Shown: positions 1 through 64,000 of the stretch, one piece after another
Layout: each line of letters opens with the position of its first letter
Position numbering within the stretch: the stretch's first letter is position 1
DNA from: Flavobacterium omnivorum
GTDB taxonomy: Bacteria > Bacteroidota > Bacteroidia > Flavobacteriales > Flavobacteriaceae
Length of the DNA: 64,000 bases
Assembly (NCBI RefSeq): GCF_900099915.1
Contig: NZ_FNDB01000007.1
Span: 62,001-126,000 of the forward strand
Reading direction: 5' to 3'
The notes under the pieces: model-generated
Databases searched by the model: none
Told to the model about the DNA's origin: nothing
Seen by the model: only the letters and a program-made list of their open reading frames with translations
Program-made: the position numbers and the translations under genes

Positions 1-1
1 C

Positions 2-541
2 GATTTAGCGATGAATGCCAACAATCATTTTGGTATAAAGTGTCATGTAGGTTGGATCGGAGATAGTGTCAAACATGATGATGATGCAGCACAAGAGTGT
101 TTTAGAAAATATGATAATCCATCGGAATCGTTTAAGGATCATGCTGTGTTTTTAACCGGAAGAAGCAGGTATGCAAAACTTTTTGGATTTTCAAAAGACG
201 ATTATAAAGCATGGGCCAGAGGACTTCGAACCGCGGGATACGCAACAGACCCCAAATATCCAGATAAATTAATCTCCTACATTGAGCGGTACAATTTATA
301 TCAATATGACAATCAGGTTTTGGATGTTAATTATGTTTCTAATGAAAAACAGCTGGTAGAGGAACTCACCATCGAAGCCAGAAATCCTGTCAAGACTAGT
401 TTGGCTTCCTACGTAGTTCAAAAAGGAGATACGCTCTATTCGCTTTCTAAAAAATTTGAAGTACGCGTAGAAGATTTAAAACAAAAAAACAATCTCTCTG
501 ACAATACACTTTCTATTGGACAGAAATTGGTAGTAAAATAA
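2..541 (+). CDS. Glucosaminidase (GH73-like) with C-terminal LysM, 5' truncated
   Basis: Peptidoglycan hydrolase fragment. The frame is open to the left edge, so the gene begins outside the window; the first ATG at 11 is internal (the residues just before it read D-L-A and continue the domain). The N-terminal part carries the family pattern NNHFGIKCH, then YDNPSESFKDHAVFL and a WARGLRTAGYATDP stretch typical of bacterial endo-beta-N-acetylglucosaminidases. The last ~45 residues form one LysM module (YVVQKGDTLYSLSKKF to IGQKLVVK), which binds glycan strands. It probably acts in the periplasm or at the outer surface in wall turnover. It lies 33 bp before hemL on the same strand. Confidence 0.85.
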   Translation, partial: DLAMNANNHFGIKCHVGWIGDSVKHDDDAAQECFRKYDNPSESFKDHAVFLTGRSRYAKLFGFSKDDYKAWARGLRTAGYATDPKYPDKLISYIERYNLYQYDNQVLDVNYVSNEKQLVEELTIEARNPVKTSLASYVVQKGDTLYSLSKKFEVRVEDLKQKNNLSDNTLSIGQKLVVK

Positions 542-573
542 CTTAAAAAATAACGATAATTCATAATTCATAA

Positions 574-1860
574 ATGTTATATAAAAGAAGTAGTCAGCTT
601 TTTGCTGAAGCAGAAAAAGTAATACCAGGAGGTGTAAATTCACCAGTAAGAGCTTTTAAAGCAGTGGGTGGAACTCCTATTTTTGTCAAAAGTGCCAAAG
701 GAGCCTATTTGTACGATGAAGACGGAAACCGTTTGATTGATTATATTAATTCTTGGGGACCAATGATTTTAGGACATGCTTACGAACCAGTTGTACAAGC
801 CGTGATTGAGAAAGCAAAGCTAGGAACCTCATTTGGAATGCCAACAGAATTGGAAACCCAAATTGCAGCTTTAGCCGTTTCGATGGTTCCAAATATCGAT
901 AAAATTAGATTTGTAAATTCCGGTACCGAAGCCTGTATGAGCGCAGTTAGGCTTGCTCGTGGATTTGCCAAAAAAGATAAAATAATCAAGTTTGCAGGTT
1001 GTTATCACGGTCATTCAGATTCTTTTTTAATCCAAGCGGGAAGTGGAGCAATCACTTTTGGTTCGCCAAATAGTCCGGGAGTTACTGCAGGAACGGCCAA
1101 AGATACTTTGCTGGCAACATACAACGATTTAGAAAATGTAGCGGCTTTAATCGCAGCTAATAAAAATGAAATTGCTTGTATCATTGTGGAACCAGTTGCT
1201 GGAAACATGGGTTGTATTCCACCAGTTGCAGGTTTTTTAGAAGGCTTACGCCAATTGTGTACCGATAATGATATTCTATTAATCTTTGATGAGGTTATGA
1301 CAGGATTCAGGTTAGCTGCAGGTGGAGTTCAAGAATTACTAAATGTAAATGCTGATATCGTTTGCTTCGGAAAAGTAATAGGCGGTGGTTTACCCGTAGG
1401 TGCTTTTGCGGCTCGTGCCGAAATTATGAATTATCTAGCTCCGTTAGGTCCTGTTTATCAGGCAGGAACACTATCTGGAAATCCATTAGCTATGGCCGCA
1501 GGATTGACAATGTTACAATCCTTAAATAATGACCATTCTGTATTTAAAAGCTTAGAGGAAAAAACAGCTTATTTACATGCAGGAATGGACAAAGTTTTGC
1601 GAGCAAATGACGTAGACTTTACAATCAACAGAATTGGATCTATGATTTCAGTTCATTTTGATTCAAATCCGGTAACCGATTTTAAATCGGCTGCTAAAGG
1701 AGATAATGAAAACTTTAAAAAATTCTTTCATGGTTTATTAAATGAGGGAATTTATATTGCACCATCTGCTTATGAGAGTTGGTTTCTTACAGATGCACTA
1801 ACCTATGAGGATTTGGATTTTACCATCCGAGCGGTAGACAAAGTATCGAAAACATTTTAA
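574..1860 (+). CDS. hemL: Glutamate-1-semialdehyde 2,1-aminomutase
   Basis: PLP enzyme of the C5 haem pathway that converts glutamate-1-semialdehyde to 5-aminolevulinate in the cytoplasm. The 428 residues match the usual family length. Signatures are [13 protein letters not shown] at the N-terminus, the [20 protein letters not shown]-phosphate loop, [10 protein letters not shown] containing the cofactor Asp, and the Schiff-base lysine K267 in [17 protein letters not shown]. The ATG start gives a complete N-terminus. A strong terminator follows directly. A class-III aminotransferase of other specificity is unlikely given the GVNSPVRAF and YHGHSD motifs. Confidence 0.97.
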
Positions 1861-1862
1861 AT

Positions 1863-1891
1863 AAAAAAAGACCCAATTTGGGTCTTTTTTT
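1863..1891 (+). terminator. Rho-independent terminator after hemL
   Basis: A near-perfect palindrome with arms AAAAAAAGACCCAA and TTGGGTCTTTTTTT starts three bases after the hemL stop codon. A-tract and T-tract are symmetrical, so it can also serve the convergent gene to its right. Confidence 0.85.
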
Positions 1892-1923
1892 ATGAATTAA
1901 GATGAAACATTCATGTGAATTAA

Positions 1924-2388
1924 TTATTTTTTGTCAACCCTATTTGCTGCTTTTCTGCCGTTATGATGCGCCATTTTTTGATTCATTCGGTGGTGGTTTT
2001 TTCCTTTCAATTCATCCCATTTTTTATATTGGTCTGCTGAAAGAATTTTTTTCATTTTATTTTTCATCACAATCTGATCGTCTAACATTTGGCTTTTTTT
2101 AGCAAAACGTTCGTCAGCTGTAAGTTGTTTTTTAGCTGAATCTTTGTTTGCTTTTCGTTCTGCCATTCGGGCTTCTCTTTTAGTGCTTTGTTCTGCAACT
2201 ATTTTACTCATTTCTTTTTGTTGAGAAGCATTCAAGTCTAATTCCAAAGTCATCTTTTTCAAGTGCAATTGGTTTCTTTGCTCCGGAGTCATTTGCTCTA
2301 TTTTGGCTCTCTCAGGTCTTGCTTTTCTTTCTTGTGCAAAGCTTGTCATTCCGACAACTACCAATGCAACGATAAATAATTTTTTCAT
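1924..2388 (-). CDS. Spy/CpxP-like small periplasmic protein (DUF4890-like)
   Basis: A 154-residue secreted protein with a clear signal peptide (MKKLFIVALVVVGMTSFAQ). The mature part is highly charged and helical, with the LTADERFAKK and MTPEQRNQLHLKKMTLELDLNASQQKEM heptad-like segments seen in small Bacteroidota proteins that resemble Spy/CpxP; the LDLNASQQKEM and ILSADQYKKWDEL segments match the LTxxQ pattern of that fold. The C-terminus is Lys/His rich. It is probably a periplasmic chaperone-like or stress protein. The exact role is unknown. It is monocistronic and convergent with hemL. Confidence 0.7.
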   Translation of the reverse strand: MKKLFIVALVVVGMTSFAQERKARPERAKIEQMTPEQRNQLHLKKMTLELDLNASQQKEMSKIVAEQSTKREARMAERKANKDSAKKQLTADERFAKKSQMLDDQIVMKNKMKKILSADQYKKWDELKGKNHHRMNQKMAHHNGRKAANRVDKK

Positions 2389-2621
2389 GTGTATTGTTTT
2401 AAGTTTTATAGCTATAAGATAGGAATAGAACTAAAAAGTTTAATCGTTAACAAAAGTTTATCGTTTTGGTTTTAGGATTGGAGTTGAAGTTGAAGTTGTT
2501 TTTTTTCTGTAAAATGCACTTAAATAAGTCTTGATTCTAGTTTTGAAAGCATGATATTTATCAGTTTTTATACGGTTTAGTTTCCCGAATTTTGTGGTTT
2601 ATTTATTAAATCATTTTTAAC

Positions 2622-4436
2622 ATGACAGAAAATAATCCCCTTCATACGTTCCATATTCCCGTGATGGGACTTGCTTATACTATTGATAGTCCGATACGTG
2701 TAGCTAAATATGGAATATCGTCCGTTATTTCAATTATGGATGACGAGCTTATAGAAAAAATGAATGCTTTTTACAGCAAGAAATTCGATTTACCATATCA
2801 GGAAATTACCCAAAAAATACATGATTACCGCGCAGAACGCATTACTTCTTATTTGAATTTGGTAGACAAAATCGTTAAGGAAAAATTTGAAAACTTCAAA
2901 ACGGAATTATCCGAAAGTAAATCCGCTTTGGAAAATTACATCGCCATGCTACCCAACAAATCTGCGATTAAAGCAGGTTTGCAAAACGTAATGGAAGACG
3001 GTTTTGCTTTCAAAGAAAATATCAAAAATTATCTGGAAAAAAATCTTTATCCGGGCGATATTGATGTCAATATTATGACCAAATTGGATAAGGATAATTT
3101 CATCAAAGACGAACAATTACCCATTATTTTTAATGACGCACATGCTGCGCTTCGCGGGTTTGTTAATAGTACATTAGAATCTTCGGTTGTTTTATCGGCG
3201 GGGATGAATCCAAGATTATACAGCTATTTCGAAAGTTTTTCGGCCTTCTTTCCGGATGCGAATAATGCATTGAAAAAGAAAATCACTCTGAAAGTAAGTG
3301 ACTTTCGTTCGGCGATGATTCAAGGAAATTTTTTAGCTAAAAAAGGACTTTGGGTTTCTGAATATCGAATCGAATCCGGACTGAATTGTGGCGGACATGC
3401 TTTTGCAACCGAAGGCTATTTGTTGGGACCAATTCTGGAAGAATTCAAACAGAAAAAAGAGCAATTGGTTCAATCCGCTAATGAGTTGATGGTGAAAGCA
3501 TTGAGGCAAAAAGAAATGCATGTTCCAGAACAGCCTTTAGAGTTAAAAATCACCGTTCAGGGCGGTGTAGGAACTGCTGAAGAACACGATTTTTTATTGG
3601 AGGAATACAACGTTAACTCGGTAGGTTGGGGGTCACCGTTTTTATTGGTTCCGGAAGCTACTTCGGTTGATAAGCACACCAGAGATTTATTGGCTGGAGC
3701 CAAAGAAGATGATCTATATTTAAGTCATATTTCGCCGTTGGGAATTCCTTTCAATACGTTGCGAGGAACGACAAATGAAAAATTGAAATTGAAACGAATT
3801 GAGGAAAACAAAGCAGGAAGTTCATGTCCAAAACGATTTTTGGCGTTAAGCAAAGAATACGATGCGCAAGGAATTTGTACCTCTTCCAAGAAATACCAAG
3901 ACTTGAAACTGGAAGAATTGCTGCTTGAAAAAGATATTTTAACTGCTGAAATTTTCGAAAAAAAGAAAAATAGTATTACGGAGAAAGCCTGTCTTTGCGT
4001 GGGTTTAGCCAATGCTTCGTATCTTGAAAATGACATTAAGATAAAAGGGCAGGCACAAGGCGTAATCATTTGTCCAGGACCTAATATGGCGTATTTTGAT
4101 CAAGAAGTTTCACTTTCTAAAATGGTGCAGCACATTTATGGAAACGCATCTGTATTGACGGTTACTGATCGACCAAATCTATTTGTGAAGGAGTTAAAAA
4201 TGTATTTGGATTATCTGAAAAATGAAATTTCAGTGGTTACGGAAGAAATAACTTTGGGACAAATAAAAAAATGGAATTCGTTCAAAAATAATTTGCTCTC
4301 AGGAATCGGATATTATGAAGATTTATTTTCAACAACTCCATTTTTCGAAAACACTAAAAATGAGATTTTCAGTCAATTTTATTGCTATAAACTTGAATTA
4401 TTAGGGATTGAAATCCCCGAATTAAAATTGGCGTAA
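2622..4436 (+). CDS. Conserved protein of unknown function, cysteine-motif, TIM-barrel-like N-terminus
   Basis: 604 residues with no signal peptide or membrane segment. The N-terminus (IPVMGLAYTIDSPIRVAKYG) and the GGVGTAEEHDFLLEEY stretch near residue 314 resemble TIM-barrel flavoenzymes of the nitronate monooxygenase/glutamate synthase type; this is a resemblance, not an assignment. Cysteines sit in small conserved-looking motifs: C256 (NCGGHAFATEG), C402 (SCPKRF), C419 (GICTSSKKY), C457/C459 (CLCVG) and C484 (ICPGPNMAYF), which would suit metal or Fe-S binding. Residues 85-150 are helical and charged. It is a single gene with its own start region. I do not recognise a named family. Confidence 0.8.
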   Translation: MTENNPLHTFHIPVMGLAYTIDSPIRVAKYGISSVISIMDDELIEKMNAFYSKKFDLPYQEITQKIHDYRAERITSYLNLVDKIVKEKFENFKTELSESKSALENYIAMLPNKSAIKAGLQNVMEDGFAFKENIKNYLEKNLYPGDIDVNIMTKLDKDNFIKDEQLPIIFNDAHAALRGFVNSTLESSVVLSAGMNPRLYSYFESFSAFFPDANNALKKKITLKVSDFRSAMIQGNFLAKKGLWVSEYRIESGLNCGGHAFATEGYLLGPILEEFKQKKEQLVQSANELMVKALRQKEMHVPEQPLELKITVQGGVGTAEEHDFLLEEYNVNSVGWGSPFLLVPEATSVDKHTRDLLAGAKEDDLYLSHISPLGIPFNTLRGTTNEKLKLKRIEENKAGSSCPKRFLALSKEYDAQGICTSSKKYQDLKLEELLLEKDILTAEIFEKKKNSITEKACLCVGLANASYLENDIKIKGQAQGVIICPGPNMAYFDQEVSLSKMVQHIYGNASVLTVTDRPNLFVKELKMYLDYLKNEISVVTEEITLGQIKKWNSFKNNLLSGIGYYEDLFSTTPFFENTKNEIFSQFYCYKLELLGIEIPELKLA

Positions 4437-4521
4437 AGCATTCAAGTATTTGGTTTTGAATAGAGTGATTTTATTTAAGATTATTCTATTCAAAACTATT
4501 TTTTATCAAACAATCATTTAG

Positions 4522-4529
4522 TAATTTTG
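4522..4529 (+). promoter_or_regulatory. Bacteroidota -7 element next to a GTG start
   Basis: TAATTTTG matches the TAnnTTTG -7 consensus and ends only four bases before the GTG start of the following gene, which would give a leaderless or nearly leaderless mRNA. No clear TTTG -33 box was found at the expected distance. Confidence 0.4.
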
Positions 4530-4533
4530 CACG

Positions 4534-4908
4534 GTGAAAAAAATCATATTTATAATTGTATTGATCATGCTTGTAAAACCCGTTCTTCCGGTTTTAGAGT
4601 ATGTCGTCAATTATGAATACATTTCAAAAGTGCTGTGCATCAATAGGGATAAACCTAAAATGCAATGCAACGGAAAATGTCATTTGATGAAAGAATTGGC
4701 CAAAGCTTCTGAGGCTGAAAAGCCTCTTTCTTCCGATAAAAAAGGAAATGCTCCTGTACTGGATGTGATCATTTTTGAGGAAATCAAATCTTTCGAAATG
4801 GCAACAGTTTTTTTTGGCACCAAAGAAAAAATAAACCCACACTATTCTAATTTATATACTCACTTGAATAGTGCTTTTGTTTTTCACCCACCCACTTTTA
4901 TTTCTTAA
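4534..4908 (+). CDS. Small secreted protein with CNGKCHLMKEL motif, copper-locus member
   Basis: 124 residues beginning with GTG (MKKIIFIIVLIMLVKPVLPVLEYVV), an N-terminal hydrophobic segment that serves as a signal or anchor. The mature part holds VLCINRDKPKMQCNGKCHLMKELAK: cysteines at about 39, 48 and 52 with an adjacent His and Met, a plausible Cu(I) or haem-proximal site. Similar small proteins occur in Bacteroidota beside MbnP/MbnH-like genes (recalled, not searched), as here: the MbnP-like gene starts 134 bp downstream. The start is supported by the signal sequence; no in-frame ATG lies upstream. Function unknown; copper handling is inferred from motif and context. Confidence 0.7.
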   Translation: MKKIIFIIVLIMLVKPVLPVLEYVVNYEYISKVLCINRDKPKMQCNGKCHLMKELAKASEAEKPLSSDKKGNAPVLDVIIFEEIKSFEMATVFFGTKEKINPHYSNLYTHLNSAFVFHPPTFIS

Positions 4909-5042
4909 ATTTTTAGGCGCGTAGTGTGCTTTTAGTAATCCGTTTTAAACAACGGATGAAAATTTGTTTGCTTTTTTTGGAAATAATAATCCAAAAATGG
5001 TATGCGAAACAGTACTTATATTCAAAATAAAAACTTTAAGAA

Positions 5043-5855
5043 ATGAAATTTCAATTAAAAAATATACTAGCTGTAATGGCTATCTCAGTTACCTTGTTTT
5101 CTTGCTCGAATGACGATGATAATGAAATGATTACCGGAAACGGAAACCTTAAATTAGAATTTGACAACATATACAAATCGGCTAATTTTACTTTCAATAC
5201 GAACTACACCAATTCGAATGCTGAGGTTGTCGCGGTTTCAAAAGTGAAGTACATTGTGAGTAATATTGTCTTGACAAAAGAAGATGGAACTACTTTTACC
5301 TACCCAAAAAGTCAAAGCTATTTTATTGTAGATGAAGCGACGCCTGCAACATTACTATTGAATCTTTCAAATATTCCGGCCGGAAATTACACTAAAGTAA
5401 AATACGGAATTGGAGTCGATAAAACGCAGTGGGAAGCAGGAGCAACGGGTCAAGGAGATTTCTTGGCAACAGCCCAAACTGCCGGAATGATTTGGTCTTG
5501 GAGTGCAGGTTATAAGTTTGTTGCCTTCGAAGGTACTTTTACAGCTCCTACGGTAACAACGGCAAAAGAATTTAAAGTGCATACCGGACAAACTGGAACC
5601 GATTATAATTACACAGAAGTTACTTTGAGTTTCCCTGAAAATGCTCTGGTACGAACTACAATTACACCTCAGGTTCACATCATGACTGATTTGTCTCAAG
5701 TTATAGATGGAGCTAATAAAATCAATCTTACGGAAGCGGCAACCGTTATGGGTGGTGCTAAACTGGCTTTGGTTACTACTAACATTTCTTCTATGTTCAA
5801 AATAGATCACGTTCACAACGATCAATTTTTTAATCAAAAAGCGGTTAGAAATTAA
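5043..5855 (+). CDS. MbnP-like copper-binding lipoprotein
   Basis: 270-residue lipoprotein: signal peptide with lipobox ending at C21 (SVTLFSCSNDDD). The remainder fits the MbnP family: GNLKLEFDNIY near the start, SKVKYIVSNIVLTKEDG, GNYTKVKYGIGVDKTQW, then MIWSWSAGYKF and FKVHTGQTG. Tryptophans W130, W151 and W153 are candidates for the residue that MbnH-type enzymes oxidise to kynurenine to create a copper site; which one corresponds cannot be told by eye. The C-terminus is His-rich (IDHVHNDQFF). It is followed 30 bp later by the MbnH-like gene, the usual MbnP-MbnH order. Confidence 0.8.
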   Translation: MKFQLKNILAVMAISVTLFSCSNDDDNEMITGNGNLKLEFDNIYKSANFTFNTNYTNSNAEVVAVSKVKYIVSNIVLTKEDGTTFTYPKSQSYFIVDEATPATLLLNLSNIPAGNYTKVKYGIGVDKTQWEAGATGQGDFLATAQTAGMIWSWSAGYKFVAFEGTFTAPTVTTAKEFKVHTGQTGTDYNYTEVTLSFPENALVRTTITPQVHIMTDLSQVIDGANKINLTEAATVMGGAKLALVTTNISSMFKIDHVHNDQFFNQKAVRN

Positions 5856-5885
5856 ATCTCCGATCGCTTTTTTAAAAAATATAAA

Positions 5886-6926
5886 ATGAAAGCAAAATAT
5901 ATCATATTGCTCATTTTTCCGTTGCTGTGGTCTTGTTCTACTGATGAAAGCAAATACTATCAGGACGTTCCTCTGAACTTTCAAGTTCCGGCAAATTTTC
6001 CGCCTTTGGCATACGATCTGGCGAATAATCCACCCACCGAAAAGGGATTTGAACTTGGGAAAAAGCTTTTCTACGACGGCCGATTGGCTTCGGACGGGAT
6101 TGTTTCCTGCGGATTTTGTCACATTCAGGAAGATGCATTTACGCATCACGGACATACCTTGAGTCACGGAGTAGATGATGCCATAGGAACGCGAAACACG
6201 CCGCCAATCCAGAATTTGGCCTATCAAACCACTTTTATGTATGATGGAGCAGCATCACATTTGGATTTACAGCCTATCATTCCGTTCACAAGTCCTATAG
6301 AAATGAATGGCGATTTTGCTCAAGCGATTGCTATGATGAAAGGCGATCCGGTGTATCAGAAATTATTCAAAGTTGCTTTTACGGATGGACAAATCAATTC
6401 CGAAAATATGCTCAAAGCCTTAGGACAATTTATGGTCATGGTGACGTCCTCGAATTCCCGTTTTGACAAGTACCGCCGCAATGAATCTGGCGGAACGCTC
6501 ACGCAAGACGAGAAGGACGGTTATGCCATTTTTAACCAAAAATGTTCCAGTTGTCACGCCACGGATTTGTTTACGGACAATTCTTTTAGAAACAACGGTT
6601 TGCCTATTGATCCCGCGTACAATGATATCGGGCGTTTTCGCGTGACGGAGTTGCCTCAGGATAAGTATAAATTCAAAGTGCCAAGTCTAAGAAATATAGA
6701 AAAAACAGCGCCTTACATGCACGATGGACGCTTATTCACATTAGAAGCCGTTATGGATCATTACAATTCCGGTATAGTGAATTCAGCTACTTTAGACCCC
6801 ATTTTGAGTAAAAACGGATCACTCGGAATTCCTTTAACAGTGACAGACAAATCAAAAATTATTGCTTTTCTAAAAACATTGACAGACACGCAATACCTAA
6901 CAGACAAGCGCTTTTCTGAATATTAA
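5886..6926 (+). CDS. Di-haem cytochrome c peroxidase family protein, MbnH-like
   Basis: 346-residue lipoprotein (lipobox LLWSCSTD, C17) of the bacterial di-haem peroxidase family. Two c-type haem sites are visible: C75-G-F-C78-H79 and C220-S-S-C223-H224. Family landmarks are FELGKKLFYDGRLASDG, GTRNTPPIQNLAY, FMYDGAASHLDLQ, TSPIEMNG, and KFKVPSLRNIEKTAPYMHDGRL near the C-terminus. Placement straight after an MbnP-like gene suggests it acts as MbnH, using peroxide to modify a Trp of its partner, rather than as a general peroxidase. It is periplasm-facing and depends on a cytochrome c maturation system elsewhere. Confidence 0.85.
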   Translation: MKAKYIILLIFPLLWSCSTDESKYYQDVPLNFQVPANFPPLAYDLANNPPTEKGFELGKKLFYDGRLASDGIVSCGFCHIQEDAFTHHGHTLSHGVDDAIGTRNTPPIQNLAYQTTFMYDGAASHLDLQPIIPFTSPIEMNGDFAQAIAMMKGDPVYQKLFKVAFTDGQINSENMLKALGQFMVMVTSSNSRFDKYRRNESGGTLTQDEKDGYAIFNQKCSSCHATDLFTDNSFRNNGLPIDPAYNDIGRFRVTELPQDKYKFKVPSLRNIEKTAPYMHDGRLFTLEAVMDHYNSGIVNSATLDPILSKNGSLGIPLTVTDKSKIIAFLKTLTDTQYLTDKRFSEY

Positions 6927-6969
6927 TTTCAGAAGCTATTTCCTGCTGTACACTGCAAGTCCTCGCTAC

Positions 6970-7041
6970 AAAAGCCGTTTTTCTATGTCCTGAAAAGAGC
7001 TTCCTCCGGTCGCTTTTTCAGGACAAGAAAAACAAGCTTTT
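6970..7041. repeat. Long imperfect hairpin of a flavobacterial interspersed repeat
   Basis: Two 27-base arms (6970-6996 and 7015-7041) pair with few mismatches; the inner 11 bases TGTCCTGAAAA / TTTTCAGGACA are perfect. The flanks (CTGCTGTACACTGCAAG on the left, CTGTGGGCTTTCCG on the right) read like a short interspersed repeat common in Flavobacterium intergenic regions; that recollection was not checked. It separates the di-haem gene from the outer-membrane gene. Confidence 0.7.
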
Positions 7042-7085
7042 ACCGCTGTGGGCTTTCCGTTTCCATCAGGGCTAAAACAACAAAC

Positions 7086-8045
7086 ATGAAAAAATACACA
7101 TTGCTTTTAGTACTTTTTTTTCAATTGGCAAACGCCGCCGAAAAAGACAGTTTAAATACCGTAAATCCATTTACAAAATACCATTCCTTCCTTGAAGAAG
7201 AGGATTTTTGCGATACCTGTGGTTGCTCAGCCAGCGGCGGAAGCATGGGATTCGCCTCGATGTTGAATACTAATTTCGTTGGGATTCGGTATTTCAATCA
7301 ACAATACAAATCCATGGATGGCTTGTATAGCAATTCACCTTGGTACAAAGAAAATTTCAATACCGTTCAGGTTTGGGGCCGAATCCCGGTTAGCGAAAAG
7401 GTTCAGGTTTCGGCATTATTGCCCTTTCATTTTCATGAAAGAGAAACGGCAACAGGAGATAAAAGCATTAATGGAATTGGCGACATCACTGTTTTGGCAA
7501 TGTATCGTTTGTATCAGACGAATAAAGACAGCACGTTTTTAGTACATACCTTGCAATTGGGAGGTGGAATAAAAGCGCCAACCGGAAAGTTTAATGAGGC
7601 GAATTCAGGGAGTATTAATCCAAGTTTTCAGGTAGGAACGGGAAGTTGGGATTATCTTTTGGCTACCGAATATGTGGTTAAAAGAAAACAATTTGGTTTA
7701 AACTCTATGCTAAATTATGTGATTAAAACCGAGAATCAAAAGAGTTACCGTTTTGGAAATCAACTCAATTATGCCGGAACTTTTTTCTATTTATACGAAA
7801 AAAATAGTTTTTCTATTGTTCCGCAACTTGGTTTTGCCGGTGAAGTCTATGAAAGCAATTACCAGCACAATCAAAAATTAAGAAATACAAACGGTGATAT
7901 TTTTTTTGGGAAAGTTGGTTTTGAGGTCGGGAAAGACAGACTTTCTTTTGGAGCTAATGCCATGCTGCCCATCAATCAAAATCTTACTGGCGGTAATGTT
8001 GAAGCAAATTACAGATGGAGCGTGAACCTAAATTATAGTTTGTAG
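7086..8045 (+). CDS. Outer-membrane beta-barrel-like protein with CDTCGC motif, copper locus
   Basis: 319 residues with a signal peptide (MKKYTLLLVLFFQLANA). An early metal-site-like motif, FCDTCGCSASGGSMGF (residues ~39-54), is followed by alternating aromatic/polar strands typical of an outer-membrane barrel (VQVWGRIPVSEKVQVSALLPF, GIGDITVLAMYRLYQ, FLVHTLQLGGGIKAPTGKF) ending RWSVNLNYSL. This resembles the transporter/MetA-pathway barrel proteins that sit with MbnP/MbnH-like genes in Bacteroidota. The role is probably metal or electron-acceptor related at the outer membrane; substrate unknown. A 72-bp hairpin repeat lies just upstream, so it may have its own transcript. Confidence 0.7.
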   Translation: MKKYTLLLVLFFQLANAAEKDSLNTVNPFTKYHSFLEEEDFCDTCGCSASGGSMGFASMLNTNFVGIRYFNQQYKSMDGLYSNSPWYKENFNTVQVWGRIPVSEKVQVSALLPFHFHERETATGDKSINGIGDITVLAMYRLYQTNKDSTFLVHTLQLGGGIKAPTGKFNEANSGSINPSFQVGTGSWDYLLATEYVVKRKQFGLNSMLNYVIKTENQKSYRFGNQLNYAGTFFYLYEKNSFSIVPQLGFAGEVYESNYQHNQKLRNTNGDIFFGKVGFEVGKDRLSFGANAMLPINQNLTGGNVEANYRWSVNLNYSL

Positions 8046-8127
8046 TTGTCGAGCCTCTTTTGCGTTGGAGATGCTATTTGATACCGTTTCAATTCCTTAC
8101 TTTTACCGTTCAAATAAAAAAAAGTAT

Positions 8128-9057
8128 ATGTTTCAAAATAAGAATTTTTGTTTTTCGTTTTGCTTCTTAATAATTAGCGCTCTCAGTTTTGCACAGGCAA
8201 AAGAATATGTTTTGCAATTTAAAACACCATCAGAATTACATCGTTTTTTAAAATATTCGAACAAAAGTATCCCCTTGATAAGTGCGCATAGAGGAGGTCC
8301 AACGACTGGATTTCCAGAAAATTGTACGGCAACATTTGCAAATTCTATTCGATACAACCCTACAATTATAGAAACTGATATTGCGCTGAGTAAAGATTCT
8401 GTCTTGGTTATGATGCATGATAACAAGCTGGATAGAACAACGACGGGTACCGGTAAGATAGAAAATTATACTTACAAAGAACTGCAACAATTATTTCTGG
8501 AGGATAATGAAGGCAATCAAACCCTTTATAAAATAGAAACTTTAGATCAGGTTTTGCAATGGGGAAAAGGCAAAGTAATTTATAACCTTGATGTCAAAAA
8601 AGGGGTTCCAATGAAAATGATTGTAGATGCAGTGCGCAGGAATAAGGCGGAAGCCTACTCAGTTATTATAACATACAACGCAACTCAAGCCGCCGAAGTA
8701 GCTCAACTGGCTCCCGATTTAATGATTTCAGTTTCGGCAAGAGGAAGAGAAGACGTGGAGCGTATGGAAAATCTTGGTGTCAAAGTAGATAAAATGATTG
8801 CGTTTGTGGGTACGGCAGAACCAAAAGCAGAAGTGTATCAGTATTTACACAGCCGAGGAATAGCTTGTACTTTAGGTACTATGGGCAATATTGATAAAAG
8901 CGCTGCCGCAAATGGAGATGCTTTATATTATAAATTAATTGAAAATGGCGCAACTATCCTTTCGTCTGATCGGCCTGTTCAAGCAGGAAAACAATTAGCA
9001 AAATTCACTAACGACAAAAAGCTAAAATCAAGGCATATCAAAATTATAAAAAGATAA
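8128..9057 (+). CDS. Secreted glycerophosphodiester phosphodiesterase family protein
   Basis: 309 residues from the ATG at 8128; this start leads straight into a signal peptide (FCFSFCFLIISALSFAQA), whereas an upstream in-frame TTG at 8065 would place 21 polar residues before it. GDPD signatures: ISAHRGG with the catalytic His, PENCTATF, ETDIALSKDSVLVMMHDNKLDRTTTGTG with the metal Asp and second His, VIYNLDVKKG, and a C-terminal GATILSSDRP. It hydrolyses glycerophosphodiesters in the periplasm to release glycerol phosphate. A bidirectional terminator separates it from lysS. Confidence 0.88.
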   Translation: MFQNKNFCFSFCFLIISALSFAQAKEYVLQFKTPSELHRFLKYSNKSIPLISAHRGGPTTGFPENCTATFANSIRYNPTIIETDIALSKDSVLVMMHDNKLDRTTTGTGKIENYTYKELQQLFLEDNEGNQTLYKIETLDQVLQWGKGKVIYNLDVKKGVPMKMIVDAVRRNKAEAYSVIITYNATQAAEVAQLAPDLMISVSARGREDVERMENLGVKVDKMIAFVGTAEPKAEVYQYLHSRGIACTLGTMGNIDKSAAANGDALYYKLIENGATILSSDRPVQAGKQLAKFTNDKKLKSRHIKIIKR

Positions 9058-9061
9058 ATGT

Positions 9062-9092
9062 AAAAGGAGCTTCGATTGAAGCTCCTTTTTTT
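9062..9092. terminator. Bidirectional terminator between GDPD gene and lysS
   Basis: Stem AAAAGGAGCTTC / GAAGCTCCTTTT with a four-base loop and flanking A and T runs. It lies 4 bp after the GDPD stop and 24 bp from the convergent lysS stop, so it can serve both. Confidence 0.85.
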
Positions 9093-9115
9093 ATAAATGT
9101 AATTATCGAATAAAC

Positions 9116-10825
9116 TTACTCTTTCAATCTACACGCTTTAGTATCGCCATTTACAACTACTTCAGTCATGCCTAAAGAAGATAAGTTTTTCATGGCTTTG
9201 TCCCATTTTTTTCCACTCAATTCTGATTTGATTTTTAGTAAACCAAAATCCATTTGGTTGTCATTGGTTTTCAATAGCGCAACAATCAGTTTTTCATCGT
9301 CTTCCAACTCGATTTGAACTTGTTTTTTCTCTTGTCGCATTTGTGGAAACAACAACACTTCTTGAATCGAAGCATTATTGGTCAAATACATAATCAATCG
9401 ATCCATTCCTATTCCCATTCCAGAGGTTGGAGGCATTCCGTATTCAAGTGCTCTCAAGAAATCTTCATCTATAATTCCGGTAGCCTCATCATCTCCTTTT
9501 TCAGCCAAACGCATTTGGTCTTCAAAACGGGCTCTTTGGTCAATTGGATCATTCAATTCTGAATACGCATTGGCCACTTCTTTACCACAAACCATCAATT
9601 CAAAACGCTCTGTCAATTCTGGATTGTCACGGTGTTGCTTACATAAGGGTGACATCTCTTTAGGATAATCCGTGATGTAAGTAGGTTGAATATAATTTCC
9701 TTCACATTTGGCACCAAAAATCTCATCGATCAATTTTCCTTTTCCCATTGTAGCATCCACGTCTATTCCCATGCCTCTTGCAGCATCAAAAAGTTCCGTT
9801 TCACTTTTTCCAGAAATATCAAAACTAGTAAAATGTTTGATCGAATCCGTCATTGTAATTCGAGCATAAGGTGCTTTAAAGCTAATTTTGTGCTCTCCAA
9901 AAGTAACGTCACTCGTTCCATTCACGGCAATGGCACAATATTCCAAAAGGTCTTCGGCAAATTTCATCATCCAGTTGTAGTCTTTATAGGCTACATATAT
10001 TTCCATAGCGGTAAATTCTGGATTGTGTGTGCGATCCATTCCTTCATTTCGGAAGTTTTTAGAAAACTCATACACTCCTTCAAAACCGCCAACAATCAAT
10101 CTTTTTAAATACAACTCATTCGCAATACGCATGTATAATGGCATGTCAAGGGAATTATGGTGCGTAATAAAAGGACGCGCTGCAGCACCACCAGGAATCG
10201 GTTGTAAAACAGGTGTTTCTACCTCCAAATAGCCTTTGTCATTAAAGAACGTACGCATTGCATTAAACAATTTAGTTCTCTTGATAAATGTTTCTTTCAC
10301 ATGGTCGTTCACCGTTAAATCCACATAACGACGACGGTATCTTTGTTCTGGATCTGCAAAAGCATCGTGCGTTTTTCCGTCCGCATCTGTTTTTACCACC
10401 GGAAGTGGTTTCAAGGCTTTCGCCAAAACAGTTAATCCATAAACATGAACAGAGATTTCGCCTACTTGAGTTTTAAAAACAGTCCCGCGAACCCCAATAA
10501 AATCTCCAATATCCAATAGCTTTTTGAAAACTACATTGTACATCGTTTTCTCTTCATCCGTCGAAATATCATCTCGCGATACATAAATTTGAATACGTCC
10601 TTCAGCATCTTTCAATTCCGCAAAGGAAGCTTTCCCCATGATGCGTTTTCCCATCAAACGACCGGCCAAAACTACTTCCTTACCATCGTACTTCTCGAAA
10701 TCAGCAAGGATTTCGCTAGAATAGGCGGTGGTGATAAATTCGGCGGCAGGATAAGGTTCAATGCCTAAATTGCGTAAATCGGTAAGTGCTTCTCTGCGTA
10801 ATATTTCTTGTTCGGATAATGCCAT
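9116..10825 (-). CDS. lysS: Lysyl-tRNA synthetase (class II)
   Basis: Charges tRNA-Lys with lysine. At 569 residues it is longer than the ~500 typical of E. coli LysS, as usual in Bacteroidota. N-terminal OB-fold: YDGKEVVLAGRLMGKRIMGKASFAELKD. Class II motif 2 is FRNEGMDRTHNPEFTAMEIY and motif 3 is GMGIGMDRLIMYLTNN. The C-terminal ~60 residues (IELEDDEKLIVALLKTNDNQMDF onward) are an extra domain seen in this group, of unknown use. A good promoter lies 22 bp upstream of the ATG. Confidence 0.97.
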   Translation of the reverse strand: MALSEQEILRREALTDLRNLGIEPYPAAEFITTAYSSEILADFEKYDGKEVVLAGRLMGKRIMGKASFAELKDAEGRIQIYVSRDDISTDEEKTMYNVVFKKLLDIGDFIGVRGTVFKTQVGEISVHVYGLTVLAKALKPLPVVKTDADGKTHDAFADPEQRYRRRYVDLTVNDHVKETFIKRTKLFNAMRTFFNDKGYLEVETPVLQPIPGGAAARPFITHHNSLDMPLYMRIANELYLKRLIVGGFEGVYEFSKNFRNEGMDRTHNPEFTAMEIYVAYKDYNWMMKFAEDLLEYCAIAVNGTSDVTFGEHKISFKAPYARITMTDSIKHFTSFDISGKSETELFDAARGMGIDVDATMGKGKLIDEIFGAKCEGNYIQPTYITDYPKEMSPLCKQHRDNPELTERFELMVCGKEVANAYSELNDPIDQRARFEDQMRLAEKGDDEATGIIDEDFLRALEYGMPPTSGMGIGMDRLIMYLTNNASIQEVLLFPQMRQEKKQVQIELEDDEKLIVALLKTNDNQMDFGLLKIKSELSGKKWDKAMKNLSSLGMTEVVVNGDTKACRLKE

Positions 10826-10846
10826 TTTGTGCTGATTTTAAGAGCG

Positions 10847-10878
10847 CAAAGATACTGTATAAGTACCAAAGTAGCAAA
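10847..10878 (-). promoter_or_regulatory. Promoter for lysS
   Basis: On the minus strand, TTTG (10875-10878), a 20-base spacer and TATCTTTG (10847-10854) match the Bacteroidota -33/-7 consensus TTTG and TAnnTTTG. Transcription would start about 15 bases before the lysS ATG. Confidence 0.65.
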
Positions 10879-11075
10879 GTGCTAACCGTTTTTTGGAGCT
10901 ATTTCCAGCTTTCCGTTGTAAATAAATTCACTGAACACCAAAAAAGATAGAAGTATGGTGAAGTAATCTTTTTATTTTTAAAGAAAAAATAAAAAGGATT
11001 TTCACTTTAATCTGGGCTAGGAATTGTAGTTATTAATTTACATTTGTGAAAAATAACAATTCAAAATCATAACAA

Positions 11076-11807
11076 TTGAAAAATAAAATTTATGTCTTAC
11101 TGCTTTTAGTATTTTTTATAACAAGCTGCCAAGTCACAGAAACCATTCATTTAAATGAAGATGGAACCGGAAAAATTGAAATAAATGAGTTGCGAGACGA
11201 GCAAAGTTACATGCAATTGATGGGTGAAAACTACTCCAAAGAAGAAGTGTTCAAGGATACCACTTATATTTTCAAGGATTTAATAGCGCAGCATGCAGAA
11301 ACATTTTCCAGACTACCAGCCTTTGAAAAAGCTATTTTCGAAAAATTTAATTCGGTAGAAGTACACAGTAAGAAAAGCTCTTTCGAGAAAGAATTTCGTA
11401 CCACAATCCGTCAAAAGTTTACTAAAATAGAAGAAGTGGCCGACTTGTACAAAACCGAAGAGTATGTCGACGATATAGAAAATAATTACGCCTTGGTTGC
11501 CGAAGAGCATTACTACAGTGTGAATTTTATTTTTGATGGGAAAATTTTCAAACGAATAGTCAAAATCACGGATGCTGTCGAACTAAAAAAACAGCAAGAT
11601 AAAATTACAGAATTGAAAACCCGAGTAGTTCATCTTAAAATCAGCCAACCTTTTGTTTTAAAATATTATTTTCCTCGAAAAATAAAATCAGTTTCCAATC
11701 TCAATGCAAAAATTAGTGATGACAAAAAAGCATTGGAATTACAATTTCTTATAACAGATTGTTTAATGAATCCCGAGAGTACGAATCTGGAAGTAGTTTT
11801 AGAGTAA
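11076..11807 (+). CDS. Lipoprotein of unknown function
   Basis: 243 residues from a TTG start that gives a perfect lipoprotein signal (KNKIYVLLLLVFFITSCQVTE, lipobox Cys at 18). The body begins TIHLNEDGTGKIEI, a pattern found in Bacteroidota lipoproteins with a beta-rich fold, then a charged helical middle (SKKSSFEKEFRTTIRQKF) and a C-terminus IKSVSNLNAKISDDKKALELQFLI. Function unknown. A decayed copy of its last ~50 codons lies 130 bp downstream, showing a past tandem duplication. TTG is the only good start before the hydrophobic stretch. Confidence 0.72.
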   Translation: MKNKIYVLLLLVFFITSCQVTETIHLNEDGTGKIEINELRDEQSYMQLMGENYSKEEVFKDTTYIFKDLIAQHAETFSRLPAFEKAIFEKFNSVEVHSKKSSFEKEFRTTIRQKFTKIEEVADLYKTEEYVDDIENNYALVAEEHYYSVNFIFDGKIFKRIVKITDAVELKKQQDKITELKTRVVHLKISQPFVLKYYFPRKIKSVSNLNAKISDDKKALELQFLITDCLMNPESTNLEVVLE

Positions 11808-11940
11808 TTAAAAATTCCCATTAAGTTTTTAAATATGATTGGAGAGGTCAAAATGCATATAATTTTTTTAACCATTTGAAAATGAATTAATTGAAAATAC
11901 AATCATAACTTTAAGTTTTTAAAATTTATTTTCGATTATA

Positions 11941-12099
11941 AAGAATTATCTCAGATTCAAACTAATAAAATCTGTTTCAAATCCAAAAGCAAAAATTGGC
12001 GAAGACCGAATATTAATGCAGCTACATTTTTTGGCACCAAATTATTTGGTAAATCCTGACAGCACGAATCTGGATCTGATACCAGTGGAAAAAATTTAG
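11941..12099 (+). pseudogene. Remnant of a paralogue of the preceding lipoprotein gene (3' end only)
   Basis: Read in one frame the stretch gives IKSVSNPKAKIGED and then YLVNPDSTNLDL before a TAG stop. This parallels the neighbour's IKSVSNLNAKISDD ... CLMNPESTNLEVV, at about half identity over ~45 residues, with no start codon or signal peptide upstream. It is the tail of a duplicated gene whose 5' part is gone. Confidence 0.7.
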
Positions 12100-12318
12100 A
12101 CCAACTAAAACTACAGTACACAACTACATGAAATCTATCGCCATTACATCCACTCACCTTGGAGTCCAGATTCGTAATAAATTGGTTTAGTGACAATTAT
12201 GTAAAAATAATTAATAATTCTATAAAAACGATGGCAAATATATAGGCTACATTTGATAGAAAGGAAATTTACAAACCGTAATTCTTCAAATCTGATTGTT
12301 AATTTAAATAATGATAGT

Positions 12319-13473
12319 ATGAAAGCACTTGTTTATTTCGGTCCCCGAGATGTGAGGGTCGTAGAAATGCCGGATGCCAAAATTGAGCAGTCGACAGATG
12401 TATTGGTTAAAATAACCACAACTAATATTTGCGGATCCGATCTTCACATGTATGAAGGTAGAACTGATATGGAATCTGGAAAGATTTTAGGCCATGAAAA
12501 TATGGGTAGAGTTGTGGAAGTGGGCAAAGCCGTAGCACAAATTAAAGTGGGAGATATGGTGTGTCTTCCATTTAATATTGGTTGTGGTCATTGTCAAAAC
12601 TGTGAAAGCGGCTTAACGGGTTTTTGTCTTACACTGAATCCTGGATTTGCAGGTGCTGCCTATGGTTTTGCCGGAATGGGTCCTTTTAGTGGCGGCCAGG
12701 CCGAATATTTGCGCGTTCCTCATGGTGATTTTAACTGCCTAAAATTACCAGAAGATGCGATAGAAAAGGAGAATGATTATGTAATGTTATCTGATATTTT
12801 TCCTACAGGATATCATGCAACGGAATTGGCTGGCGTAAAACCTGGTGACTCCGTGGTGATTTATGGCGCAGGTCCAGTTGGACTGATGGCAGCACATTCG
12901 GCAAGTATAAAAGGTGCCAGTAAGATCATGGTTGTTGATAATCATCCAGACCGATTGAAGCTTGCTGAAGAATTCGGTGCTATTCCAATTGATTTTTCAA
13001 AAGGTTCTGCTGTAGAACAGGTCCTAGAGCTTACAAATGGCAAGGGTGCTGATAAAGGTTGCGAATGTGTAGGGTACCAGTGTTGCGATAAACATGGTAA
13101 GGAACATTCCAATATAACAATGAACGAACTAGTGCAGGCCGTAAAAGCAACGGGTTCTATAGGGGTTGTAGGGGTTTTTGTTCCTAAAGATCCTAAATCA
13201 AAAGAGGAATTGCAAAAAGAAGGGCACATGGATTTTGATTTTGGTCAATTCTGGATGAAAGGACAGCGAATAGCAACGGGACAGGCAAATGTAAAAGCGT
13301 ATAACCGTCAGCTTTCTACTTTGATTTCTGTGGGTAAAGCAAGACCTTCATTAATTGTCTCGCATGAACTTTCATTAGACGAGGCTCCAAATGCCTACAA
13401 GCATTTTGATGCCCGCGATAAAGGATGGACGAAAGTGCTGCTGAAACCAGAGATGATTACAGCTAAAAAATAA
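12319..13473 (+). CDS. Zinc-dependent alcohol dehydrogenase, formaldehyde-dehydrogenase-like
   Basis: 384 residues from the ATG at 12319 (MKALVYFGPRDVRVVEMPDA); an earlier in-frame ATG at 12253 adds 22 residues unlike the family. Medium-chain zinc dehydrogenase: catalytic zinc ligands C38 (NICGSDLHMYEGR) and H59-E60 (GHENMG), structural zinc cysteines C89, C92, C95 and C103 (CGHCQNCESGLTGFC), and the NAD(P) Rossmann motif GAGPVGLMAA. The pattern and the internal CECVGYQCC stretch resemble glutathione-independent formaldehyde dehydrogenases (Pseudomonas FdhA type). The substrate cannot be read from sequence. A strong hairpin terminator follows. Confidence 0.85.
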   Translation: MKALVYFGPRDVRVVEMPDAKIEQSTDVLVKITTTNICGSDLHMYEGRTDMESGKILGHENMGRVVEVGKAVAQIKVGDMVCLPFNIGCGHCQNCESGLTGFCLTLNPGFAGAAYGFAGMGPFSGGQAEYLRVPHGDFNCLKLPEDAIEKENDYVMLSDIFPTGYHATELAGVKPGDSVVIYGAGPVGLMAAHSASIKGASKIMVVDNHPDRLKLAEEFGAIPIDFSKGSAVEQVLELTNGKGADKGCECVGYQCCDKHGKEHSNITMNELVQAVKATGSIGVVGVFVPKDPKSKEELQKEGHMDFDFGQFWMKGQRIATGQANVKAYNRQLSTLISVGKARPSLIVSHELSLDEAPNAYKHFDARDKGWTKVLLKPEMITAKK

Positions 13474-13551
13474 ACTTTAAATGAGTTGAGGATTTTTCAC
13501 ATCGCAACTGTCAGTTGAAGTGGTTATTTTGTGCACTTTTGGTCAACAATC

Positions 13552-13602
13552 AAATGGATAATAATAATTCTATACCGGTAAATTATTATTATCCATTTTT
13601 TA
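13552..13602 (+). terminator. Hairpin terminator after the dehydrogenase gene
   Basis: An 18-bp perfect stem (AAATGGATAATAATAATT at 13552-13569 with its complement at 13581-13598), 11-base loop, followed by a short T run. Confidence 0.6.
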
Positions 13603-13748
13603 TTCTCGCCAGATATCATTATTGGTTTAATTTTATTTATTTCAAAATTCCAAATTCATTATTCAGCATTCATATTTTAAACCTTTGTACCTTTGTCATT
13701 CAAAAATAAGGGAATGAAATACGATTGCTTCGTTCCTCTCAATGACAC

Positions 13749-14447
13749 ATGAATAAAACCATCCAACTTCAAGATTTAGGAAATAAAGATTACAAAGCGA
13801 CTTGGGAATACCAAGAAGAATTGTTTAAGGGAATCGTCGATTTAAAAATTAGAAATCGAAGAGAAGAACTTGATTTAGCAACGCCAAATTATTTTTTGTT
13901 TGTCGAGCATCCACACGTTTACACCTTAGGGAAAAGCGGTGATCTATCTAATTTATTATTGTCCGAAAAACAACTCGAAGCCAAAGGAGCTACTTTCTAC
14001 AAAATCAATCGTGGAGGCGATATTACCTATCACGGACCGGGGCAAATTGTAGGGTATCCTATTTTGGACTTAGAAAATTTCTTTACGGATATCCATAAAT
14101 ACCTGCGTTTTCTGGAGGAAGCCATTATTCTCACGTTGGCTGAATACGGAATTCAATCGGGTAGGAGTGTTGGTGAAACAGGAGTTTGGTTAGGCGCAGG
14201 AACACCATTTGCCAGAAAAATTTGTGCCATGGGCGTTCGTGCTTCCCGTTGGGTGACCATGCATGGATTCGCTTTAAACGTAAATGCCGATTTAGGGTAT
14301 TTTGACAATATTATTCCTTGTGGCATTCGCGGTAAAGCCGTTACATCATTAAACGTGGAACTCGGTGTTGAAAAAGTAAATGAAGAAGAAGTAAAAGAAA
14401 AAATCCTGCAACATTTTACGAAGTTATTTGTTTGTGAATTTCAATAG
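13749..14447 (+). CDS. lipB: Octanoyltransferase (lipoate biosynthesis)
   Basis: Transfers octanoyl from acyl-carrier protein to lipoyl domains, the first step of lipoate synthesis. The 232 residues show the family motifs EHPHVYTLGKSG, NRGGDITYHGPGQIVGYPI (including the conserved His) and the catalytic region GVWLGAGTPFARKICAMGVRASRWVTMHGFALNVN with FDNIIPCGIRGKAVTSL, in which the Cys of PCGI and a nearby Lys form the active site. A separate transcript is likely, since a terminator precedes it and a 65-bp repeat array follows. Confidence 0.96.
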   Translation: MNKTIQLQDLGNKDYKATWEYQEELFKGIVDLKIRNRREELDLATPNYFLFVEHPHVYTLGKSGDLSNLLLSEKQLEAKGATFYKINRGGDITYHGPGQIVGYPILDLENFFTDIHKYLRFLEEAIILTLAEYGIQSGRSVGETGVWLGAGTPFARKICAMGVRASRWVTMHGFALNVNADLGYFDNIIPCGIRGKAVTSLNVELGVEKVNEEEVKEKILQHFTKLFVCEFQ

Positions 14448-14630
14448 CAAAAAGCACTTGCCGTAGCAAATACAAATCGCAGTGCTGAATAGCTTTATTA
14501 AAATAGAGCACTATTCGTAATCCGAACCAACACTGTATGTTGCCAGTGATGCACAGATTCACTTTGATTAAAGAAAAAGTGAAGTAGATTGATGGGTTAA
14601 CTCCGTGAAAATCCTTTAAATGTGCAGTAA
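14448..14630. other. Non-coding stretch upstream of the 65-bp repeats
   Basis: A minus-strand open frame of 86 codons covers this stretch but reads into the tandem repeat and overlaps the lipB end. It has no signal, domain or start context I trust. It looks like repeat-derived sequence rather than a gene. Confidence 0.4.
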
Positions 14631-14921
14631 AAAAATCAATTCTCGTTTCCATATCTAAGCCCACCTCTGCACTCAAAAATCATTAATCTACAATCAAAAA
14701 TCAATTCTCATTTTCACATCTAAACCCACCTCTGCAATCAAAAATCGTTAATCTACAATCAAAAATCAATTCTCGTTTCCATATCTAAGCCCACATATGC
14801 TATCAAAAATCGTTAATCAAAAATCAAAAATCAATTCTCGTTTCCACATCTAAACCCACCTCTGCAATCAAAAATCGTTAATCAAAAATCACAAATCAAT
14901 TCTCGTTTCCATCACTAATTT
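14631..14921. repeat. Tandem 65-bp repeat, four full copies plus part of a fifth
   Basis: Units begin AAAAATCAATTCTC at 14631, 14696, 14761 and 14826; the fifth, at 14891, begins with one A changed to C. The spacing is exactly 65 bp. Each unit carries TCTAAGCCCAC or TCTAAACCCAC and ends in ATCGTTAATC-like sequence; copies differ at a few positions. No gene lies inside. The remaining ~250 bp to rnhB holds nothing I can name. Confidence 0.9.
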
Positions 14922-15169
14922 TTCATTTTTACTAGTCTCAAATTAATTTGAAACACCGGTACGTTCTATCATTTTGCGGTAGCTGTTTTTTTGTTCACAT
15001 CGAAGATTATCTCAACTGTTCAAACTTGGCGTTCAGGTTGCAGCTGGATAATTTTTAAAAATGGAGAAGCTATTGTAAAAAAATTAATTTCCAACCGTGT
15101 AGAATGTCAGCGGGCTAAACCAAATCAATTGTCTTCGGGTCCCTAATGCGTTGATTATCCTTAGGCAAG

Positions 15170-15826
15170 TTATGGGATTAACCGAAACGTTAATCGGTGG
15201 TATTTTGTGACGCCGTATTTCTTAATCGCTTCCCGATGTTCTTTGGTCGGATAGCCTTTATTCTGTTTCCAATTGTACATGGGGAATTCATCATGAATCC
15301 GATTCATGTATTCATCGCGGTACGTTTTTGCCAAAACAGACGCAGCAGCAATACTCGTAAATTTAGAGTCTCCTTTAACAATGCAGCTAAAAGGAATGTC
15401 GTTAAATGTATTGCAATCCTTTTCAGAAAATCGTTTCACCGTATTTTTGACTAGGACTTCGCCTATGAAAAGGGATGGAGTTAAGGCAATCGAACTGTTG
15501 CCATCCACAATAATAAATTTGGGTTGAGGATGCAGCTTCAAAATGGAGTTTTGCATCGCTTTTATAGACGCATTCAAGATATTGATTTGGTCTATTTCCA
15601 GCGGTTCTAGGTGTGTCACCGCATACGAAATACTTTCCTGTTCAATAATGGGACGCAAAGTTTCTCTAACTTTTTCTGATAGTTTTTTGCTGTCGTTTAA
15701 GAGGTTATTTGCAAAATCAAAAGGCAAAATAACTGCTGCTGCCGTAACAGGTCCAGCGAGACAACCCCGACCAGCTTCATCGGTTCCGGTTTCTAAATGT
15801 GGTAAAGAAAAATAGGGACGTAGCAT
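15170..15826 (-). CDS. rnhB: Ribonuclease HII
   Basis: Removes ribonucleotides and RNA primers from DNA-RNA hybrids. 218 residues from the ATG at 15826 ([21 protein letters not shown]); an upstream in-frame ATG at 15880 would add 18 residues outside the fold. Active-site motifs: [19 protein letters not shown] (Asp and Glu of the carboxylate set), IIVDGN, and the [21 protein letters not shown] block. The C-terminus [11 protein letters not shown] is typical. It is convergent with lipB and apparently monocistronic. Confidence 0.96.
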
Positions 15827-16347
15827 AGTTGTATTTTGATACAAAGAAAGTACTTTAACTTGTTTGGTGCAATTATTCAAAGCGTCTGTTCGAGTTTTTT
15901 TTATGAAGTAAAACGGAACAAAAAGTCTCGATCCGCTCTGCTACTCGAAGTGAGGTGTATCGAGAACCGTTTTAATGAAATTTTTCTTTATGCTGAGTTT
16001 TTATCGAAGGGCTCGATACATTTTTCTTCCCGAAGTTTTGGGATAAAAATACTCGAACTGACGAAAAATTACCATCATAAACTACTTACACCAGCGGGTT
16101 AGTGTATAATGGATGGGTCTAAAGCCTGTATCACAATTCAAGTTGGTGTGATAAAAAATCAAAATTAATATTTGTGCTAAAATCAATGTTTTATAGCTTT
16201 TATTGAGTATTAATATCCTTTTTAACAAGTACGACAGTATCATATCGTAATAATTATGGTAATCATAAAAAAAATTTATGCCTCTAAGTGCTATTTTTTA
16301 ACATTTTATTATCATTTTTGCAGGATAACTAATTTAACTAATTTAAT
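15827..16347. other. Intergenic region with degenerate CTCGA-type repeats, upstream of susC
   Basis: Between 15915 and 16065 the text repeats CTCGATxC / GATCGAG-like pieces (GTCTCGATCCGCTC, GTATCGAGAACC, GGCTCGATACA, ACTCGAACTGACG), resembling decayed members of the CTCGACTGCGCTCGAC family found near 39.5 and 45 kb. No believable gene. A near-consensus -7 element (CATTTTTG, 7 of 8) sits at 16313-16320, 27 bp before the susC ATG. Confidence 0.5.
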
Positions 16348-19300
16348 ATGAGATTAAAATTAAAATGGGTTTTTTCGCTACTATTAGCGATATCTATGCA
16401 GTTTTCTTTTGCACAAGAGACCACTGTTTCGGGAGTTGTTTCAGATGCCTCTGGGCCAATTCCAGGAGCCAATGTTGTTGTTAAAGGGAGTAAAAACGGA
16501 GTTCAGACTGATTTTGATGGAAAGTACTCCATTAAAGCAAAAGTGGGTGATGTATTAGTAGCTTCTTTTGTAGGAATGCAAGACGTTACTGTTAAAGTTG
16601 GAACGTCTAATACGGTTAATTTTAAATTACAAGATGGCAGTGTTCTGGAAGAAGTAGTAGTTGTTGGTTATGGTACTCAAAAGAGGAGAGACGTCAACGG
16701 TGCTATTGCCAAAATTGATGGGAGTCGAATTAAAGACATTCCAGTTCAAAGTTTTGACCAAGCGCTTTCAGGAGCAGCATCTGGTGTAAATGTATCGCAA
16801 CCTAATGGTGTTTTGGGAAATCAAGCAGTAATTAGAATTAGAGGTGTTAACTCTATTAATTTAAGTTCATATCCTCTAATTGTGATTGACGGTGTTCCTT
16901 CTTGGAACGGAGATAACCTAAACCAAAGTAATGCGGTCAATAATCCTTTAGCGAACATTAATCAAGCTGATATTGAAAGTATTGAGGTATTGAAGGACGC
17001 TTCTTCTGCAGCGATTTACGGTTCTCGTGCAGCTGCGGGTGTAATTTTGATAACTACAAAGAAAGGTAAAGCAGGTAAGTTTTCTGTGAATTTTGATTCT
17101 TCGTTGAGTTTTACAAGTCCTTTTAATTTAATACCGCTATTAAATGCACAACAATTTACGGATATTAAAAATGAAGGATTAAAGAATGCAGGTACACCAG
17201 CGAATGGTACTACAAGAGGTTTTTATACGATGAACGATGCTAATGGTAACCTAGTTGATACAAATTGGAATGATATTATCTACAGAACAGGTGCGGCAAC
17301 AAACCACAGCCTTAGTATTTCTGGTGGAAATGAGAACACAAAATACTTTCTTTCTGCAGGACAACTAGAGCAAGAGGGGATGTTTGTAAATAATTCCTTC
17401 AGAAGACAAACTGGTCGTTTTACTTTAGATCAAAAAGTAAATAAGTGGTTGACTTTAGGGGGAACCTTTAATTATACCAATTCAAGAAATAACGGACTGA
17501 GTACAGGATCAACAGCTGGAAATAATTTTGCCTCCTCTGGTGCGGCAAGATTGGCTTTTGCTCAAGCGCCAAACGTTGGGCCTTATAATAATGATGGTAC
17601 TTACAATTTGGCTCCTACTCAAATCGGTCAAGGAAACAACCTTTCACCGCTACAATGGGTAAATCCACAGTATATATTGGATACTAATACTTTTTTATCT
17701 AAAAATGATCATTTTATTTCTAATTTTTATATTGGAGTTAAACTGGCTAAAGGGCTTAATTTTAAATCTTTATACGGTATTGATAACCTTTTGGTTGAAA
17801 ATATTGATTTCTTAGGACCTTTAAATGGTGACGGTCAGCAGTTCTCTGGATCAGCTACTAATACAATGAACCGCTACTCTAGAAAGTCAATTCAGAATAT
17901 TTTAGATTATAGTGTAAGACTATCAGACAAACATGATTTAAGTGCTTTATTAGGATCGGAGAGACAATATACTAAAATAGAATCTTGGGGAGCTTCAAGA
18001 AGGGGTGTATCTGATCCTTTCTTTAACGAGTACCAAGGTAATTTTAGCGCAATAGTAGCTTCTGGTAATTTACTGACTGAAAATTATTTAGAATCTTATT
18101 TTGGACGTGTAAACTACGATTATAACAAAAAATATTTTGCATCGATCAATGCCAGAAGAGATGGTTTTTCAGCTTTTGCTCCTGATAATAAATGGGGTAA
18201 CTTCTGGGGAGGTTCTCTAGGATGGGCACTAACAGAAGAGAATTTCTTTAGAAATCTAGTTAGTTCTGATATTGTAAACCAATTGAGGTTGCGTGCAAGT
18301 TATGGAGTAGTGGGTAATAACCAAGGATTGAATGATTTTGCAGCAAGCAGCTTTTATGATGCAGGTGTAAATGGTACAAGTGGTTCCCTGTTTTTTAACA
18401 GAGCAGGAAATCAGAACCTAACATGGGAAACGAGTAACAAAACGGATTTCGGTATAAATTTTGGTTTGTTTAATGACCGCCTTACAGGAGAGTTAGGGTA
18501 CTATAAAAATGATATCGATGGGTTAATTTTGAGTGTACCACAATCGGCTTCTGCGGGTATTCCTGGAAATTCAATTTTAGCTAATGTTGGAAGTATGAGA
18601 AATACGGGGTATGAAGTTACCTTAAATGCTAAAATTATTGACAAAGGCAATTTTAAGTGGAACGCTAGTGTAAACGTTACAACTCAAAAGAACGTGGTAA
18701 CATCATTGGATGCTAATAATTCTGATATTATTGTGGCAACTCAACTAGAGAATACAAATATAATTAGAGTAGGAGAGTCTATTGGTAATTTTTATATTGT
18801 TCAAACGGGTGGTGTTAATCCGGCTAATGGTAGAAGAATTTTCTATTACAGAGATGGAACGGCTGTTCAGTATGATCATTCTAATCCTGTTACCGCTTCC
18901 AGATGGACAAAAGTTAGTGACGGTACCGTAACGCGCGCTGCCAATCAAGCTTTAGATGCTAAAGTGATGGGGCCAGCTTTGCCAACTTATTTTGGTGGAT
19001 TGGATAATACGTTTACATACAAAGGATTTAGTTTGAATTTTTCTTTATATTTCTCTGGTGGAAATTATGTTTACAATGGAACACAAGCAGGTTTGCGTGA
19101 TCAAAGAGTATGGAACAATTCTGCTGAAGTGCTAACGCGCTGGCAGAATCCTGGTGATATAACGGCAATTCCAAGAATTGTTTTTGGGGATAATGTTTCT
19201 AACGGTTCTTCTATGCCTATTTCGGATAATTTAGAAAAAGGAGATTTTATGAAAGTGAGAAATATTGCATTTGGTTATAGTTTGCCACAAAGTTTATTAA

Positions 19301-19485
19301 GTAAACTGAAATTGACCAGTTTTAGATTTTATGTAAGTGCTCAAAACGTATTTACCTTTACTAATTATTCTGGATTTGATCCGGAAATCTCAAGTAATGG
19401 AAATGCAAATGGTTCACCAAGTGTAGACAGAAACTCTGCTCCAATGGCTAGAACAATTTCAATGGGTTTTAACTTAGGTTTATAA
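16348..19485 (+). CDS. SusC/RagA-family TonB-linked outer-membrane transporter
   Basis: 1045 residues. A signal peptide (to FSFAQ, residue ~23) is followed by a carboxypeptidase-regulatory-like domain (TVSGVVSDASGPIPGANVVVKGS, ~26-95), then the TonB-box region EEVVVVGYGTQKR and the plug (VQSFDQALSGAASGVNVSQ; SIEVLKDASSAAIYGSRAA). The rest is a 22-strand-type barrel ending ISMGFNLGL. With the SusD partner 15 bp downstream it imports a large substrate across the outer membrane, driven by TonB. No glycoside hydrolase, peptidase, sigma or anti-sigma gene lies beside it, so the substrate is unknown. Confidence 0.95.
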   Translation: MRLKLKWVFSLLLAISMQFSFAQETTVSGVVSDASGPIPGANVVVKGSKNGVQTDFDGKYSIKAKVGDVLVASFVGMQDVTVKVGTSNTVNFKLQDGSVLEEVVVVGYGTQKRRDVNGAIAKIDGSRIKDIPVQSFDQALSGAASGVNVSQPNGVLGNQAVIRIRGVNSINLSSYPLIVIDGVPSWNGDNLNQSNAVNNPLANINQADIESIEVLKDASSAAIYGSRAAAGVILITTKKGKAGKFSVNFDSSLSFTSPFNLIPLLNAQQFTDIKNEGLKNAGTPANGTTRGFYTMNDANGNLVDTNWNDIIYRTGAATNHSLSISGGNENTKYFLSAGQLEQEGMFVNNSFRRQTGRFTLDQKVNKWLTLGGTFNYTNSRNNGLSTGSTAGNNFASSGAARLAFAQAPNVGPYNNDGTYNLAPTQIGQGNNLSPLQWVNPQYILDTNTFLSKNDHFISNFYIGVKLAKGLNFKSLYGIDNLLVENIDFLGPLNGDGQQFSGSATNTMNRYSRKSIQNILDYSVRLSDKHDLSALLGSERQYTKIESWGASRRGVSDPFFNEYQGNFSAIVASGNLLTENYLESYFGRVNYDYNKKYFASINARRDGFSAFAPDNKWGNFWGGSLGWALTEENFFRNLVSSDIVNQLRLRASYGVVGNNQGLNDFAASSFYDAGVNGTSGSLFFNRAGNQNLTWETSNKTDFGINFGLFNDRLTGELGYYKNDIDGLILSVPQSASAGIPGNSILANVGSMRNTGYEVTLNAKIIDKGNFKWNASVNVTTQKNVVTSLDANNSDIIVATQLENTNIIRVGESIGNFYIVQTGGVNPANGRRIFYYRDGTAVQYDHSNPVTASRWTKVSDGTVTRAANQALDAKVMGPALPTYFGGLDNTFTYKGFSLNFSLYFSGGNYVYNGTQAGLRDQRVWNNSAEVLTRWQNPGDITAIPRIVFGDNVSNGSSMPISDNLEKGDFMKVRNIAFGYSLPQSLLSKLKLTSFRFYVSAQNVFTFTNYSGFDPEISSNGNANGSPSVDRNSAPMARTISMGFNLGL

Positions 19486-19500
19486 TTTTAAAAAAATAGT

Positions 19501-20943
19501 ATGAAAAATTTATATTTAATGTTGATTGCCGCGCTGGTTATTGTTTCCTGTAGTGATACGGATTCCTTAAATCCAGTCAATCAAACAAGGATTAGTGATG
19601 CAACGGCATTTGCTACACCTCAAAGAGTTGGACAGTTAGTTCTGGGAATGTACAGTGGTGTTAAAGTGGGGAACTTCTATGGAGGTCGCTTTTTAAATTA
19701 TCAAGACGTTCGTGGACCTGAATTCAATAATGAGCGTAACAATGGTGTTACCAATTTATTCACTTGGAATTTTGGTGTTCAATCTAGTACTAATGAGGTG
19801 CAGAACTTTTGGTCAGCAGCTTATACAGCCATTAACAGATGCAATGTGGTAATAGGAGGTCTAGAAACATCACCTATAACGCCGGAATTAAAAACTACTT
19901 TTACTGCCGAAGCAAGATTCCTGAGAGCGCTTTCTTATTATTCGCTATTGACCTTGTATGCTAAACCATATACGCAAGATAACGGCGCATCACTGGGAGT
20001 TCCTTTGCGTTTAGTTGCTGAAACCAGTGGCGGTAATAATGATCTAGTACGTTCTTCTGTAGCCGATGTGTATAAGCAAGTTATTGACGATTTAAATTTT
20101 GCGGAATTGAATCTTCCTTTAACCAATACAACTGCTTTCAACAACACGACTAGAGCACATAGAAATACAGCTATTGCATTAAAAACGAGAGTGTATTTGA
20201 GCATGGGTAAATACCCTGAAGTGATTACCGAAGCCAATAAAATTGTTTCAAGCACAGCTCCTTTCACAGCTACAAGTGGTGTATCTAATGCTATGGTACC
20301 GACTATCCAAGCTGCATTTGCATCGGCTGCAGTTACTGTTGAAAATGTGTTTTCATTTCCTTACGGTCCTAATGATCTTCAAGGAACACAAAATGGTTTA
20401 GTTCATTATTATAATGCTTCATCTGTTGGTGGTAGTGAATACTCATTAGCCCCTACAAGTATTACAGCTAACACAGGCTGGAAAACTTCGGATTCCAGAA
20501 GAAATTTTAATGTGGTGCTTTTAGGTAAGACATGGTTACACAAATGGACTAAAAGTCAAAGTGATCCTGATTTTGTTCCTGTTATTCGCTACTCAGAAAT
20601 ACTTTTGAATCTTTCAGAAGCATTAACCAGAAGTTCAAATTCTCTTGATGCAAGAGCCATTCAATTGTTAAATGCAGTTCGAGGAAGATCAGATGCTACG
20701 ACAGTTTTTACAAGTGCGTCTTTTACGAATGTTCAAGCATTATTGGACCAAATTGCAATTGAAAGAAGAATTGAGTTATTAGGTGAAGGGTTTAGTTCTC
20801 CTGATATTATGAGGTTAAAACAAAACTTCCCTGCTAAAGGACTTGCTCCATCAGTAAGTACGACTGATACGCAGTATTTATGGCCAATACCATTAAATGA
20901 ATTGTTGTATAATAAATTAGCGGTTCAAAATCCTGGACATTAA
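19501..20943 (+). CDS. SusD/RagB-family nutrient-binding lipoprotein
   Basis: 480-residue surface lipoprotein (lipobox ALVIVSCSDTD, Cys17), the lid partner of the SusC-like transporter. Family features: NVVIGGL, AEARFLRALSYYSLLTLYAKPY (the typical helix pair), TRVYLSMGKYPEVITEANKIV (TPR-like), VIRYSEILLNLSEAL, IAIERRIELLGEGFSSPDIMRLK, and the C-terminal YLWPIPLNELLYN...QNPGH. It is complete, closely coupled to susC, and followed by a terminator. Ligand unknown. Confidence 0.94.
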   Translation: MKNLYLMLIAALVIVSCSDTDSLNPVNQTRISDATAFATPQRVGQLVLGMYSGVKVGNFYGGRFLNYQDVRGPEFNNERNNGVTNLFTWNFGVQSSTNEVQNFWSAAYTAINRCNVVIGGLETSPITPELKTTFTAEARFLRALSYYSLLTLYAKPYTQDNGASLGVPLRLVAETSGGNNDLVRSSVADVYKQVIDDLNFAELNLPLTNTTAFNNTTRAHRNTAIALKTRVYLSMGKYPEVITEANKIVSSTAPFTATSGVSNAMVPTIQAAFASAAVTVENVFSFPYGPNDLQGTQNGLVHYYNASSVGGSEYSLAPTSITANTGWKTSDSRRNFNVVLLGKTWLHKWTKSQSDPDFVPVIRYSEILLNLSEALTRSSNSLDARAIQLLNAVRGRSDATTVFTSASFTNVQALLDQIAIERRIELLGEGFSSPDIMRLKQNFPAKGLAPSVSTTDTQYLWPIPLNELLYNKLAVQNPGH

Positions 20944-20964
20944 TTAGTACCTATAACACTATTG

Positions 20965-21001
20965 AAAACCTTCTGTGATGCGTCACAGAAGGTTTTTTTT
21001 T
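20965..21001 (+). terminator. Terminator after susD
   Basis: Stem AACCTTCTGTGA / TCACAGAAGGTT with a TGCG loop and a run of nine T residues. Confidence 0.9.
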
Positions 21002-21142
21002 GCAGTAATAGTACATAAGCGCATTGCCGGTTCCCTCTTATTTGCTCTAACAGTATTTTTTAATAAGAGTAATGGTAGCTTTACCAGTGCAGCAACATTT
21101 TTAACTGCCTGTAGCGTGAGGACATCCTAACTGTAGCGCTTT

Positions 21143-21247
21143 AGGAACAAACTCGGTACAGCAACATATAATGAAGTGTTTGTGCCAATCCCACAAGTAG
21201 AATTGGATTTCAATCCAACACTAAGAATACAACAAAACCCAGTTTGA
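21143..21247 (+). pseudogene. C-terminal remnant of a second SusD-like gene
   Basis: One frame reads LGTATYNEVFVPIPQVELDF and continues NPTLRIQQNP to a stop, matching the SusD C-terminal pattern (FPIPQxExxxNPxLxQNP; compare LWPIPLNELLYN...QNPGH of the intact neighbour). Upstream the frame is broken and no N-terminal SusD sequence is found. The intact susD ends 200 bp earlier, so this is the tail of a lost or recombined second copy. Confidence 0.65.
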
Positions 21248-21588
21248 TCAAGGATGTGCTAGACTTTATAGTAGCACCAAAGAATACGGTGTCAGATAGC
21301 ACTCTTATAGAATGGGAAGTCCAATGTTTCAATCCTATACAGCTGCAAGAGTGTTCTTGAAGCTTTTTTTTTGCGCTAAACAAGTTGGTGGGATCCGATT
21401 GTGATTTTTTTCCACGCCCTCAAAGGAAATAGCAAAAAAGAAATGCGCTAACCCTTCGTTTTTAATGGGATACTTAGTCCAAATGATTTATATTTGCCTC
21501 GTAACGACTGCCTTTAGCCCACAAAACGGAATACGTCTCGACTGAGTTAAGTAGCAGGAAAGAATCAATACGACATTAGCATTAATCA
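21248..21588. other. Intergenic region upstream of the polysaccharide exporter
   Basis: A 35-codon open stretch (KDVLDFIVAPKNT to a stop near 21360) may be further gene debris. A perfect -7 element TATATTTG lies at 21489-21496, about 95 bp before the wzm start, without a clear -33 box; it is the best candidate promoter for the exporter. Confidence 0.4.
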
Positions 21589-22458
21589 ATGAACCATTCA
21601 GAACATACAAATACCACTTGGCTGTTTGAAATAACACCCAAAAATAAATTTTTCACACTCAATCTAAAGGAAGTGTGGCAATACCGTGATTTGCTGCTGC
21701 TTTTTGTGAAAAGGGATGTGGTTACGGTGTATAAGCAAACCGTTTTAGGACCGCTTTGGTATTTGATTCAACCGCTTTTCACTTCGATTACCTTTACTAT
21801 TATATTTAATAATGTTGCCGGAATAGATACTGGTACCGTGCCTCCATTTTTATTTAATTTGGCCGGAATCACAGTTTGGAATTATTTTACGGCTTGTCTA
21901 ACCGGAACTTCGAATACGTTTGGAGCCAATGCAGGGATATTTGGGAAAGTATATTTCCCCCGTATAATCGTACCGCTTTCAATTGTTGTTTCCAACTTAT
22001 TGAAGTTTGGAATCCAGTTTTTTATATTCATTTGCTTTTACGGATATTACTATTTTCAAGGAGCTGCAATAGGCATGAATGTAACCACTTTATTCTTTCC
22101 ATTACTAATTGTTATGATGGGTGTTTTAGGATTGGGGTTGGGTATGTTTATCTCCTCCTTAGTTACTAAATACCGTGATTTTAGTAACTTGATTGGTTTT
22201 GGTGTACAATTGTTGATGTATTTATCGGCAGTGATGTACCCGATGGCTTTGATCAAAGAAAAATTACCTACTTACGGCTGGTTAGTCGAATACAATCCGT
22301 TAGCATACGTGATTGAAACGACGCGATATATGTTGCTGGATGTTGGGCAACTCTCTATTTACGGATTGGGTTTTACGTTTTTAGTAACCATTTTCGTTTT
22401 TTTAGTAGGAGTTTTGATATTTAATAGGACGGAAAAGAGTTTTATAGATACGGTTTAA
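21589..22458 (+). CDS. wzm: ABC-2 type polysaccharide export permease
   Basis: 289 residues. It starts with a cytoplasmic segment (ITPKNKFFTLNLKEVWQYRDLLLLFVKRDVVTVYKQTVLGPLW) typical of Wzm/TagG/KpsM permeases, followed by about six membrane segments (IITFTIIF, FKFGIQFFIFICFYGYYY, LFFPLLIVMMGVLGLGLGMFI and so on) and the conserved YNPLAYVIETTRYMLL loop. It forms the inner-membrane channel that exports a lipid-linked O-polysaccharide together with the Wzt ATPase. The usual Wzm-Wzt adjacency is interrupted here by repeats and a four-helix-bundle gene. Confidence 0.9.
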   Translation: MNHSEHTNTTWLFEITPKNKFFTLNLKEVWQYRDLLLLFVKRDVVTVYKQTVLGPLWYLIQPLFTSITFTIIFNNVAGIDTGTVPPFLFNLAGITVWNYFTACLTGTSNTFGANAGIFGKVYFPRIIVPLSIVVSNLLKFGIQFFIFICFYGYYYFQGAAIGMNVTTLFFPLLIVMMGVLGLGLGMFISSLVTKYRDFSNLIGFGVQLLMYLSAVMYPMALIKEKLPTYGWLVEYNPLAYVIETTRYMLLDVGQLSIYGLGFTFLVTIFVFLVGVLIFNRTEKSFIDTV

Positions 22459-22672
22459 GAGTGAGAAGTGAAGAGTTAGAAGTGAAGAGTTAGAAGTGAA
22501 GAGTTAGAAGTGAAGAGTTAGAAGTGAAGAGTTAGAAGTGAAGAGTAAAGAGTGAAGAGTGAAGAGTGAAGAGTGAAGAGTGAAGAGTGAAGAGTGAAGA
22601 GTGAAGAGAAAAAAGTGAATAGTTAGTTGCTACTCACGACTCACGATTCACTACTCACTAAATAAAAAAGAT
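22459..22672. repeat. 14-bp and 7-bp tandem repeat array left of the four-helix-bundle gene
   Basis: Six copies of the 14-mer AGAAGTGAAGAGTT (starts 22464, 22478, 22492, 22506, 22520, 22534) pass into about nine copies of the 7-mer AGAGTGA to ~22608. The array then turns into the opposite orientation (CTCACGACTCACGATTCAC, ~22634-22660) just before the gene. The array begins directly after the wzm stop. Confidence 0.9.
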
Positions 22673-23020
22673 ATGGATCATAAAGATTTGGAGGTTTGGA
22701 AGAAGAGCATGGATTTGGTAGTTACAGTTTACCAAATTACACAAATGTTTCCAGATACTGAGAAGTATGGTTTGACGAGTCAAATGAGAAGAGCAGCTGT
22801 TTCTATTCCATCTAACATAGCGGAAGGAGCTGCACGTAAAGGAGATAAAGAATTGATGCATTTTCTCTATATTTCTATAGGGTCACTCTCAGAATTAGAA
22901 ACGCAATATTTAATTGCGACACGATTAGGATTTGTTACAAATGAGGATGCTTTTGGACAACAACTTATTGAGGTTAAAAAGCTTTTGATTGGATTTAAGA
23001 ATTATATAAATAAGAAGTGA
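22673..23020 (+). CDS. Four-helix-bundle protein (23S rRNA intervening-sequence protein family)
   Basis: 115 residues, complete: LEVWKKSMDLVVTVYQIT, then YGLTSQMRRAAVSIPSNIAE with GAARKGDKE, then SIGSLSELETQYLIATRLGF, the standard pattern of the S23/Avd-like four-helix-bundle family. Relatives are encoded in 23S rRNA intervening sequences, and the fold matches the Avd accessory protein of diversity-generating retroelements; no reverse transcriptase is present here. The biochemical role is unknown, with basic-surface nucleic-acid binding inferred. The stop codon TGA lies inside the first unit of the right-hand repeat array. It splits wzm from wzt. Confidence 0.9.
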   Translation: MDHKDLEVWKKSMDLVVTVYQITQMFPDTEKYGLTSQMRRAAVSIPSNIAEGAARKGDKELMHFLYISIGSLSELETQYLIATRLGFVTNEDAFGQQLIEVKKLLIGFKNYINKK

Positions 23021-23140
23021 GAGAAGTGAGAGAAGTGAGTGAAGTGAGAGAAGTGAAGTGAGAGAAGTGAAGTGAGAAAAGTGAAGGGTGAAAAGTGAAT
23101 TGTGAGTGGTGAAAGGTGAAAAGTGAGAAGAGAATCGTGG
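23010..23140. repeat. GAAGTGA-type repeat array right of the four-helix-bundle gene
   Basis: Runs of AAGTGAGAG, AAGTGAAG and GGTGAAAAGTGA overlap the stop codon of the four-helix-bundle gene and extend ~120 bp. The sequence is the same family as the left array but less regular. Confidence 0.85.
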
Positions 23141-23220
23141 AATGTGATAAAGAATCTTACGTAAAAATTAAAAAAAGAAAATAGTATATAGCTAAAAAAC
23201 GAGTAAAATGAAACGGAATT

Positions 23221-23250
23221 GTGAATAGTAAGAAGTTGTTTTCTATTCAC
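23221..23250. repeat. Hairpin closing the right repeat region
   Basis: GTGAATAG (23221-23228) and CTATTCAC (23243-23250) are perfect inverses, and the right side goes on into TTTACTTTTCACTTCTCC, the inverted orientation of the array motif. It ends 26 bp before the wzt ATG. Confidence 0.7.
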
Positions 23251-23276
23251 CATTTACTTTTCACTTCTCCCGAATT

Positions 23277-24536
23277 ATGAAAGACATTATATTAAAAGCC
23301 GAAAACATTTCTAAGCAATACCGCTTGGGTCAAGTGGGTACTGGTACTATGGCGCACGATTTGAACCGATGGTGGCATCAGGTGCGCGGGAAGGAAGATC
23401 CTTATTTAAAAATTGGCGATACCAATGACCGAAGTACCAAAGGCACCAGCGATTATGTCTGGGCACTGCAGAATATTAATTTTGAGGTGGAACGTGGTGA
23501 GATTTTGGGGATTATAGGAAAAAATGGTGCGGGAAAATCAACTTTATTAAAGATATTATCTCGAGTGACCGCTCCCACTACTGGAAGTATTAAGTTTGGA
23601 GGTCGCGTGGCTTCTTTGCTTGAAGTAGGAACCGGATTTAATGGCGAAATGACTGGCAGGGAAAATATTTACCTCAATGGAGCTATTTTAGGGATGACCA
23701 AAAAAGAAATCAAATCGAAGATTGACGAAATTATTGAATTCTCCGGATGTGAACGCTACATTGATACCCCTGTAAAACGATACAGCAGCGGGATGTATGT
23801 ACGACTGGCTTTTGCCGTAGCCGCATTTCTGGAGCCTGAAATTTTGATTGTGGATGAGGTTTTGGCCGTGGGCGATGCAGAGTTCCAGAAGAAAGCCATT
23901 GGCAAGATGAAGGATATTTCCAATCAAGGAGGGAGAACGGTTTTGTTTGTAAGTCATAATATGGCGGCGGTGAAACAATTGTGCACGAGAGGAATTGTTT
24001 TGGAGAATGGGAAGGTTGTTTTTGAGGGAGGAATAACGGAGGCTGTTGATTCATATATTAATTCAAATCAAATTTTTGAGTCAATCTGGAATAAATTAAC
24101 TCCTAATAATTCTATTGCTTACTTTACACATGCTTCAATAATAAATTCTGAGAATAAATATGTTCAAGTAGTTAGCAATAGGAAACAATGTTTTTTAAAG
24201 TTAAAAGTTGTTGTAGAGGCAAAAGTTTTTGATGGCACATTTGCGTTTGAAATTGTTAACCAAATGGATCAATCGATTTTTGTTAGTCATGATTTTGATA
24301 TGTCGGATTCTATTCGTGAAGCAGGATGCTTTGAGATTCTTATTCCATTACCAAAGTTTTTACGTGCGGGCAATTACTTTGTTAATTTGGGCTCAAATAT
24401 AAGGGGTTTTACAACTTTAGAGTATTTTCCAAATGTATTAGGCTTTGAATATATTGATGAGTTATATGGAGGGCAAACCCAGAGTAGGCCAGGTACAGTA
24501 TTCATTCCATTGAAGTGGGAAATTAATAAGATTTAA
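23277..24536 (+). CDS. wzt: Polysaccharide export ABC ATPase with C-terminal glycan-binding domain
   Basis: 419 residues. The nucleotide-binding domain (1-~260) has Walker A GKNGAGKSTLLKIL, signature YSSGMYVRLAFAVAAFLEP, Walker B ILIVDEVLAVGDAEFQ and the H-loop FVSHNMAAVK; an insertion of ~40 residues after the first strand (GTGTMAHDLNRWWHQVRG) is usual for Bacteroidota. Residues ~270-419 form a separate beta-rich Wzt C-terminal domain, which in relatives recognises the end of the O-polysaccharide. Base composition falls sharply at the domain boundary (~24.05 kb), suggesting the C-terminal part was exchanged. The stop overlaps the next ATG (TAATG). Confidence 0.93.
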   Translation: MKDIILKAENISKQYRLGQVGTGTMAHDLNRWWHQVRGKEDPYLKIGDTNDRSTKGTSDYVWALQNINFEVERGEILGIIGKNGAGKSTLLKILSRVTAPTTGSIKFGGRVASLLEVGTGFNGEMTGRENIYLNGAILGMTKKEIKSKIDEIIEFSGCERYIDTPVKRYSSGMYVRLAFAVAAFLEPEILIVDEVLAVGDAEFQKKAIGKMKDISNQGGRTVLFVSHNMAAVKQLCTRGIVLENGKVVFEGGITEAVDSYINSNQIFESIWNKLTPNNSIAYFTHASIINSENKYVQVVSNRKQCFLKLKVVVEAKVFDGTFAFEIVNQMDQSIFVSHDFDMSDSIREAGCFEILIPLPKFLRAGNYFVNLGSNIRGFTTLEYFPNVLGFEYIDELYGGQTQSRPGTVFIPLKWEINKI

Positions 24537-25498
24537 TGAGTTTTCTTGTGAAAAAAATAATAAAATTTTTTTTAAGAAGTTATTCCAAGTTGAAATTTGA
24601 ATATAAAATTAATATTCAAAAAGACGAGTGGTTTTTTATATTTCCGTATGGTATTGGCGATTTTTATTTATTTCTGTCTTTATTAACTGCGTTCCAAAAG
24701 AAAAACGGGGTAAATAGTGTTTCTGTTGGCTTGGTAAAACCCTATCAAGCTCAGTTATTAGATATTTTTGAGATAAAGGTGAAGAAAATAGTTTTCATTG
24801 ATAAAAAAGAATTACAATTTTGTCATTGTAATAATTTAAATCAAGGAATTCCCATTATTTTGCACCCTGAATACTTTTTAAAAGAATCACTTTATAGTCT
24901 CATAGGTTATAATGGGTTGACATTAGGTGATGTGTATAAAATAATGCTGACTTTGCCAATTAAAACTAGATACAATAAACCTATCATTAACCAGATTGTT
25001 AGAAATGCTGCATTTGAAAAGTTTAATAAATACAATCTAACTGATTGTAAAAATGTTCTTTTAGCCCCACATGCTAATTCCTTCGATGAAGATATTATTC
25101 CTTTCGATTTTTGGGAGATACTTAACTATGAATTACAAGCATTAGGCTATAAAGTGCTAATTAATAGTTCTAACAAAAAATATGTTGATTTAAAAAATGT
25201 AATTGCTGTTGATTTCTCTTTAAGTCAAGCGATTCCTTTTGTTGAAATGTGTAAAATTTTCGTGGGGGTTAGAAGTGGATTTTGTGATTTAATATCTTCC
25301 TCTAAATCGCAAAAATATATTATATATCCAAAAATTGATTGGTATGCAGGGACATTTTTATCTGGAAGTAGTTTGATATCTATGGGTCTAACTAGTGATG
25401 AAATAATTGAGTTTGAAATAGATTCTGATTCAATACGACAAATCATAAACAGTATTATACACGAAATTGTAAAAAAAAATAAATATGAAGGACGTTAA
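24536..25498 (+). CDS. Putative glycosyltransferase, GT9/heptosyltransferase-like
   Basis: 320 residues, cytoplasmic, AT-rich. The N-terminal IFPYGIGDFYLFLSLLTAFQ resembles the GxGDxxLxxPxxxAL opening of ADP-heptose:LPS heptosyltransferases, and the C-terminal half has NVLLAPHANSFDEDIIPFDFWEIL and AIPFVEMCKIFVGVRSGFCDLISSSKSQKYIIYPK, like the donor-binding half of GT-B enzymes. The donor and acceptor cannot be read. Translationally coupled to wzt by a 1-base overlap. Confidence 0.65.
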   Translation: MSFLVKKIIKFFLRSYSKLKFEYKINIQKDEWFFIFPYGIGDFYLFLSLLTAFQKKNGVNSVSVGLVKPYQAQLLDIFEIKVKKIVFIDKKELQFCHCNNLNQGIPIILHPEYFLKESLYSLIGYNGLTLGDVYKIMLTLPIKTRYNKPIINQIVRNAAFEKFNKYNLTDCKNVLLAPHANSFDEDIIPFDFWEILNYELQALGYKVLINSSNKKYVDLKNVIAVDFSLSQAIPFVEMCKIFVGVRSGFCDLISSSKSQKYIIYPKIDWYAGTFLSGSSLISMGLTSDEIIEFEIDSDSIRQIINSIIHEIVKKNKYEGR

Positions 25499-26132
25499 TT
25501 ATTTTGTAAAATTATCTACTTACGCAAAAAGTTTATTGGATACCTTACCAATTGAAAAAGAACCACAACCACTTCAATATGCTGTTGAGAAATTATATGG
25601 TAAATTAAAACAAATAAAGGAAGATGAAGTTGAAAAATTGAAAATTTTATGGGTAAAAAAAAATTTTATTCAAGAATTACCGAAAAAAAAAGATTCTATT
25701 GGTTTAAACACTATTGGCTCATTAACGGATAGATTTACTATCCTTATTATCAAAGAATGGTGTCTTCGAAATAAATCAAACAATGTGCAAAATGCCAATA
25801 ACTTATTTGAAAATCAAACAAAAGATATTATTAGATGTTTAGCTAATTCAGTGCCTGGTAATTCAGCGATTAATTCGAAAATTACAAATATTAAAACAGA
25901 TGTAATTGCACAAGATTGGGAAGAGGCCTTTTTTGGATTGTTAGCAGTAAATTTAGTGCTTTGGGAGTCTCAGGAAGTTTTATATATAAAAGATATTTCA
26001 CTATTACCAGCTGAAGAACTTCGCGCTTATATTCATTGGTTTGCTCATGGAAATATGGAAAGGAATGTATTGATGGAGCTTTGTGAAAGCCGATATTGGG
26101 AAAAGATAAACTCGTTAAAAAATGAAAAATAA
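25485..26132 (+). CDS. Conserved protein, possibly DUF4254-like
   Basis: 215 residues, soluble, overlapping the previous gene by 14 bases and the next by 11. The central GLNTIGSLTDRFTILIIKEWCLRNK resembles the GSLIDRLSIxxLKxW signature of DUF4254-type proteins found in Bacteroidota polysaccharide loci; the helical C-terminus ends in ESRYWEKINSLKNEK. No catalytic motif is seen. The assignment is tentative. Overlap on both sides shows it belongs to the glycan operon. Confidence 0.6.
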   Translation: MKDVNYFVKLSTYAKSLLDTLPIEKEPQPLQYAVEKLYGKLKQIKEDEVEKLKILWVKKNFIQELPKKKDSIGLNTIGSLTDRFTILIIKEWCLRNKSNNVQNANNLFENQTKDIIRCLANSVPGNSAINSKITNIKTDVIAQDWEEAFFGLLAVNLVLWESQEVLYIKDISLLPAEELRAYIHWFAHGNMERNVLMELCESRYWEKINSLKNEK

Positions 26133-27372
26133 TATTGCGATTATTGGTGCTGGTATTTCAGGTCTGTCTGTTGCTCGTATGCTAAAAGATAAAGGTCACA
26201 ATGTTGTTGTATATGAAAAAAGTACTCAAATAGGAGGACTTGTTAAATGTACAGAAGAAAAAGGTGTTTTATTTCATCGTGTTGGTGGTCATGTTTTCAA
26301 TACAAAAATCAAGAAGGTTGAAGACTGGTTTTGGAAACAATTTGATAAGGATGAGACTTTTATTTTAGCAAAAAGGAATGCAAAAATATGGATAGAGAAT
26401 AGAATTATTGGTTATCCTATAGAAAATCACCTCCATCAATTTGAGCAATCACTTGTCGAGCAAATTTTTTCCGAATTATTATCGAATAATTTTAATGAAA
26501 AAATTGCAGCAAATAATTTTGATGATTTTTTGAAAATAAATTTTGGTAATACATTATATGAATTGTATTTTAAAACATATAATTATAAAATATGGAATAC
26601 CGACTTAGCGAAGGTTCCTTTACCGTGGTTGGAAGGAAAACTTCCAATGCCAAATTTACTGAATATTATCACCAACAATATCTATAAAGTAGATGAAAAG
26701 ACTATGGTTCATAGTAGTTTCTTTTATCCCAAAAAAGGCGGTTCATCATTTATTGCTGAAAATTTTGCTAGAGATGTCGATATTAAAACTGGCGTCGATG
26801 TATCTTCAATCAGAAATATTAATAAAAAATGGGAGCTAAATGGTGAACTGTTTGATTCAGTAATTTTCACCGGAGACGTTAGAAGGTTGTATAATTTAAT
26901 TCAAATTGATAATACAGATATAATAAACAATTGTTCAGCTGTTCGATCACTTATTAGTAACGGTACATCTAATGTGTTGTGCTATACTGATGATTCAGAT
27001 CTTTCCTGGTTATATTTACCAGATTCTAATATCAAACCACACAGAATTATTTTTACGGGTAATTTTAGTCCCAACAATAATATTGCAAATAGGAGAAAAA
27101 CTTGTACTGTGGAGTTTTCAGGAATTCTCTCTGACAAAGAAATGATAAAAGAGTTGGCAAAACTTCCAGGTAATTTAGAACCTATAGCTTTCAATAAAGA
27201 ACCAAATAGTTATGTAATTCAACAACAAGATACCAGAACTTTGATTTGTAATTTAAAAGAAAGCTTAGAGCCTGAGCATTTTTATTTACTTGGTCGTTTT
27301 GCTGAATGGGAGTACTACAATATGGATAAAGCAATTGAAGCAGCAATGGATTTAGTTGAAGACAAATTTTAA
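26122..27372 (+). CDS. UDP-galactopyranose-mutase-like FAD enzyme
   Basis: 416 residues. FAD-binding Rossmann motif at the extreme N-terminus (IAIIGAGISGLSVARMLKDKGHNVVVYEK), followed by QIGGLVKCTEEKGVLFHRVGGHVFNT. The GGHVFNT and GNTLYELYFKTYNYKIWNTDLAKVPLPWLEGKLPMP segments resemble UDP-galactopyranose mutase and related flavoproteins of polysaccharide loci, where the NYTxKxW-type segment lies near the active site. It may supply a furanose sugar nucleotide, or another flavin-dependent sugar conversion. The Rossmann assignment is firm; the substrate is not. Confidence 0.72.
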   Translation: MKNNIAIIGAGISGLSVARMLKDKGHNVVVYEKSTQIGGLVKCTEEKGVLFHRVGGHVFNTKIKKVEDWFWKQFDKDETFILAKRNAKIWIENRIIGYPIENHLHQFEQSLVEQIFSELLSNNFNEKIAANNFDDFLKINFGNTLYELYFKTYNYKIWNTDLAKVPLPWLEGKLPMPNLLNIITNNIYKVDEKTMVHSSFFYPKKGGSSFIAENFARDVDIKTGVDVSSIRNINKKWELNGELFDSVIFTGDVRRLYNLIQIDNTDIINNCSAVRSLISNGTSNVLCYTDDSDLSWLYLPDSNIKPHRIIFTGNFSPNNNIANRRKTCTVEFSGILSDKEMIKELAKLPGNLEPIAFNKEPNSYVIQQQDTRTLICNLKESLEPEHFYLLGRFAEWEYYNMDKAIEAAMDLVEDKF

Positions 27373-27373
27373 T

Positions 27374-28153
27374 ATGAATAAATTCTCCATCATCACCATC
27401 AACTACAACAACCTCGAAGGACTTCAACGAACCGTCGAGAGTGTCGTGAATCAAACTTGGCAAGAGTTTGAGTATATCGTTATTGATGGAGGTTCCACCG
27501 ATGGCAGTGCCGAATATATCGAAAGTCAAAGTGAACACATCGAATATTGGGTTAGTGAACCGGACAAAGGGATTTACAATGCTATGAATAAGGGTATTGC
27601 CAAGGCCAGCGGGGAATATTTGTTGTTTTTGAACAGTGGGGATCATTTGTATGATTTGAAGGTTTTGGAACAGAATTATAATAAAATAACTGAGCAAGAT
27701 ATTATTTATTACAATCTTAATGTTGTTGATGGCAATAATGCATCTATAAAGGAATATCCACATAAATTGCCTTTTTCTTATTTAATCAATGATACATTAC
27801 CGCATCCAGCAACTTTTATAAAATCATCTTTATTTTGTATAATTGGTATGTATGATGAAAATCTTAAAATTGTTTCTGATTGGAAATTTTTTATAGAAAG
27901 TATATGTAAATACAATTCTACTTATTTAAAGATTGATATGACTTTGTCTACTTTTTATTTGGATGGCTTGAGTTCAAATTTTCAAAATAAAGAAATAATT
28001 TTTAGGGAAAAACAAGAGGTTTTGAGGTTAAATTTTTCATCTTATTTGGTTGATATTTCTCAATTGAATGAGTCAAAAAACACACTTTCAAATCTAAGAA
28101 AATCAAGAAAAATAAATTTATTGGTTAAACTAGGATTAATAAAGAAATTTTAG
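27374..28153 (+). CDS. Family 2 glycosyltransferase
   Basis: 259 residues from the ATG at 27374, which opens the GT-A fold directly (MNKFSIITINYNNLEGLQRTVESVV); an in-frame start 18 bases earlier overlaps the previous gene. Donor-binding motif IDGGSTDGS and the acidic motif LNSGD replacing DxD, with PDKGIYNAMNKGIAKASGEYLLFLNSGD as in WcaE-type enzymes. The first ~95 codons are clearly richer in GC (26/60 at 27421-27480) than the rest (13/60 at 27841-27900), suggesting a mosaic gene. Confidence 0.88.
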   Translation: MNKFSIITINYNNLEGLQRTVESVVNQTWQEFEYIVIDGGSTDGSAEYIESQSEHIEYWVSEPDKGIYNAMNKGIAKASGEYLLFLNSGDHLYDLKVLEQNYNKITEQDIIYYNLNVVDGNNASIKEYPHKLPFSYLINDTLPHPATFIKSSLFCIIGMYDENLKIVSDWKFFIESICKYNSTYLKIDMTLSTFYLDGLSSNFQNKEIIFREKQEVLRLNFSSYLVDISQLNESKNTLSNLRKSRKINLLVKLGLIKKF

Positions 28154-28154
28154 A

Positions 28155-28994
28155 ATGAATGAATTAGTTTCCATAATTGTTCCCTGTTACAACCAAGCGC
28201 AATACCTCGATGAAGCGTTACAGTCCGTGTTGGATCAAGCCTATACAAATTGGGAGTGTATTATTATAAATGATGGTAGTCCGGACAATACCGCGTCTGT
28301 AGCAAGAGAGTGGATTGTCAAGGACTCTCGATTTAAATATTTTTTTCAGGAAAATAGAGGAGTAAGTAGCGCTAGGAATACAGCAATCAAACAAGCAACA
28401 GGCGAATTTATTTTGCCATTGGATGCGGATGATAAAATTTCATTTAATTATATTAAAGCAGCAGTAGAATCTTTTCAAGAAGATGCATCTTTGAAAGTGG
28501 TTTATTGTAAAGCTGAAAAATTTGGTGATGAATTTGGGTTATGGGATTTAAAGCCATTTTCTCTTCATAGTTTAAGTCAAAAAAATATGATTTTTTGTTC
28601 TGCCTTATTTAAAAAGACAGATTGGGAAAGGGTTGGTGGTTATGATGTAAATATGATTCATGGAATAGAAGATTGGGAGTTTTGGATTGCAATATTAAAA
28701 GAGGGTGGAAAAGTAAAGTGTATAGATATTTGTGGGTTTTATTATAGAATTAAAAGTGTTTCACGACATAAACAATATAGTGAAGATCATGAAAAGCAGT
28801 TATTGGAATATATGAGCATTAAGCATGTTGATTTTTTTGTTAAACAATTAGGCTCATTCACACAATTAAATAGTATTGTAAAACAAACTAAAGAAGAAAA
28901 GGAAAAAAATCTGAATAAATTGAAAAACAAGAAGTTTGTTATTGATATTTTTTGTAATACTTTTTTTAAATTTACGATTTTTAATAATTTTTAA
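28155..28994 (+). CDS. Family 2 glycosyltransferase
   Basis: 279 residues: SIIVPCYNQAQYLDEALQSVL, NDGSPDNTA, LPLDADDKI (DxD) and the acceptor-side IEDWEFWIAILKEGG. It resembles the product at 30225 (same order of motifs, including a shared LKPF/SKPF segment and WERVGGYD/WEKLGGYD), so the two are probably paralogues. As in the preceding gene, the 5' end is GC-richer than the 3' end. Two bases separate it from the upstream stop. Sugar specificity unknown. Confidence 0.9.
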   Translation: MNELVSIIVPCYNQAQYLDEALQSVLDQAYTNWECIIINDGSPDNTASVAREWIVKDSRFKYFFQENRGVSSARNTAIKQATGEFILPLDADDKISFNYIKAAVESFQEDASLKVVYCKAEKFGDEFGLWDLKPFSLHSLSQKNMIFCSALFKKTDWERVGGYDVNMIHGIEDWEFWIAILKEGGKVKCIDICGFYYRIKSVSRHKQYSEDHEKQLLEYMSIKHVDFFVKQLGSFTQLNSIVKQTKEEKEKNLNKLKNKKFVIDIFCNTFFKFTIFNNF

Positions 28995-29097
28995 AAAATC
29001 TCAATGAATCACAAAGCAGCGTTGAGTTCAGTCAAATTAATTAAAATTAAGTATTCATAAAAACTATCTAGTGATAATTAAATATATAAATAAATCT

Positions 29098-30096
29098 ATG
29101 AATATAGCTTTTACTATTTGTTCTAACAATTATTTAGCACAGGCAAAAACTTTAGGAGATTCTTTTTTAGAACACCATCCTAATTGGAAATTTATTATTG
29201 GATTGGTAGATGAGTTTGACTCATCATTTGATTATAGTCAATTTAATAATTTTGAAATAGTAAAAGTAAAAGATATTAATGTTCCAGAATTTGAGTCTTT
29301 AGTTATAAAGTATAATATTATTGAATTAAACACAGCAGTTAAGCCTACATTTATAGAACATATTTTTATAAATTATAATGCTGATAAATTGATTTATCTT
29401 GATCCAGATATATTGGTGTTAAGTTATTTTGAGGAAGTTATAACAATGTTAGATTCTGTAGATATAATAATAACACCTCATATTTGTTCACCTATAGATG
29501 ATGATTATGCTCCTACAGATTATCATACTCTAAGGGGAGGAGTTTATAATCTTGGTTTTATTGCTTTGGCAAGATTTAATAGGGTAAATGGTTTTATAAA
29601 ATGGTGGGGTGATAGGGTTTTAAAATATGGTTTTTGCGATTTTAGCAGAAATATGTTTTATGACCAAATGTGGATTAATTATTTACCATCTCTGTTCGAT
29701 AATTATCACATAATTAAACACTTAGGTTATAACATGGCTAACTGGAATTTGCATGAAAGAAAATTAACAAACTTAGCTAATGAAAACTTTTGTATTAATC
29801 ATCAACAACCTTTGCGTTTCTTTCATTTTAGTGGTTACAAATACAATTATCCAAATAAAATAGCGTCATATTTAACGCGCTATAATTTTGAAACTAGAAC
29901 AGATTTGAAGGACTTATTTTCGTTGTATCAAAAATATTTATTAGATAATGATATTGAAAATACAAGTCAACTAAAAGTTTTTTATCGATTAATACATGAA
30001 AATGCTAAAGCAAATTTGACTAAGAAGACCTTGATTGAAAAAATCATGAATAGATTGAAGGTTACTATTAATGTATTTTTCACTGGAAAAAAATAA
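29098..30096 (+). CDS. GT8-like glycosyltransferase
   Basis: 332 residues from the ATG at 29098 (MNIAFTICSNNYLAQAKTLGDSF); an in-frame GTG at 29071 adds nine unrelated residues. The order of features fits retaining GT-A enzymes of the GT8 type: an opening TICSNNYLAQAKTL, the metal/donor motif KLIYLDPDILVL, the LRGGVYNLGFIALAR segment and a C-terminal LRFFHFSGYKYNYP with the His typical of the fold. Very AT-rich. Donor unknown. Separated by ~100 bp from its upstream neighbour and 128 bp from the next. Confidence 0.75.
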   Translation: MNIAFTICSNNYLAQAKTLGDSFLEHHPNWKFIIGLVDEFDSSFDYSQFNNFEIVKVKDINVPEFESLVIKYNIIELNTAVKPTFIEHIFINYNADKLIYLDPDILVLSYFEEVITMLDSVDIIITPHICSPIDDDYAPTDYHTLRGGVYNLGFIALARFNRVNGFIKWWGDRVLKYGFCDFSRNMFYDQMWINYLPSLFDNYHIIKHLGYNMANWNLHERKLTNLANENFCINHQQPLRFFHFSGYKYNYPNKIASYLTRYNFETRTDLKDLFSLYQKYLLDNDIENTSQLKVFYRLIHENAKANLTKKTLIEKIMNRLKVTINVFFTGKK

Positions 30097-30224
30097 CATA
30101 TTTTCAAAAGGTTACAAATAATAGTATTTATAACCTTAATATTTTTTATGACTACTATTTACTTCTGATATAACAATTGATAATCTTGAGTTGATTTAGA
30201 AAACTAAAGCCAAAATTTTAAAGC

Positions 30225-31031
30225 ATGAAAAATCCTAGTCTTTCAATCATCATAACTTGTTACAATCTGGGAGAATATCTTGAGGAGGCTATTGCTAGTA
30301 TAAAAGAATATTCAATGAATGAAGATTATGAGGTCATTTTAGTTAATGATGGATCAACTAATGCAACTACTAATGCTATTTTAGAGGAAGTTGTAAAAAG
30401 TGATAAGGCTATAATTTATATTAATCAATCCAATTTAGGCTTGGCAAAAGCAAGGAATAATGGAATTAAACAGGCCAAAGGGAAGTATATTATTCCACTA
30501 GATGCGGATAATAAATTGAGACCTGAATTTATAGAACAAACAATAAGTATTTTAAACAATAATCTGGAAATTGATGTTGTTCATGGTAATGCTCAAAATT
30601 TTGGAAATAAAGTTAGCATTTGGAAATCCAAACCTTTTAATTTTCCGGAGATGCTACTCAATAATTATATAGATGCTTGTGCCGGCTTTAGAAAATCTAC
30701 TTGGGAAAAGTTGGGTGGATATGATGAAACAATGCCGGTCATGGGTTTCGAAGATTGGGATTTATGGCTTCGAATGGGTAATGCCGGTTGTAGGTTTGAA
30801 TATGTAGACGAACTTTTTTTTGACTATAGGGTTAGAGATAATTCTATGCTGTCAGAGGCTTGGCAAAAAAGATCAAAGTTGCTAGATTATATTTTTAATA
30901 AAAAAGAATTAAAACATTTAGCACTATTTAGAGAAAGTGTTATCGAAAATAAAAAACTTAAAGAGGAACCATCTTTTAATCTTTTAATAACAACGATCCT
31001 TAAAAAAGTAAAACGAAAATTGCCTTTCTAA
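30225..31031 (+). CDS. Family 2 glycosyltransferase
   Basis: 268 residues: LSIIITCYNLGEYLEEAIASI, NDGSTNATT, IPLDADNKL in the DxD position and FEDWDLWLRMGNAG on the acceptor side, followed by a charged C-terminus. It is a probable paralogue of the gene at 28155. The next gene begins on the base after its stop codon. Confidence 0.9.
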   Translation: MKNPSLSIIITCYNLGEYLEEAIASIKEYSMNEDYEVILVNDGSTNATTNAILEEVVKSDKAIIYINQSNLGLAKARNNGIKQAKGKYIIPLDADNKLRPEFIEQTISILNNNLEIDVVHGNAQNFGNKVSIWKSKPFNFPEMLLNNYIDACAGFRKSTWEKLGGYDETMPVMGFEDWDLWLRMGNAGCRFEYVDELFFDYRVRDNSMLSEAWQKRSKLLDYIFNKKELKHLALFRESVIENKKLKEEPSFNLLITTILKKVKRKLPF

Positions 31032-32177
31032 ATGAATAATTCTAAAAAAATACTGTTTACTACCGAAAATGTATCGTGGGGTGGAAGCGAGTTGCTGTGG
31101 TCTAGAACTGTTGCAGAATTATCTCAATTTAGTTTTTCTATAGCTGTTTGCGTTCATGAAAAACTAAAACTTCCTCAAGAGTTACTTTCGCTCGAAAAAG
31201 ATAGTAAAATACAAATTTTTATACATTCAAATTCTATCTCGTCATTATGGAAACGAACGCTGAATCGTTTTTTGCCTTACCGTAAACGGTTTAAATCCGC
31301 TAATTTAAGGCATAAATTGATTCTTGATTTTAACCCGGATTTAATAGTAATGAATCAAGGCTTTAATTTCAACGCTGTAGAATTAATGTTGTTTGCGCGA
31401 AAAAATAAGTTGTGTTATATCACTATTTCGCATGCCGTAAATGAAGGATTGTGGCCTAATTTAGTTTTAAGACAGAAGATGGAATTGGCATTTGTAAGCA
31501 GTATGAAAAATTATTTTGTCAGTCAAGATAATCTTTTAGTAACTCAAAATCAGTTGGGAATCATATTAGATAATGCTGTTGTCACTCGTAACCCTTTTAA
31601 TGTGCCTTTTGCAATTGATTTAGATTTTCCAAAACTAGAAGCTTTTCATTTGGCTTTTGTTGGAAGATATGATTTCTGTGCAAAAGGTCAGGATGTTTTA
31701 CTTCAGGTTCTAGCTGAAGCGAAGTGGAAAAGCAGAGACTTACATGTTAATTTTTATGGAGAAGGGAATGATATAGAAAATTTGAAGGCTTTGGTCGAAA
31801 TGTATCAATTAAACAATGTAATTATACATTCTCATACTTCAACAGAAGAAATATGGAAAATGAATCATGGTCTGATTTTAACTTCAAGATTTGAAGGCTT
31901 ACCTATTGTAATTGTAGAGGCAATGCTTTGCAAGCGATTAGTAATTGTCACTAATGTAAGCGGAAACGCCGAATTTATTCGGGATAATGAGTCTGGTTTT
32001 ATTGCTGCTGCGCCAAGGCCAGAGTATGTGGATGAAGCCTTGGAGCGTGCTTGGCAACAAAGAATTAATTGGGAAGCAATAGGAACTAAGGCGCGACAAG
32101 AAATTACAACTTTAATTCCCGAAAAACCAGCGCTTGAATTTGCAAATGAGTTAAGTTATCTTTTAAGTAATTTATAA
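31032..32177 (+). CDS. Family 4 glycosyltransferase
   Basis: 381 residues, GT-B fold. N-terminal acceptor side ENVSWGGSELLWSRTVAEL; C-terminal donor side HLAFVGRYDFCAKGQDVLLQVL and the EX7E region SRFEGLPIVIVEAMLCKRLVIVTNVSGNAEFI. It probably adds one sugar of the glycan repeat from an NDP-sugar on the cytoplasmic face. Stop and next start overlap by one base. Confidence 0.9.
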   Translation: MNNSKKILFTTENVSWGGSELLWSRTVAELSQFSFSIAVCVHEKLKLPQELLSLEKDSKIQIFIHSNSISSLWKRTLNRFLPYRKRFKSANLRHKLILDFNPDLIVMNQGFNFNAVELMLFARKNKLCYITISHAVNEGLWPNLVLRQKMELAFVSSMKNYFVSQDNLLVTQNQLGIILDNAVVTRNPFNVPFAIDLDFPKLEAFHLAFVGRYDFCAKGQDVLLQVLAEAKWKSRDLHVNFYGEGNDIENLKALVEMYQLNNVIIHSHTSTEEIWKMNHGLILTSRFEGLPIVIVEAMLCKRLVIVTNVSGNAEFIRDNESGFIAAAPRPEYVDEALERAWQQRINWEAIGTKARQEITTLIPEKPALEFANELSYLLSNL

Positions 32178-33079
32178 TGCATACAAAAGTCTACTGTATT
32201 TTAGCACATAAGAATCCAAGCCAAATTCAGGATTTGATAGCATTGCTAGATGATAATAAATCTTTGTTTTTTATTCATTTAGATAAAAAAGTAAATCAAA
32301 AGGAATATGAAAATTTAATTAAAAATTCATTCAGTCATTTTGTAAAAAATAGAGTTCGGTGTAGCTGGGGGACTTATAGTTTAGTACAAGCTACTTTGAA
32401 CACGATGAAAGAAGTGCAAAGTTTTATGATCGAGCATTATACGTATTCAAAATATCATTTTATAATGCTTTCCAGCGAGGATTTACCTTTAAAAAGAAAT
32501 GAAGTTATTCATGGATTTTTAGAAAGCAATATAAATACTTCATTTTTACATTATTGGAAATTACCCTATAATAAATGGTGGGGAGGAGGTTTGTTTCGAT
32601 TAGAAAACTTTTATTTTTTTCAATATAAAAAATATCCTAAACTGAACTGCTGGACGAACAGAGTTATAAAAAAAATGCATTTCAGTTTCTTGTTTCCATT
32701 AAATCGATTTGAGAATCGATTTCCAAATTTCCAAATTTATGGAAGCAGTCAATGGATGATTTTGACGAAAGATTTATTAGAATTTATTCTTGAAAAAAGT
32801 AATAAAAACATACAGTTCAACTCTGTATTTAAATATGTTTTAGCACCAGATGAATTGTATTTTGCAACTTTGATTTTAAATTACAATTTGCAAAAGCAAT
32901 TTGTGGTATTTAATAAAAAAACTCATTTAGTTTGTTTTAAAGGAGCAGAGGCCAGTCCGCGATATCTGGAAGATGGAGATTTATATAGTATTGAAGAAAG
33001 TCTATTATTTGCAAGAAAATTTGATCCTGAATATAATTCAAAAACTATTGATACTCTAAAAAAAATGATTAACCAATGA
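32177..33079 (+). CDS. GT14-family (core-2/I-branching type) N-acetylglucosaminyltransferase-like protein
   Basis: 300 residues. The opening KVYCILAHKNPSQIQDLIALL, FFIHLDKKV and the WGTYSLVQATLNTMKEV and FIMLSSEDLPLKRNEVIHGF segments are the standard pattern of bacterial core-2/I-branching-like enzymes (GT14), and YGSSQWMILTKDLLEF follows as expected. Relatives use UDP-GlcNAc or UDP-xylose without a metal ion; the acceptor here is unknown. ATGA overlap with the next gene. Confidence 0.88.
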   Translation: MHTKVYCILAHKNPSQIQDLIALLDDNKSLFFIHLDKKVNQKEYENLIKNSFSHFVKNRVRCSWGTYSLVQATLNTMKEVQSFMIEHYTYSKYHFIMLSSEDLPLKRNEVIHGFLESNINTSFLHYWKLPYNKWWGGGLFRLENFYFFQYKKYPKLNCWTNRVIKKMHFSFLFPLNRFENRFPNFQIYGSSQWMILTKDLLEFILEKSNKNIQFNSVFKYVLAPDELYFATLILNYNLQKQFVVFNKKTHLVCFKGAEASPRYLEDGDLYSIEESLLFARKFDPEYNSKTIDTLKKMINQ

Positions 33080-34086
33080 AAAAGTTAGCAGTTTTAATGC
33101 CTACCTATAATTGCGCTAAATATTTGAAGGAAAGTATAGATTCTATATTAAATCAAACGTATTCCGATTTTGATTTTTATATTTTCGATGATTGTTCTAC
33201 AGATGATACAAATCAAATTATATCAGGCTATAATGATAAGAGAGTTATCTATATAAAAAATTCAGAGAACTTGGGTATTGCCAAAACCTTAAATTTTGGT
33301 TTAGAAAAATTATTACCTCTTTATCAATATATTGCCAGAATGGATGCTGACGATTGGGCATTTCCAGAACGATTTCAGCGACAGATCGATTTTATGGATG
33401 AAAATGCTTATATCGCTATGTGTGGAACCCAGGCTTTTTGGTTAAAAGAAATGAGTCAAATTAAATCTGTAAATTGGTTGCAACCTGAAAATTATAGTTA
33501 CATAAAGTTATATTTGTTATTTGGAGCTTCTTTTGGCCATCAAACAATTGTTTTTAGATCCGAAGTAATAAAATCCAATAATTTTAAATATGATGAAGAT
33601 ATCAGGACTTGCGAAGATTGGGGTCTGTGGACTAATATTGTTCAACAACATATAATCGTCAATTTGCCGGAATTTTTAGTTAAAAACAGAATAGTTGAAA
33701 CAAGTAATCATCGTTCATCAGAAAATAAAATAGTGCATCTCAAAGAGCGCTCTATTATTATTTCAAATTATTGGAAAACTTTTAATATAAATTTGTCTCC
33801 TCAACAGGTGTTTGAATATTATTATGATTCGAATGCAAAAAGTATGCAGCATTTTCAGTCTAAACTAAAGGTGCTAATAGATTGTTTTAATCGACTTTTT
33901 TTGAATAACGCCAATAACTTAGAAAGCGAAGACAAAAGAAAATTTAGTTATTTATTAGCTCGAAAAATCCTTGATTTCTGGAAACGATCTAGTATTAGTA
34001 GGTACAATCCTGTTATTTGGTATATAATAGTAACCAATGTGAAATTCATCGGTTTAACTCGACTGATTAAGAGTCAACTTAAATAA
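33076..34086 (+). CDS. Family 2 glycosyltransferase
   Basis: 336 residues: AVLMPTYNCAKYLKESIDSIL, the donor motif DDCSTDDTN, ARMDADDWAFPERFQRQIDFM (DxD), GHQTIVFRSEV and the acceptor-side CEDWGLWTNIV. The C-terminal ~90 residues are helical and basic (KRSSISRYNPVIWYII), perhaps membrane-associating. It is coupled to the GT14-like gene by an ATGA overlap. Confidence 0.9.
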   Translation: MKKLAVLMPTYNCAKYLKESIDSILNQTYSDFDFYIFDDCSTDDTNQIISGYNDKRVIYIKNSENLGIAKTLNFGLEKLLPLYQYIARMDADDWAFPERFQRQIDFMDENAYIAMCGTQAFWLKEMSQIKSVNWLQPENYSYIKLYLLFGASFGHQTIVFRSEVIKSNNFKYDEDIRTCEDWGLWTNIVQQHIIVNLPEFLVKNRIVETSNHRSSENKIVHLKERSIIISNYWKTFNINLSPQQVFEYYYDSNAKSMQHFQSKLKVLIDCFNRLFLNNANNLESEDKRKFSYLLARKILDFWKRSSISRYNPVIWYIIVTNVKFIGLTRLIKSQLK

Positions 34087-34184
34087 AAAAGTATTTAAAA
34101 TACGACTTTTCTTATACTTATCACAACTAAAAATTGCTAAATTATTTTTTTATGATATTAAATTTTTTTAGATAATCTATTTAT

Positions 34185-35069
34185 ATGCAAGCTTCAATTC
34201 TAATTGTTTCAAAAAATCGTAAAGCAGAGTTACTAAAAACACTAATTATTTTAGAATTACTCATCAATAAAACAGATGTAGAGGTTTTAGTTTTTCTGGA
34301 CGGCTGTACAGATGAATCAACTTTGTTGATAGATCAATTTAATTGGGTTATGTGGTTTTCTTGCGAAAAAAGTATAGGTGCTTCAAGAGCAAGGCATGGA
34401 CTTTATCAAAAAGCAAAAGGACAAATTTTTATCGGTTTAGATGATGATGCGCATCCTTTATATTCTGATTTTGTAAGTCGAATTAATTCAATTTTTAAGC
34501 AATATCCTAATGTAGGAATTATAGCCTTTCAAGAAATAAAAGGAATATATGATTCTGATTCACAAGCTTTGAACACCGTAGCCTTAAGTAATGAGGAATA
34601 TTTAACCAATGAATTTATTGGCTGTGGGTTTGCTATCCGTAAAGATGTTTATGAAGCTACCAATGGCTTTCCGGTTTGGATTGATATTTATGGAGAAGAA
34701 TCGTGTGTTTCGATTGAAGTGTTAGCGGCGGGGCACGATATTTTATATTCCAATAAAATTAAGGTGAATCATCGTGTGAATTTGATCGAAAGAAAGAAAG
34801 CTGGACAGAATTATTTTAGGTTTGGTAAACAATTGAAAAATTCTACCTATTATTTTTTAGTGTATTATCCCTTTCCTTTAGGTAATATTTTTAAGCTGTA
34901 TTGGCATAATTTCAGGAAGTATGCATTAAGAGATTTTAATTGTTTTAAGATTTTTTTTAACGTTAGTATTGAAGTTCTTTGGGGTATTCCTAAAGTACTT
35001 TCTTATAGAAAACCAGTTAATGTAAAAGTATTAGATAAAATGAGAAAAGCAAAAGGATTGCGATTTTGA
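34185..35069 (+). CDS. Family 2 glycosyltransferase
   Basis: 294 residues: SILIVSKNRKAELLKTLIIL, donor motif LDGCTDEST, IGLDDDAHPLYSDF (DDD), then FIGCGFAIRKDVYEATNGF and the catalytic-base region YGEESCVSIEVLAAG. It is a typical inverting GT-A enzyme and the last gene of the first glycosyltransferase run; ~650 bp without a convincing gene follow before the HU-like gene. Confidence 0.9.
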   Translation: MQASILIVSKNRKAELLKTLIILELLINKTDVEVLVFLDGCTDESTLLIDQFNWVMWFSCEKSIGASRARHGLYQKAKGQIFIGLDDDAHPLYSDFVSRINSIFKQYPNVGIIAFQEIKGIYDSDSQALNTVALSNEEYLTNEFIGCGFAIRKDVYEATNGFPVWIDIYGEESCVSIEVLAAGHDILYSNKIKVNHRVNLIERKKAGQNYFRFGKQLKNSTYYFLVYYPFPLGNIFKLYWHNFRKYALRDFNCFKIFFNVSIEVLWGIPKVLSYRKPVNVKVLDKMRKAKGLRF

Positions 35070-35660
35070 AACGCTTCTAGTTTATTTTCTCGATAGTGAG
35101 AGTTTTTTTTCAGTACGAATATGTTATTAATTCTGACGTTTCACTCAGGATTATGGAGGGAAATACCAAAAGCGTTTATATGAAAAATAATTTTTGGCGT
35201 AATCTAATAATTTGTAGAAGCAGATGGATGCTAAAAGTAGCGGTGAATCGATATTCTTTACAGCTATATTTATCAAAAAACACTACAACATATTGAAACA
35301 TTTCACTACTTTTGATTTATAATTCGACGAATAACTGGAATTATTCGAGGTCTTACACTAATTAATTTGCTCAAAAAAACGGGGTTCTAGCCGGTATTTT
35401 TGAGTTTTTTTTATGTGAAAAAAGCACTAAAGGAGATTTCTAGGACCAGAGAAACTACTTTTTTGAATTAAAAAAATCGAATTTTTTAGCTTTTATGGCG
35501 GTATGAAGAGATAGTTTTTAGGGAAATTATTTTAAATCGAATGTAATTTGTTCTTCAAGAAGTTATTTATATCTTGACCTGATGTTGTTTTTGCAACGTC
35601 TTGACGAAACAAAAATCCAGTCAAGACGAAATAAACCGTGTTTTTGATTTAAATAAACCA
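35070..35660. other. Non-coding region between glycosyltransferase run and HU-like gene
   Basis: No convincing gene; a 66-codon open frame at 35096 has no recognisable features. It holds a degenerate copy of the HU-gene downstream segment (35328-35401) and a perfect 9-bp inverted repeat CGTCTTGAC / GTCAAGACG (35597-35605 and 35620-35628). Confidence 0.5.
35328..35401. repeat. Degenerate second copy of the HU-gene stop/terminator segment
   Basis: This stretch repeats 35671-35735: a hairpin CGAATAACTGGAATTATTCG, then GAGGTCTTAC, a spacer, and GGGGTTCTAGCCGG. In the second copy the last element contains the HU-like stop codon, so this first copy appears to be what is left of a duplicated HU-like gene end. 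Confidence 0.65.
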
Positions 35661-35691
35661 AAAAAAACCTCGAGTACTGGAATACTCGAGG
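35660..35691 (-). terminator. Terminator of the HU-like gene
   Basis: On the minus strand, stem CCTCGAGTA / TACTCGAGG (35668-35691 including the loop) is followed by a run of T residues, 36 bases past the stop codon. Confidence 0.8.
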
Positions 35692-35726
35692 TCTTACAAT
35701 AATCAGATGCTACTGATTACGGGGTT

Positions 35727-36110
35727 CTAGCCGGCTTTTCTAAATGATAACTCATTCAGCATGCTGCGTAATTTTTTTCCGGGACGGAAAAGAATCCGAC
35801 TTTTTTTAATAGCGCTTGAGGAAACATCAGCGGCTGTTTCTTTTCCTTCAGAGCTTATTCCTACTTGGAAATTGCCCAGTCTGCCCAGTTTAACAATTCG
35901 GCCTTGCCCTAATTCTCCGATGATGTTGTGTTCTAAAGACAACAGAACGGCATAGCAGTCTGAGGCCGTAACCGTACATTGGTAAGAGATCAACTCCGCG
36001 AGTCGGTCTAAATCTACATCGCCATCTGCAAGTGCAGCAGCATAAAATTTTTCAGGAGCCATTAGGTCCCGTGGGTTCTTTCTTGGAAGAACTTTGTATT
36101 TAATAGCCAT
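35727..36110 (-). CDS. HU-like DNA-binding protein (Bacteroidota type)
   Basis: 127 residues, complete. It opens IKYKVLPRKNPRDLMAPEKFYAA and carries DVDLDRLAELISYQCTVTASDCYAVLLSLEHNI, GRIVKLGRLGNFQVGISSEGKE and KKSRILFRPGKKLRSML, the histone-like family that in Bacteroidota often sits inside polysaccharide loci. It binds and bends DNA; whether it regulates this locus is unknown. It is divergent from the neuA operon and convergent with the upstream glycosyltransferase run. A -7 element lies ~70 bp upstream. Confidence 0.9.
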   Translation of the reverse strand: MAIKYKVLPRKNPRDLMAPEKFYAAALADGDVDLDRLAELISYQCTVTASDCYAVLLSLEHNIIGELGQGRIVKLGRLGNFQVGISSEGKETAADVSSSAIKKSRILFRPGKKLRSMLNELSFRKAG

Positions 36111-36181
36111 TGTGTATTGGTATTAAATGAATAAAAATATTTGGTCTTAGTATACTTGTTAAAAGTATCTAACTGACATTT

Positions 36182-36189
36182 CAAAGATA
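36182..36189 (-). promoter_or_regulatory. -7 element for the HU-like gene
   Basis: TATCTTTG on the minus strand matches TAnnTTTG; it lies 72 bp before the ATG. No -33 TTTG at the expected spacing. Confidence 0.4.
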
Positions 36190-37069
36190 CAATGGTTTTG
36201 TATATAAGTAGCATTTTAGTAGTATCTAAGTTATTGACAATCAGTTACAGTTTTTAACAAATAGAAAAAATAATGAAGTTTATTTTTATTAAATTATTTG
36301 CATAATTATTTGATAATAAGCGCGCTGTGTTTTTTTAATGCAAAGCTAAATGTCATAAAATATAGGATTTTTATAAATAAAAAAAATAAAAAATTGCAGT
36401 GAATATTTAATGTTTATGTGATCTTTAGATTTTAGCTGAGGTAGCGGTATTATAGCGTTTTTTACCATTATCAATCCAATTTGAAATACAATTTTATAAG
36501 ATTTACAGGGCAATATACCTTTCTGGGAGTGTTGAGTATTGAATTTTACATTGTGGAATAGGAAAAATATATTCTTAACCCAAATAGTAGTGACTCTGCA
36601 GAGGGGAGCTAAGACATGGAATTTCGTGCTTATCAGTTTTATTCGTCAACTGAAATATCCCATTTGTCATAATTGGCAGTGATGTTTGTTAATTCCCTTA
36701 TTAGAAATGAGAGTAGAATTGTATTTTCCTTTACAAAAGGCTTGTTCCATTTTTAGAACTAGAGCTTAGGGCTGTATTTTTATTTTTAACGCAAAAAGCA
36801 AATTGTTAAATCATTAAGTAGCAAGAAATATATATTGTCATAATTATTAAAAAAAGTTTTGCCACAGATTAGAAGGATTAAAAGATTGTTACAGATAGTG
36901 GACAAATTAATCTATTCTACTATGTGAAATCTGAGGGAAAGAAATTACTAATTTATTAAAATAGGACATTAAATTAGAGCCATTACTTAATTCTAAAGTA
37001 GTATTAAAATCTCAGAGAGCATTTGAAATTCGAAAAAATAAGTATTTTTACAGCAATATAATTTTATAC
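36190..37069. other. Long AT-rich intergenic region before neuA
   Basis: ~880 bp without a supported gene. It includes a piece reading GCCACAGATTAGAAGG then ATTAAAAGATT (36862-36890), resembling a flavobacterial interspersed repeat, and a weak candidate promoter for neuA: TTTG (37022-37025), 17 bases, TATTTTTA (37043-37050, 7 of 8). Confidence 0.4.
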
Positions 37070-37729
37070 ATGAAAACTATTGCCATTATTCCTGCCCGTG
37101 GTAACTCCAAACGTTTGCCAAATAAAAATTTGTTACTTTTAGGAGGTATTCCTTTATTGGTTCACAGTATTCTATTTGCACAAAGAAGCCCGTCTATCAT
37201 TGATGAAATCTATGTAACGACCGATAATGCAGCAATAAAAAAAATTGCTTTACAGTATGGCGCTAGGGTAATTGACAGACCAGCCGCTATTTCAGGAGAT
37301 TTTGAGCCTACCGTAACGGCAATACAGCATGCTTTAGATAGTATTGCTGAAGCTGTAGAATCTGTTGTGGTCTTACAACCAACTAATCCGTTACGCCCAG
37401 AGAAACTGTTAAAAGAAGCTTTTGAAATGTTTCGAATGAATGATGCTGAAAGTTTATTCACTGTCACGAGGAACCATCAAAAATTAGGTAAAATATCAAA
37501 CAATTATTTTGAACCTTATAATTACAAAATAGGTCAACGTAGTCAGGATTTAGAACCACTCTATTTTGAAAATGGCTTGTTGTATATTGCTCAAGCAAAA
37601 TTGATTCGAGAAGGTAAAATATTTTCTGAAAATAGCCTTCCTTATGAAGTAAATCATATTTTTGCAAGAGTTGATATTGATATACAAGAGGATCTGGATT
37701 ATGCCAATTTTTTAATTTATAATAAATGA
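37070..37729 (+). CDS. neuA: Acylneuraminate (nonulosonate) cytidylyltransferase
   Basis: 219 residues. Activates a nonulosonic acid with CTP to give the CMP-sugar. Signature IAIIPARGNSKRLPNKNLLLLGGIPLLVHSI, then YVTTDN, DRPAAISGD, VVVLQPTNPLRPEKLL and a C-terminal FARVDIDIQEDLDYANFLI, the family order. It is the first gene of an operon-like run with neuB and neuC; ATGA overlap with the next gene. Sialic, legionaminic or pseudaminic acid cannot be separated by eye. Confidence 0.92.
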   Translation: MKTIAIIPARGNSKRLPNKNLLLLGGIPLLVHSILFAQRSPSIIDEIYVTTDNAAIKKIALQYGARVIDRPAAISGDFEPTVTAIQHALDSIAEAVESVVVLQPTNPLRPEKLLKEAFEMFRMNDAESLFTVTRNHQKLGKISNNYFEPYNYKIGQRSQDLEPLYFENGLLYIAQAKLIREGKIFSENSLPYEVNHIFARVDIDIQEDLDYANFLIYNK

Positions 37730-38370
37730 AATACAAAGATTTAGTTGAACAAAATTATAAAATGTTTTGTGGTTTTGAAGGCAGTGATTACATTGCAAGT
37801 GAGTTTGCATTAGAAACGATCCTTAAAATAATAATTAAATATAAAATTGAAAATATATTAGAGTTAGGTTTAGGAATAGGATCAATTTCTGATACGGTGT
37901 TAAAGTTTTCTGAGAAAGAAAATAGAAAATTGAATTACGTAGGTACCGAAAGCAACAAATTCTGTTTAAACGCTCTAAAAAGTAATGTAAAGTATTTCGA
38001 TAAATTAAAATTATATCCTCAACTTGAGCTTGTTGAAGATAATAAATTTGATCTGATAATAATTGACGGATATGATGAGACTTTGACCAAAGTTGTATCT
38101 TTCTGTAAAATGCACACAATAATATTTATTGAGGGTGACAGGAAAGGGCAAACAGAATTAATTCAACAAATTTTTCCAAAATCAAAACATGTAAATATCA
38201 TTACTCTTAATAAAAATAAGCCATACGCTCATGGCTATTGCCCAACGTCGAGCTATGTTGGTGGGGGACAGTTACTATTTATAAATCCAACATTAGGAAT
38301 GAAGGTCTTTTGGTTTCAACAAAAAATTAGAACTTTTATGATCAATAGAATAAGAAACCTAAATAAATGA
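37726..38370 (+). CDS. Class I SAM-methyltransferase-like protein
   Basis: 214 residues. The Rossmann opening [20 protein letters not shown], the strand [14 protein letters not shown] (acidic residue ending beta-2) and [12 protein letters not shown] fit class I SAM-dependent methyltransferases. The tail AYHGYCP-like region ([21 protein letters not shown]) is unusual. It sits between neuA and neuB with ATGA overlaps on both sides, so it may modify the nonulosonic acid or the glycan. The methyltransferase call is from fold motifs only. Confidence 0.6.
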
Positions 38371-39407
38371 ACCCATATATTGAAATCGCAGGAAGAAAAA
38401 TAGGTCCTGACTATCCGCCGCTAGTGATTGCTGAAATAGGTATTAATCACGAAGGTTCTTTGCAGGTAGCCAAAGAAATGGTTGATGCTGCTCACAGAGC
38501 AGGCGTTGAGGTAGTCAAACACCAAACCCATATTGTGGATGATGAAATGAGTGGCGCAGCCAAAAAAGTAATTCCAGGCAATGCTACAATTTCAATATAC
38601 GAAATTATGGAACGCTGTTCGCTGAACGAAGCAGATGAGCTGGAACTGAAAAATTATGTAGAAAGTAAAGGAATGATTTTCATTTCTACCCCTTTTTCAA
38701 GAGCTGCCGCTGATCGGTTGGAGAAATTCAAAGTATCCGCCTATAAAATAGGATCTGGAGAATGTAATAATTATCCTTTGCTGGAGCATATTGCAGCCTT
38801 TGGCAAGCCGGTGATTTTAAGTACCGGTATGAATACCCTTGAAAGTATTACAAAAGCTGTCGCTATTTTTTACAAGTACAACGTACCTGTAGCGCTGTTA
38901 CACACCACTAATTTATATCCAACGCCCATTCATTTGGTCCGTTTAGGGGCTATGGTGGAAATGCATGATGCTTTTCCGGATAAAGTTTTTGGCTTGTCTG
39001 ATCATACTTTAAATAATAATGCCTGTTTGGGTGCTGTTGCGCTAGGCGCTAGTATATTAGAACGTCATTTTACCGACCATATGCAACGTACAGGTCCAGA
39101 TATTGTGTGTAGTATGGATGAGCAGGCTTGTGGAGAGTTGATTAAAAGTTCCAATGAAATTTGGCAAATGCGTGGTGGAACAAAAAAGCCCGCTTTGGAG
39201 GAACAAGTGACTATTGATTTTGCTTTTGCAACGGTTTGTACCATTGCTGCAATTAAAAAAGGAGATTTATTTACAAAAAAAAATATCTGGGTAAAGCGTC
39301 CTGGAACCGGAGCAATTTTGGCCGAATATTTTAATGATTTGATAGGGAAAATTGCGGTTCGCGATATTGATCTTGATGAACAATTAGCGTATTCCGATTT
39401 TGAATGA
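38367..39407 (+). CDS. neuB: N-acetylneuraminate/nonulosonate synthase
   Basis: 346 residues. Condenses phosphoenolpyruvate with an acylated hexosamine. TIM barrel (1-~275): [118 protein letters not shown]. The C-terminal ~65 residues are the SAF antifreeze-like lid ([16 protein letters not shown]). Length and both domains are complete. Confidence 0.95.
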
Positions 39408-39511
39408 TGACAAGTTTAGCATCTTTTGTTTGATTATAAAAATAACTAATACGGAGTACTAAAACAATAGTGCCCTCAAGGGCAATCGAACGGTATTTGA
39501 GATTTAAATGT

Positions 39512-39535
39512 GTCTCGACTGCGCTCGACATGACA
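39512..39535. repeat. CTCGACTGCGCTCGAC-type dispersed repeat
   Basis: One copy of the palindromic core CTCGACTGCGCTCGAC with flanking GT and ATGACA. Same family as copies at 44772 and 45382. It lies nine bases before the neuC start, in an otherwise empty 137-bp gap. Confidence 0.8.
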
Positions 39536-39544
39536 GAAAAATAA

Positions 39545-40666
39545 ATGAAAAAAATCCTTTTCCTGACAGGAACCCGAGCTGATTTTGGAAAAATAAAATC
39601 ATTGATTTCAATTCTTGAACAACGAGAAGGATTTGAAGTATTTGTTTTTGTTACCGGAATGCACATGTTAGAGCAGTATGGGTATACGGTATTGGAGATT
39701 GAACGCTGTGGCTTCAAAAATATTCATACTTTTATCAATCATACTCATGAAACTACGATGGATTTGACTTTGGCCAAGACCATTGAAGGGCTATCTGCTT
39801 TTATCAAGACCGTTCCTCCCGATATGATTATAGTTCACGGGGATCGCGCAGAAACACTTGCCGGCGCTATAGTTGGCTCGCTCAATAATATTTTAGTGGC
39901 TCACATTGAGGGGGGAGAATTATCCGGTACAGTAGATGAGCTAATTCGGCACAGCGTCAGTAAATTAAGCCACATCCATTTTGTTTCTAATGCTGATGCG
40001 GCCAGACGATTGATTCAAATGGGTGAAAAGAAATCTTCTATATTTACCATTGGCTCTCCTGATATTGATGTTATGTTTTCGGATGCGTTACCGAATTTGA
40101 GCGTTGCCCAATCCTATTATCAGATTCCTTTTGATACGTATGCCATTGCCATGTTTCATCCCGTTACCACAGAAGCTGCCGAAATGCAGCATCATGCGGA
40201 TCATTTTGTTGCTGCTTTGCTGGAAGATACCCATAATTATGTTGTTGTTTTTCCTAATAATGATTTGGGAACTAACGCTATTTTGGAAGCCTATAAAAAA
40301 TTAGAGAGCAATACCCGTTTTCGAATATTTCCTTCTTTGCGATTTGAATATTTTCTAACTCTGCTCAAAAACGCACAATATATTATAGGGAACAGTAGTG
40401 CCGGAATTCGGGAAGCCCCTTATTATGGGATTCCTATTATTAATATTGGAACGCGACAACAAAACAGAGCTGTTCATGCTGCTATTATCAATGTAGATTA
40501 TGATACAAAAAATATTGCAGCTGCATTAGCGCTAATAGACGATCATGAAGTAGCTCCTTCGGATACTGATTTTGGTCAAGGAAACAGTGCGAACCTTTTT
40601 CTGGAGTCGATAGAAACTAATGCGATATGGGCAATCAATCATCAAAAACAATTTAGAGATATATAA
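39545..40666 (+). CDS. neuC: UDP-N-acetylglucosamine 2-epimerase (hydrolysing)
   Basis: 373 residues. Releases UDP and forms N-acetylmannosamine (NeuC) or its diacetamido analogue (LegG-type), feeding neuB. Signatures: FLTGTRADFGKIKSLISIL, VHGDRAETLAGAIVGSLNN, HIEGGELSGTVDELIRHSVSKLSH, GSPDIDVMF and NSSAGIREAPYYGIPIINIGTRQQNR. No LegB/LegC-type dehydratase or aminotransferase is visible here, which mildly favours the GlcNAc route. Its last base is shared with the next ATG. Confidence 0.93.
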   Translation: MKKILFLTGTRADFGKIKSLISILEQREGFEVFVFVTGMHMLEQYGYTVLEIERCGFKNIHTFINHTHETTMDLTLAKTIEGLSAFIKTVPPDMIIVHGDRAETLAGAIVGSLNNILVAHIEGGELSGTVDELIRHSVSKLSHIHFVSNADAARRLIQMGEKKSSIFTIGSPDIDVMFSDALPNLSVAQSYYQIPFDTYAIAMFHPVTTEAAEMQHHADHFVAALLEDTHNYVVVFPNNDLGTNAILEAYKKLESNTRFRIFPSLRFEYFLTLLKNAQYIIGNSSAGIREAPYYGIPIINIGTRQQNRAVHAAIINVDYDTKNIAAALALIDDHEVAPSDTDFGQGNSANLFLESIETNAIWAINHQKQFRDI

Positions 40667-42069
40667 TGAAAAAACTAAGTGTAGTCATCACAGATGGTGT
40701 TGGATTCCGGAATTTTGTAATGAGTGATTTCCTAACAGAAGCAAGCCTGCAATTTGATACTATTATTATTTATTCGGGGCTGCCTATTAGTGCTTATCCT
40801 GCTGTTTTGCCTTCGAGGGTTATTATAAAGGAATTGGATGTTTTTGTAGAGGGCAAATGGACGTGGTTTTTTAGGAAATGGAAAGAACTGGCCCATTTAC
40901 AAAAGCATAGATCTTTTTATGGAATGAAAGACAACTTGCATTCAGGGTATCCTAAAACTAACTCTGCCCGATCCCTTTTAGTCAAAATAATTTACTTTTT
41001 TACTCAAACCGTTCACTCTTCTTCCAGTATTTTGTTTGCGGAAAAGCTGCAGTTTTTGTCTTTTGCTAAACATAAAATTACGAGAGGCTATATTCAAATG
41101 TTGCGAGAAGATCAACCGACCCATATTTTTTTTACGCATCAAAGGCCTCCTTATTTAGCTCCCTTTTTATATGCTGCGATTGAATCTAAAATACCGGTCA
41201 GCAGTTTTATTTTCAGTTGGGATAATTTGGCCTCCAAAGGCAGGATGTTAGGGACTTTTGATTATTTTTTGGTATGGAGTGATTTAATGAAAAAGGAGTT
41301 GTTGTATTTTTATCCTAATGTAAAAGAGGAACACGTAAGTGTAGTGGGAACACCTCAATTTGAGCCTTATGTGATGGATAAATACAAAACAGAAAAACAG
41401 GATTTTTATGCTAAGTTTACTTTACAAGACAGTAAAAAAATAATTTGTTTCAGTTGTGCTGATGCCAGTATTGGAGCGAATGATCCTGTTGTGATTCGGA
41501 CTATTGCCAATGCCATACGAGAAGATAAAAATGGAATTCCTTGCCAACTTGTCGTACGTACTTCTCCAGCAGAAGGACCAGAACGATTTGCTGTTATACA
41601 AAAAGATTTTCCCGAAATTATATGGAATACCCCCAAATGGATTTTGACTCGGGAGAATCATGCTGAAAGCTGGTCGCAACGCATTCCTAGTGAGGAGGAT
41701 ATCAGGGATTTACGTTCGTTATTGGAATATGTTGATTTGAATATTAACATGTGCTCTACAATGAGTTTGGATTTTATGTTATTTGACAAACCAGTAATTA
41801 ATACCGTTTTTGGAAATCCTGAAAATGGTTTGTATGATGACCAACGGTTCTTAGGATACGATCATTTCAAAAAAGTAGTTGATAGCCAATCTGTGAGTAT
41901 TGCCAAGAATCCAATGGAGTTGATCGATCAAATTAAGGAGGCTTTAGCCAATCCTTCGTCTCGAACAAAAGAAAGAAAGGCCATGATTGACTTACAAATA
42001 AGTAAAAAATTAAATGGAACCAGTGCGCGCATTGCTGCTACTTTATCACAATATAATGACAGAACCTAA
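40666..42069 (+). CDS. Putative GT-B glycosyltransferase, surface polysaccharide type
   Basis: 467 residues without signal or membrane segment. The C-terminal half has HVSVVGTPQFEPYVMDKY (an element like CDP-glycerol/UDP-sugar transferases), IICFSCADASIG, VRTSPAEGPERF and the donor-site-like YVDLNINMCSTMSLDFMLFDKPVINT, in which Ser/Thr-Met-Ser and a nearby Asp resemble glycosyltransferases of the TagF/lipid A-disaccharide-synthase superfamily. It directly follows neuC, so it is the leading candidate for the nonulosonic-acid transferase. The family is not certain. Confidence 0.6.
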   Translation: MKKLSVVITDGVGFRNFVMSDFLTEASLQFDTIIIYSGLPISAYPAVLPSRVIIKELDVFVEGKWTWFFRKWKELAHLQKHRSFYGMKDNLHSGYPKTNSARSLLVKIIYFFTQTVHSSSSILFAEKLQFLSFAKHKITRGYIQMLREDQPTHIFFTHQRPPYLAPFLYAAIESKIPVSSFIFSWDNLASKGRMLGTFDYFLVWSDLMKKELLYFYPNVKEEHVSVVGTPQFEPYVMDKYKTEKQDFYAKFTLQDSKKIICFSCADASIGANDPVVIRTIANAIREDKNGIPCQLVVRTSPAEGPERFAVIQKDFPEIIWNTPKWILTRENHAESWSQRIPSEEDIRDLRSLLEYVDLNINMCSTMSLDFMLFDKPVINTVFGNPENGLYDDQRFLGYDHFKKVVDSQSVSIAKNPMELIDQIKEALANPSSRTKERKAMIDLQISKKLNGTSARIAATLSQYNDRT

Positions 42070-43147
42070 AAAAATAGCGGTACTTTGTAATTATGAACTG
42101 TTATCCGAAAGAGTTGGTGGAATGGATTACTTTTTTTGGCAGTTTGACAGCAAATGCAAAACCAATGACATTCAGGTGGATTGGTTTTTTCCGAATCAAT
42201 CGGATCATGGGGAATATGTCGCTTTAACTATTTTTGACAGCGGGCACCAATCGGTAGAAAATTATTTTCTTAGTTTGTGCAAAACCAAAAAAAGTGAATA
42301 TACGCATATCATTACCCACTTTATCGAATTATGCACCCCTTTTTTTTATAAAATAAAGCAGTTCAGCGCTGCTAAAATAATTACCATAGACCACAATCCA
42401 AGACCACTTCGCGGCTATCCTTTAAAAAAGCGAATAGAGAAAAGAATCAAAGGGATTTTGTTTTCTAGATATATTGCAGTTTTTGTAGGCGTTTCTGATT
42501 ATACTAAATCGGAAATTATACGTGACTTTGGTTCTGTTGTAAAAAAGAAGACGCTCACGATTTATAATGGAGTTATAATTGAGGATATTTTACAACGAAC
42601 GAATCGGAATATTATACATCCCAGTTTTTTGACGGCATCGCATTTGCGGGAATCTAAAGGGATTCAGGATTTAATTGATGCTGTCGCACTACTTCCGGAC
42701 GAAATAAAGAAGGCTGTCAAAATTGATCTTTACGGGGAGGGGCCCTACAAAAGTGTTTTGGTTGCAAAGATGAAACACCATAATGTAACGCATTGTTTCA
42801 CTTTTATGGGCAGTAGTCCTCACCTGAAAACCTTATTTTCGAATTATGATTATATGCTACAACCTACCCATATGGAATGTTTCAGTTTGTCGATATTAGA
42901 GAGTTTAGCGGCTGATGTTCCAGTAATAACCACTAATGTTGGGGGGAATGAGGAGGTTGTTGTTTCTGGTGAAAATGGATATATTTATAAAGCAAAAGAC
43001 GTTCTTGCTCTAAAGGATATTCTGGAAGCCGTGTATTTGGGGCAAAAGAAAATTGAAACAAATACCAGAACGCTTATTGAAGAATGTTTTTCACTGACTA
43101 CTATGGTTGATCATCATTTTGCACTGGTATTACAGAATAAATCTTAA
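42056..43147 (+). CDS. Family 4 glycosyltransferase
   Basis: 363 residues from the ATG at 42056 (MTEPKKIAVLCNYELLSERVGGMDYFFWQF), overlapping the previous gene by 14 bases; an upstream start would add 14 residues inside the neighbour. GT-B features: ERVGGMDYF glycine-rich N-terminus, FLTASHLRESKGIQDLIDAVALL, DLYGEGPYKSVL and LQPTHMECFSLSILESLAADVPVITTNVGGNEEVV with the EX7E pair. Unknown donor. Confidence 0.9.
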   Translation: MTEPKKIAVLCNYELLSERVGGMDYFFWQFDSKCKTNDIQVDWFFPNQSDHGEYVALTIFDSGHQSVENYFLSLCKTKKSEYTHIITHFIELCTPFFYKIKQFSAAKIITIDHNPRPLRGYPLKKRIEKRIKGILFSRYIAVFVGVSDYTKSEIIRDFGSVVKKKTLTIYNGVIIEDILQRTNRNIIHPSFLTASHLRESKGIQDLIDAVALLPDEIKKAVKIDLYGEGPYKSVLVAKMKHHNVTHCFTFMGSSPHLKTLFSNYDYMLQPTHMECFSLSILESLAADVPVITTNVGGNEEVVVSGENGYIYKAKDVLALKDILEAVYLGQKKIETNTRTLIEECFSLTTMVDHHFALVLQNKS

Positions 43148-43176
43148 TTTTACACCGTCAAATAGTTCCTATCCTT

Positions 43177-44610
43177 ATGTTTTTTAATTCGTTTTCCTTT
43201 GCCATTTTCCTTCCTATTGTATTTGTGTTGTATTGGTTTGTTTTTAATAAAACCAAAAGCACTCAAAATGCAGTGCTCATTATTGCGAGCTATTATTTTT
43301 ATTCCTGTTGGGATTGGCGTTTTTTGTTCTTACTGGTTTTCTCTACTTTTTTAGATTATTACACCGGTATTCGGATAGAAAAGGCCAAAACGGAACTGGG
43401 ACGAAAATTTTGGTTTTGGTTGAGCATCAGTGTGAATCTGGGTTTCTTGGGAATCTTTAAATATTATAATTTTTTTGCTGATTCTTTTTCTCAATTATTG
43501 AATGGATTCGGGCTTCAAACAAGTCCTTTATTGCTTAACGTGATTCTGCCGGTGGGTATTTCTTTCTATACGTTTCATGGGTTATCGTATGTAATTGATA
43601 TTTATTTAAAACGTATAAAAGCAGAATATAACTTTGCCGATTACTCTTTGTTTGTCAGTTATTTTCCGTTGCTGGTGGCGGGTCCTATTGAAAGAGCGAC
43701 ACATTTATTGCCACAAGTAAAAGTGAAGCGCAGTTTTGACTATCAAAAAGCCAAAGAAGGAATCTTTCAGTTTATTTGGGGATTAGTCAAGAAAGTGGTG
43801 ATCGCAGATACCTGTGCGACCTATGCCAATGCTATTTTTGATAATTATGAATCAATGAACTCCTTGTCACTAATGCTAGGAGCAGTATATTTTGCTTTTC
43901 AAATTTATGGAGATTTCTCCGGTTATTCAGATATGGCATTGGGAATGTCCAAACTGTTTGGAATCGATTTACTGCGTAACTTTAATTACCCGTACTTCTC
44001 CCGTGACATTGCCGAGTTTTGGCGTCGTTGGCACATTTCCCTGTCGTCCTGGTTTAAGGATTATTTGTATATTCCGTTGGGAGGGAGCAGTGGTGGTACG
44101 GCAATGAAAGTCCGCAATACGTTTATCATTTTTTTAGTGAGTGGTTTTTGGCATGGCGCCAATTGGACTTTTATTGCCTGGGGTTTTATTAACGCTTTGT
44201 ACTTTTTACCGTTATTGCTGTTGAAGCGGAATCGATCTAATATGGAAACAGTATCCTTGTATTGGGATTTGAACTCCGTTAAAGTTTTCTTTAGTATTAT
44301 CAGCACGTTTGCAATTACCTGTTTGGCCTGGATTTTCTTCCGAGTGAAATCCATAGCAGAGGCTTTTGAATATATTGGTCGTATTTTTACCAATAGAATT
44401 TTTGAATCACAGTATTTGGAAAACGAGCGTTACAATTACGAAATCATTATTTTGATACTTGCTTTTATTATTGTGGAATGGAACAGCCGCACGAAAGTAG
44501 AACCCATTTCCGGGAGATATAGTTATTTGAAATTAACGTTATGCCTTGCCGCCATTGTAGCACTGGGAACGTATTCTGATTATAAAGAATTTATTTATTT
44601 TCAGTTTTGA
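43177..44610 (+). CDS. MBOAT-family O-acyltransferase (AlgI/DltB-like)
   Basis: 477 residues, polytopic with about 10-12 membrane segments. It opens FNSFSFAIFLPIVFVLYWFVFNK, then FISFYTFHGLSYVIDIYL-type segments and AGPIERATHLLPQ. The MBOAT active-site regions are FWRRWHISLSSWFKDYLYIPLGGS and the catalytic His in SGFWHGANWTFIAWG. It moves acyl (usually acetyl) groups across the inner membrane for transfer to glycans, normally with a periplasmic SGNH partner, which is found 875 bp downstream beyond a repeat/GIY-YIG insertion. Confidence 0.92.
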   Translation: MFFNSFSFAIFLPIVFVLYWFVFNKTKSTQNAVLIIASYYFYSCWDWRFLFLLVFSTFLDYYTGIRIEKAKTELGRKFWFWLSISVNLGFLGIFKYYNFFADSFSQLLNGFGLQTSPLLLNVILPVGISFYTFHGLSYVIDIYLKRIKAEYNFADYSLFVSYFPLLVAGPIERATHLLPQVKVKRSFDYQKAKEGIFQFIWGLVKKVVIADTCATYANAIFDNYESMNSLSLMLGAVYFAFQIYGDFSGYSDMALGMSKLFGIDLLRNFNYPYFSRDIAEFWRRWHISLSSWFKDYLYIPLGGSSGGTAMKVRNTFIIFLVSGFWHGANWTFIAWGFINALYFLPLLLLKRNRSNMETVSLYWDLNSVKVFFSIISTFAITCLAWIFFRVKSIAEAFEYIGRIFTNRIFESQYLENERYNYEIIILILAFIIVEWNSRTKVEPISGRYSYLKLTLCLAAIVALGTYSDYKEFIYFQF

Positions 44611-44640
44611 TATCAGTAGGGGAATCGATTAAGGCTTAAT

Positions 44641-44886
44641 TGAGTCCTTCGTCTACGCTCAGGAAAGGCTGTAGTGGAGTTGTCAAATCGAGTCCTTCGT
44701 CTACGCTCAGGACAGGCTGTAGTCGAGTTGTCAAATCAAGCGCAGTCGAGATTAGTTTTGGAATATAAGGCGTCTCGACTGCGCTCGACGTGACAAAAGA
44801 TCTCGAGTTATCAAATCGAGTCCTTCGTCTACGCTCAGGACAGGCTATAGTCGAGTTGTCAAATCGAGCGCAGTCGAGATTCGTTT
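44641..44886. repeat. Repeat cluster left of the GIY-YIG gene
   Basis: Three copies of TGAGTCCTTCGTCTACGC or TCGAGTCCTTCGTCTACGC (44641, 44688, 44816), each followed by CAGGACAGGCT or a variant, plus one CTCGACTGCGCTCGAC copy (44772-44795). They alternate with GTTGTCAAATCGAGCGCAG, which contains the inverted form of the core. Confidence 0.9.
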
Positions 44887-44906
44887 AACTTAAAATAAAA
44901 CAGTAT

Positions 44907-45239
44907 ATGAAATTCTATTATGTATATATTCTTCTTTGTAACGATGATTCGCTTTATGTAGGAGTAACTTCTGATATTGACAGGAGAGTTATCGAGCACA
45001 ATGCCGGTAAATATCCAGACGCCTATACACATAGTAGAAGACCTGTGACGTTACTTTTTTATCAGGATTTTACAGATCCGAATCAGGCTATTGGGTTTGA
45101 AAAAAAATTAAAAAAATGGAGCAGGGTTAAAAAACAGGCATTAATTGATGGGAATTTTGATAAATTACAAGATTTATCAGAATGTAGAAATGCAACGAAT
45201 CATAAATACAAATCGGATTTTGAAGATATAGAAGAATAG
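44907..45239 (+). CDS. GIY-YIG domain endonuclease-like protein (UPF0213 type)
   Basis: 110 residues: KFYYVYILLCNDDSLYVGVTSDIDRRVIEHNAGKYPDAYTHSRRPV contains the GIY-YIG core in the form YVYILL..LYVG, the conserved Arg after it and the HNxG element; a Glu lies in GFEKKLKKWSRVKKQALI. Homologues are compact nucleases of unclear role (the SLX1-like/UPF0213 group). Flanked on both sides by the same repeat family and inserted between the MBOAT and SGNH genes. Only DNA-cleaving potential is inferred; no homing site is shown. Confidence 0.85.
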   Translation: MKFYYVYILLCNDDSLYVGVTSDIDRRVIEHNAGKYPDAYTHSRRPVTLLFYQDFTDPNQAIGFEKKLKKWSRVKKQALIDGNFDKLQDLSECRNATNHKYKSDFEDIEE

Positions 45240-45246
45240 TTTGACT

Positions 45247-45432
45247 AAGCGTCTCGACTGTACTTCGACTCCGCTCAGTATAAACTTTCGACGTGACATA
45301 GTGAGTAGTTTAATTATCAAATCGAGTCCTCCGTCTACGCTCAGGACAGGCTTTAGTCGAGATTCATTAAGACATATAAGCGTCTCGACTGCGCTCGACG
45401 TGACAAAGAGTAGTTTAATTGTCAAATCGAGC
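45247..45432. repeat. Repeat cluster right of the GIY-YIG gene
   Basis: A variant CTCGACTGTACTTCGACTCC copy at 45253, one TCGAGTCCTCCGTCTACGC copy (45322), a full CTCGACTGCGCTCGAC copy (45382-45405) and the same GTAGTTTAATTRTCAAATCG linkers as on the left. It starts eight bases after the GIY-YIG stop codon. Confidence 0.9.
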
Positions 45433-45485
45433 TGTTAAATACAATACATTAAAATACTAGAATAATAATACAGAATAAAACAACA

Positions 45486-46361
45486 ATGAAGCAGTTTTTA
45501 ATTTTTACCGTCAAAACCCTAGTGCTACTATTTTTACTGTTAGTGGTATTGGATTTTTTGTACACCACTGTTTATTTACAGTCTTCGAATAGAGGGAAAA
45601 TTGATTATGTTTACAACTCAGCAGCACGCGATTATGATGTAGTTATTTTAGGATCCTCCAGAGCCAATAATCATTTTGTAGCTCCTATATTTGCCGAAAA
45701 AGGATTGAAAACGTTTAATTATGGAATGAGCGGTGGCCATTTATTTGAAGCTTCATTGCTCTTAAAACTTATGGTGGAACGAAAGTATAAGATAAAAAAT
45801 GTGATACTGGAGACCGATTTGAATTTGTCGAATGAGAAACGAGATGATGGTGTTTCTTCCCGTTTTCTTCCCTTTATTCATGATTCTAAAACTATTTGCG
45901 ATCATTTTTCTAAAGAAACAGATTTTAATGAATTGTACTATGTGCCTTTTTATCGGTATGTTGCCTTTGATTCCAAGATTGGGTTTAGGGAACTTTACAA
46001 ATCAGCAAGGAGAGAGACTACCATTTATTTAGCTCATTTGGGGTATTATCCTTTAGGTAATAAAAAGGGTAACATGAAAAATAACATTAGCAATTTAAAA
46101 CCGTTGCGTAACAAATATTATGAAGGAATTAAACAACTTTGTGAGGAAAATAACATCAATTTGGTTGCAGTAATGACACCGATGTGCAGCAATACCAAAG
46201 GTTTGAATTATTTTGAAAAAGTGCAAAATCTCTATCCTGAAATTCATAATTATGAAAAAGTAGTAGAGGGAGATCAGTATTTTTCTTCCTGCGGGCATTT
46301 GAATGATACTGGAGCACGACTGTTTACCAGTATAATTATCAAAGATTTTTTTAATAAATAA
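45486..46361 (+). CDS. SGNH-hydrolase-like partner of the MBOAT acyltransferase
   Basis: 291 residues with one N-terminal membrane segment (LIFTVKTLVLLFLLLVVLDFLY) and a periplasmic domain. VVILGSSRANNHF carries the nucleophile-Ser block (GSS, residues ~55-58), FNYGMSGGH the Gly element, LVAVMTPMCSN a later block and CGHLNDTGARLF a candidate catalytic His with nearby Asp, in the DltD/AlgX-like order. It would transfer the acyl group to the growing glycan. The spacing from the MBOAT gene is explained by the repeat/GIY-YIG insertion. Confidence 0.75.
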   Translation: MKQFLIFTVKTLVLLFLLLVVLDFLYTTVYLQSSNRGKIDYVYNSAARDYDVVILGSSRANNHFVAPIFAEKGLKTFNYGMSGGHLFEASLLLKLMVERKYKIKNVILETDLNLSNEKRDDGVSSRFLPFIHDSKTICDHFSKETDFNELYYVPFYRYVAFDSKIGFRELYKSARRETTIYLAHLGYYPLGNKKGNMKNNISNLKPLRNKYYEGIKQLCEENNINLVAVMTPMCSNTKGLNYFEKVQNLYPEIHNYEKVVEGDQYFSSCGHLNDTGARLFTSIIIKDFFNK

Positions 46362-46363
46362 CC

Positions 46364-47530
46364 ATGAAAATAGCTTTTTTAACGCCGGAATATCCACATC
46401 CAAAAACAGGAAGTTCGGGAGGAATTGGTACCAGTATAAAAAATCTGGCGATGGGACTTTTGGCGGAAGGGTGTTCGGTTCGTGTTTTAGTGTATGCCCA
46501 AAAAGAAGAAGGTATTTTTTATGATAACGGTATTTGTATTCAACAAATCAGAAATGTAAAACTTAAGGGATTGTCATGGTTTCTTACCCGAAAAAAACTG
46601 GAGAATATTATTACTGCTTTATACGACAATGAAGAAATTGATTTGGTCGAAGCGCCGGATTGGACGGGTATTACGTCCTTTATATCTCCCAAAAATTGTC
46701 CAGTTGTGATACGATTAAATGGCTCAGACACTTATTTTTGTCATTTGGATCAGCGCCCCGTAAAATGGGTCAATCGATTTCATGAAAAAAGAGCATTGAA
46801 AAATGCTGATGGGTTGCTTTCTGTGAGTCAGTTTACCGCTGATACCACAAATGAGGTATTTCATTTGGATAAAAAGTTCTCTATTATTCCGAATTGTATT
46901 GATATGGATGTCTTTAGTGATAAAAATAGCAATGGTAATGATAATGACAAAAATAATAATAAAAATACCATACTGTATTTTGGGAGCTTAATCCGTAAGA
47001 AAGGATTATTAGAACTGCCATTTATTTTTAATGCGGTGGTCGCTAAAAAACCAGAGGCGAAATTAATTCTGGTAGGAAAAGATGTTCCAGATATTATTTC
47101 AGGAAATTCATCCACTTGGCAGATGATGCAAGGCCTATTTTCTCCAGCTGCGCTGCTGAATGTAACTTATTTAGGCGCTGTGCCGTATGATGAAATAAAA
47201 AATCAAATTAGCAGCGCGACGGTTTGTGTATTTCCTACTTTTGCGGAAGCCTTACCCGTTTCCTGGATTGAAGCCATGGCATTGGAAAAACCTATTGTAG
47301 CCTCGAATGTAGGATGGGCTCCGGAAGTGATTGATGATGGAGTCAATGGGTTTTTAGTACATCCAAAAGAGCATTTACACTATGCGGCTAAAATTATTCA
47401 GTTGATGGAAGATGGTGATTTACAAAAAGAATTTGGATTAGCGGCAAAAAAGAAAGTTAGCGAAAAATTCAGTATCCAAAAAGTGGCACAACAGAGTTTA
47501 GTTTTTTATAAAAAATTTTACAATAAATAG
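46364..47530 (+). CDS. Family 4 glycosyltransferase with Asn-rich insertion
   Basis: 388 residues: FLTPEYPHPKTGSSGGIGTSIKNLAMGLL (donor-side glycine loop), VEAPDWTGI, RLNGSDTYF; C-terminal half has FGSLIRKKGLLELP and VCVFPTFAEALPVSWIEAMALEKPIVASNVGWAPEVI with EX7E. Between the halves is a low-complexity insert rich in Asn, Asp and Lys (NSNGNDNDKNNNKN, ~residues 186-200) that is not part of the fold. Two bases after the SGNH-like stop. Confidence 0.9.
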   Translation: MKIAFLTPEYPHPKTGSSGGIGTSIKNLAMGLLAEGCSVRVLVYAQKEEGIFYDNGICIQQIRNVKLKGLSWFLTRKKLENIITALYDNEEIDLVEAPDWTGITSFISPKNCPVVIRLNGSDTYFCHLDQRPVKWVNRFHEKRALKNADGLLSVSQFTADTTNEVFHLDKKFSIIPNCIDMDVFSDKNSNGNDNDKNNNKNTILYFGSLIRKKGLLELPFIFNAVVAKKPEAKLILVGKDVPDIISGNSSTWQMMQGLFSPAALLNVTYLGAVPYDEIKNQISSATVCVFPTFAEALPVSWIEAMALEKPIVASNVGWAPEVIDDGVNGFLVHPKEHLHYAAKIIQLMEDGDLQKEFGLAAKKKVSEKFSIQKVAQQSLVFYKKFYNK

Positions 47531-47662
47531 ATTTTGTTATGCTCTTAAAAAAGTCGTAAACTGTGATTCGTCAAACAGAAACTGCTACTGCAGTAGAAGT
47601 TGTAATGAGCAGATTGAATAATACAAGTCATATAAAAATAAAGAGTTAGGGTATAAATACAA

Positions 47663-49210
47663 ATGGACAATTTACAATTAAAAGAATTTACTACTGCATC
47701 AGGTGAAATCCTATTGTACGCTGGTACTCCAGATTTTATCCAATTAGAGGTTTTGTCCAAAGGAGCGGGCGATATTTGGCATAGTTCTTTTGAACAGGGC
47801 TATAAAAATGCATTCCCTGAATTGGTCTATCAAACTGCAGTATTTTTTTGGTATTTAAATGATTTTGACGGCTTGGATCAATGTGTCAGCTGGAGGGTTA
47901 ATCCTAATGCTTTTGCGGTTCGTAAATCAGTATGGGACCTCACAAAAGGTTTTGATAGCGATTATGAAAATCCTCAAATGCAGGCTTTGGATTTTGGTTT
48001 CAGATGCATCCGTTTTTTAGGAGGAGTTCCATTGTATGTTAAAAATTTATTTCCAGCTGCACAAAAAGAAGTTGTTGGTATTTCGCAAAAAGACCGTCAT
48101 CTTTTTTTTAGGAAAAATTATAAAATAAGCCATGCTCTTTTCATGATTTACAGATTGGGGTTTTGGAAAATTTCGGAATGGAGTACCTTTTTTAGTATTA
48201 AGCGCGCCTATCAAAAAAGGAATGATACTTCCAAACTTCCATCGAGAGCTCTTCTTTCTATTCAAGATCACCCTAGTGTCAGTTATATTGTACCTACAAT
48301 GTTCCGTCAAGAATATACGTTGCAATTGTTAGACGATTTGTCTAATCAAAATTATAAACCTACACAAGTCATTGTGGTAGATGCTACTCCGTCCTGCGAG
48401 AGAGATGAAGCAGCCTACGAACAAAAGAAGTATCCCTTTGAATTAAAAGTAATCTGGCAACAGTCTAAGGGGAGCTGCAAAGCTAGGAATGAAGCGATTG
48501 CTTTGTGCATGGGTGATTATATTGTTTTTGGCGATGATGATATTCGCATTCCTGCGGATTTTATCCAAAATCATATTCGGTTCTTACAAACGTATTCCGT
48601 TGGCGCCTGTAACGGGTTGGATATCCGTGCGGATCACCACAAACAGAATTTAGAGGATTTGGCCCATAAGTTAGAACAATTACGTCGCCCTCCATTTGTT
48701 GCGGGTTGTACCCAAATGTTTAGTAATGCCAATTCATGTGTCAAGCGAGAATTTGTAAATCAGTTGGTTGGGAATGACGTTAATTTTGATGGCGGTTACG
48801 GCGAGGATAGCGATTTTGGAATGTCGTTAAGTAAAATCGGAGTAACTGTTTTATCTAATCCATTTGCTGTTAATTTACATTTAAAACCCCCTAGCGGAGG
48901 GTATCGTTTTTGGGGAACTCAGGCTAAATTGCTTGGTAAAAAAAGAAAATCTCAGCCTTGGGAATTGGATACCCCTGTAAAAAATATTACCCCTATACCC
49001 AGTCCTACGGTGATGTATGGTATTCTGAAACATTACACGCCTAAGCAGTTGACAGAATATAAGTATAAGCATTTTACATATTATTTGTTAAGTGGGTCTA
49101 AGCTTGCTTTTTTATATCGTTTGCTGCGTCTGCCTTATAAGAATCTTCAGTTTAAGAAATCTGTTTTTTATGCCCAAAAATTACGGAATTTAGGAACCCG
49201 ACACGACTAA
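47663..49210 (+). CDS. Family 2 glycosyltransferase with N-terminal partial GT module
   Basis: 515 residues. Residues ~205-450 are a full GT-A domain: VSYIVPTMFRQEYTLQLLDDL, VVDATPSCERDE, GSCKARNEAIALCMGDYIVFGDDDI, then FVAGCTQMFSNANSCVKREF and the acidic FDGGYGEDSDFGMSL. Residues 1-~190 look like the acceptor-side C-terminal part of another GT2 enzyme (WRVNPNAFAVRKSVWDLTKGFDSDYENPQ) without its donor-binding half, so the gene may be a fusion or an N-terminally truncated two-domain enzyme. 130 bp from the previous gene; four bases before the next. Confidence 0.8.
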   Translation: MDNLQLKEFTTASGEILLYAGTPDFIQLEVLSKGAGDIWHSSFEQGYKNAFPELVYQTAVFFWYLNDFDGLDQCVSWRVNPNAFAVRKSVWDLTKGFDSDYENPQMQALDFGFRCIRFLGGVPLYVKNLFPAAQKEVVGISQKDRHLFFRKNYKISHALFMIYRLGFWKISEWSTFFSIKRAYQKRNDTSKLPSRALLSIQDHPSVSYIVPTMFRQEYTLQLLDDLSNQNYKPTQVIVVDATPSCERDEAAYEQKKYPFELKVIWQQSKGSCKARNEAIALCMGDYIVFGDDDIRIPADFIQNHIRFLQTYSVGACNGLDIRADHHKQNLEDLAHKLEQLRRPPFVAGCTQMFSNANSCVKREFVNQLVGNDVNFDGGYGEDSDFGMSLSKIGVTVLSNPFAVNLHLKPPSGGYRFWGTQAKLLGKKRKSQPWELDTPVKNITPIPSPTVMYGILKHYTPKQLTEYKYKHFTYYLLSGSKLAFLYRLLRLPYKNLQFKKSVFYAQKLRNLGTRHD

Positions 49211-49213
49211 AAT

Positions 49214-50206
49214 ATGAAATTATCCTTGATTATTTGTACCTATATGCGTCCCCAATCGTTGCAGCAATTGTTGCAATCTGTTCAGTTGCAAACGGTGTTT
49301 CCTCATGAAATATTAATTATCGATGGATCTGTTAACCAGGAAACGGAACGGATGATTGCTCAAAAGAACATGGCGAATCTTCGTTATTTTTTAGTTTCAG
49401 AAGCCTTTCGTGGGTTGACTAAACAAAGAAATTTTGGATTAGATCAAGTGGCTTCCACTAGTGATATTGTTGCTTTTTTAGATGATGATACTGAATTGTC
49501 TCCCACTTATTTTGAGGAATTGATCAATGCCTTTGTAAATGATCCAAGAGTCTCGGGTGTTGGAGGTATTGCGGTGAATGAGAATGGTTGGAGTTTAACT
49601 GTCCCTGATAAAAAATATGATGCGTATCGTTATTTTCAGTTTGAGGGATTTGTTTATAAAGAGGGACAGCGCAATGTAGTGCGTAATTATTTAGGACTGC
49701 ATTCCAATGTTGGTCCTGGAAGAATGCCGGAGTATTCCCATGGTAAAACTTGTGGTTTTCCTTTGACAGGTCGAATTTATGAAGTGGATTTGTTGATTGG
49801 TATGTCCTTCTCCTTTCGAAAAAGAGTGTTTGATTCCCTTCGATTTTCCACTTATTTTGAAGGGTATGGCTTGTATGAAGATGCGGACTTCAGTATCCGT
49901 GCTTTACAGTTTGGCAAAAATGTCATCAATACAAAGGTGCAGTTGAAACACTATCATCATCCATCCGGAAGACCCAATCCCTATAAATATGGAAGGATGG
50001 TGGTTCGAAACGGATGGTATGTGTGGCGAACGAAAAACCCTAGACCAACATTTAAACATCAATTAAAATGGCATGCTATTACTTTGCTGTTGACCGGTAT
50101 TAGGTTTAGTAATACGTTAACCGGGAGTAGTAAAAAAGAAGCTTTTACGGAGGCAGTAGGTAGGATAGTTGGTTGGTGGAGTTTATGGTTCAATAGACCA
50201 AAGTGA
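49214..50206 (+). CDS. Family 2 glycosyltransferase
   Basis: 330 residues: LSLIICTYMRPQSLQQLLQSVQLQ, IIDGSVNQE, the acidic block FLDDDTELSPTYFEELINAF and the acceptor-side FEGYGLYEDADFSIRALQFG. The C-terminal part is basic (RMVVRNGWYVWRTKNP), as in membrane-associated GT2 enzymes that add sugars to lipid-linked acceptors. No donor can be named. Confidence 0.9.
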   Translation: MKLSLIICTYMRPQSLQQLLQSVQLQTVFPHEILIIDGSVNQETERMIAQKNMANLRYFLVSEAFRGLTKQRNFGLDQVASTSDIVAFLDDDTELSPTYFEELINAFVNDPRVSGVGGIAVNENGWSLTVPDKKYDAYRYFQFEGFVYKEGQRNVVRNYLGLHSNVGPGRMPEYSHGKTCGFPLTGRIYEVDLLIGMSFSFRKRVFDSLRFSTYFEGYGLYEDADFSIRALQFGKNVINTKVQLKHYHHPSGRPNPYKYGRMVVRNGWYVWRTKNPRPTFKHQLKWHAITLLLTGIRFSNTLTGSSKKEAFTEAVGRIVGWWSLWFNRPK

Positions 50207-50266
50207 TTTTTTTTATTAAAATGTATATCGTAAATGTTCTGTTTTTAAAGGGTGAAAGGTGAAATT

Positions 50267-51250
50267 ATGAAAACAATACAATTATTGAATATCCCTAATT
50301 TTTATACTTCCTACTATTTGTTGGGATTAGACCAAATCTATGGTGTCAAGTTCAAAATGGACGCTAATTTTAAAAGGTTCAACAATAAGCCGATACTTGT
50401 TTTTAAAATCAACGGTGCGATTGCCATTATTGACAATGATGATCCTTCTGTGATAAATCAAGAATTATATGAAATGGCAAGTGTTTACTTTGTGACTAAT
50501 AAGCTTATTGATCATGAATCATATGAGCAGCCCAAGGTTAAACCCCTTTATCCTCATTATCCCGTTAATATAGCATTGCTTTATTGTCGTATTTTTGGAT
50601 GGAATTTGTTTCGCTATTTAAAATTTAAAGATGTCTTTCAACAAGTTTATATTCTTTTGAGAAGGCCATCATATCAACAATTTAAAAGAAGTTTTAAAAA
50701 AGATAATTTCATATTCTTCTCCTCTAATATTTGGAAAAAAGAACCAGTAACCAATCAAATTCGTGCAGCGTTTATTCGTTTTTGTAAGGCAGATAAAAGA
50801 ATAGTTTTTAAAGGTGGATTTATACCTCGCTCAGATGGAAATAATTATGGATTTGATACTGAACTTAATAATGAAAAATATTCTCCTAAATTATTTTCAA
50901 AGTTTAGTGCTAAATCTAAAATTGTTTTAAATAACCCTGCAGTTTGTGGTGCTGTTAGTTGGAGATTGGCGGAATATTTAAATCAGGGTCTGTTTATATT
51001 GTCTTTTCCTTTTAAAATTGAATTTCCTCAAAATTTCAAACAAGATACAGAAATGCATTTTATTGATCAAACCATGGAATATAAAGCCGTCTTCGATAAA
51101 GTAATAGATAATCCAGCCTACCATGAAGCATTAGCTACAAACGGTAAAAATTATTTTGACACCTTTTGCACTCCTCAAGCACAAGCAAAATACGTGGTTG
51201 AATCAGTATTAATTAACAGGAATGATGTAGCTGCTGTTTTAAAAAAATAA
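50267..51250 (+). CDS. Glycosyltransferase-like protein (GT-B C-terminal half recognisable)
   Basis: 327 residues from the ATG at 50267; an in-frame GTG 15 bases upstream is less likely. The C-terminal ~150 residues read like the donor half of a GT4-like enzyme (KRIVFKGGFIPRS, VCGAVSWRLAEYLNQGLFILSFPFKIEFPQ, then MEYKAVFDKVIDNPAYHEALATNGKNYF). The N-terminal half is less typical. The donor is unknown and the enzymatic call rests on context and the tail. Confidence 0.6.
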   Translation: MKTIQLLNIPNFYTSYYLLGLDQIYGVKFKMDANFKRFNNKPILVFKINGAIAIIDNDDPSVINQELYEMASVYFVTNKLIDHESYEQPKVKPLYPHYPVNIALLYCRIFGWNLFRYLKFKDVFQQVYILLRRPSYQQFKRSFKKDNFIFFSSNIWKKEPVTNQIRAAFIRFCKADKRIVFKGGFIPRSDGNNYGFDTELNNEKYSPKLFSKFSAKSKIVLNNPAVCGAVSWRLAEYLNQGLFILSFPFKIEFPQNFKQDTEMHFIDQTMEYKAVFDKVIDNPAYHEALATNGKNYFDTFCTPQAQAKYVVESVLINRNDVAAVLKK

Positions 51251-51258
51251 TAGTCAAA

Positions 51259-52383
51259 ATGAAGTTTGTCCTATTCACCCATGTTCCCCATTCAAAAGCG
51301 GATAATCTGTATTTTGCTTACGCACCCTATGTTCTTGAAATGAATATATGGGGTAAACAAGTTAATGAAATGCTCATTGTAGCTCCTTTTTTTTCAGGTA
51401 AAGTAACTGCCATCGATATTCCTTATGAACATCAGAATCTACAATTTATCCCCGTTCCAAGTTTTGATTTATTATCGTTAAAAGCTGTTTTGAGCACTTT
51501 ATTTAAACTTCCCGGTTTACTTTGGATTATTTTTATTGCTATGAAAAACGCCGATCACATTCATTTGCGTTGTCCCGGAAACATTGGGTTGCTGGGATGT
51601 TTTGTACAGATTTTATTTCCATCTACTCCCAAAACTGCTAAATATGCCGGGAATTGGGATCCTAAAGCGAAGCAACCGTGGACGTATCGACTCCAGAAAT
51701 GGATATTGAGTAATTCCTTTTTGACACGAAATATGCAGGTTTTAGTGTATGGAGCATGGGAGGGAAGTTCGCTGAATATCAAACCTTTTTTTACCGCTAC
51801 GTATTCGGAAAATGAAAAAAAGGCACTAACACCAAAAGTGGTTGAAGACCTAATTGATTTTGTCTTCGTGGGTACTTTAGTCAAAGGAAAACAGCCATTG
51901 TATGCCATTCAGTTGATTGAAAGATTGCATCAGAAAGGATATGCCGTACGTTTGCGTCTGTATGGTGAAGGAGTAGAACGGGAAGTTTTGGAGGAATATG
52001 TCGCAGTGCATCAGCTTGAATCCATTATTACTTTAGAAGGTAATCAATCCAAAGTTACCGTGCAGAAAGCCTATCAAGACAGTCATTTTGTGGTATTGCC
52101 CTCCGATAGTGAAGGGTGGCCAAAAGTGATTGCCGAGGGGATGTTTTGGGGTTGTGTTCCTATTGCTACTTCAGTTTCGTGTGTCCCTTTTATGCTGGAT
52201 TATGGGAGTAGAGGGGTTTTGCTGGAAATGAATTTAGAGGATGATAGTCGGCAAATAGAGGCGGTATTACAGAATCAAGCGGATTTTGACAGTAAACGAA
52301 ATAAGGCTGCGGACTGGTCGAGGAGTTATACGCTAGAGGTTTTTGAGCAGGCGATTTTTAAAAGTTTAAAGTTTAAAGTTTAA
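51259..52383 (+). CDS. Family 4 glycosyltransferase
   Basis: 374 residues: KFVLFTHVPHSKADNLYFAYAPYVLEM, IHLRCPGNIGLLG, FVFVGTLVKGKQPLYAIQLI, LRLYGEGVEREVLEEYV and the donor-binding SDSEGWPKVIAEGMFWGCVPIATSVSCVPFML. The 3' end runs into a simple AAAGTTTAAAG repeat just past the stop (52365-52400). It is nine bases downstream of the previous gene. Confidence 0.9.
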   Translation: MKFVLFTHVPHSKADNLYFAYAPYVLEMNIWGKQVNEMLIVAPFFSGKVTAIDIPYEHQNLQFIPVPSFDLLSLKAVLSTLFKLPGLLWIIFIAMKNADHIHLRCPGNIGLLGCFVQILFPSTPKTAKYAGNWDPKAKQPWTYRLQKWILSNSFLTRNMQVLVYGAWEGSSLNIKPFFTATYSENEKKALTPKVVEDLIDFVFVGTLVKGKQPLYAIQLIERLHQKGYAVRLRLYGEGVEREVLEEYVAVHQLESIITLEGNQSKVTVQKAYQDSHFVVLPSDSEGWPKVIAEGMFWGCVPIATSVSCVPFMLDYGSRGVLLEMNLEDDSRQIEAVLQNQADFDSKRNKAADWSRSYTLEVFEQAIFKSLKFKV

Positions 52384-52501
52384 TTGTTTAAGGTTTAAAG
52401 GTTGAAGGGTTAGAATTGCGCGCGATGGAAGTGGCAAAATATAAGACGCCTGATTAACGAAATAGTAAGTATGAAGAAAGAAACAAGAGGCAAGAAGAAA
52501 A

Positions 52502-53602
52502 ATGCAACATGACAATCATAAAATAAGGATCATTCAAATTATCGATTCACTGGAGGCAGGAGGTGCAGAGCGGATGGCGGTCAGTTATGCCAATGCATTA
52601 GCTGAAACCATTGAGTTTTCCGGATTGGTGGTTACCCGTAAGGAAGGACCTTTGAAAGTAGAGGTAAGCAACTCTGTTTCCTATTTGTTTTTGAATAAAA
52701 AAAGAGCGGTTGACTTTGCTGCGGTTTACAGGCTGAGAAAGTTTGTGAAAAGGCATCAGGTAACTGTTATTCATGCGCATAGTACCTCTTTTTTTATATC
52801 TTTTTTATTAAAGTTAAGTTGTTCGAATTTAAACTTAGTTTGGCACGATCATTATGGTGACAGTGAGTTTTTAGCCAATAGGCCAATAGGTGCTTTACAA
52901 ATGGCGGCTCCCTTTTTTAGTGGGATTATAGCTGTGAATCAAATATTGAAAGATTGGGCGGAGCAAAAATTAAATTTTAAGAATACCATTTACTTGCCCA
53001 ATTTTCCATCGGAAGAAAATAACAGTACAGCAGCGACTATTTTGAAGGGAATTCTCGGAAAGCGGATTGTATGTTTGGCTAATTTGAGGCTACAAAAAGA
53101 TCATTTTTTATTATTGGATGTCGCTTGTAAATTAAAATTATGCCATCCCGAATGGACCTTTCACTTGGTTGGGAAAGATTTTGAAGATGATTATTCCCAA
53201 AAAATTAAGGATTTAATTGTAGCATATGATTTGGAAAAAAATGTGTTTCTTTACGGCACCAAAAATGATATACCCTTTATACTACGGCAATCGACTATTG
53301 GTATTCTCACCTCACAATCAGAGGGGCTTCCCGTGGCACTTTTGGAATATGGATGGTATCAAAAACCGGTCGTGGTCACTGCAGTAGGAGAAATTCCTTT
53401 TTTAGTTGAACACGGTAAAAACGGTTTTCTTATCGCGGCAAAACAGGAGTCTTTATTTTATGAAGCTTTGGTGACACTAATCGAAAATGAATTGCTGCAA
53501 TTGGAGTTTGGTCAATCCCTTTATCGTACGGTAAGGGAGCATCATTCAGAAACAGCGGTTATCACACAGTATTTAAATTGGTTGCAAAATAGTTACAAAT
53601 GA
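52502..53602 (+). CDS. Family 4 glycosyltransferase
   Basis: 366 residues: IIDSLEAGGAERMAVSYANALAE (the GGAER loop of GT4 enzymes), VIHAHSTSFFISFLLKL, IVCLANLRLQKDHFLLLDVACKL and SQSEGLPVALLEYGWYQKPVVVTAVGEIPFLVEHGKNGFLI with the EX7E-like pair. Overlaps the membrane-protein gene that follows by an ATGA. Confidence 0.92.
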   Translation: MQHDNHKIRIIQIIDSLEAGGAERMAVSYANALAETIEFSGLVVTRKEGPLKVEVSNSVSYLFLNKKRAVDFAAVYRLRKFVKRHQVTVIHAHSTSFFISFLLKLSCSNLNLVWHDHYGDSEFLANRPIGALQMAAPFFSGIIAVNQILKDWAEQKLNFKNTIYLPNFPSEENNSTAATILKGILGKRIVCLANLRLQKDHFLLLDVACKLKLCHPEWTFHLVGKDFEDDYSQKIKDLIVAYDLEKNVFLYGTKNDIPFILRQSTIGILTSQSEGLPVALLEYGWYQKPVVVTAVGEIPFLVEHGKNGFLIAAKQESLFYEALVTLIENELLQLEFGQSLYRTVREHHSETAVITQYLNWLQNSYK

Positions 53603-54957
53603 AAAACGAGGATCAATCCTATCTTTATTTAATTCTTTTCCATGTGGTCTTGGGTGCAATGGGCTTTTTACTGCCTTTTACAGCAAAGATTTATGGATAC
53701 TCCATTTTTATTTTCGGGGTTTATTACATCATCAAAAAACAAAATAGAAATAACGAAGCATTAATTGCCGCGGCATACGTAGTAGGGAGTGAAGTTTTTT
53801 TGAGAATGACCGGCGGAAATCCACTTTATGAGATTTCTAAGTACGGCGTCATGGTCTTTATTTTGATTGGAATGTATTATAGCGGTTTCTCTAAAGGAGC
53901 AGTGCCGTATTGGATCTTTTTATTGTTACTCGTTCCTAGTGTTGTGATCAGCGCCTTTGTGTTGAATTTTGATACGGATATTCGGAAAGCAATCGCCTTT
54001 AATATCTCAGGCCCCCTTTGTCTCGGATTAGCTTCCCTTTACACGTTTCGGCGCAAAATTGCCTTAGAAGAGATAAATAGGATATTGCTCAGTATGGGAT
54101 TACCTATTATTACGTGTATGGTCTATTTAACTTTTTATACGCCCAATGTTCAGGAGGTGATTACGGGTACAGAATCTAATTTTCAAACTTCCGGCGGTTA
54201 TGGTCCCAATCAGGTGGCAACCGTTTTAGGTTTAGGGATGTTTATCTTTTTCTCACGAGTAATTTTGGATTCTAAGACAAAATTCCAAATTATCCTTAAT
54301 CTGATTATTGCATTAAATATCACCTACCGAGGGATGTTGACCTTTTCCAGAGGTGGAATGATAACGGGATTCCTAATGATCGTTTTGTTGCTGGTGTTCC
54401 TATATTTTAAATCTAATTTTGGAGGAAGGGTAAAATTGAATTATATCATTGTGCTCCTAGTATTTGCACTTTTTACCACTTGGACCTACACTTCATTTCA
54501 AACCGGAGGTCTGATCAATAAAAGATACTCCAATCAAGATGCTGCCGGAAGAGTCAAACAAAGCCAGTTTACTGGTAGGGAAGACGTAGCCCAAAATGAG
54601 ATCAATACCTTCTTGAAGAATCCTATTTTTGGTGTTGGGGTCGGCAAAGGTGCCGAAGTTCGAGAGGATGAAACTGGGATCAAAGTTTTATCGCATGATG
54701 AAATAACGAGGATGCTGGCGGAACACGGTTCATTAGGAATAGTAGCGTTACTGATTTTATTTTTTACGCCCTTGGTGTTGTATTTAGAAAACAAATTCAA
54801 CATGTTTCTCGTGTGTTTTGTGGCCTTTTGGTTTTTAACGATCAATCACGCCGCCATGCGTACCGCAGCTCCCGCTTTCGTTTACTCGCTATCATTACTA
54901 AATGTGCAGTTGGGATTTCCGAGGAAAAAGCGTGTGGGAGAAGAGGAAAGAATATAG
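53599..54957 (+). CDS. O-antigen ligase/polymerase-family membrane protein
   Basis: 452 residues with about 11-12 hydrophobic segments (LILFHVVLGAMGFLLPF; LFSRVILD; IIVLLVFALFTTWTY and others). A large periplasmic loop holds RYSNQDAAGRVKQSQFTGREDVAQNE, LKNPIFGVGVGKGAEV and LSHDEITRMLAEHG, the Wzy/WaaL region in which GxGxG-type and His-containing segments are conserved. It polymerises the repeat or transfers the glycan to its carrier. Whether it is polymerase or ligase cannot be decided from sequence. Last gene of the ATGA-linked run. Confidence 0.85.
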   Translation: MKNEDQSYLYLILFHVVLGAMGFLLPFTAKIYGYSIFIFGVYYIIKKQNRNNEALIAAAYVVGSEVFLRMTGGNPLYEISKYGVMVFILIGMYYSGFSKGAVPYWIFLLLLVPSVVISAFVLNFDTDIRKAIAFNISGPLCLGLASLYTFRRKIALEEINRILLSMGLPIITCMVYLTFYTPNVQEVITGTESNFQTSGGYGPNQVATVLGLGMFIFFSRVILDSKTKFQIILNLIIALNITYRGMLTFSRGGMITGFLMIVLLLVFLYFKSNFGGRVKLNYIIVLLVFALFTTWTYTSFQTGGLINKRYSNQDAAGRVKQSQFTGREDVAQNEINTFLKNPIFGVGVGKGAEVREDETGIKVLSHDEITRMLAEHGSLGIVALLILFFTPLVLYLENKFNMFLVCFVAFWFLTINHAAMRTAAPAFVYSLSLLNVQLGFPRKKRVGEEERI

Positions 54958-55050
54958 AGAAGAGAATAAAGAGGGAAGAATAAAGAGGGGAGAATAAAGA
55001 GAAGGGAATAAAGAGAAGGAAATAAAGAGAAGAGATTAAAGAGGTAAGAA
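54955..55050. repeat. Simple AAAGAGAAGGGAATA-type tandem repeat
   Basis: About six imperfect units of roughly 14-16 bp (AGAGAATAAAGAGGG, AGAATAAAGAGGGG, AGAATAAAGAGAAG and so on) start at the stop codon of the polymerase/ligase gene. The rest of the gap to the next gene has no supported gene, but 55191-55226 forms a 13-bp perfect hairpin (CTTTTTCCTTCCC with its complement) without a T run. Confidence 0.75.
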
Positions 55051-55401
55051 ATAATTACCGTAAATTTTCGTTTTACTCTAGCCCTAAGGGAACCGAAAAT
55101 TAGTACGATTGTTGATTGTTTTCGTTTTAGCTGAATCTTCCTGCATGGTAAAATTCAGAATGTTCTTAAATTAGGATATCGTAGTGTTTTCTTTTTCCTT
55201 CCCTTTAGGGACGGGGAAGGAAAAAGAAAAGAAGGTAAGGTGTCTTCCTTTTTACTGTTTTATGTATAAGATTTTATTGGGAAGCGCAGCTATTAGAAAA
55301 ATCACTTCATTAAAAATGAATTTTGTTGAAAAAGATGTGCTACTATAAATTTTCTTCGGGACAAAAACATTAAATTGCAACCATATTAGTAAAGACCTGC
55401 C

Positions 55402-56796
55402 ATGTTTTCAGTTGACAAAATGCATTTTGAAATATCAGAGCGAAAGATGATCCTTCGACTTTTTGATGTTCTGTTCGTTTTGACGGCTTTATATGTTACT
55501 GGAAATTTATTTGCGTTTGACTATTTTGCGATTTCTGCCACTAATTATTACTGGACTATCGTTTTGGCGATCTACATTAATATATTTGGTACTATTTTCG
55601 AAATGTACAATCTTCAAGTGGCCAGCAACCAGTTTCAAGTATTAAAAAGTACCCTTATTACTGTTTCTACAACCGTTTTAGTATATTTATTAACACCGTT
55701 TTTTTCGCCACAGTTGCCTTCCAACCGTCTTCAAATCTTATTGTTTTTTCTCGTCATCTTTTTTGCTGTATTTACGTGGCGCATGCTGTATGTTACCTTT
55801 TTGGCATCGCATCGATTTTTCCAAAAAGCTATATTAATTTGTGATCAGGAACAAGTGCAGGAGTTAATTTTAGGCTTGGAAAATATCGATCCCCATTACA
55901 AGATAATTGGCTTTGTTAATACCGATGCCAGCGAAGAAGATATCGAAGCATATCATTATGTACAACACATCAAACGAGAGGATTTGTTTTCTTTTGTAAA
56001 AGAAAATGGGATTTCTGAAATTGTGATTGCCTCACAAAAAACAGAGGGAATTACACCTGATTTATACCAACAATTATTGCATTTGCTAGAGTCGGGGAAT
56101 ATCATTCGGGAATATACCCAAGTGTATGAGAGCATGACCCAGCGCATCCCCGTACAATGCATGTCTCGGGATTTTTATCGTTTTTTTCCATTTAGCCGAA
56201 GCAATCAAAATAAATTATACTTGCTTACTGCGCGCCTTTTTGAGATTACCGTTTCAATGACAGGTCTGGTGGTAGGCCTGTTCCTCTTTCCGCTTATTTT
56301 GCTGGGCAATGCCTTAGGAAATAGAGGGGGTTTATTTTATACACAGCAACGAGTTGGTAAAGATGGAGTTGTTTTTGAAATCTTGAAATTTCGTACGATG
56401 GTGAAAAATGCCGAAAGAAACGGAGCTGTTTTTACCGTTACTAATGATTCCCGAGTAACTGTTTTTGGACGGTTTTTACGTAAAACCCGAATAGATGAGT
56501 TTCCTCAATTCATTAATATATTGAAAGGAGATATGGCCGTCATAGGACCGCGTCCTGAACGTCCCTTTTTTGTAAAAGAAATTGCTGAAATAATGCCTTT
56601 TTATGAAACGCGGCACATTATTAAACCAGGACTTACTGGTTGGGCACAAGTCAATTATTCGTATGGAGAAACAATCAACGATAGTCTGATTAAACTACAA
56701 TACGACCTGTATTATATCAAGCACCGTAGTATTTATTTGGATTTAAATATTGCTTTTAAAACCATAACCACGGTTTTGTTTTATAGGGGACAGTAA
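55402..56796 (+). CDS. WcaJ-type polyprenyl-phosphate sugar-phosphotransferase
   Basis: 464 residues. Membrane segments in the N-terminal ~110 residues, then a CoA-binding-like domain (AILICDQEQVQELILGLENI...GFVNTDASEED), one more membrane segment (MTGLVVGLFLFPLILLGNALG) and the catalytic bacterial sugar transferase domain: FYTQQRVGKDGVVFEILKFRTM, TRIDEFPQFINILKGDMAVIGPRPERP and PGLTGWAQVNYSYGET. It places the first sugar phosphate on undecaprenyl phosphate, initiating the glycan made by this locus. Full length. Confidence 0.92.
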   Translation: MFSVDKMHFEISERKMILRLFDVLFVLTALYVTGNLFAFDYFAISATNYYWTIVLAIYINIFGTIFEMYNLQVASNQFQVLKSTLITVSTTVLVYLLTPFFSPQLPSNRLQILLFFLVIFFAVFTWRMLYVTFLASHRFFQKAILICDQEQVQELILGLENIDPHYKIIGFVNTDASEEDIEAYHYVQHIKREDLFSFVKENGISEIVIASQKTEGITPDLYQQLLHLLESGNIIREYTQVYESMTQRIPVQCMSRDFYRFFPFSRSNQNKLYLLTARLFEITVSMTGLVVGLFLFPLILLGNALGNRGGLFYTQQRVGKDGVVFEILKFRTMVKNAERNGAVFTVTNDSRVTVFGRFLRKTRIDEFPQFINILKGDMAVIGPRPERPFFVKEIAEIMPFYETRHIIKPGLTGWAQVNYSYGETINDSLIKLQYDLYYIKHRSIYLDLNIAFKTITTVLFYRGQ

Positions 56797-57211
56797 GAAT
56801 TGCAACGCCATAAAGTGATTCTTTTTGCCTCAGGGTTATCTTGATTTAACGCATAAATTAAATGGATCGGGTAAAGTGTACAATCTGAAACAATTTCTAG
56901 CAGAGGTCGTTCGGGGAAAATAGCAAAACAGTATGGACCAGTCTCCCATAGCGTTTATAACTAGGTACTTAAAGTGGCTCTCGCTTCACTTACAATGAAA
57001 AATGCTTGCAGTTTATAGCATTCAAAATCATTGCTAATCGGTAAATCAGATACAAATTGTACTGATGGATCGGAATCCAACTTCTTAAAATTGTAGTCTA
57101 TTCTCTCAATCTATACACTTTCAGACCACCCTTAGTTTAGCTTAAAAGGAACTTATTACTGTTTAAAAAGCAGCCTCACTTTAGCACAAGGCTAATCATC
57201 CGAATGTGTTC
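56797..57211. other. Gap between the polysaccharide locus and the DUF4105 gene
   Basis: ~415 bp with no supported gene, repeat or terminator. It probably marks the boundary of the locus. Confidence 0.5.
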
Positions 57212-58351
57212 TTAAATTATAATGGGAATGCGTTTTTTATTTAGAATCGCCAGTCTGACTAAAAGTATACCGCTTGTAACGACCAATGGTAAAACCAAAA
57301 TCAGATGAGCTTTATTAATGATCAAAAAGAAATAGACTACTAACGATAGCAAATTAAACAAAGCTAATCGATATATACCTTTTTTATTTTTTGTCCAATA
57401 AAAATAAAGAAGGCCTAATAGAGTAGGATTAAACAATAAGATATTGTAGTTGTAACCTAATTCGAGATGGGAAGAATAGAACCCTACAAAAGTAAAGAAA
57501 CCCCCTATTACCGCTATAAAGCTGAGGTAGAACAAGGTGACGCTTTTCTTTTTTATAAAAATAATAAACAAAAGTAGTACGATGTAAGTATAAGGATTGT
57601 TCCACCAAGAAAAGGGAGGCTCATTGTTATATTCAATAATTGTTTTACTTTCTTGGGCCAACGGATGGCTCTCAAAAGAAGCTTTTTTTAGGCTTTTTTG
57701 CAGTTCAAAAGGCAAGAATAGCTGCGTTCCCAATTGATCTACTTTTTTGCCAAAGATGATACTGGTTCCTAATTTTTCATAAAAATGTCCGTAAAAATAC
57801 GGATACAATATGGTTCTGTACGTAATGTCAGTATCTGCATTTTTTACAATAGCTGCAGTTCCAAGTGTTTTATTGATGATGTCAACGACCATCGAAGTAC
57901 AGTTTTTGTCAATAAACTTGTAGGTATAGTGACTCTCTCCCGAAGCTAAAGAGGTATTTAAATTGTCAAACAGCTTTTGTTTTAATGGAGTCGCAATGTT
58001 GAGTTCCTGTTCATAAACGGATCTTTGTTCATGCTGATACTGATTGATGAAATCAGGATAGGAATGCGCTACAGCAAAATATTGCAAGTCTCCTTTTATG
58101 AATTTCATCACAAAATTAGGGGTATTAAAATCAAACGCGCCATAATTATAAACCACATCAACGGAACTGATTGTATCCTGAACTCGAATTGCAGTATGTC
58201 CAAAAAGAGAGTATGATTCGTTGCCGGTTCCACAAGTAATGACACTGACTTTTGCGTTTTTTGACAATTGGATGTTTTGTCCGAAACTATAATTTATAAT
58301 GAAAAAAAGGAGTACTAGTGTTGTAATTTTTTTTAATAAAGAAGCGTTCAT
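57212..58351 (-). CDS. DUF4105 (Lnb N-terminal domain) membrane protein
   Basis: 379 residues. A signal peptide/anchor (LLKKITTLVLLFFIINYSFG), then the DUF4105 domain: KVSVITCGTGNESYSLFGHTAIRVQD, VVYNYGAFDF and FIDKNCTSMVVDIINK with a conserved-looking Cys-Thr; the C-terminal ~150 residues hold four or five membrane segments (NPYTYIVLLLFIIFI, LFYLSFIAVIGGFFTFVGF, ...). This domain belongs to the lipoprotein N-acyltransferase (Lnb) family described in Bacteroides, so it may N-acylate lipoproteins; a different acyl-transfer role is possible. Single gene, minus strand. Confidence 0.8.
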   Translation of the reverse strand: MNASLLKKITTLVLLFFIINYSFGQNIQLSKNAKVSVITCGTGNESYSLFGHTAIRVQDTISSVDVVYNYGAFDFNTPNFVMKFIKGDLQYFAVAHSYPDFINQYQHEQRSVYEQELNIATPLKQKLFDNLNTSLASGESHYTYKFIDKNCTSMVVDIINKTLGTAAIVKNADTDITYRTILYPYFYGHFYEKLGTSIIFGKKVDQLGTQLFLPFELQKSLKKASFESHPLAQESKTIIEYNNEPPFSWWNNPYTYIVLLLFIIFIKKKSVTLFYLSFIAVIGGFFTFVGFYSSHLELGYNYNILLFNPTLLGLLYFYWTKNKKGIYRLALFNLLSLVVYFFLIINKAHLILVLPLVVTSGILLVRLAILNKKRIPIII

Positions 58352-58435
58352 TCGTAGATAGTTAAAAGGGTAAAAGTCGGTGGTTATTATTATGAAATCA
58401 AAATGGCCACTATTCTACCGGTGTGTTTTTTTATG

Positions 58436-58470
58436 CAAAGATACTCAAAGAAAGAAAATTCACAGACAAA
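58436..58470 (-). promoter_or_regulatory. Candidate promoter for the DUF4105 gene
   Basis: On the minus strand TTTG (58467-58470), 23 bases, TATCTTTG (58436-58443, perfect -7 consensus). The spacer is a little long. Leader of about 75 bases. Confidence 0.45.
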
Positions 58471-58529
58471 GTTTTCAAGTTATACAGTAAACCGATGGTA
58501 TCGCAAAAGTTTTAAATCAAGGGACTGTA

Positions 58530-58713
58530 AATAAGCAGTTGGACCTATTTAATGTCATACTATAAAATGAGTGAAATAATATTTAACATAGGAGTCATAA
58601 AAGCATTAAACCTTAAATGACCTTATTGTTGTTTAAGGTATATAAGCCTAACAAATGAAACTTAAATGACTTATATGGTAAAAAAAATGCACCATTATTT
58701 TATTCTTATTGCT
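58530..58713. repeat. ~180-bp interspersed repeat, copy A (inverted relative to copy B)
   Basis: Runs from AGCAGTTGG through CATACTATAAAATGAGT, GCATTAAACCTTAAATGAC, TATATAAGCCTAACA, CTTATATGGTAAAAA to TTCTTATTGCT. The same order of motifs recurs on the other strand at 61911-62097 with ~75% visual agreement. No gene inside. It may fold: ACCTTAAA and TTTAAGGT pair within it. Confidence 0.85.
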
Positions 58714-58760
58714 TAGGAGAAGATTTAGCATCGGTTTTTACTTCCAAAGGTGTTTATAAA

Positions 58761-59840
58761 TTAGTTTCTAAACATTCCTAAATCAACTTTTATGGAAAAA
58801 ATATTAGAGTACAAGGCTGCACTTTGATTGCCTAAATCGGTCAAAGCATAATCTATTTGGATGCCTTTGTATTTAAAACCCAAACCAATATTGGGTTGGA
58901 AACCTACCTTTTGAGTGCTGTCTAATTGCTGTATGTTTTGGAAATTTCCAACGCCCGCTCGAACGAAAACCAAATCAGTATATCCAAATTCCAATCCCAA
59001 AGCAGGATCGATACTAATAAAATCATTAGCAATAAGATCATTAGTTCTAGTAAAACGCATATTCATATTGGCTGCAGCCAAAATACTATAATCGTACCGA
59101 ATGATGAATTTCTTAGCGATTCCTAATTGCGCTTTTGGAGCCGTAATCTCCGTGCTTTCTGGTAATTCCTGATTTTCTCCGGGAATGGCATTCGCAATTT
59201 TCCCATATTCGTCTTCATCTATATTCCAAACATTATACGTTGTTGTGATATCGCGAAGCATCAAACCAAATTGCCAATTGTTTTTTTCGAATTGTAGTCC
59301 AAAATCAAAACCAAATCCCCAAGAATTAGCGAAGTTTCCAATAATCCGCCGAATCACTTTGGCATTGACGCCATATTGAAATCCAGGAACAGGCAGCTTT
59401 CGCGCATAAGAAAAAGTAAATCCATAATCAGCCGTTGAAAACAGACTAATGCGATTATAATCGATATTGCCTTGACTGTCTATTAATTCGGTGGTATTTA
59501 AAATATCATCTACCCCAAACCGAATTAACGAAATTCCCCATGCACTGCGATCATCAATTGGGCTGGCATAAGCCAAATAATCATATTGGGCAATGTTAGC
59601 AAAATAATTAGCGTGCATTACGGCTACCTGATGGTCTTCCATGTGGATGAGGCCAGCGGGATTCCAATAGCCAGAATTGACATCTTTTGTAGCCGCCACA
59701 ACGGTATTGGACATAGCCAATGCAGCGGCATCAACGCCGATATTCATAAACTCATTTGAGTATTTCCTGACGGCTTGACTGTACGTTACGGCACTGACCA
59801 AAAGTAGCGCTAGGAGTAAGCTTTTTTTCAAGGGTATCAT
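58761..59840 (-). CDS. PorV/PorQ-family outer-membrane protein
   Basis: 359 residues. Signal peptide (KKSLLLALLLVSAVTYSQA) and beta-barrel pattern. It opens EFMNIGVDAAALAMSNTVVAATKDVNSGYWNPAGL, the hallmark of the PorV/PorQ family (FadL-like barrels linked to type IX secretion), and continues YDYLAYASPIDDRSAWGISLIRFGVDD. PorV itself shuttles T9SS cargo; this protein is more like the uncharacterised PorV2-type members. It ends FSIKVDLGMF. A -7 element TATTTTTG lies at 59872-59879 on the minus strand. Confidence 0.8.
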   Translation of the reverse strand: MIPLKKSLLLALLLVSAVTYSQAVRKYSNEFMNIGVDAAALAMSNTVVAATKDVNSGYWNPAGLIHMEDHQVAVMHANYFANIAQYDYLAYASPIDDRSAWGISLIRFGVDDILNTTELIDSQGNIDYNRISLFSTADYGFTFSYARKLPVPGFQYGVNAKVIRRIIGNFANSWGFGFDFGLQFEKNNWQFGLMLRDITTTYNVWNIDEDEYGKIANAIPGENQELPESTEITAPKAQLGIAKKFIIRYDYSILAAANMNMRFTRTNDLIANDFISIDPALGLEFGYTDLVFVRAGVGNFQNIQQLDSTQKVGFQPNIGLGFKYKGIQIDYALTDLGNQSAALYSNIFSIKVDLGMFRN

Positions 59841-60300
59841 TTTACAAATGGAGAGGCTGTTTAATTTTTATCAAAAATATAATTTTTTACTGAGGTTATT
59901 TATTCCTTTTATCAAATAAATCGACAATGGATTAACAATCATCAAATAAAGGGGTTGAAAACACTTTTTATAAGTGCATACTCCTTTTGGTAACTGGATT
60001 TATAATTCTTAAAACCGTAAGCCGTTTCATTTCAAAATCAAGAATCACGATGGGGTGAAGCATGTATAAAACTTTTTAAAATCTCAATTTCCAGGCGACT
60101 AGGATTTAAAATAAGTAGGTTTGCACTGTAAAACCAAGGTATTTCACTTACTTTTTATCTTTTTTGAAAAAGACTTTTTTTGTTTTTTTATTCCTTTTAA
60201 AGGGTTGTGTCGTGCGTTCGGGTTAAAATCTCCAGTAAAAAACGTTCTTTTGCGCTACTTATTATATTAAATTTGCAACTTTGGTTCCTTAAACTACTTT
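59841..60300. other. Divergent intergenic region
   Basis: No gene seen. It holds TATTTTTG on the minus strand (59872-59879) for the PorV-like gene, and on the plus strand TAGGTTTG (60116-60123), a perfect -7 element about 180 bp before pssA and followed by a T-rich hairpin region near 60165-60190, so a small RNA is conceivable but unproven. Confidence 0.4.
60268..60275 (+). promoter_or_regulatory. -7 element for pssA
   Basis: TAAATTTG matches TAnnTTTG perfectly 25 bp before the ATG; a TTTG sits at 60249-60252, a spacing (15) shorter than usual. Confidence 0.5.
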
Positions 60301-61020
60301 ATGATGAATATTAAAAAGCATATCCCGAATACAATTACTTTGCTTAATCTTTTTTGTGGCTGTATCGCCTTGGTGTTTGCTTTTAACGAAGAATTTGAGA
60401 TGGCTTTTTATTTCGTTTGTCTGGGTATATTTTTGGACTTTTTTGATGGCTTTTTTGCTCGGTTATTCCACGTTTCTAGTCCGTTAGGATTGCAGTTGGA
60501 TTCTTTAGCTGACATGGTAACCAGTGGCGTGGTTCCAGGTTTGGTGATGTTCGAAATGATGGTCAGTAACGCAACAACTGCGCCCGAAAGTCAGTTGCAG
60601 TTTTTTCCTTATTTGGGATTTATAATTGCATTGGGCTCTTGCTACCGTCTCGCTAATTTTAATATTGATACTCGTCAAACAGATTCTTTTATTGGCTTGC
60701 CTACTCCGGCTAATGCGCTTTTTATTTTAAGCCTGCCTTTAGTTTTAAAATATACCGACTCCCTAATTATAGTGGAGCTTTTGACGAATCCATGGTTTTT
60801 GTTGGTACTTACCCTTTTAAGTGCTTACATGTTGAATGCTGAAATCCCCTTGTTTTCTTTGAAAATCAAGAAATTTAGTTTCAAAGAAAATGCGCTTCAA
60901 TTTGCCTTTTTAATGGTGTCTCTTTTATTGTTAGTTTTCTTTCAATACTTAGGAATTCCTTTATTAATTCTTTTTTATGTTTGTTTGTCCGTGTTAAATA
61001 ACAAAGTACTCAAAAAGTAG
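60301..61020 (+). CDS. pssA: CDP-diacylglycerol-serine O-phosphatidyltransferase
   Basis: 239 residues, inner membrane, about seven segments. Makes phosphatidylserine from CDP-diacylglycerol and serine, the precursor of phosphatidylethanolamine. The CDP-alcohol phosphotransferase signature DGFFARLFHVSSPLGLQLDS continues to LAD, fitting D-G-x2-A-R-x8-G-x3-D-x3-D. The opening IPNTITLLNLFCGC is typical of PssA. The GH25 gene follows eight bases later. Confidence 0.93.
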   Translation: MMNIKKHIPNTITLLNLFCGCIALVFAFNEEFEMAFYFVCLGIFLDFFDGFFARLFHVSSPLGLQLDSLADMVTSGVVPGLVMFEMMVSNATTAPESQLQFFPYLGFIIALGSCYRLANFNIDTRQTDSFIGLPTPANALFILSLPLVLKYTDSLIIVELLTNPWFLLVLTLLSAYMLNAEIPLFSLKIKKFSFKENALQFAFLMVSLLLLVFFQYLGIPLLILFYVCLSVLNNKVLKK

Positions 61021-61028
61021 TTTTTTAA

Positions 61029-61892
61029 ATGAGAAAACAAACAGTCCGAAGAAAAACTTCAGTGGTTCGCAAGCCCAAAAAGAAAGCAACCATTTTCTCT
61101 GGGAAGCTTTTACGCTATTCGATTGTTGTTTTTCTGATTGCTTTGCTAATCGGTATTGGTTATCATTATCGAAATGGTTTAGCCTACTATTTAGGGTTTA
61201 AATCAGACAAGACGATCAGAGCGGAGCGTGCTGCTAAACACATTTCTGATGTCCGCAATTTTCAGGTTCTTGAAAAACATGAGGGTAAAGGTATTGGGAT
61301 AGATGTATCAGAGTATCAAGGAAAAATAAGCTGGTCTTATGTAGATACTATAGAAAAAAAGTATCCATTACATTTTGTGTTTATTCGTGCTACGGTAGGT
61401 AAAGACCGCAAAGACCGTCAGTTTGATACGAACTGGCTTGGCGCCAAAGAAAATAAAATGATTCGGGGTGCCTATCATTATTACCGTCCCAACGAGAATT
61501 CATTGGAACAAGCCGAACTCTTCATAACTACTGTTCGTCTTCAAAAAGGGGATTTGCCACCTGTTTTAGATATTGAAAAATTACCTAAAAACCAATCGAT
61601 TGCTAATCTGAAATTAGGACTGAAACGCTGGTTGAAAGCCGTGGAAGCACACTACGGTGTAAAGCCTATTATTTACACGGGAGAGCGCTATTATGATGAT
61701 TTTTTAAAAGAAGAATTCAGCAATTACCTTTTTTGGATTGCCAATTATAATTTTTACCGAGAAGAAATTGGTGAAGATTGGTTGTTTTGGCAATTCACGG
61801 AGAAAGCATCAATTCCTGGGATCAAAGGTAATGTTGATGTCAATATTTATAATGGTGATGTACAGCAATTGCAGTTTATTACTTTGGAATAG
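61029..61892 (+). CDS. GH25-family lysozyme-like protein
   Basis: 287 residues. A basic N-terminus, one membrane segment (YSIVVFLIALLIGIGYHYRNG, ~residues 31-51) and a GH25 domain: GIGIDVSEYQGKISW with the catalytic Asp, FVFIRATVG, GAYHYYRP and LPPVLDIEKL with the second acidic pair, ending FWQFTEKASIPGIKGNVDVNIYNG. Cuts peptidoglycan on the periplasmic side. It probably shares a transcript with pssA. Confidence 0.92.
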   Translation: MRKQTVRRKTSVVRKPKKKATIFSGKLLRYSIVVFLIALLIGIGYHYRNGLAYYLGFKSDKTIRAERAAKHISDVRNFQVLEKHEGKGIGIDVSEYQGKISWSYVDTIEKKYPLHFVFIRATVGKDRKDRQFDTNWLGAKENKMIRGAYHYYRPNENSLEQAELFITTVRLQKGDLPPVLDIEKLPKNQSIANLKLGLKRWLKAVEAHYGVKPIIYTGERYYDDFLKEEFSNYLFWIANYNFYREEIGEDWLFWQFTEKASIPGIKGNVDVNIYNGDVQQLQFITLE

Positions 61893-61910
61893 TACTCTAA
61901 TCTACCTTTT

Positions 61911-62097
61911 GAGCAATAAGAATTAAACAATGCCGCATTTTTTTTACCATATAAGTCACATAAGTTTTATTTGTGTTAGGCTTATATAACTTAGGCAATA
62001 ATGATGTCATTTAAGGTTTAATGCATATGTGCCTTATTTGTTAAATATATTTTTACTCATTTTATAGTACGACATTACATAGCCAACTACTTATTCG
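61911..62097. repeat. ~180-bp interspersed repeat, copy B (inverted relative to copy A)
   Basis: Reverse complement of the motif order in copy A (58530-58713): AGCAATAAG, TTTTTTTACCATATAAGTC, GTGTTAGGCTTATATAAC, TCATTTAAGGTTTAATGC, CTCATTTTATAGTACGAC and GCCAACTAC. Its outer end supplies the stop codon region of the small minus-strand gene that follows. Confidence 0.85.
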
Positions 62098-62318
62098 AAA
62101 TAAAAAAGACTATCATTGCAAAAAAAGCCAAAGAAGCTAAAAAACTCAAAATTGATTTTGGATTTGCAAAGTTGTTGGTAAAACTCATTTCCTCTTCTTT
62201 CTTAAGTGGGAAAATGCGTGAATCTTCTTTTTTATAATAGAAAATTCCCAAAACCCAATTGTTGGGATTATTTTTCCATCGGTGTGAGGTTTTTTTTGAA
62301 GGTTCTTGGTGTTGACAT
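62087..62318 (-). pseudogene. DUF5808-like small membrane protein gene with one-base frameshift
   Basis: Too short and broken for ordinary ORF calling. From the ATG at 62318 the frame reads STPRTFKKNLTPMEK then hits TAA. If one A is added to the A-run at 62270-62274 it continues NNPNNWVLGIFYYKKEDSRI, then FPLKKEEE and NFANPKSILSFLASLAFFAM to a TAG at 62087. The NNPNNWxxGIFYxxxxDxRIF pattern and NFANP match DUF5808-type proteins in Bacteroidota, followed by a C-terminal membrane segment. Either a true disruption or a sequencing slip in a homopolymer. Confidence 0.6.
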
Positions 62319-62374
62319 CTTGCTATATTATTTGGATACTAAAAATTAAGATCCAAACAGTCAAGACTACTAAA

Positions 62375-63115
62375 TTAAAATTCCAATTTCTTCTTTCTCA
62401 ACTCGAAATTTTGGCCTAGATAAACGCGACGCACCATTTCGTCCTCTACTAATTCTTCAGGAATCCCTGCTTTTAAGATTCCACCTTCAAACATTAGGTA
62501 GGTTTTGTCGGTGATAGCCAAAGTTTCCTGTACGTTGTGATCGGTAATTAGAATACCGATATTTTTATTTTTCAGCTGTGCTACAATTCTCTGTATATCT
62601 TCTACGGCAACAGGATCGACACCTGCGAAAGGTTCATCCAGCAATATGAATTTTGGATCAGTGGCTAGACACCGGGCAATTTCAGTTCGGCGGCGTTCTC
62701 CTCCAGACAATAAATCTCCACGGTTAGTCCGAATGTGTTCCAAGCTAAACTCATCAATCAAGCTTTCCATTTTTGCTTCTTGTTCCGCCTTGGAAAGTTT
62801 GGTCAATTGCAAAACGCTCAATATATTGTCTTCAATACTCAACTTTCTGAAAACAGAGGCTTCTTGTGCCAAATATCCAATTCCCTGTTGCGCTCTTTTG
62901 TACATAGGATAATCTGTGATGTTCAAGTCATCCAGAAAAATATTGCCTGAATTTGGTTTTACCAATCCCACAATCATATAAAAAGAAGTTGTTTTTCCGG
63001 CACCATTTGGACCTAAAAGTCCTACAATTTCACCTTGATTCACCTCTACCGAAATGCCTTTCACAACACTGCGTCCTTTATAGGTTTTGATCAGATTTTC
63101 GGCTCTTAATTTCAT
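62375..63115 (-). CDS. lptB: LPS export ABC transporter ATP-binding protein
   Basis: 246 residues, cytoplasmic ATPase of the LptBFGC complex that drives lipopolysaccharide to the outer membrane. Walker A GPNGAGKTTSFYM, Q-loop region GIGYLAQEASVFRKLS, signature LSGGERRRTEIARCLA, Walker B FILLDEPFAGVDPVAV and the H-loop ITDHNVQETL; the AQEASVFRKL and the C-terminal YLGQNFELRKK are LptB-specific. Permease genes are not in the window. Single gene, minus strand. Confidence 0.95.
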   Translation of the reverse strand: MKLRAENLIKTYKGRSVVKGISVEVNQGEIVGLLGPNGAGKTTSFYMIVGLVKPNSGNIFLDDLNITDYPMYKRAQQGIGYLAQEASVFRKLSIEDNILSVLQLTKLSKAEQEAKMESLIDEFSLEHIRTNRGDLLSGGERRRTEIARCLATDPKFILLDEPFAGVDPVAVEDIQRIVAQLKNKNIGILITDHNVQETLAITDKTYLMFEGGILKAGIPEELVEDEMVRRVYLGQNFELRKKKLEF

Positions 63116-63201
63116 GTTCTTTGGTTTAATCGTTTAACAATTCAATCGGTTATTTGTCAAATAAACAAATAACCGACTAAACTATTTAGTTTCTTAACAA
63201 A

Positions 63202-63555
63202 TTATTTGGTTGCGTTTTCTTCCAATGCTTCCCAAAATTCATACGCTCTTCGCAAATGAGGTACCACAATAGTTCCGCCAACAAGTGTTGCAATTCCCAT
63301 AGCTTCCATCATTTCCTCTTTGGTAACGCCTTCTTTATGGCTGGTTTCCAAATGGTATTTTACACAGTCATCGCATCTTAAAACTGCCGATGCGACTAAT
63401 CCTAGCAACTCTTTAGTTTTTACATCTAGTGCGCCAGCAGCGTATGCATTGGTATCCAAATTAAAAATTCGTTTTACAATTTTATTGTTGTCTGCTAGTA
63501 ATTTTTCGTTCATTTTAGAACGATATTCATTGAATTCTTCGATTATATCAGCCAT
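63202..63555 (-). CDS. AhpD/carboxymuconolactone-decarboxylase-family protein
   Basis: 117 residues, all-helical fold. The redox motif CDDC with downstream His (RCDDCVKYHLETSHKEGVTKEEMMEAMGIATLVGGTIVV) marks AhpD-like proteins, whose two cysteines cycle in peroxide or thiol chemistry. The exact substrate is unknown. Its 5' end overlaps the tatC stop by eight bases on the same strand, so the two are cotranscribed. Confidence 0.88.
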   Translation of the reverse strand: MADIIEEFNEYRSKMNEKLLADNNKIVKRIFNLDTNAYAAGALDVKTKELLGLVASAVLRCDDCVKYHLETSHKEGVTKEEMMEAMGIATLVGGTIVVPHLRRAYEFWEALEENATK

Positions 63556-64000
63556 TTATTTTTTTTTGGTTTTTTACTACTATTTTTGAAATTAAGATAC
63601 TTGCTTCATAGATTAATAACATCGGAATTGTTACAATAATTTGACTTACAACATCCGGAGGAGTTACAATTGCAGCAACTATCAGAATGATAATTACGGC
63701 ATATTTCCAATATTTCCTCAAGAAAACGGGTGTTACCAGCCCAAGTTTAGTCAAGAAATAGATGATTATAGGTAATTCGAAAAACAACCCACAAGCGATA
63801 ACACTTGTTTTTACGAGTCCAATGTAAGAATCGATACTAAACTGGTTCTTCACAACATCACTGATGGTGAATGTTGCAAAAAAGTTGACCGACATAGGTA
63901 CAATTACATAGTACCCAAATAAGACGCCGAGAAAGAAAAGTAACGAAGACGAAAAAATGAAAAGTTTCGCATGTTTTTTCTCTGAATCGTACAATGCAGG
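63548..64000 (-). CDS. tatC: Sec-independent translocase TatC, 5' truncated by the window edge
   Basis: C-terminal ~151 residues of an inner-membrane protein of the twin-arginine pathway. The frame is open to the right edge (PALYDSEKKHAKLFIF, the cytoplasmic loop after helix 2 in TatC); a TTG at 63994 is not a real start. Then VLFGYYVIVPMSVNFFATF, IDSYIGLVKTSVIACGLFFELPIIIYFL (with the conserved F-E-x-P), the segment LRKYWKYAVIIILIVAAIVTPPDVVSQ and a last helix, all as in TatC. Confidence 0.92.
   Translation of the reverse strand, partial: PALYDSEKKHAKLFIFSSSLLFFLGVLFGYYVIVPMSVNFFATFTISDVVKNQFSIDSYIGLVKTSVIACGLFFELPIIIYFLTKLGLVTPVFLRKYWKYAVIIILIVAAIVTPPDVVSQIIVTIPMLLIYEASILISKIVVKNQKKING

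What the first reader, a model, noticed from the sequence alone, without database searches (positions are those of the whole stretch)
22459..23276. Four-helix-bundle gene bracketed by GAAGTGA-type repeats and wedged between wzm and wzt
Wzm and Wzt genes are normally adjacent. Here an S23/Avd-like four-helix-bundle gene lies between them, with a 14-mer/7-mer array on its left and a related array on its right that overlaps its own stop codon. Both arrays turn into the opposite orientation at their ends. The unit looks like a small protein plus cognate repeats that inserted as one block, perhaps a minimal mobile or RNA-based element. No reverse transcriptase or transposase is nearby.
Basis: partly seen in the sequence, partly recalled or inferred. 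Interest (0 to 1): 0.7.

Follow-up and report, generated by a model that had tools for sequence, protein, structure and literature searches.

The report
S23 gene with inverted heptad arrays
A small gene of unknown function sits inside a bacterial operon between two mirror-image arrays of 7-letter DNA repeats; the same gene-plus-arrays anatomy recurs in distant bacteria, and similar arrays are scattered almost only through genomes that carry several copies of the gene, which points to an unrecognised protein-repeat partnership.

Summary
An S23/PF05635 gene (22673-23020) lies between wzm and wzt, bracketed by period-7 arrays that reverse orientation at their ends.

It is not a local oddity. In 98 S23 loci (75 same genus) the left flank matches the reverse complement of its own right flank far better than swaps or control genes. 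The repeat sequence differs between loci, but the period is 7 (or 8). Both arms change together between species at the same locus. The pattern recurs outside Bacteroidota (20 of 28 loci, mostly metagenome bins; 4 of 11 cyanobacterial plasmids).

S23-less period-7/8 arrays occur elsewhere: 41 in 1.44 Mb from 13 genomes with three or more S23 genes, 0 in 1.02 Mb from 8 genomes with at most one (6 against 102 at the loosest setting). Most other periods do not differ. These arrays resemble their own genome's S23 arms.

Empty wzm-wzt sites exist, but S23 there is old and under purifying selection (dN/dS 0.04-0.29), so recent block insertion is not supported. Arm mismatches show no G.U preference, against an RNA stem.

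Best reading: a REPIN/RAYT-like partnership without a transposase, related to S23 rRNA intervening sequences. Binding and copying are inferred, not shown.

The parts
21589..22458 (+). wzm, ABC-2 type polysaccharide export permease (upstream neighbour)
   Evidence: Pfam PF01061 3.6e-18
22457..22623 (.). left forward (G-rich) array: 14-mer form then 7-mer form, AGAGTGA type
   Evidence: TRF period 7, 23.9 copies, score 180; the repeat finder D1
22630..22660 (.). left reverse-oriented array (CTACTCA type) just before the S23 start
   Evidence: TRF period 7, 4.4 copies; inverted repeats I5, I24
22673..23020 (+). S23 / 23S-rRNA-IVP four-helix-bundle protein gene, 115 aa
   Evidence: PF05635 7.1e-37, TIGR02436 4.4e-35; PDB 2gsc 2.6e-30, 2rld 4.3e-4
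23013..23140 (.). right forward array (AAGTGAG / AAGTGAA type), overlapping the S23 stop codon 23018-23020
   Evidence: TRF rows between 23013 and 23156; sequence
23240..23269 (.). right reverse-oriented segment (CTATTCACCATTTACTTTTCACTTCTC) ending 7 nt before wzt
   Evidence: inverted repeats I1-I12
23277..24536 (+). wzt, ABC transporter ATPase with Wzt C-terminal domain (downstream neighbour)
   Evidence: PF00005 2.4e-23, PF14524 3.1e-8
52357..52412 (.). S23-less period-7 array (TTTAAAG type) overlapping the stop codon of ORF 51259-52383; its best own-genome match is the flank of S23 locus L003
54941..55043 (.). S23-less period-14 (2x7) array overlapping the stop codon of ORF 53599-54957
   Evidence: TRF period 14, 7.4 copies
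14631..14911 (.). 65-mer repeat containing period-7 runs (ATCAAAA type), no S23 gene
   Evidence: TRF

Best explanation
The block is one copy of a widespread two-part genetic element: an S23-family gene plus inverted arms built of 7- to 8-nt units whose sequence is particular to the locus. I think it works like a REPIN/RAYT partnership without a transposase. The S23 protein, a solved relative of which is an assembly of five four-helix bundles, recognises the G-rich strand of its cognate heptad arrays, roughly one unit per subunit. By doing so at the DNA level it keeps the left and right arms alike and sustains S23-less arrays and hairpins elsewhere in the genome. Shown here: the anatomy, the fixed period with a free sequence, the inverted co-variation of the two arms, the G-rich polarity, the recurrence in distant bacteria, the near-restriction of solo arrays to genomes with several S23 genes, and purifying selection on the protein at this locus. 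Inferred: that the protein binds the arrays, that the unit length reflects the subunit pitch, that the action is on DNA, and that arrays are copied or maintained by it.
For: Inverted arms: score of left flank against reverse complement of own right flank has median 15 in 98 S23 loci, 8 in 3000 between-locus swaps, 9 in 291 control genes; >=14 in 58 of 98 against 8 of 291 controls and 5 of the 82 best-matched controls (codirectional, gaps on both sides). One member per locus group: 21 of 43 reach 13 against 1.0% of swaps. Named genomes: 30 of 49 Bacteroidota and 20 of 28 other loci reach 13 (regrouped; swaps 6.2% and 1.4% in the original grouping). Cyanobacterial plasmids: 4 of 11, swaps 6.4%. 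Period: lag-7 excess 0.246, lag-14 0.235, lag-21 0.199 in 148 arms; best lag 7 in 88, 8 in 22, 9 in 5 arms. Co-variation at the same locus across species: 16.5 own against 12.2 other species, 60 loci, p 3e-9. Polarity: G>C in 69 of 74. Genome-level coupling: period-7/8 arrays away from S23 loci 0 in 1.02 Mb (8 genomes with <=1 S23 match) against 41 in 1.444 Mb (13 genomes with >=3); lags 5, 6, 9-12 give 22 against 21. Over six detector settings p is 1.6e-6 to 2.2e-17 (all) and 5.9e-4 to 3e-9 (same genus); other lags p 0.10-0.60 and 0.03-0.43. Solo arrays resemble own-genome S23 flanks: 14.9 against 12.4 for other genomes, p 6e-4, own genome ranked first in 11 of 35; 15.2 against 11.6 for own non-S23 flanks, 31 of 35, p 6e-6. 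G042 has arrays but no PF00078 match; G087 (one array in 100 kb) has neither PF00078 nor PF01797. dN/dS 0.04-0.29 in the 17 of 21 pairs with defined dS. A published 23S rRNA intervening sequence with an S23 ORF also has tandem heptameric repeats before the start codon, variable in number between strains, and a 28-bp terminal inverted repeat (PMC4990558, passages).
Against: No binding, copying or movement was observed. 40 of 98 S23 loci lie below 14, 7 of 11 cyanobacterial plasmid loci below 13, one of them with repeats on both sides in direct, not inverted, order, and two of the eight same-locus groups show no within-locus advantage. Protein similarity predicts arm similarity only weakly (Mantel rho 0.13, p 0.01). 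Arm length varies (10-90% range 23-56 nt), so there is no fixed five-unit array. G-rich polarity is weaker in S23-less hairpins (15 G>C, 7 G<C of 25). The genome-level correlation rests on samples of 20-304 kb per genome, few low-S23 genomes (two in the genus), and is not corrected for phylogeny; at looser settings low-S23 genomes show a few arrays (6 against 102, 4 against 69). Heptad arrays align better with any heptad-rich flank, so the 31 of 35 partly reflects period alone. Solo arrays could simply be remnants of lost S23 elements.
Confidence: 0.45

Rival explanations
1. An mRNA intervening sequence: the inverted arms pair in the polycistronic transcript, RNase III cuts the stem and removes the S23 segment, as in 23S rRNA IVSs, so that the insertion in an operon is tolerated.
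For: Same gene family and similar anatomy as the published rRNA IVS; 87 of 97 S23 genes have both neighbours codirectional, against 1003 of 1790 control genes; the centroid RNA fold of 22459-23276 closes the element with a stem of about 14 bp, and the energy z-score is -2.39 over 20 shuffles; arms co-vary.
Against: Mismatches between arms are not biased to G.U: 65 G.U-type against 88 A.C-type in 74 loci, 37 against 64 in 61 loci; in 69 S23-less codirectional hairpins 35 against 28. The minimum-energy fold of the window block does not contain the closing stem. A stem alone does not explain a fixed 7-8 nt period or the solo arrays.
Confidence: 0.2
2. A post-transcriptional autoregulator without mobility: S23 binds the G-rich repeat array of its own operon mRNA (as TRAP binds repeated triplets, recalled) and the reverse array competes by pairing.
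For: G-rich polarity (69 of 74), regular unit spacing, purifying selection, operon position.
Against: S23-less period-7/8 hairpins include convergent and divergent intergenic regions (5 and 4 of 25). No G.U signal for the competing duplex. Protein-motif correlation weak.
Confidence: 0.15
3. A mutational by-product: slippage and template switching in AT-rich intergenic DNA make tandem and inverted repeats, and S23 is a passenger.
For: Tandem and quasi-palindromic repeats are known outcomes of replication slippage and template switching (recalled); arms are homogenised.
Against: Lags 7 and 8 are raised and the others hardly or not; lag-7/8 arrays are nearly absent from low-S23 genomes of the same genus and GC (G041, G045); the pattern recurs in distant bacteria.
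Confidence: 0.1

Closest known systems
23S rRNA intervening sequences (IVS) with an S23 ORF, e.g. that of Coxiella burnetii (PMC4990558)
   Same: S23-family ORF, tandem heptameric repeats before its start codon, terminal inverted repeats, sporadic distribution
   Different: Here the element lies between protein genes of operons, the repeats have many sequences, left and right arrays co-vary, and S23-less arrays are spread through the genome; no rRNA match in the window or in the 20 outside loci tested
REP/REPIN sequences with REP-associated tyrosine transposases (RAYT) (PMC3116915)
   Same: A protein gene flanked by the repeats; inverted repeat pairs in extragenic space elsewhere in the same genome
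   Different: No HUH/Y1 transposase; S23 is a four-helix bundle; units are 7-8 nt tandem arrays with free sequence, where that paper works with 16-mers
Avd, accessory protein of diversity-generating retroelements
   Same: Distant relative of the S23 fold (weak NCBIfam hit 9.2e-5; PMC10053308 passages note the PF05635/Avd resemblance and compare 4DWL with 2GSC)
   Different: No reverse transcriptase on the contig; template/variable repeats were not looked for separately
TRAP and its repeated-triplet RNA target (recalled)
   Same: Regularly spaced short repeats that could match a ring of identical subunits
   Different: Different fold and spacing (recalled); no binding shown here

Membership tests
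S23 / 23S_rRNA_IVP protein family (PF05635, TIGR02436) | profile match over the curated cut-off | tested here: met
   126.3 bits against 33.8 (PF05635); 120.2 against 24 (TIGR02436)
S23 / 23S_rRNA_IVP protein family (PF05635, TIGR02436) | solved relative assembled from five four-helix bundles | tested here: inconclusive
   PDB 2gsc and 2rld match, five chains each; the title of Lin et al. 2006, seen in a reference list, describes five four-helix bundles; oligomer of this protein not tested
23S rRNA intervening sequence | located inside an rRNA gene | tested here: not met
   between wzm and wzt; the only Rfam match in the window is Flavo-1 at 6935-7077; none in 20 loci from outside Bacteroidota or labelled so
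23S rRNA intervening sequence | S23 ORF bracketed by inverted repeats | tested here: met
23S rRNA intervening sequence | excision by RNase III | not testable with these tools
   needs RNA; the G.U test gives no support for a selected stem
REPIN/RAYT system | Y1/HUH transposase as the flanked gene | tested here: not met
   gene is PF05635; no PF01797 match on the window's contig
REPIN/RAYT system | extragenic inverted repeat pairs elsewhere that match those flanking the gene | tested here: inconclusive
   solo arrays resemble own-genome S23 flanks on average and S23-less hairpins exist, but own genome ranks first for only 11 of 35 arrays
Diversity-generating retroelement (Avd) | reverse transcriptase near the gene | tested here: not met
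   no PF00078 match on contig C31; Avd model 22.7 bits against cut-off 80
Diversity-generating retroelement (Avd) | template and variable repeats | not tested
   no separate search made
DNA transposon with terminal inverted repeats | own transposase in the block | tested here: not met
   the only gene recognised in the block is S23; no PF01797 match on the contig; other transposase families were not searched one by one
DNA transposon with terminal inverted repeats | conserved ends and target duplication | tested here: inconclusive
   arm sequence differs between species at one locus; no target duplication recognised by eye, but no close empty site was available

The most novel reading that the evidence does not exclude
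The S23 ring is a molecular ruler: by holding one strand in register, about 7 nt per subunit, it makes replication or repair add, remove and copy units of exactly one subunit pitch. It thereby writes and homogenises 7-nt arrays of arbitrary sequence next to its own gene and elsewhere. This would be a transposase-free class of repeat-making element, of which rRNA intervening sequences are one outcome.
Probability: 0.15. Interest if true: 0.9.

Novelty: new variant of a known kind. Interest (0 to 1): 0.75.

Why it matters
[quoted passage not shown] A recurrent cognate nucleic-acid feature gives a concrete, testable target for it. It also links rRNA intervening sequences with a class of intergenic repeats, and offers a protein-repeat pair that resembles REPIN/RAYT without a transposase.

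Tried and rejected
Avd/DGR reading: rejected, weak model score and no reverse transcriptase on the contig. RT or Y1 transposase as the trans-acting maker of the arrays: not supported, G042 has arrays without PF00078 and G087 has one array and neither family. RNA stem as the selected feature: tested by G.U against A.C mismatches, not supported; the excess of A.C type (p 0.009) faded to p 0.07 after removal of repeated loci. Unit-permutation register test (16 of 56 loci below 5%) is biased because the arms were chosen by the alignment, so I rely on the same-locus comparison. A strict five-unit array for a pentamer: not supported, arm lengths vary. Exact element ends from empty sites: not obtained, because the clean empty sites are in species with 77-78% identical Wzm. 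Phage carriage: no S23 match in phage records at E 1e-5; 36 plasmid records match, at least 25 of them cyanobacterial by genus name. Inverted-repeat counts without a period filter did not separate S23-rich from S23-poor genomes cleanly (114 of 641 regions against 40 of 399), probably because terminators are included. Paper searches: in the listings shown (several were capped far below the number of hits) I saw no description of S23 genes with flanking heptad arrays other than the rRNA IVS paper; the library is open-access only. PMC5524665 was looked at by passages: it lists four-helix-bundle genes and the passages shown say nothing of arrays around them.

Dropped rows: L007-L009 left out; L020 had no usable ORF there and L038 was dropped; 98 of 103 ORFs found had full flanks; 97 of those 98 had both neighbours, where some neighbours are spurious ORFs (the window's own locus counts as not codirectional for that reason); 3 of 80 named loci lacked flanks; 4 of 30 wzm junctions gave no next ORF, and in L129 and L134 the next ORF is not wzt. 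S23 numbers per genome are match counts, fragments included (G000 taken as 8 of 9). Representatives were the best-scoring member of each of the 43 groups, which raises its arm counts; one search used the first member. Thresholds 13 and 14 were set after seeing the data; distributions are.

Full report
What is there. The block lies between wzm and wzt in a polysaccharide operon. The gene is a 115-aa S23 / 23S_rRNA_IVP protein with solved relatives 2gsc and 2rld, five chains each. The left array (22457-22623) and right array (23013 to about 23140) have a 7-nt period, and each is followed by a reverse-oriented piece (22630-22660; 23240-23269), so the block reads forward-reverse, gene, forward-reverse.

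Not a local oddity. The same genome has about eight S23 genes (nine matches). Read by eye, most carry a different short repeat on the left with its complement on the right; six of the seven scored reach 14, the seventh (a broken gene, L007) scores 9. PF05635 is in 60 of 61 genomes sampled from the genus and 90 of 118 from the phylum. In 98 S23 loci with full flanks, 75 of them from the genus, the left flank matches the reverse complement of its own right flank with median score 15, against 8 for 3000 swaps between loci and 9 for 291 control genes; 58 of 98 reach 14, against 8 of 291 controls and 5 of the 82 controls with codirectional neighbours and gaps on both sides. With one member per locus group, 21 of 43 reach 13 against 1.0% of swaps.

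Distant bacteria. Of 80 named loci from a scan of species genomes, 77 had flanks. 30 of 49 from Bacteroidota and 20 of 28 from other groups reach 13 (regrouped), among the latter Clostridia, Geobacter, Cloacimonadota and Gastranaerophilales. But 24 of the 28 are titled as metagenome bins, where a contig can be misassigned; of the other four, two reach 13. As a check on cultured strains, 4 of 11 S23 loci on complete cyanobacterial plasmids reach 13, against 6.4% of swaps; one more has repeats on both sides in direct order. The anatomy is thus present outside the phylum but not universal.

Period and polarity. The flanks show excess self-match at lags 7 and 8 and their multiples; the control spectrum is flat there, although a few control genes do have arrays. 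In 148 arms the excess is 0.246 at lag 7, 0.235 at 14 and 0.199 at 21; the best lag is 7 in 88 arms, 8 in 22 and 9 in 5. Arms are G-rich and C-poor read toward the gene in 69 of 74 loci. The sequence of the unit is free; the period is not.

Co-variation. Eight locus groups with similar neighbours in at least three loci give 60 loci. Own left against own right scores 16.5; own left against other species' right at the same locus scores 12.2 (p 3e-9). Two of the eight groups show no advantage. Mismatches between arms are 65 of G.U type and 88 of A.C type, so the likeness does not look kept by pairing of the sense RNA. DNA-level copying or recognition fits better.

Arrays without the gene. Period-7/8 arrays occur away from S23 genes, in the window too. 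In samples of 21 genomes they number 0 in 1.02 Mb from 8 genomes with at most one S23 match and 41 in 1.444 Mb from 13 genomes with three or more, while lags 5, 6 and 9-12 give 22 and 21. Over six detector settings p runs from 1.6e-6 to 2.2e-17, and within the genus alone, where only two low-S23 genomes were available, from 5.9e-4 to 3e-9; at the two loosest settings low-S23 genomes show 6 against 102 and 4 against 69. The other lags give p 0.10-0.60 overall and 0.03-0.43 within the genus. These p-values take arrays as independent and ignore phylogeny. Thirty-five such arrays in six genomes resemble S23 flanks of their own genome more than those of other genomes (14.9 against 12.4, p 6e-4; own genome first in 11 of 35) and more than non-S23 flanks of their own genome (31 of 35). 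Some S23-less arrays form short-loop hairpins, for example in gaps of what reads as a histidine operon (gene names recalled from the protein sequences). Per megabase, solo arrays (about 28 in S23-rich genomes) outnumber S23 genes (about 1-4).

History at wzm-wzt. Wzm was found in 77 of 121 genomes of the genus. Of 30 junctions fetched, 26 gave a next ORF: 4 hold S23 (L127, L130, L136, L155); L150, L152 and L154 have wzm and wzt 0-1 nt apart and L153 23 nt; L128, L135 and L143 hold S23-less arrays, judged by eye. A Wzt-like protein also follows the S23 gene in F. erciyesense, F. petrolei, F. terrigena, an uncultured Polaribacter and two metagenome bins (L297-L300, L304, L306 of 15 examined by short motifs; the Wzm end was recognised in L298, L300 and L304). 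dN/dS is 0.04-0.29 in 17 of 21 pairs with defined dS. The gene is old here and selected as a protein.

Operon setting. 87 of 97 S23 genes have both neighbours on the same strand, against 1003 of 1790 control genes and 209 of 378 small ones.

Reading. I take this as a protein-repeat partnership. The S23 protein recognises its array, and this keeps the arms alike and sustains solo arrays. The nearest working analogue is REPIN/RAYT (PMC3116915, abstract and passages); the nearest relative by anatomy is the rRNA intervening sequence, where tandem heptameric repeats and terminal inverted repeats around an S23 ORF are already in print for one species (PMC4990558: abstract, introduction, passages and discussion seen). 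I saw no account of the general pattern in the listings of ten paper searches of an open-access library. Binding, copying and movement remain unshown.

Noticed in passing
window 6935-7077 (-): Flavo-1 RNA (RF01705), 42.2 bits, just over the gathering score of 42.
   Followed up: no
window 44638-44737: 48-bp tandem repeat of 2.1 copies in a region with inverted copies of TCTCGACTGCGCTCGA-type sequence.
   Followed up: no
window 14631-14911: 65-bp unit repeated 4.3 times containing period-7 runs, downstream of the ORF 15170-15880 on the minus strand.
   Followed up: partly
L255 11950-14465: S23-less arrays and hairpins of 7-8 nt units in several consecutive gaps of what reads as a histidine operon in genome G042.
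   Followed up: partly
L378, L380, L386: On cyanobacterial plasmids the S23 gene sits inside CRISPR operons: between cas6 and cas4 (L378, L380) and between cas10 and a cmr3 gene (L386).
   Followed up: no
L187 15098-15257, L097 10997-11368, L240 14339-14548, L241 3976-4065: A GTCATTGCGAGGAACGAAGCAATC-type inverted repeat recurs in intergenic regions of genomes G036, G057 and G062.
   Followed up: no
L007 / L009 (G000 C19 about 47776-48089): Broken S23 gene with several stops; flanks look arm-like by eye but score only 9.
   Followed up: no
L026, L050, L060, L073: S23 genes that may sit between groES and groEL (names recalled from the start of the downstream protein of L026 and the 276-nt upstream gene in all four); their arms are weak.
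   Followed up: no
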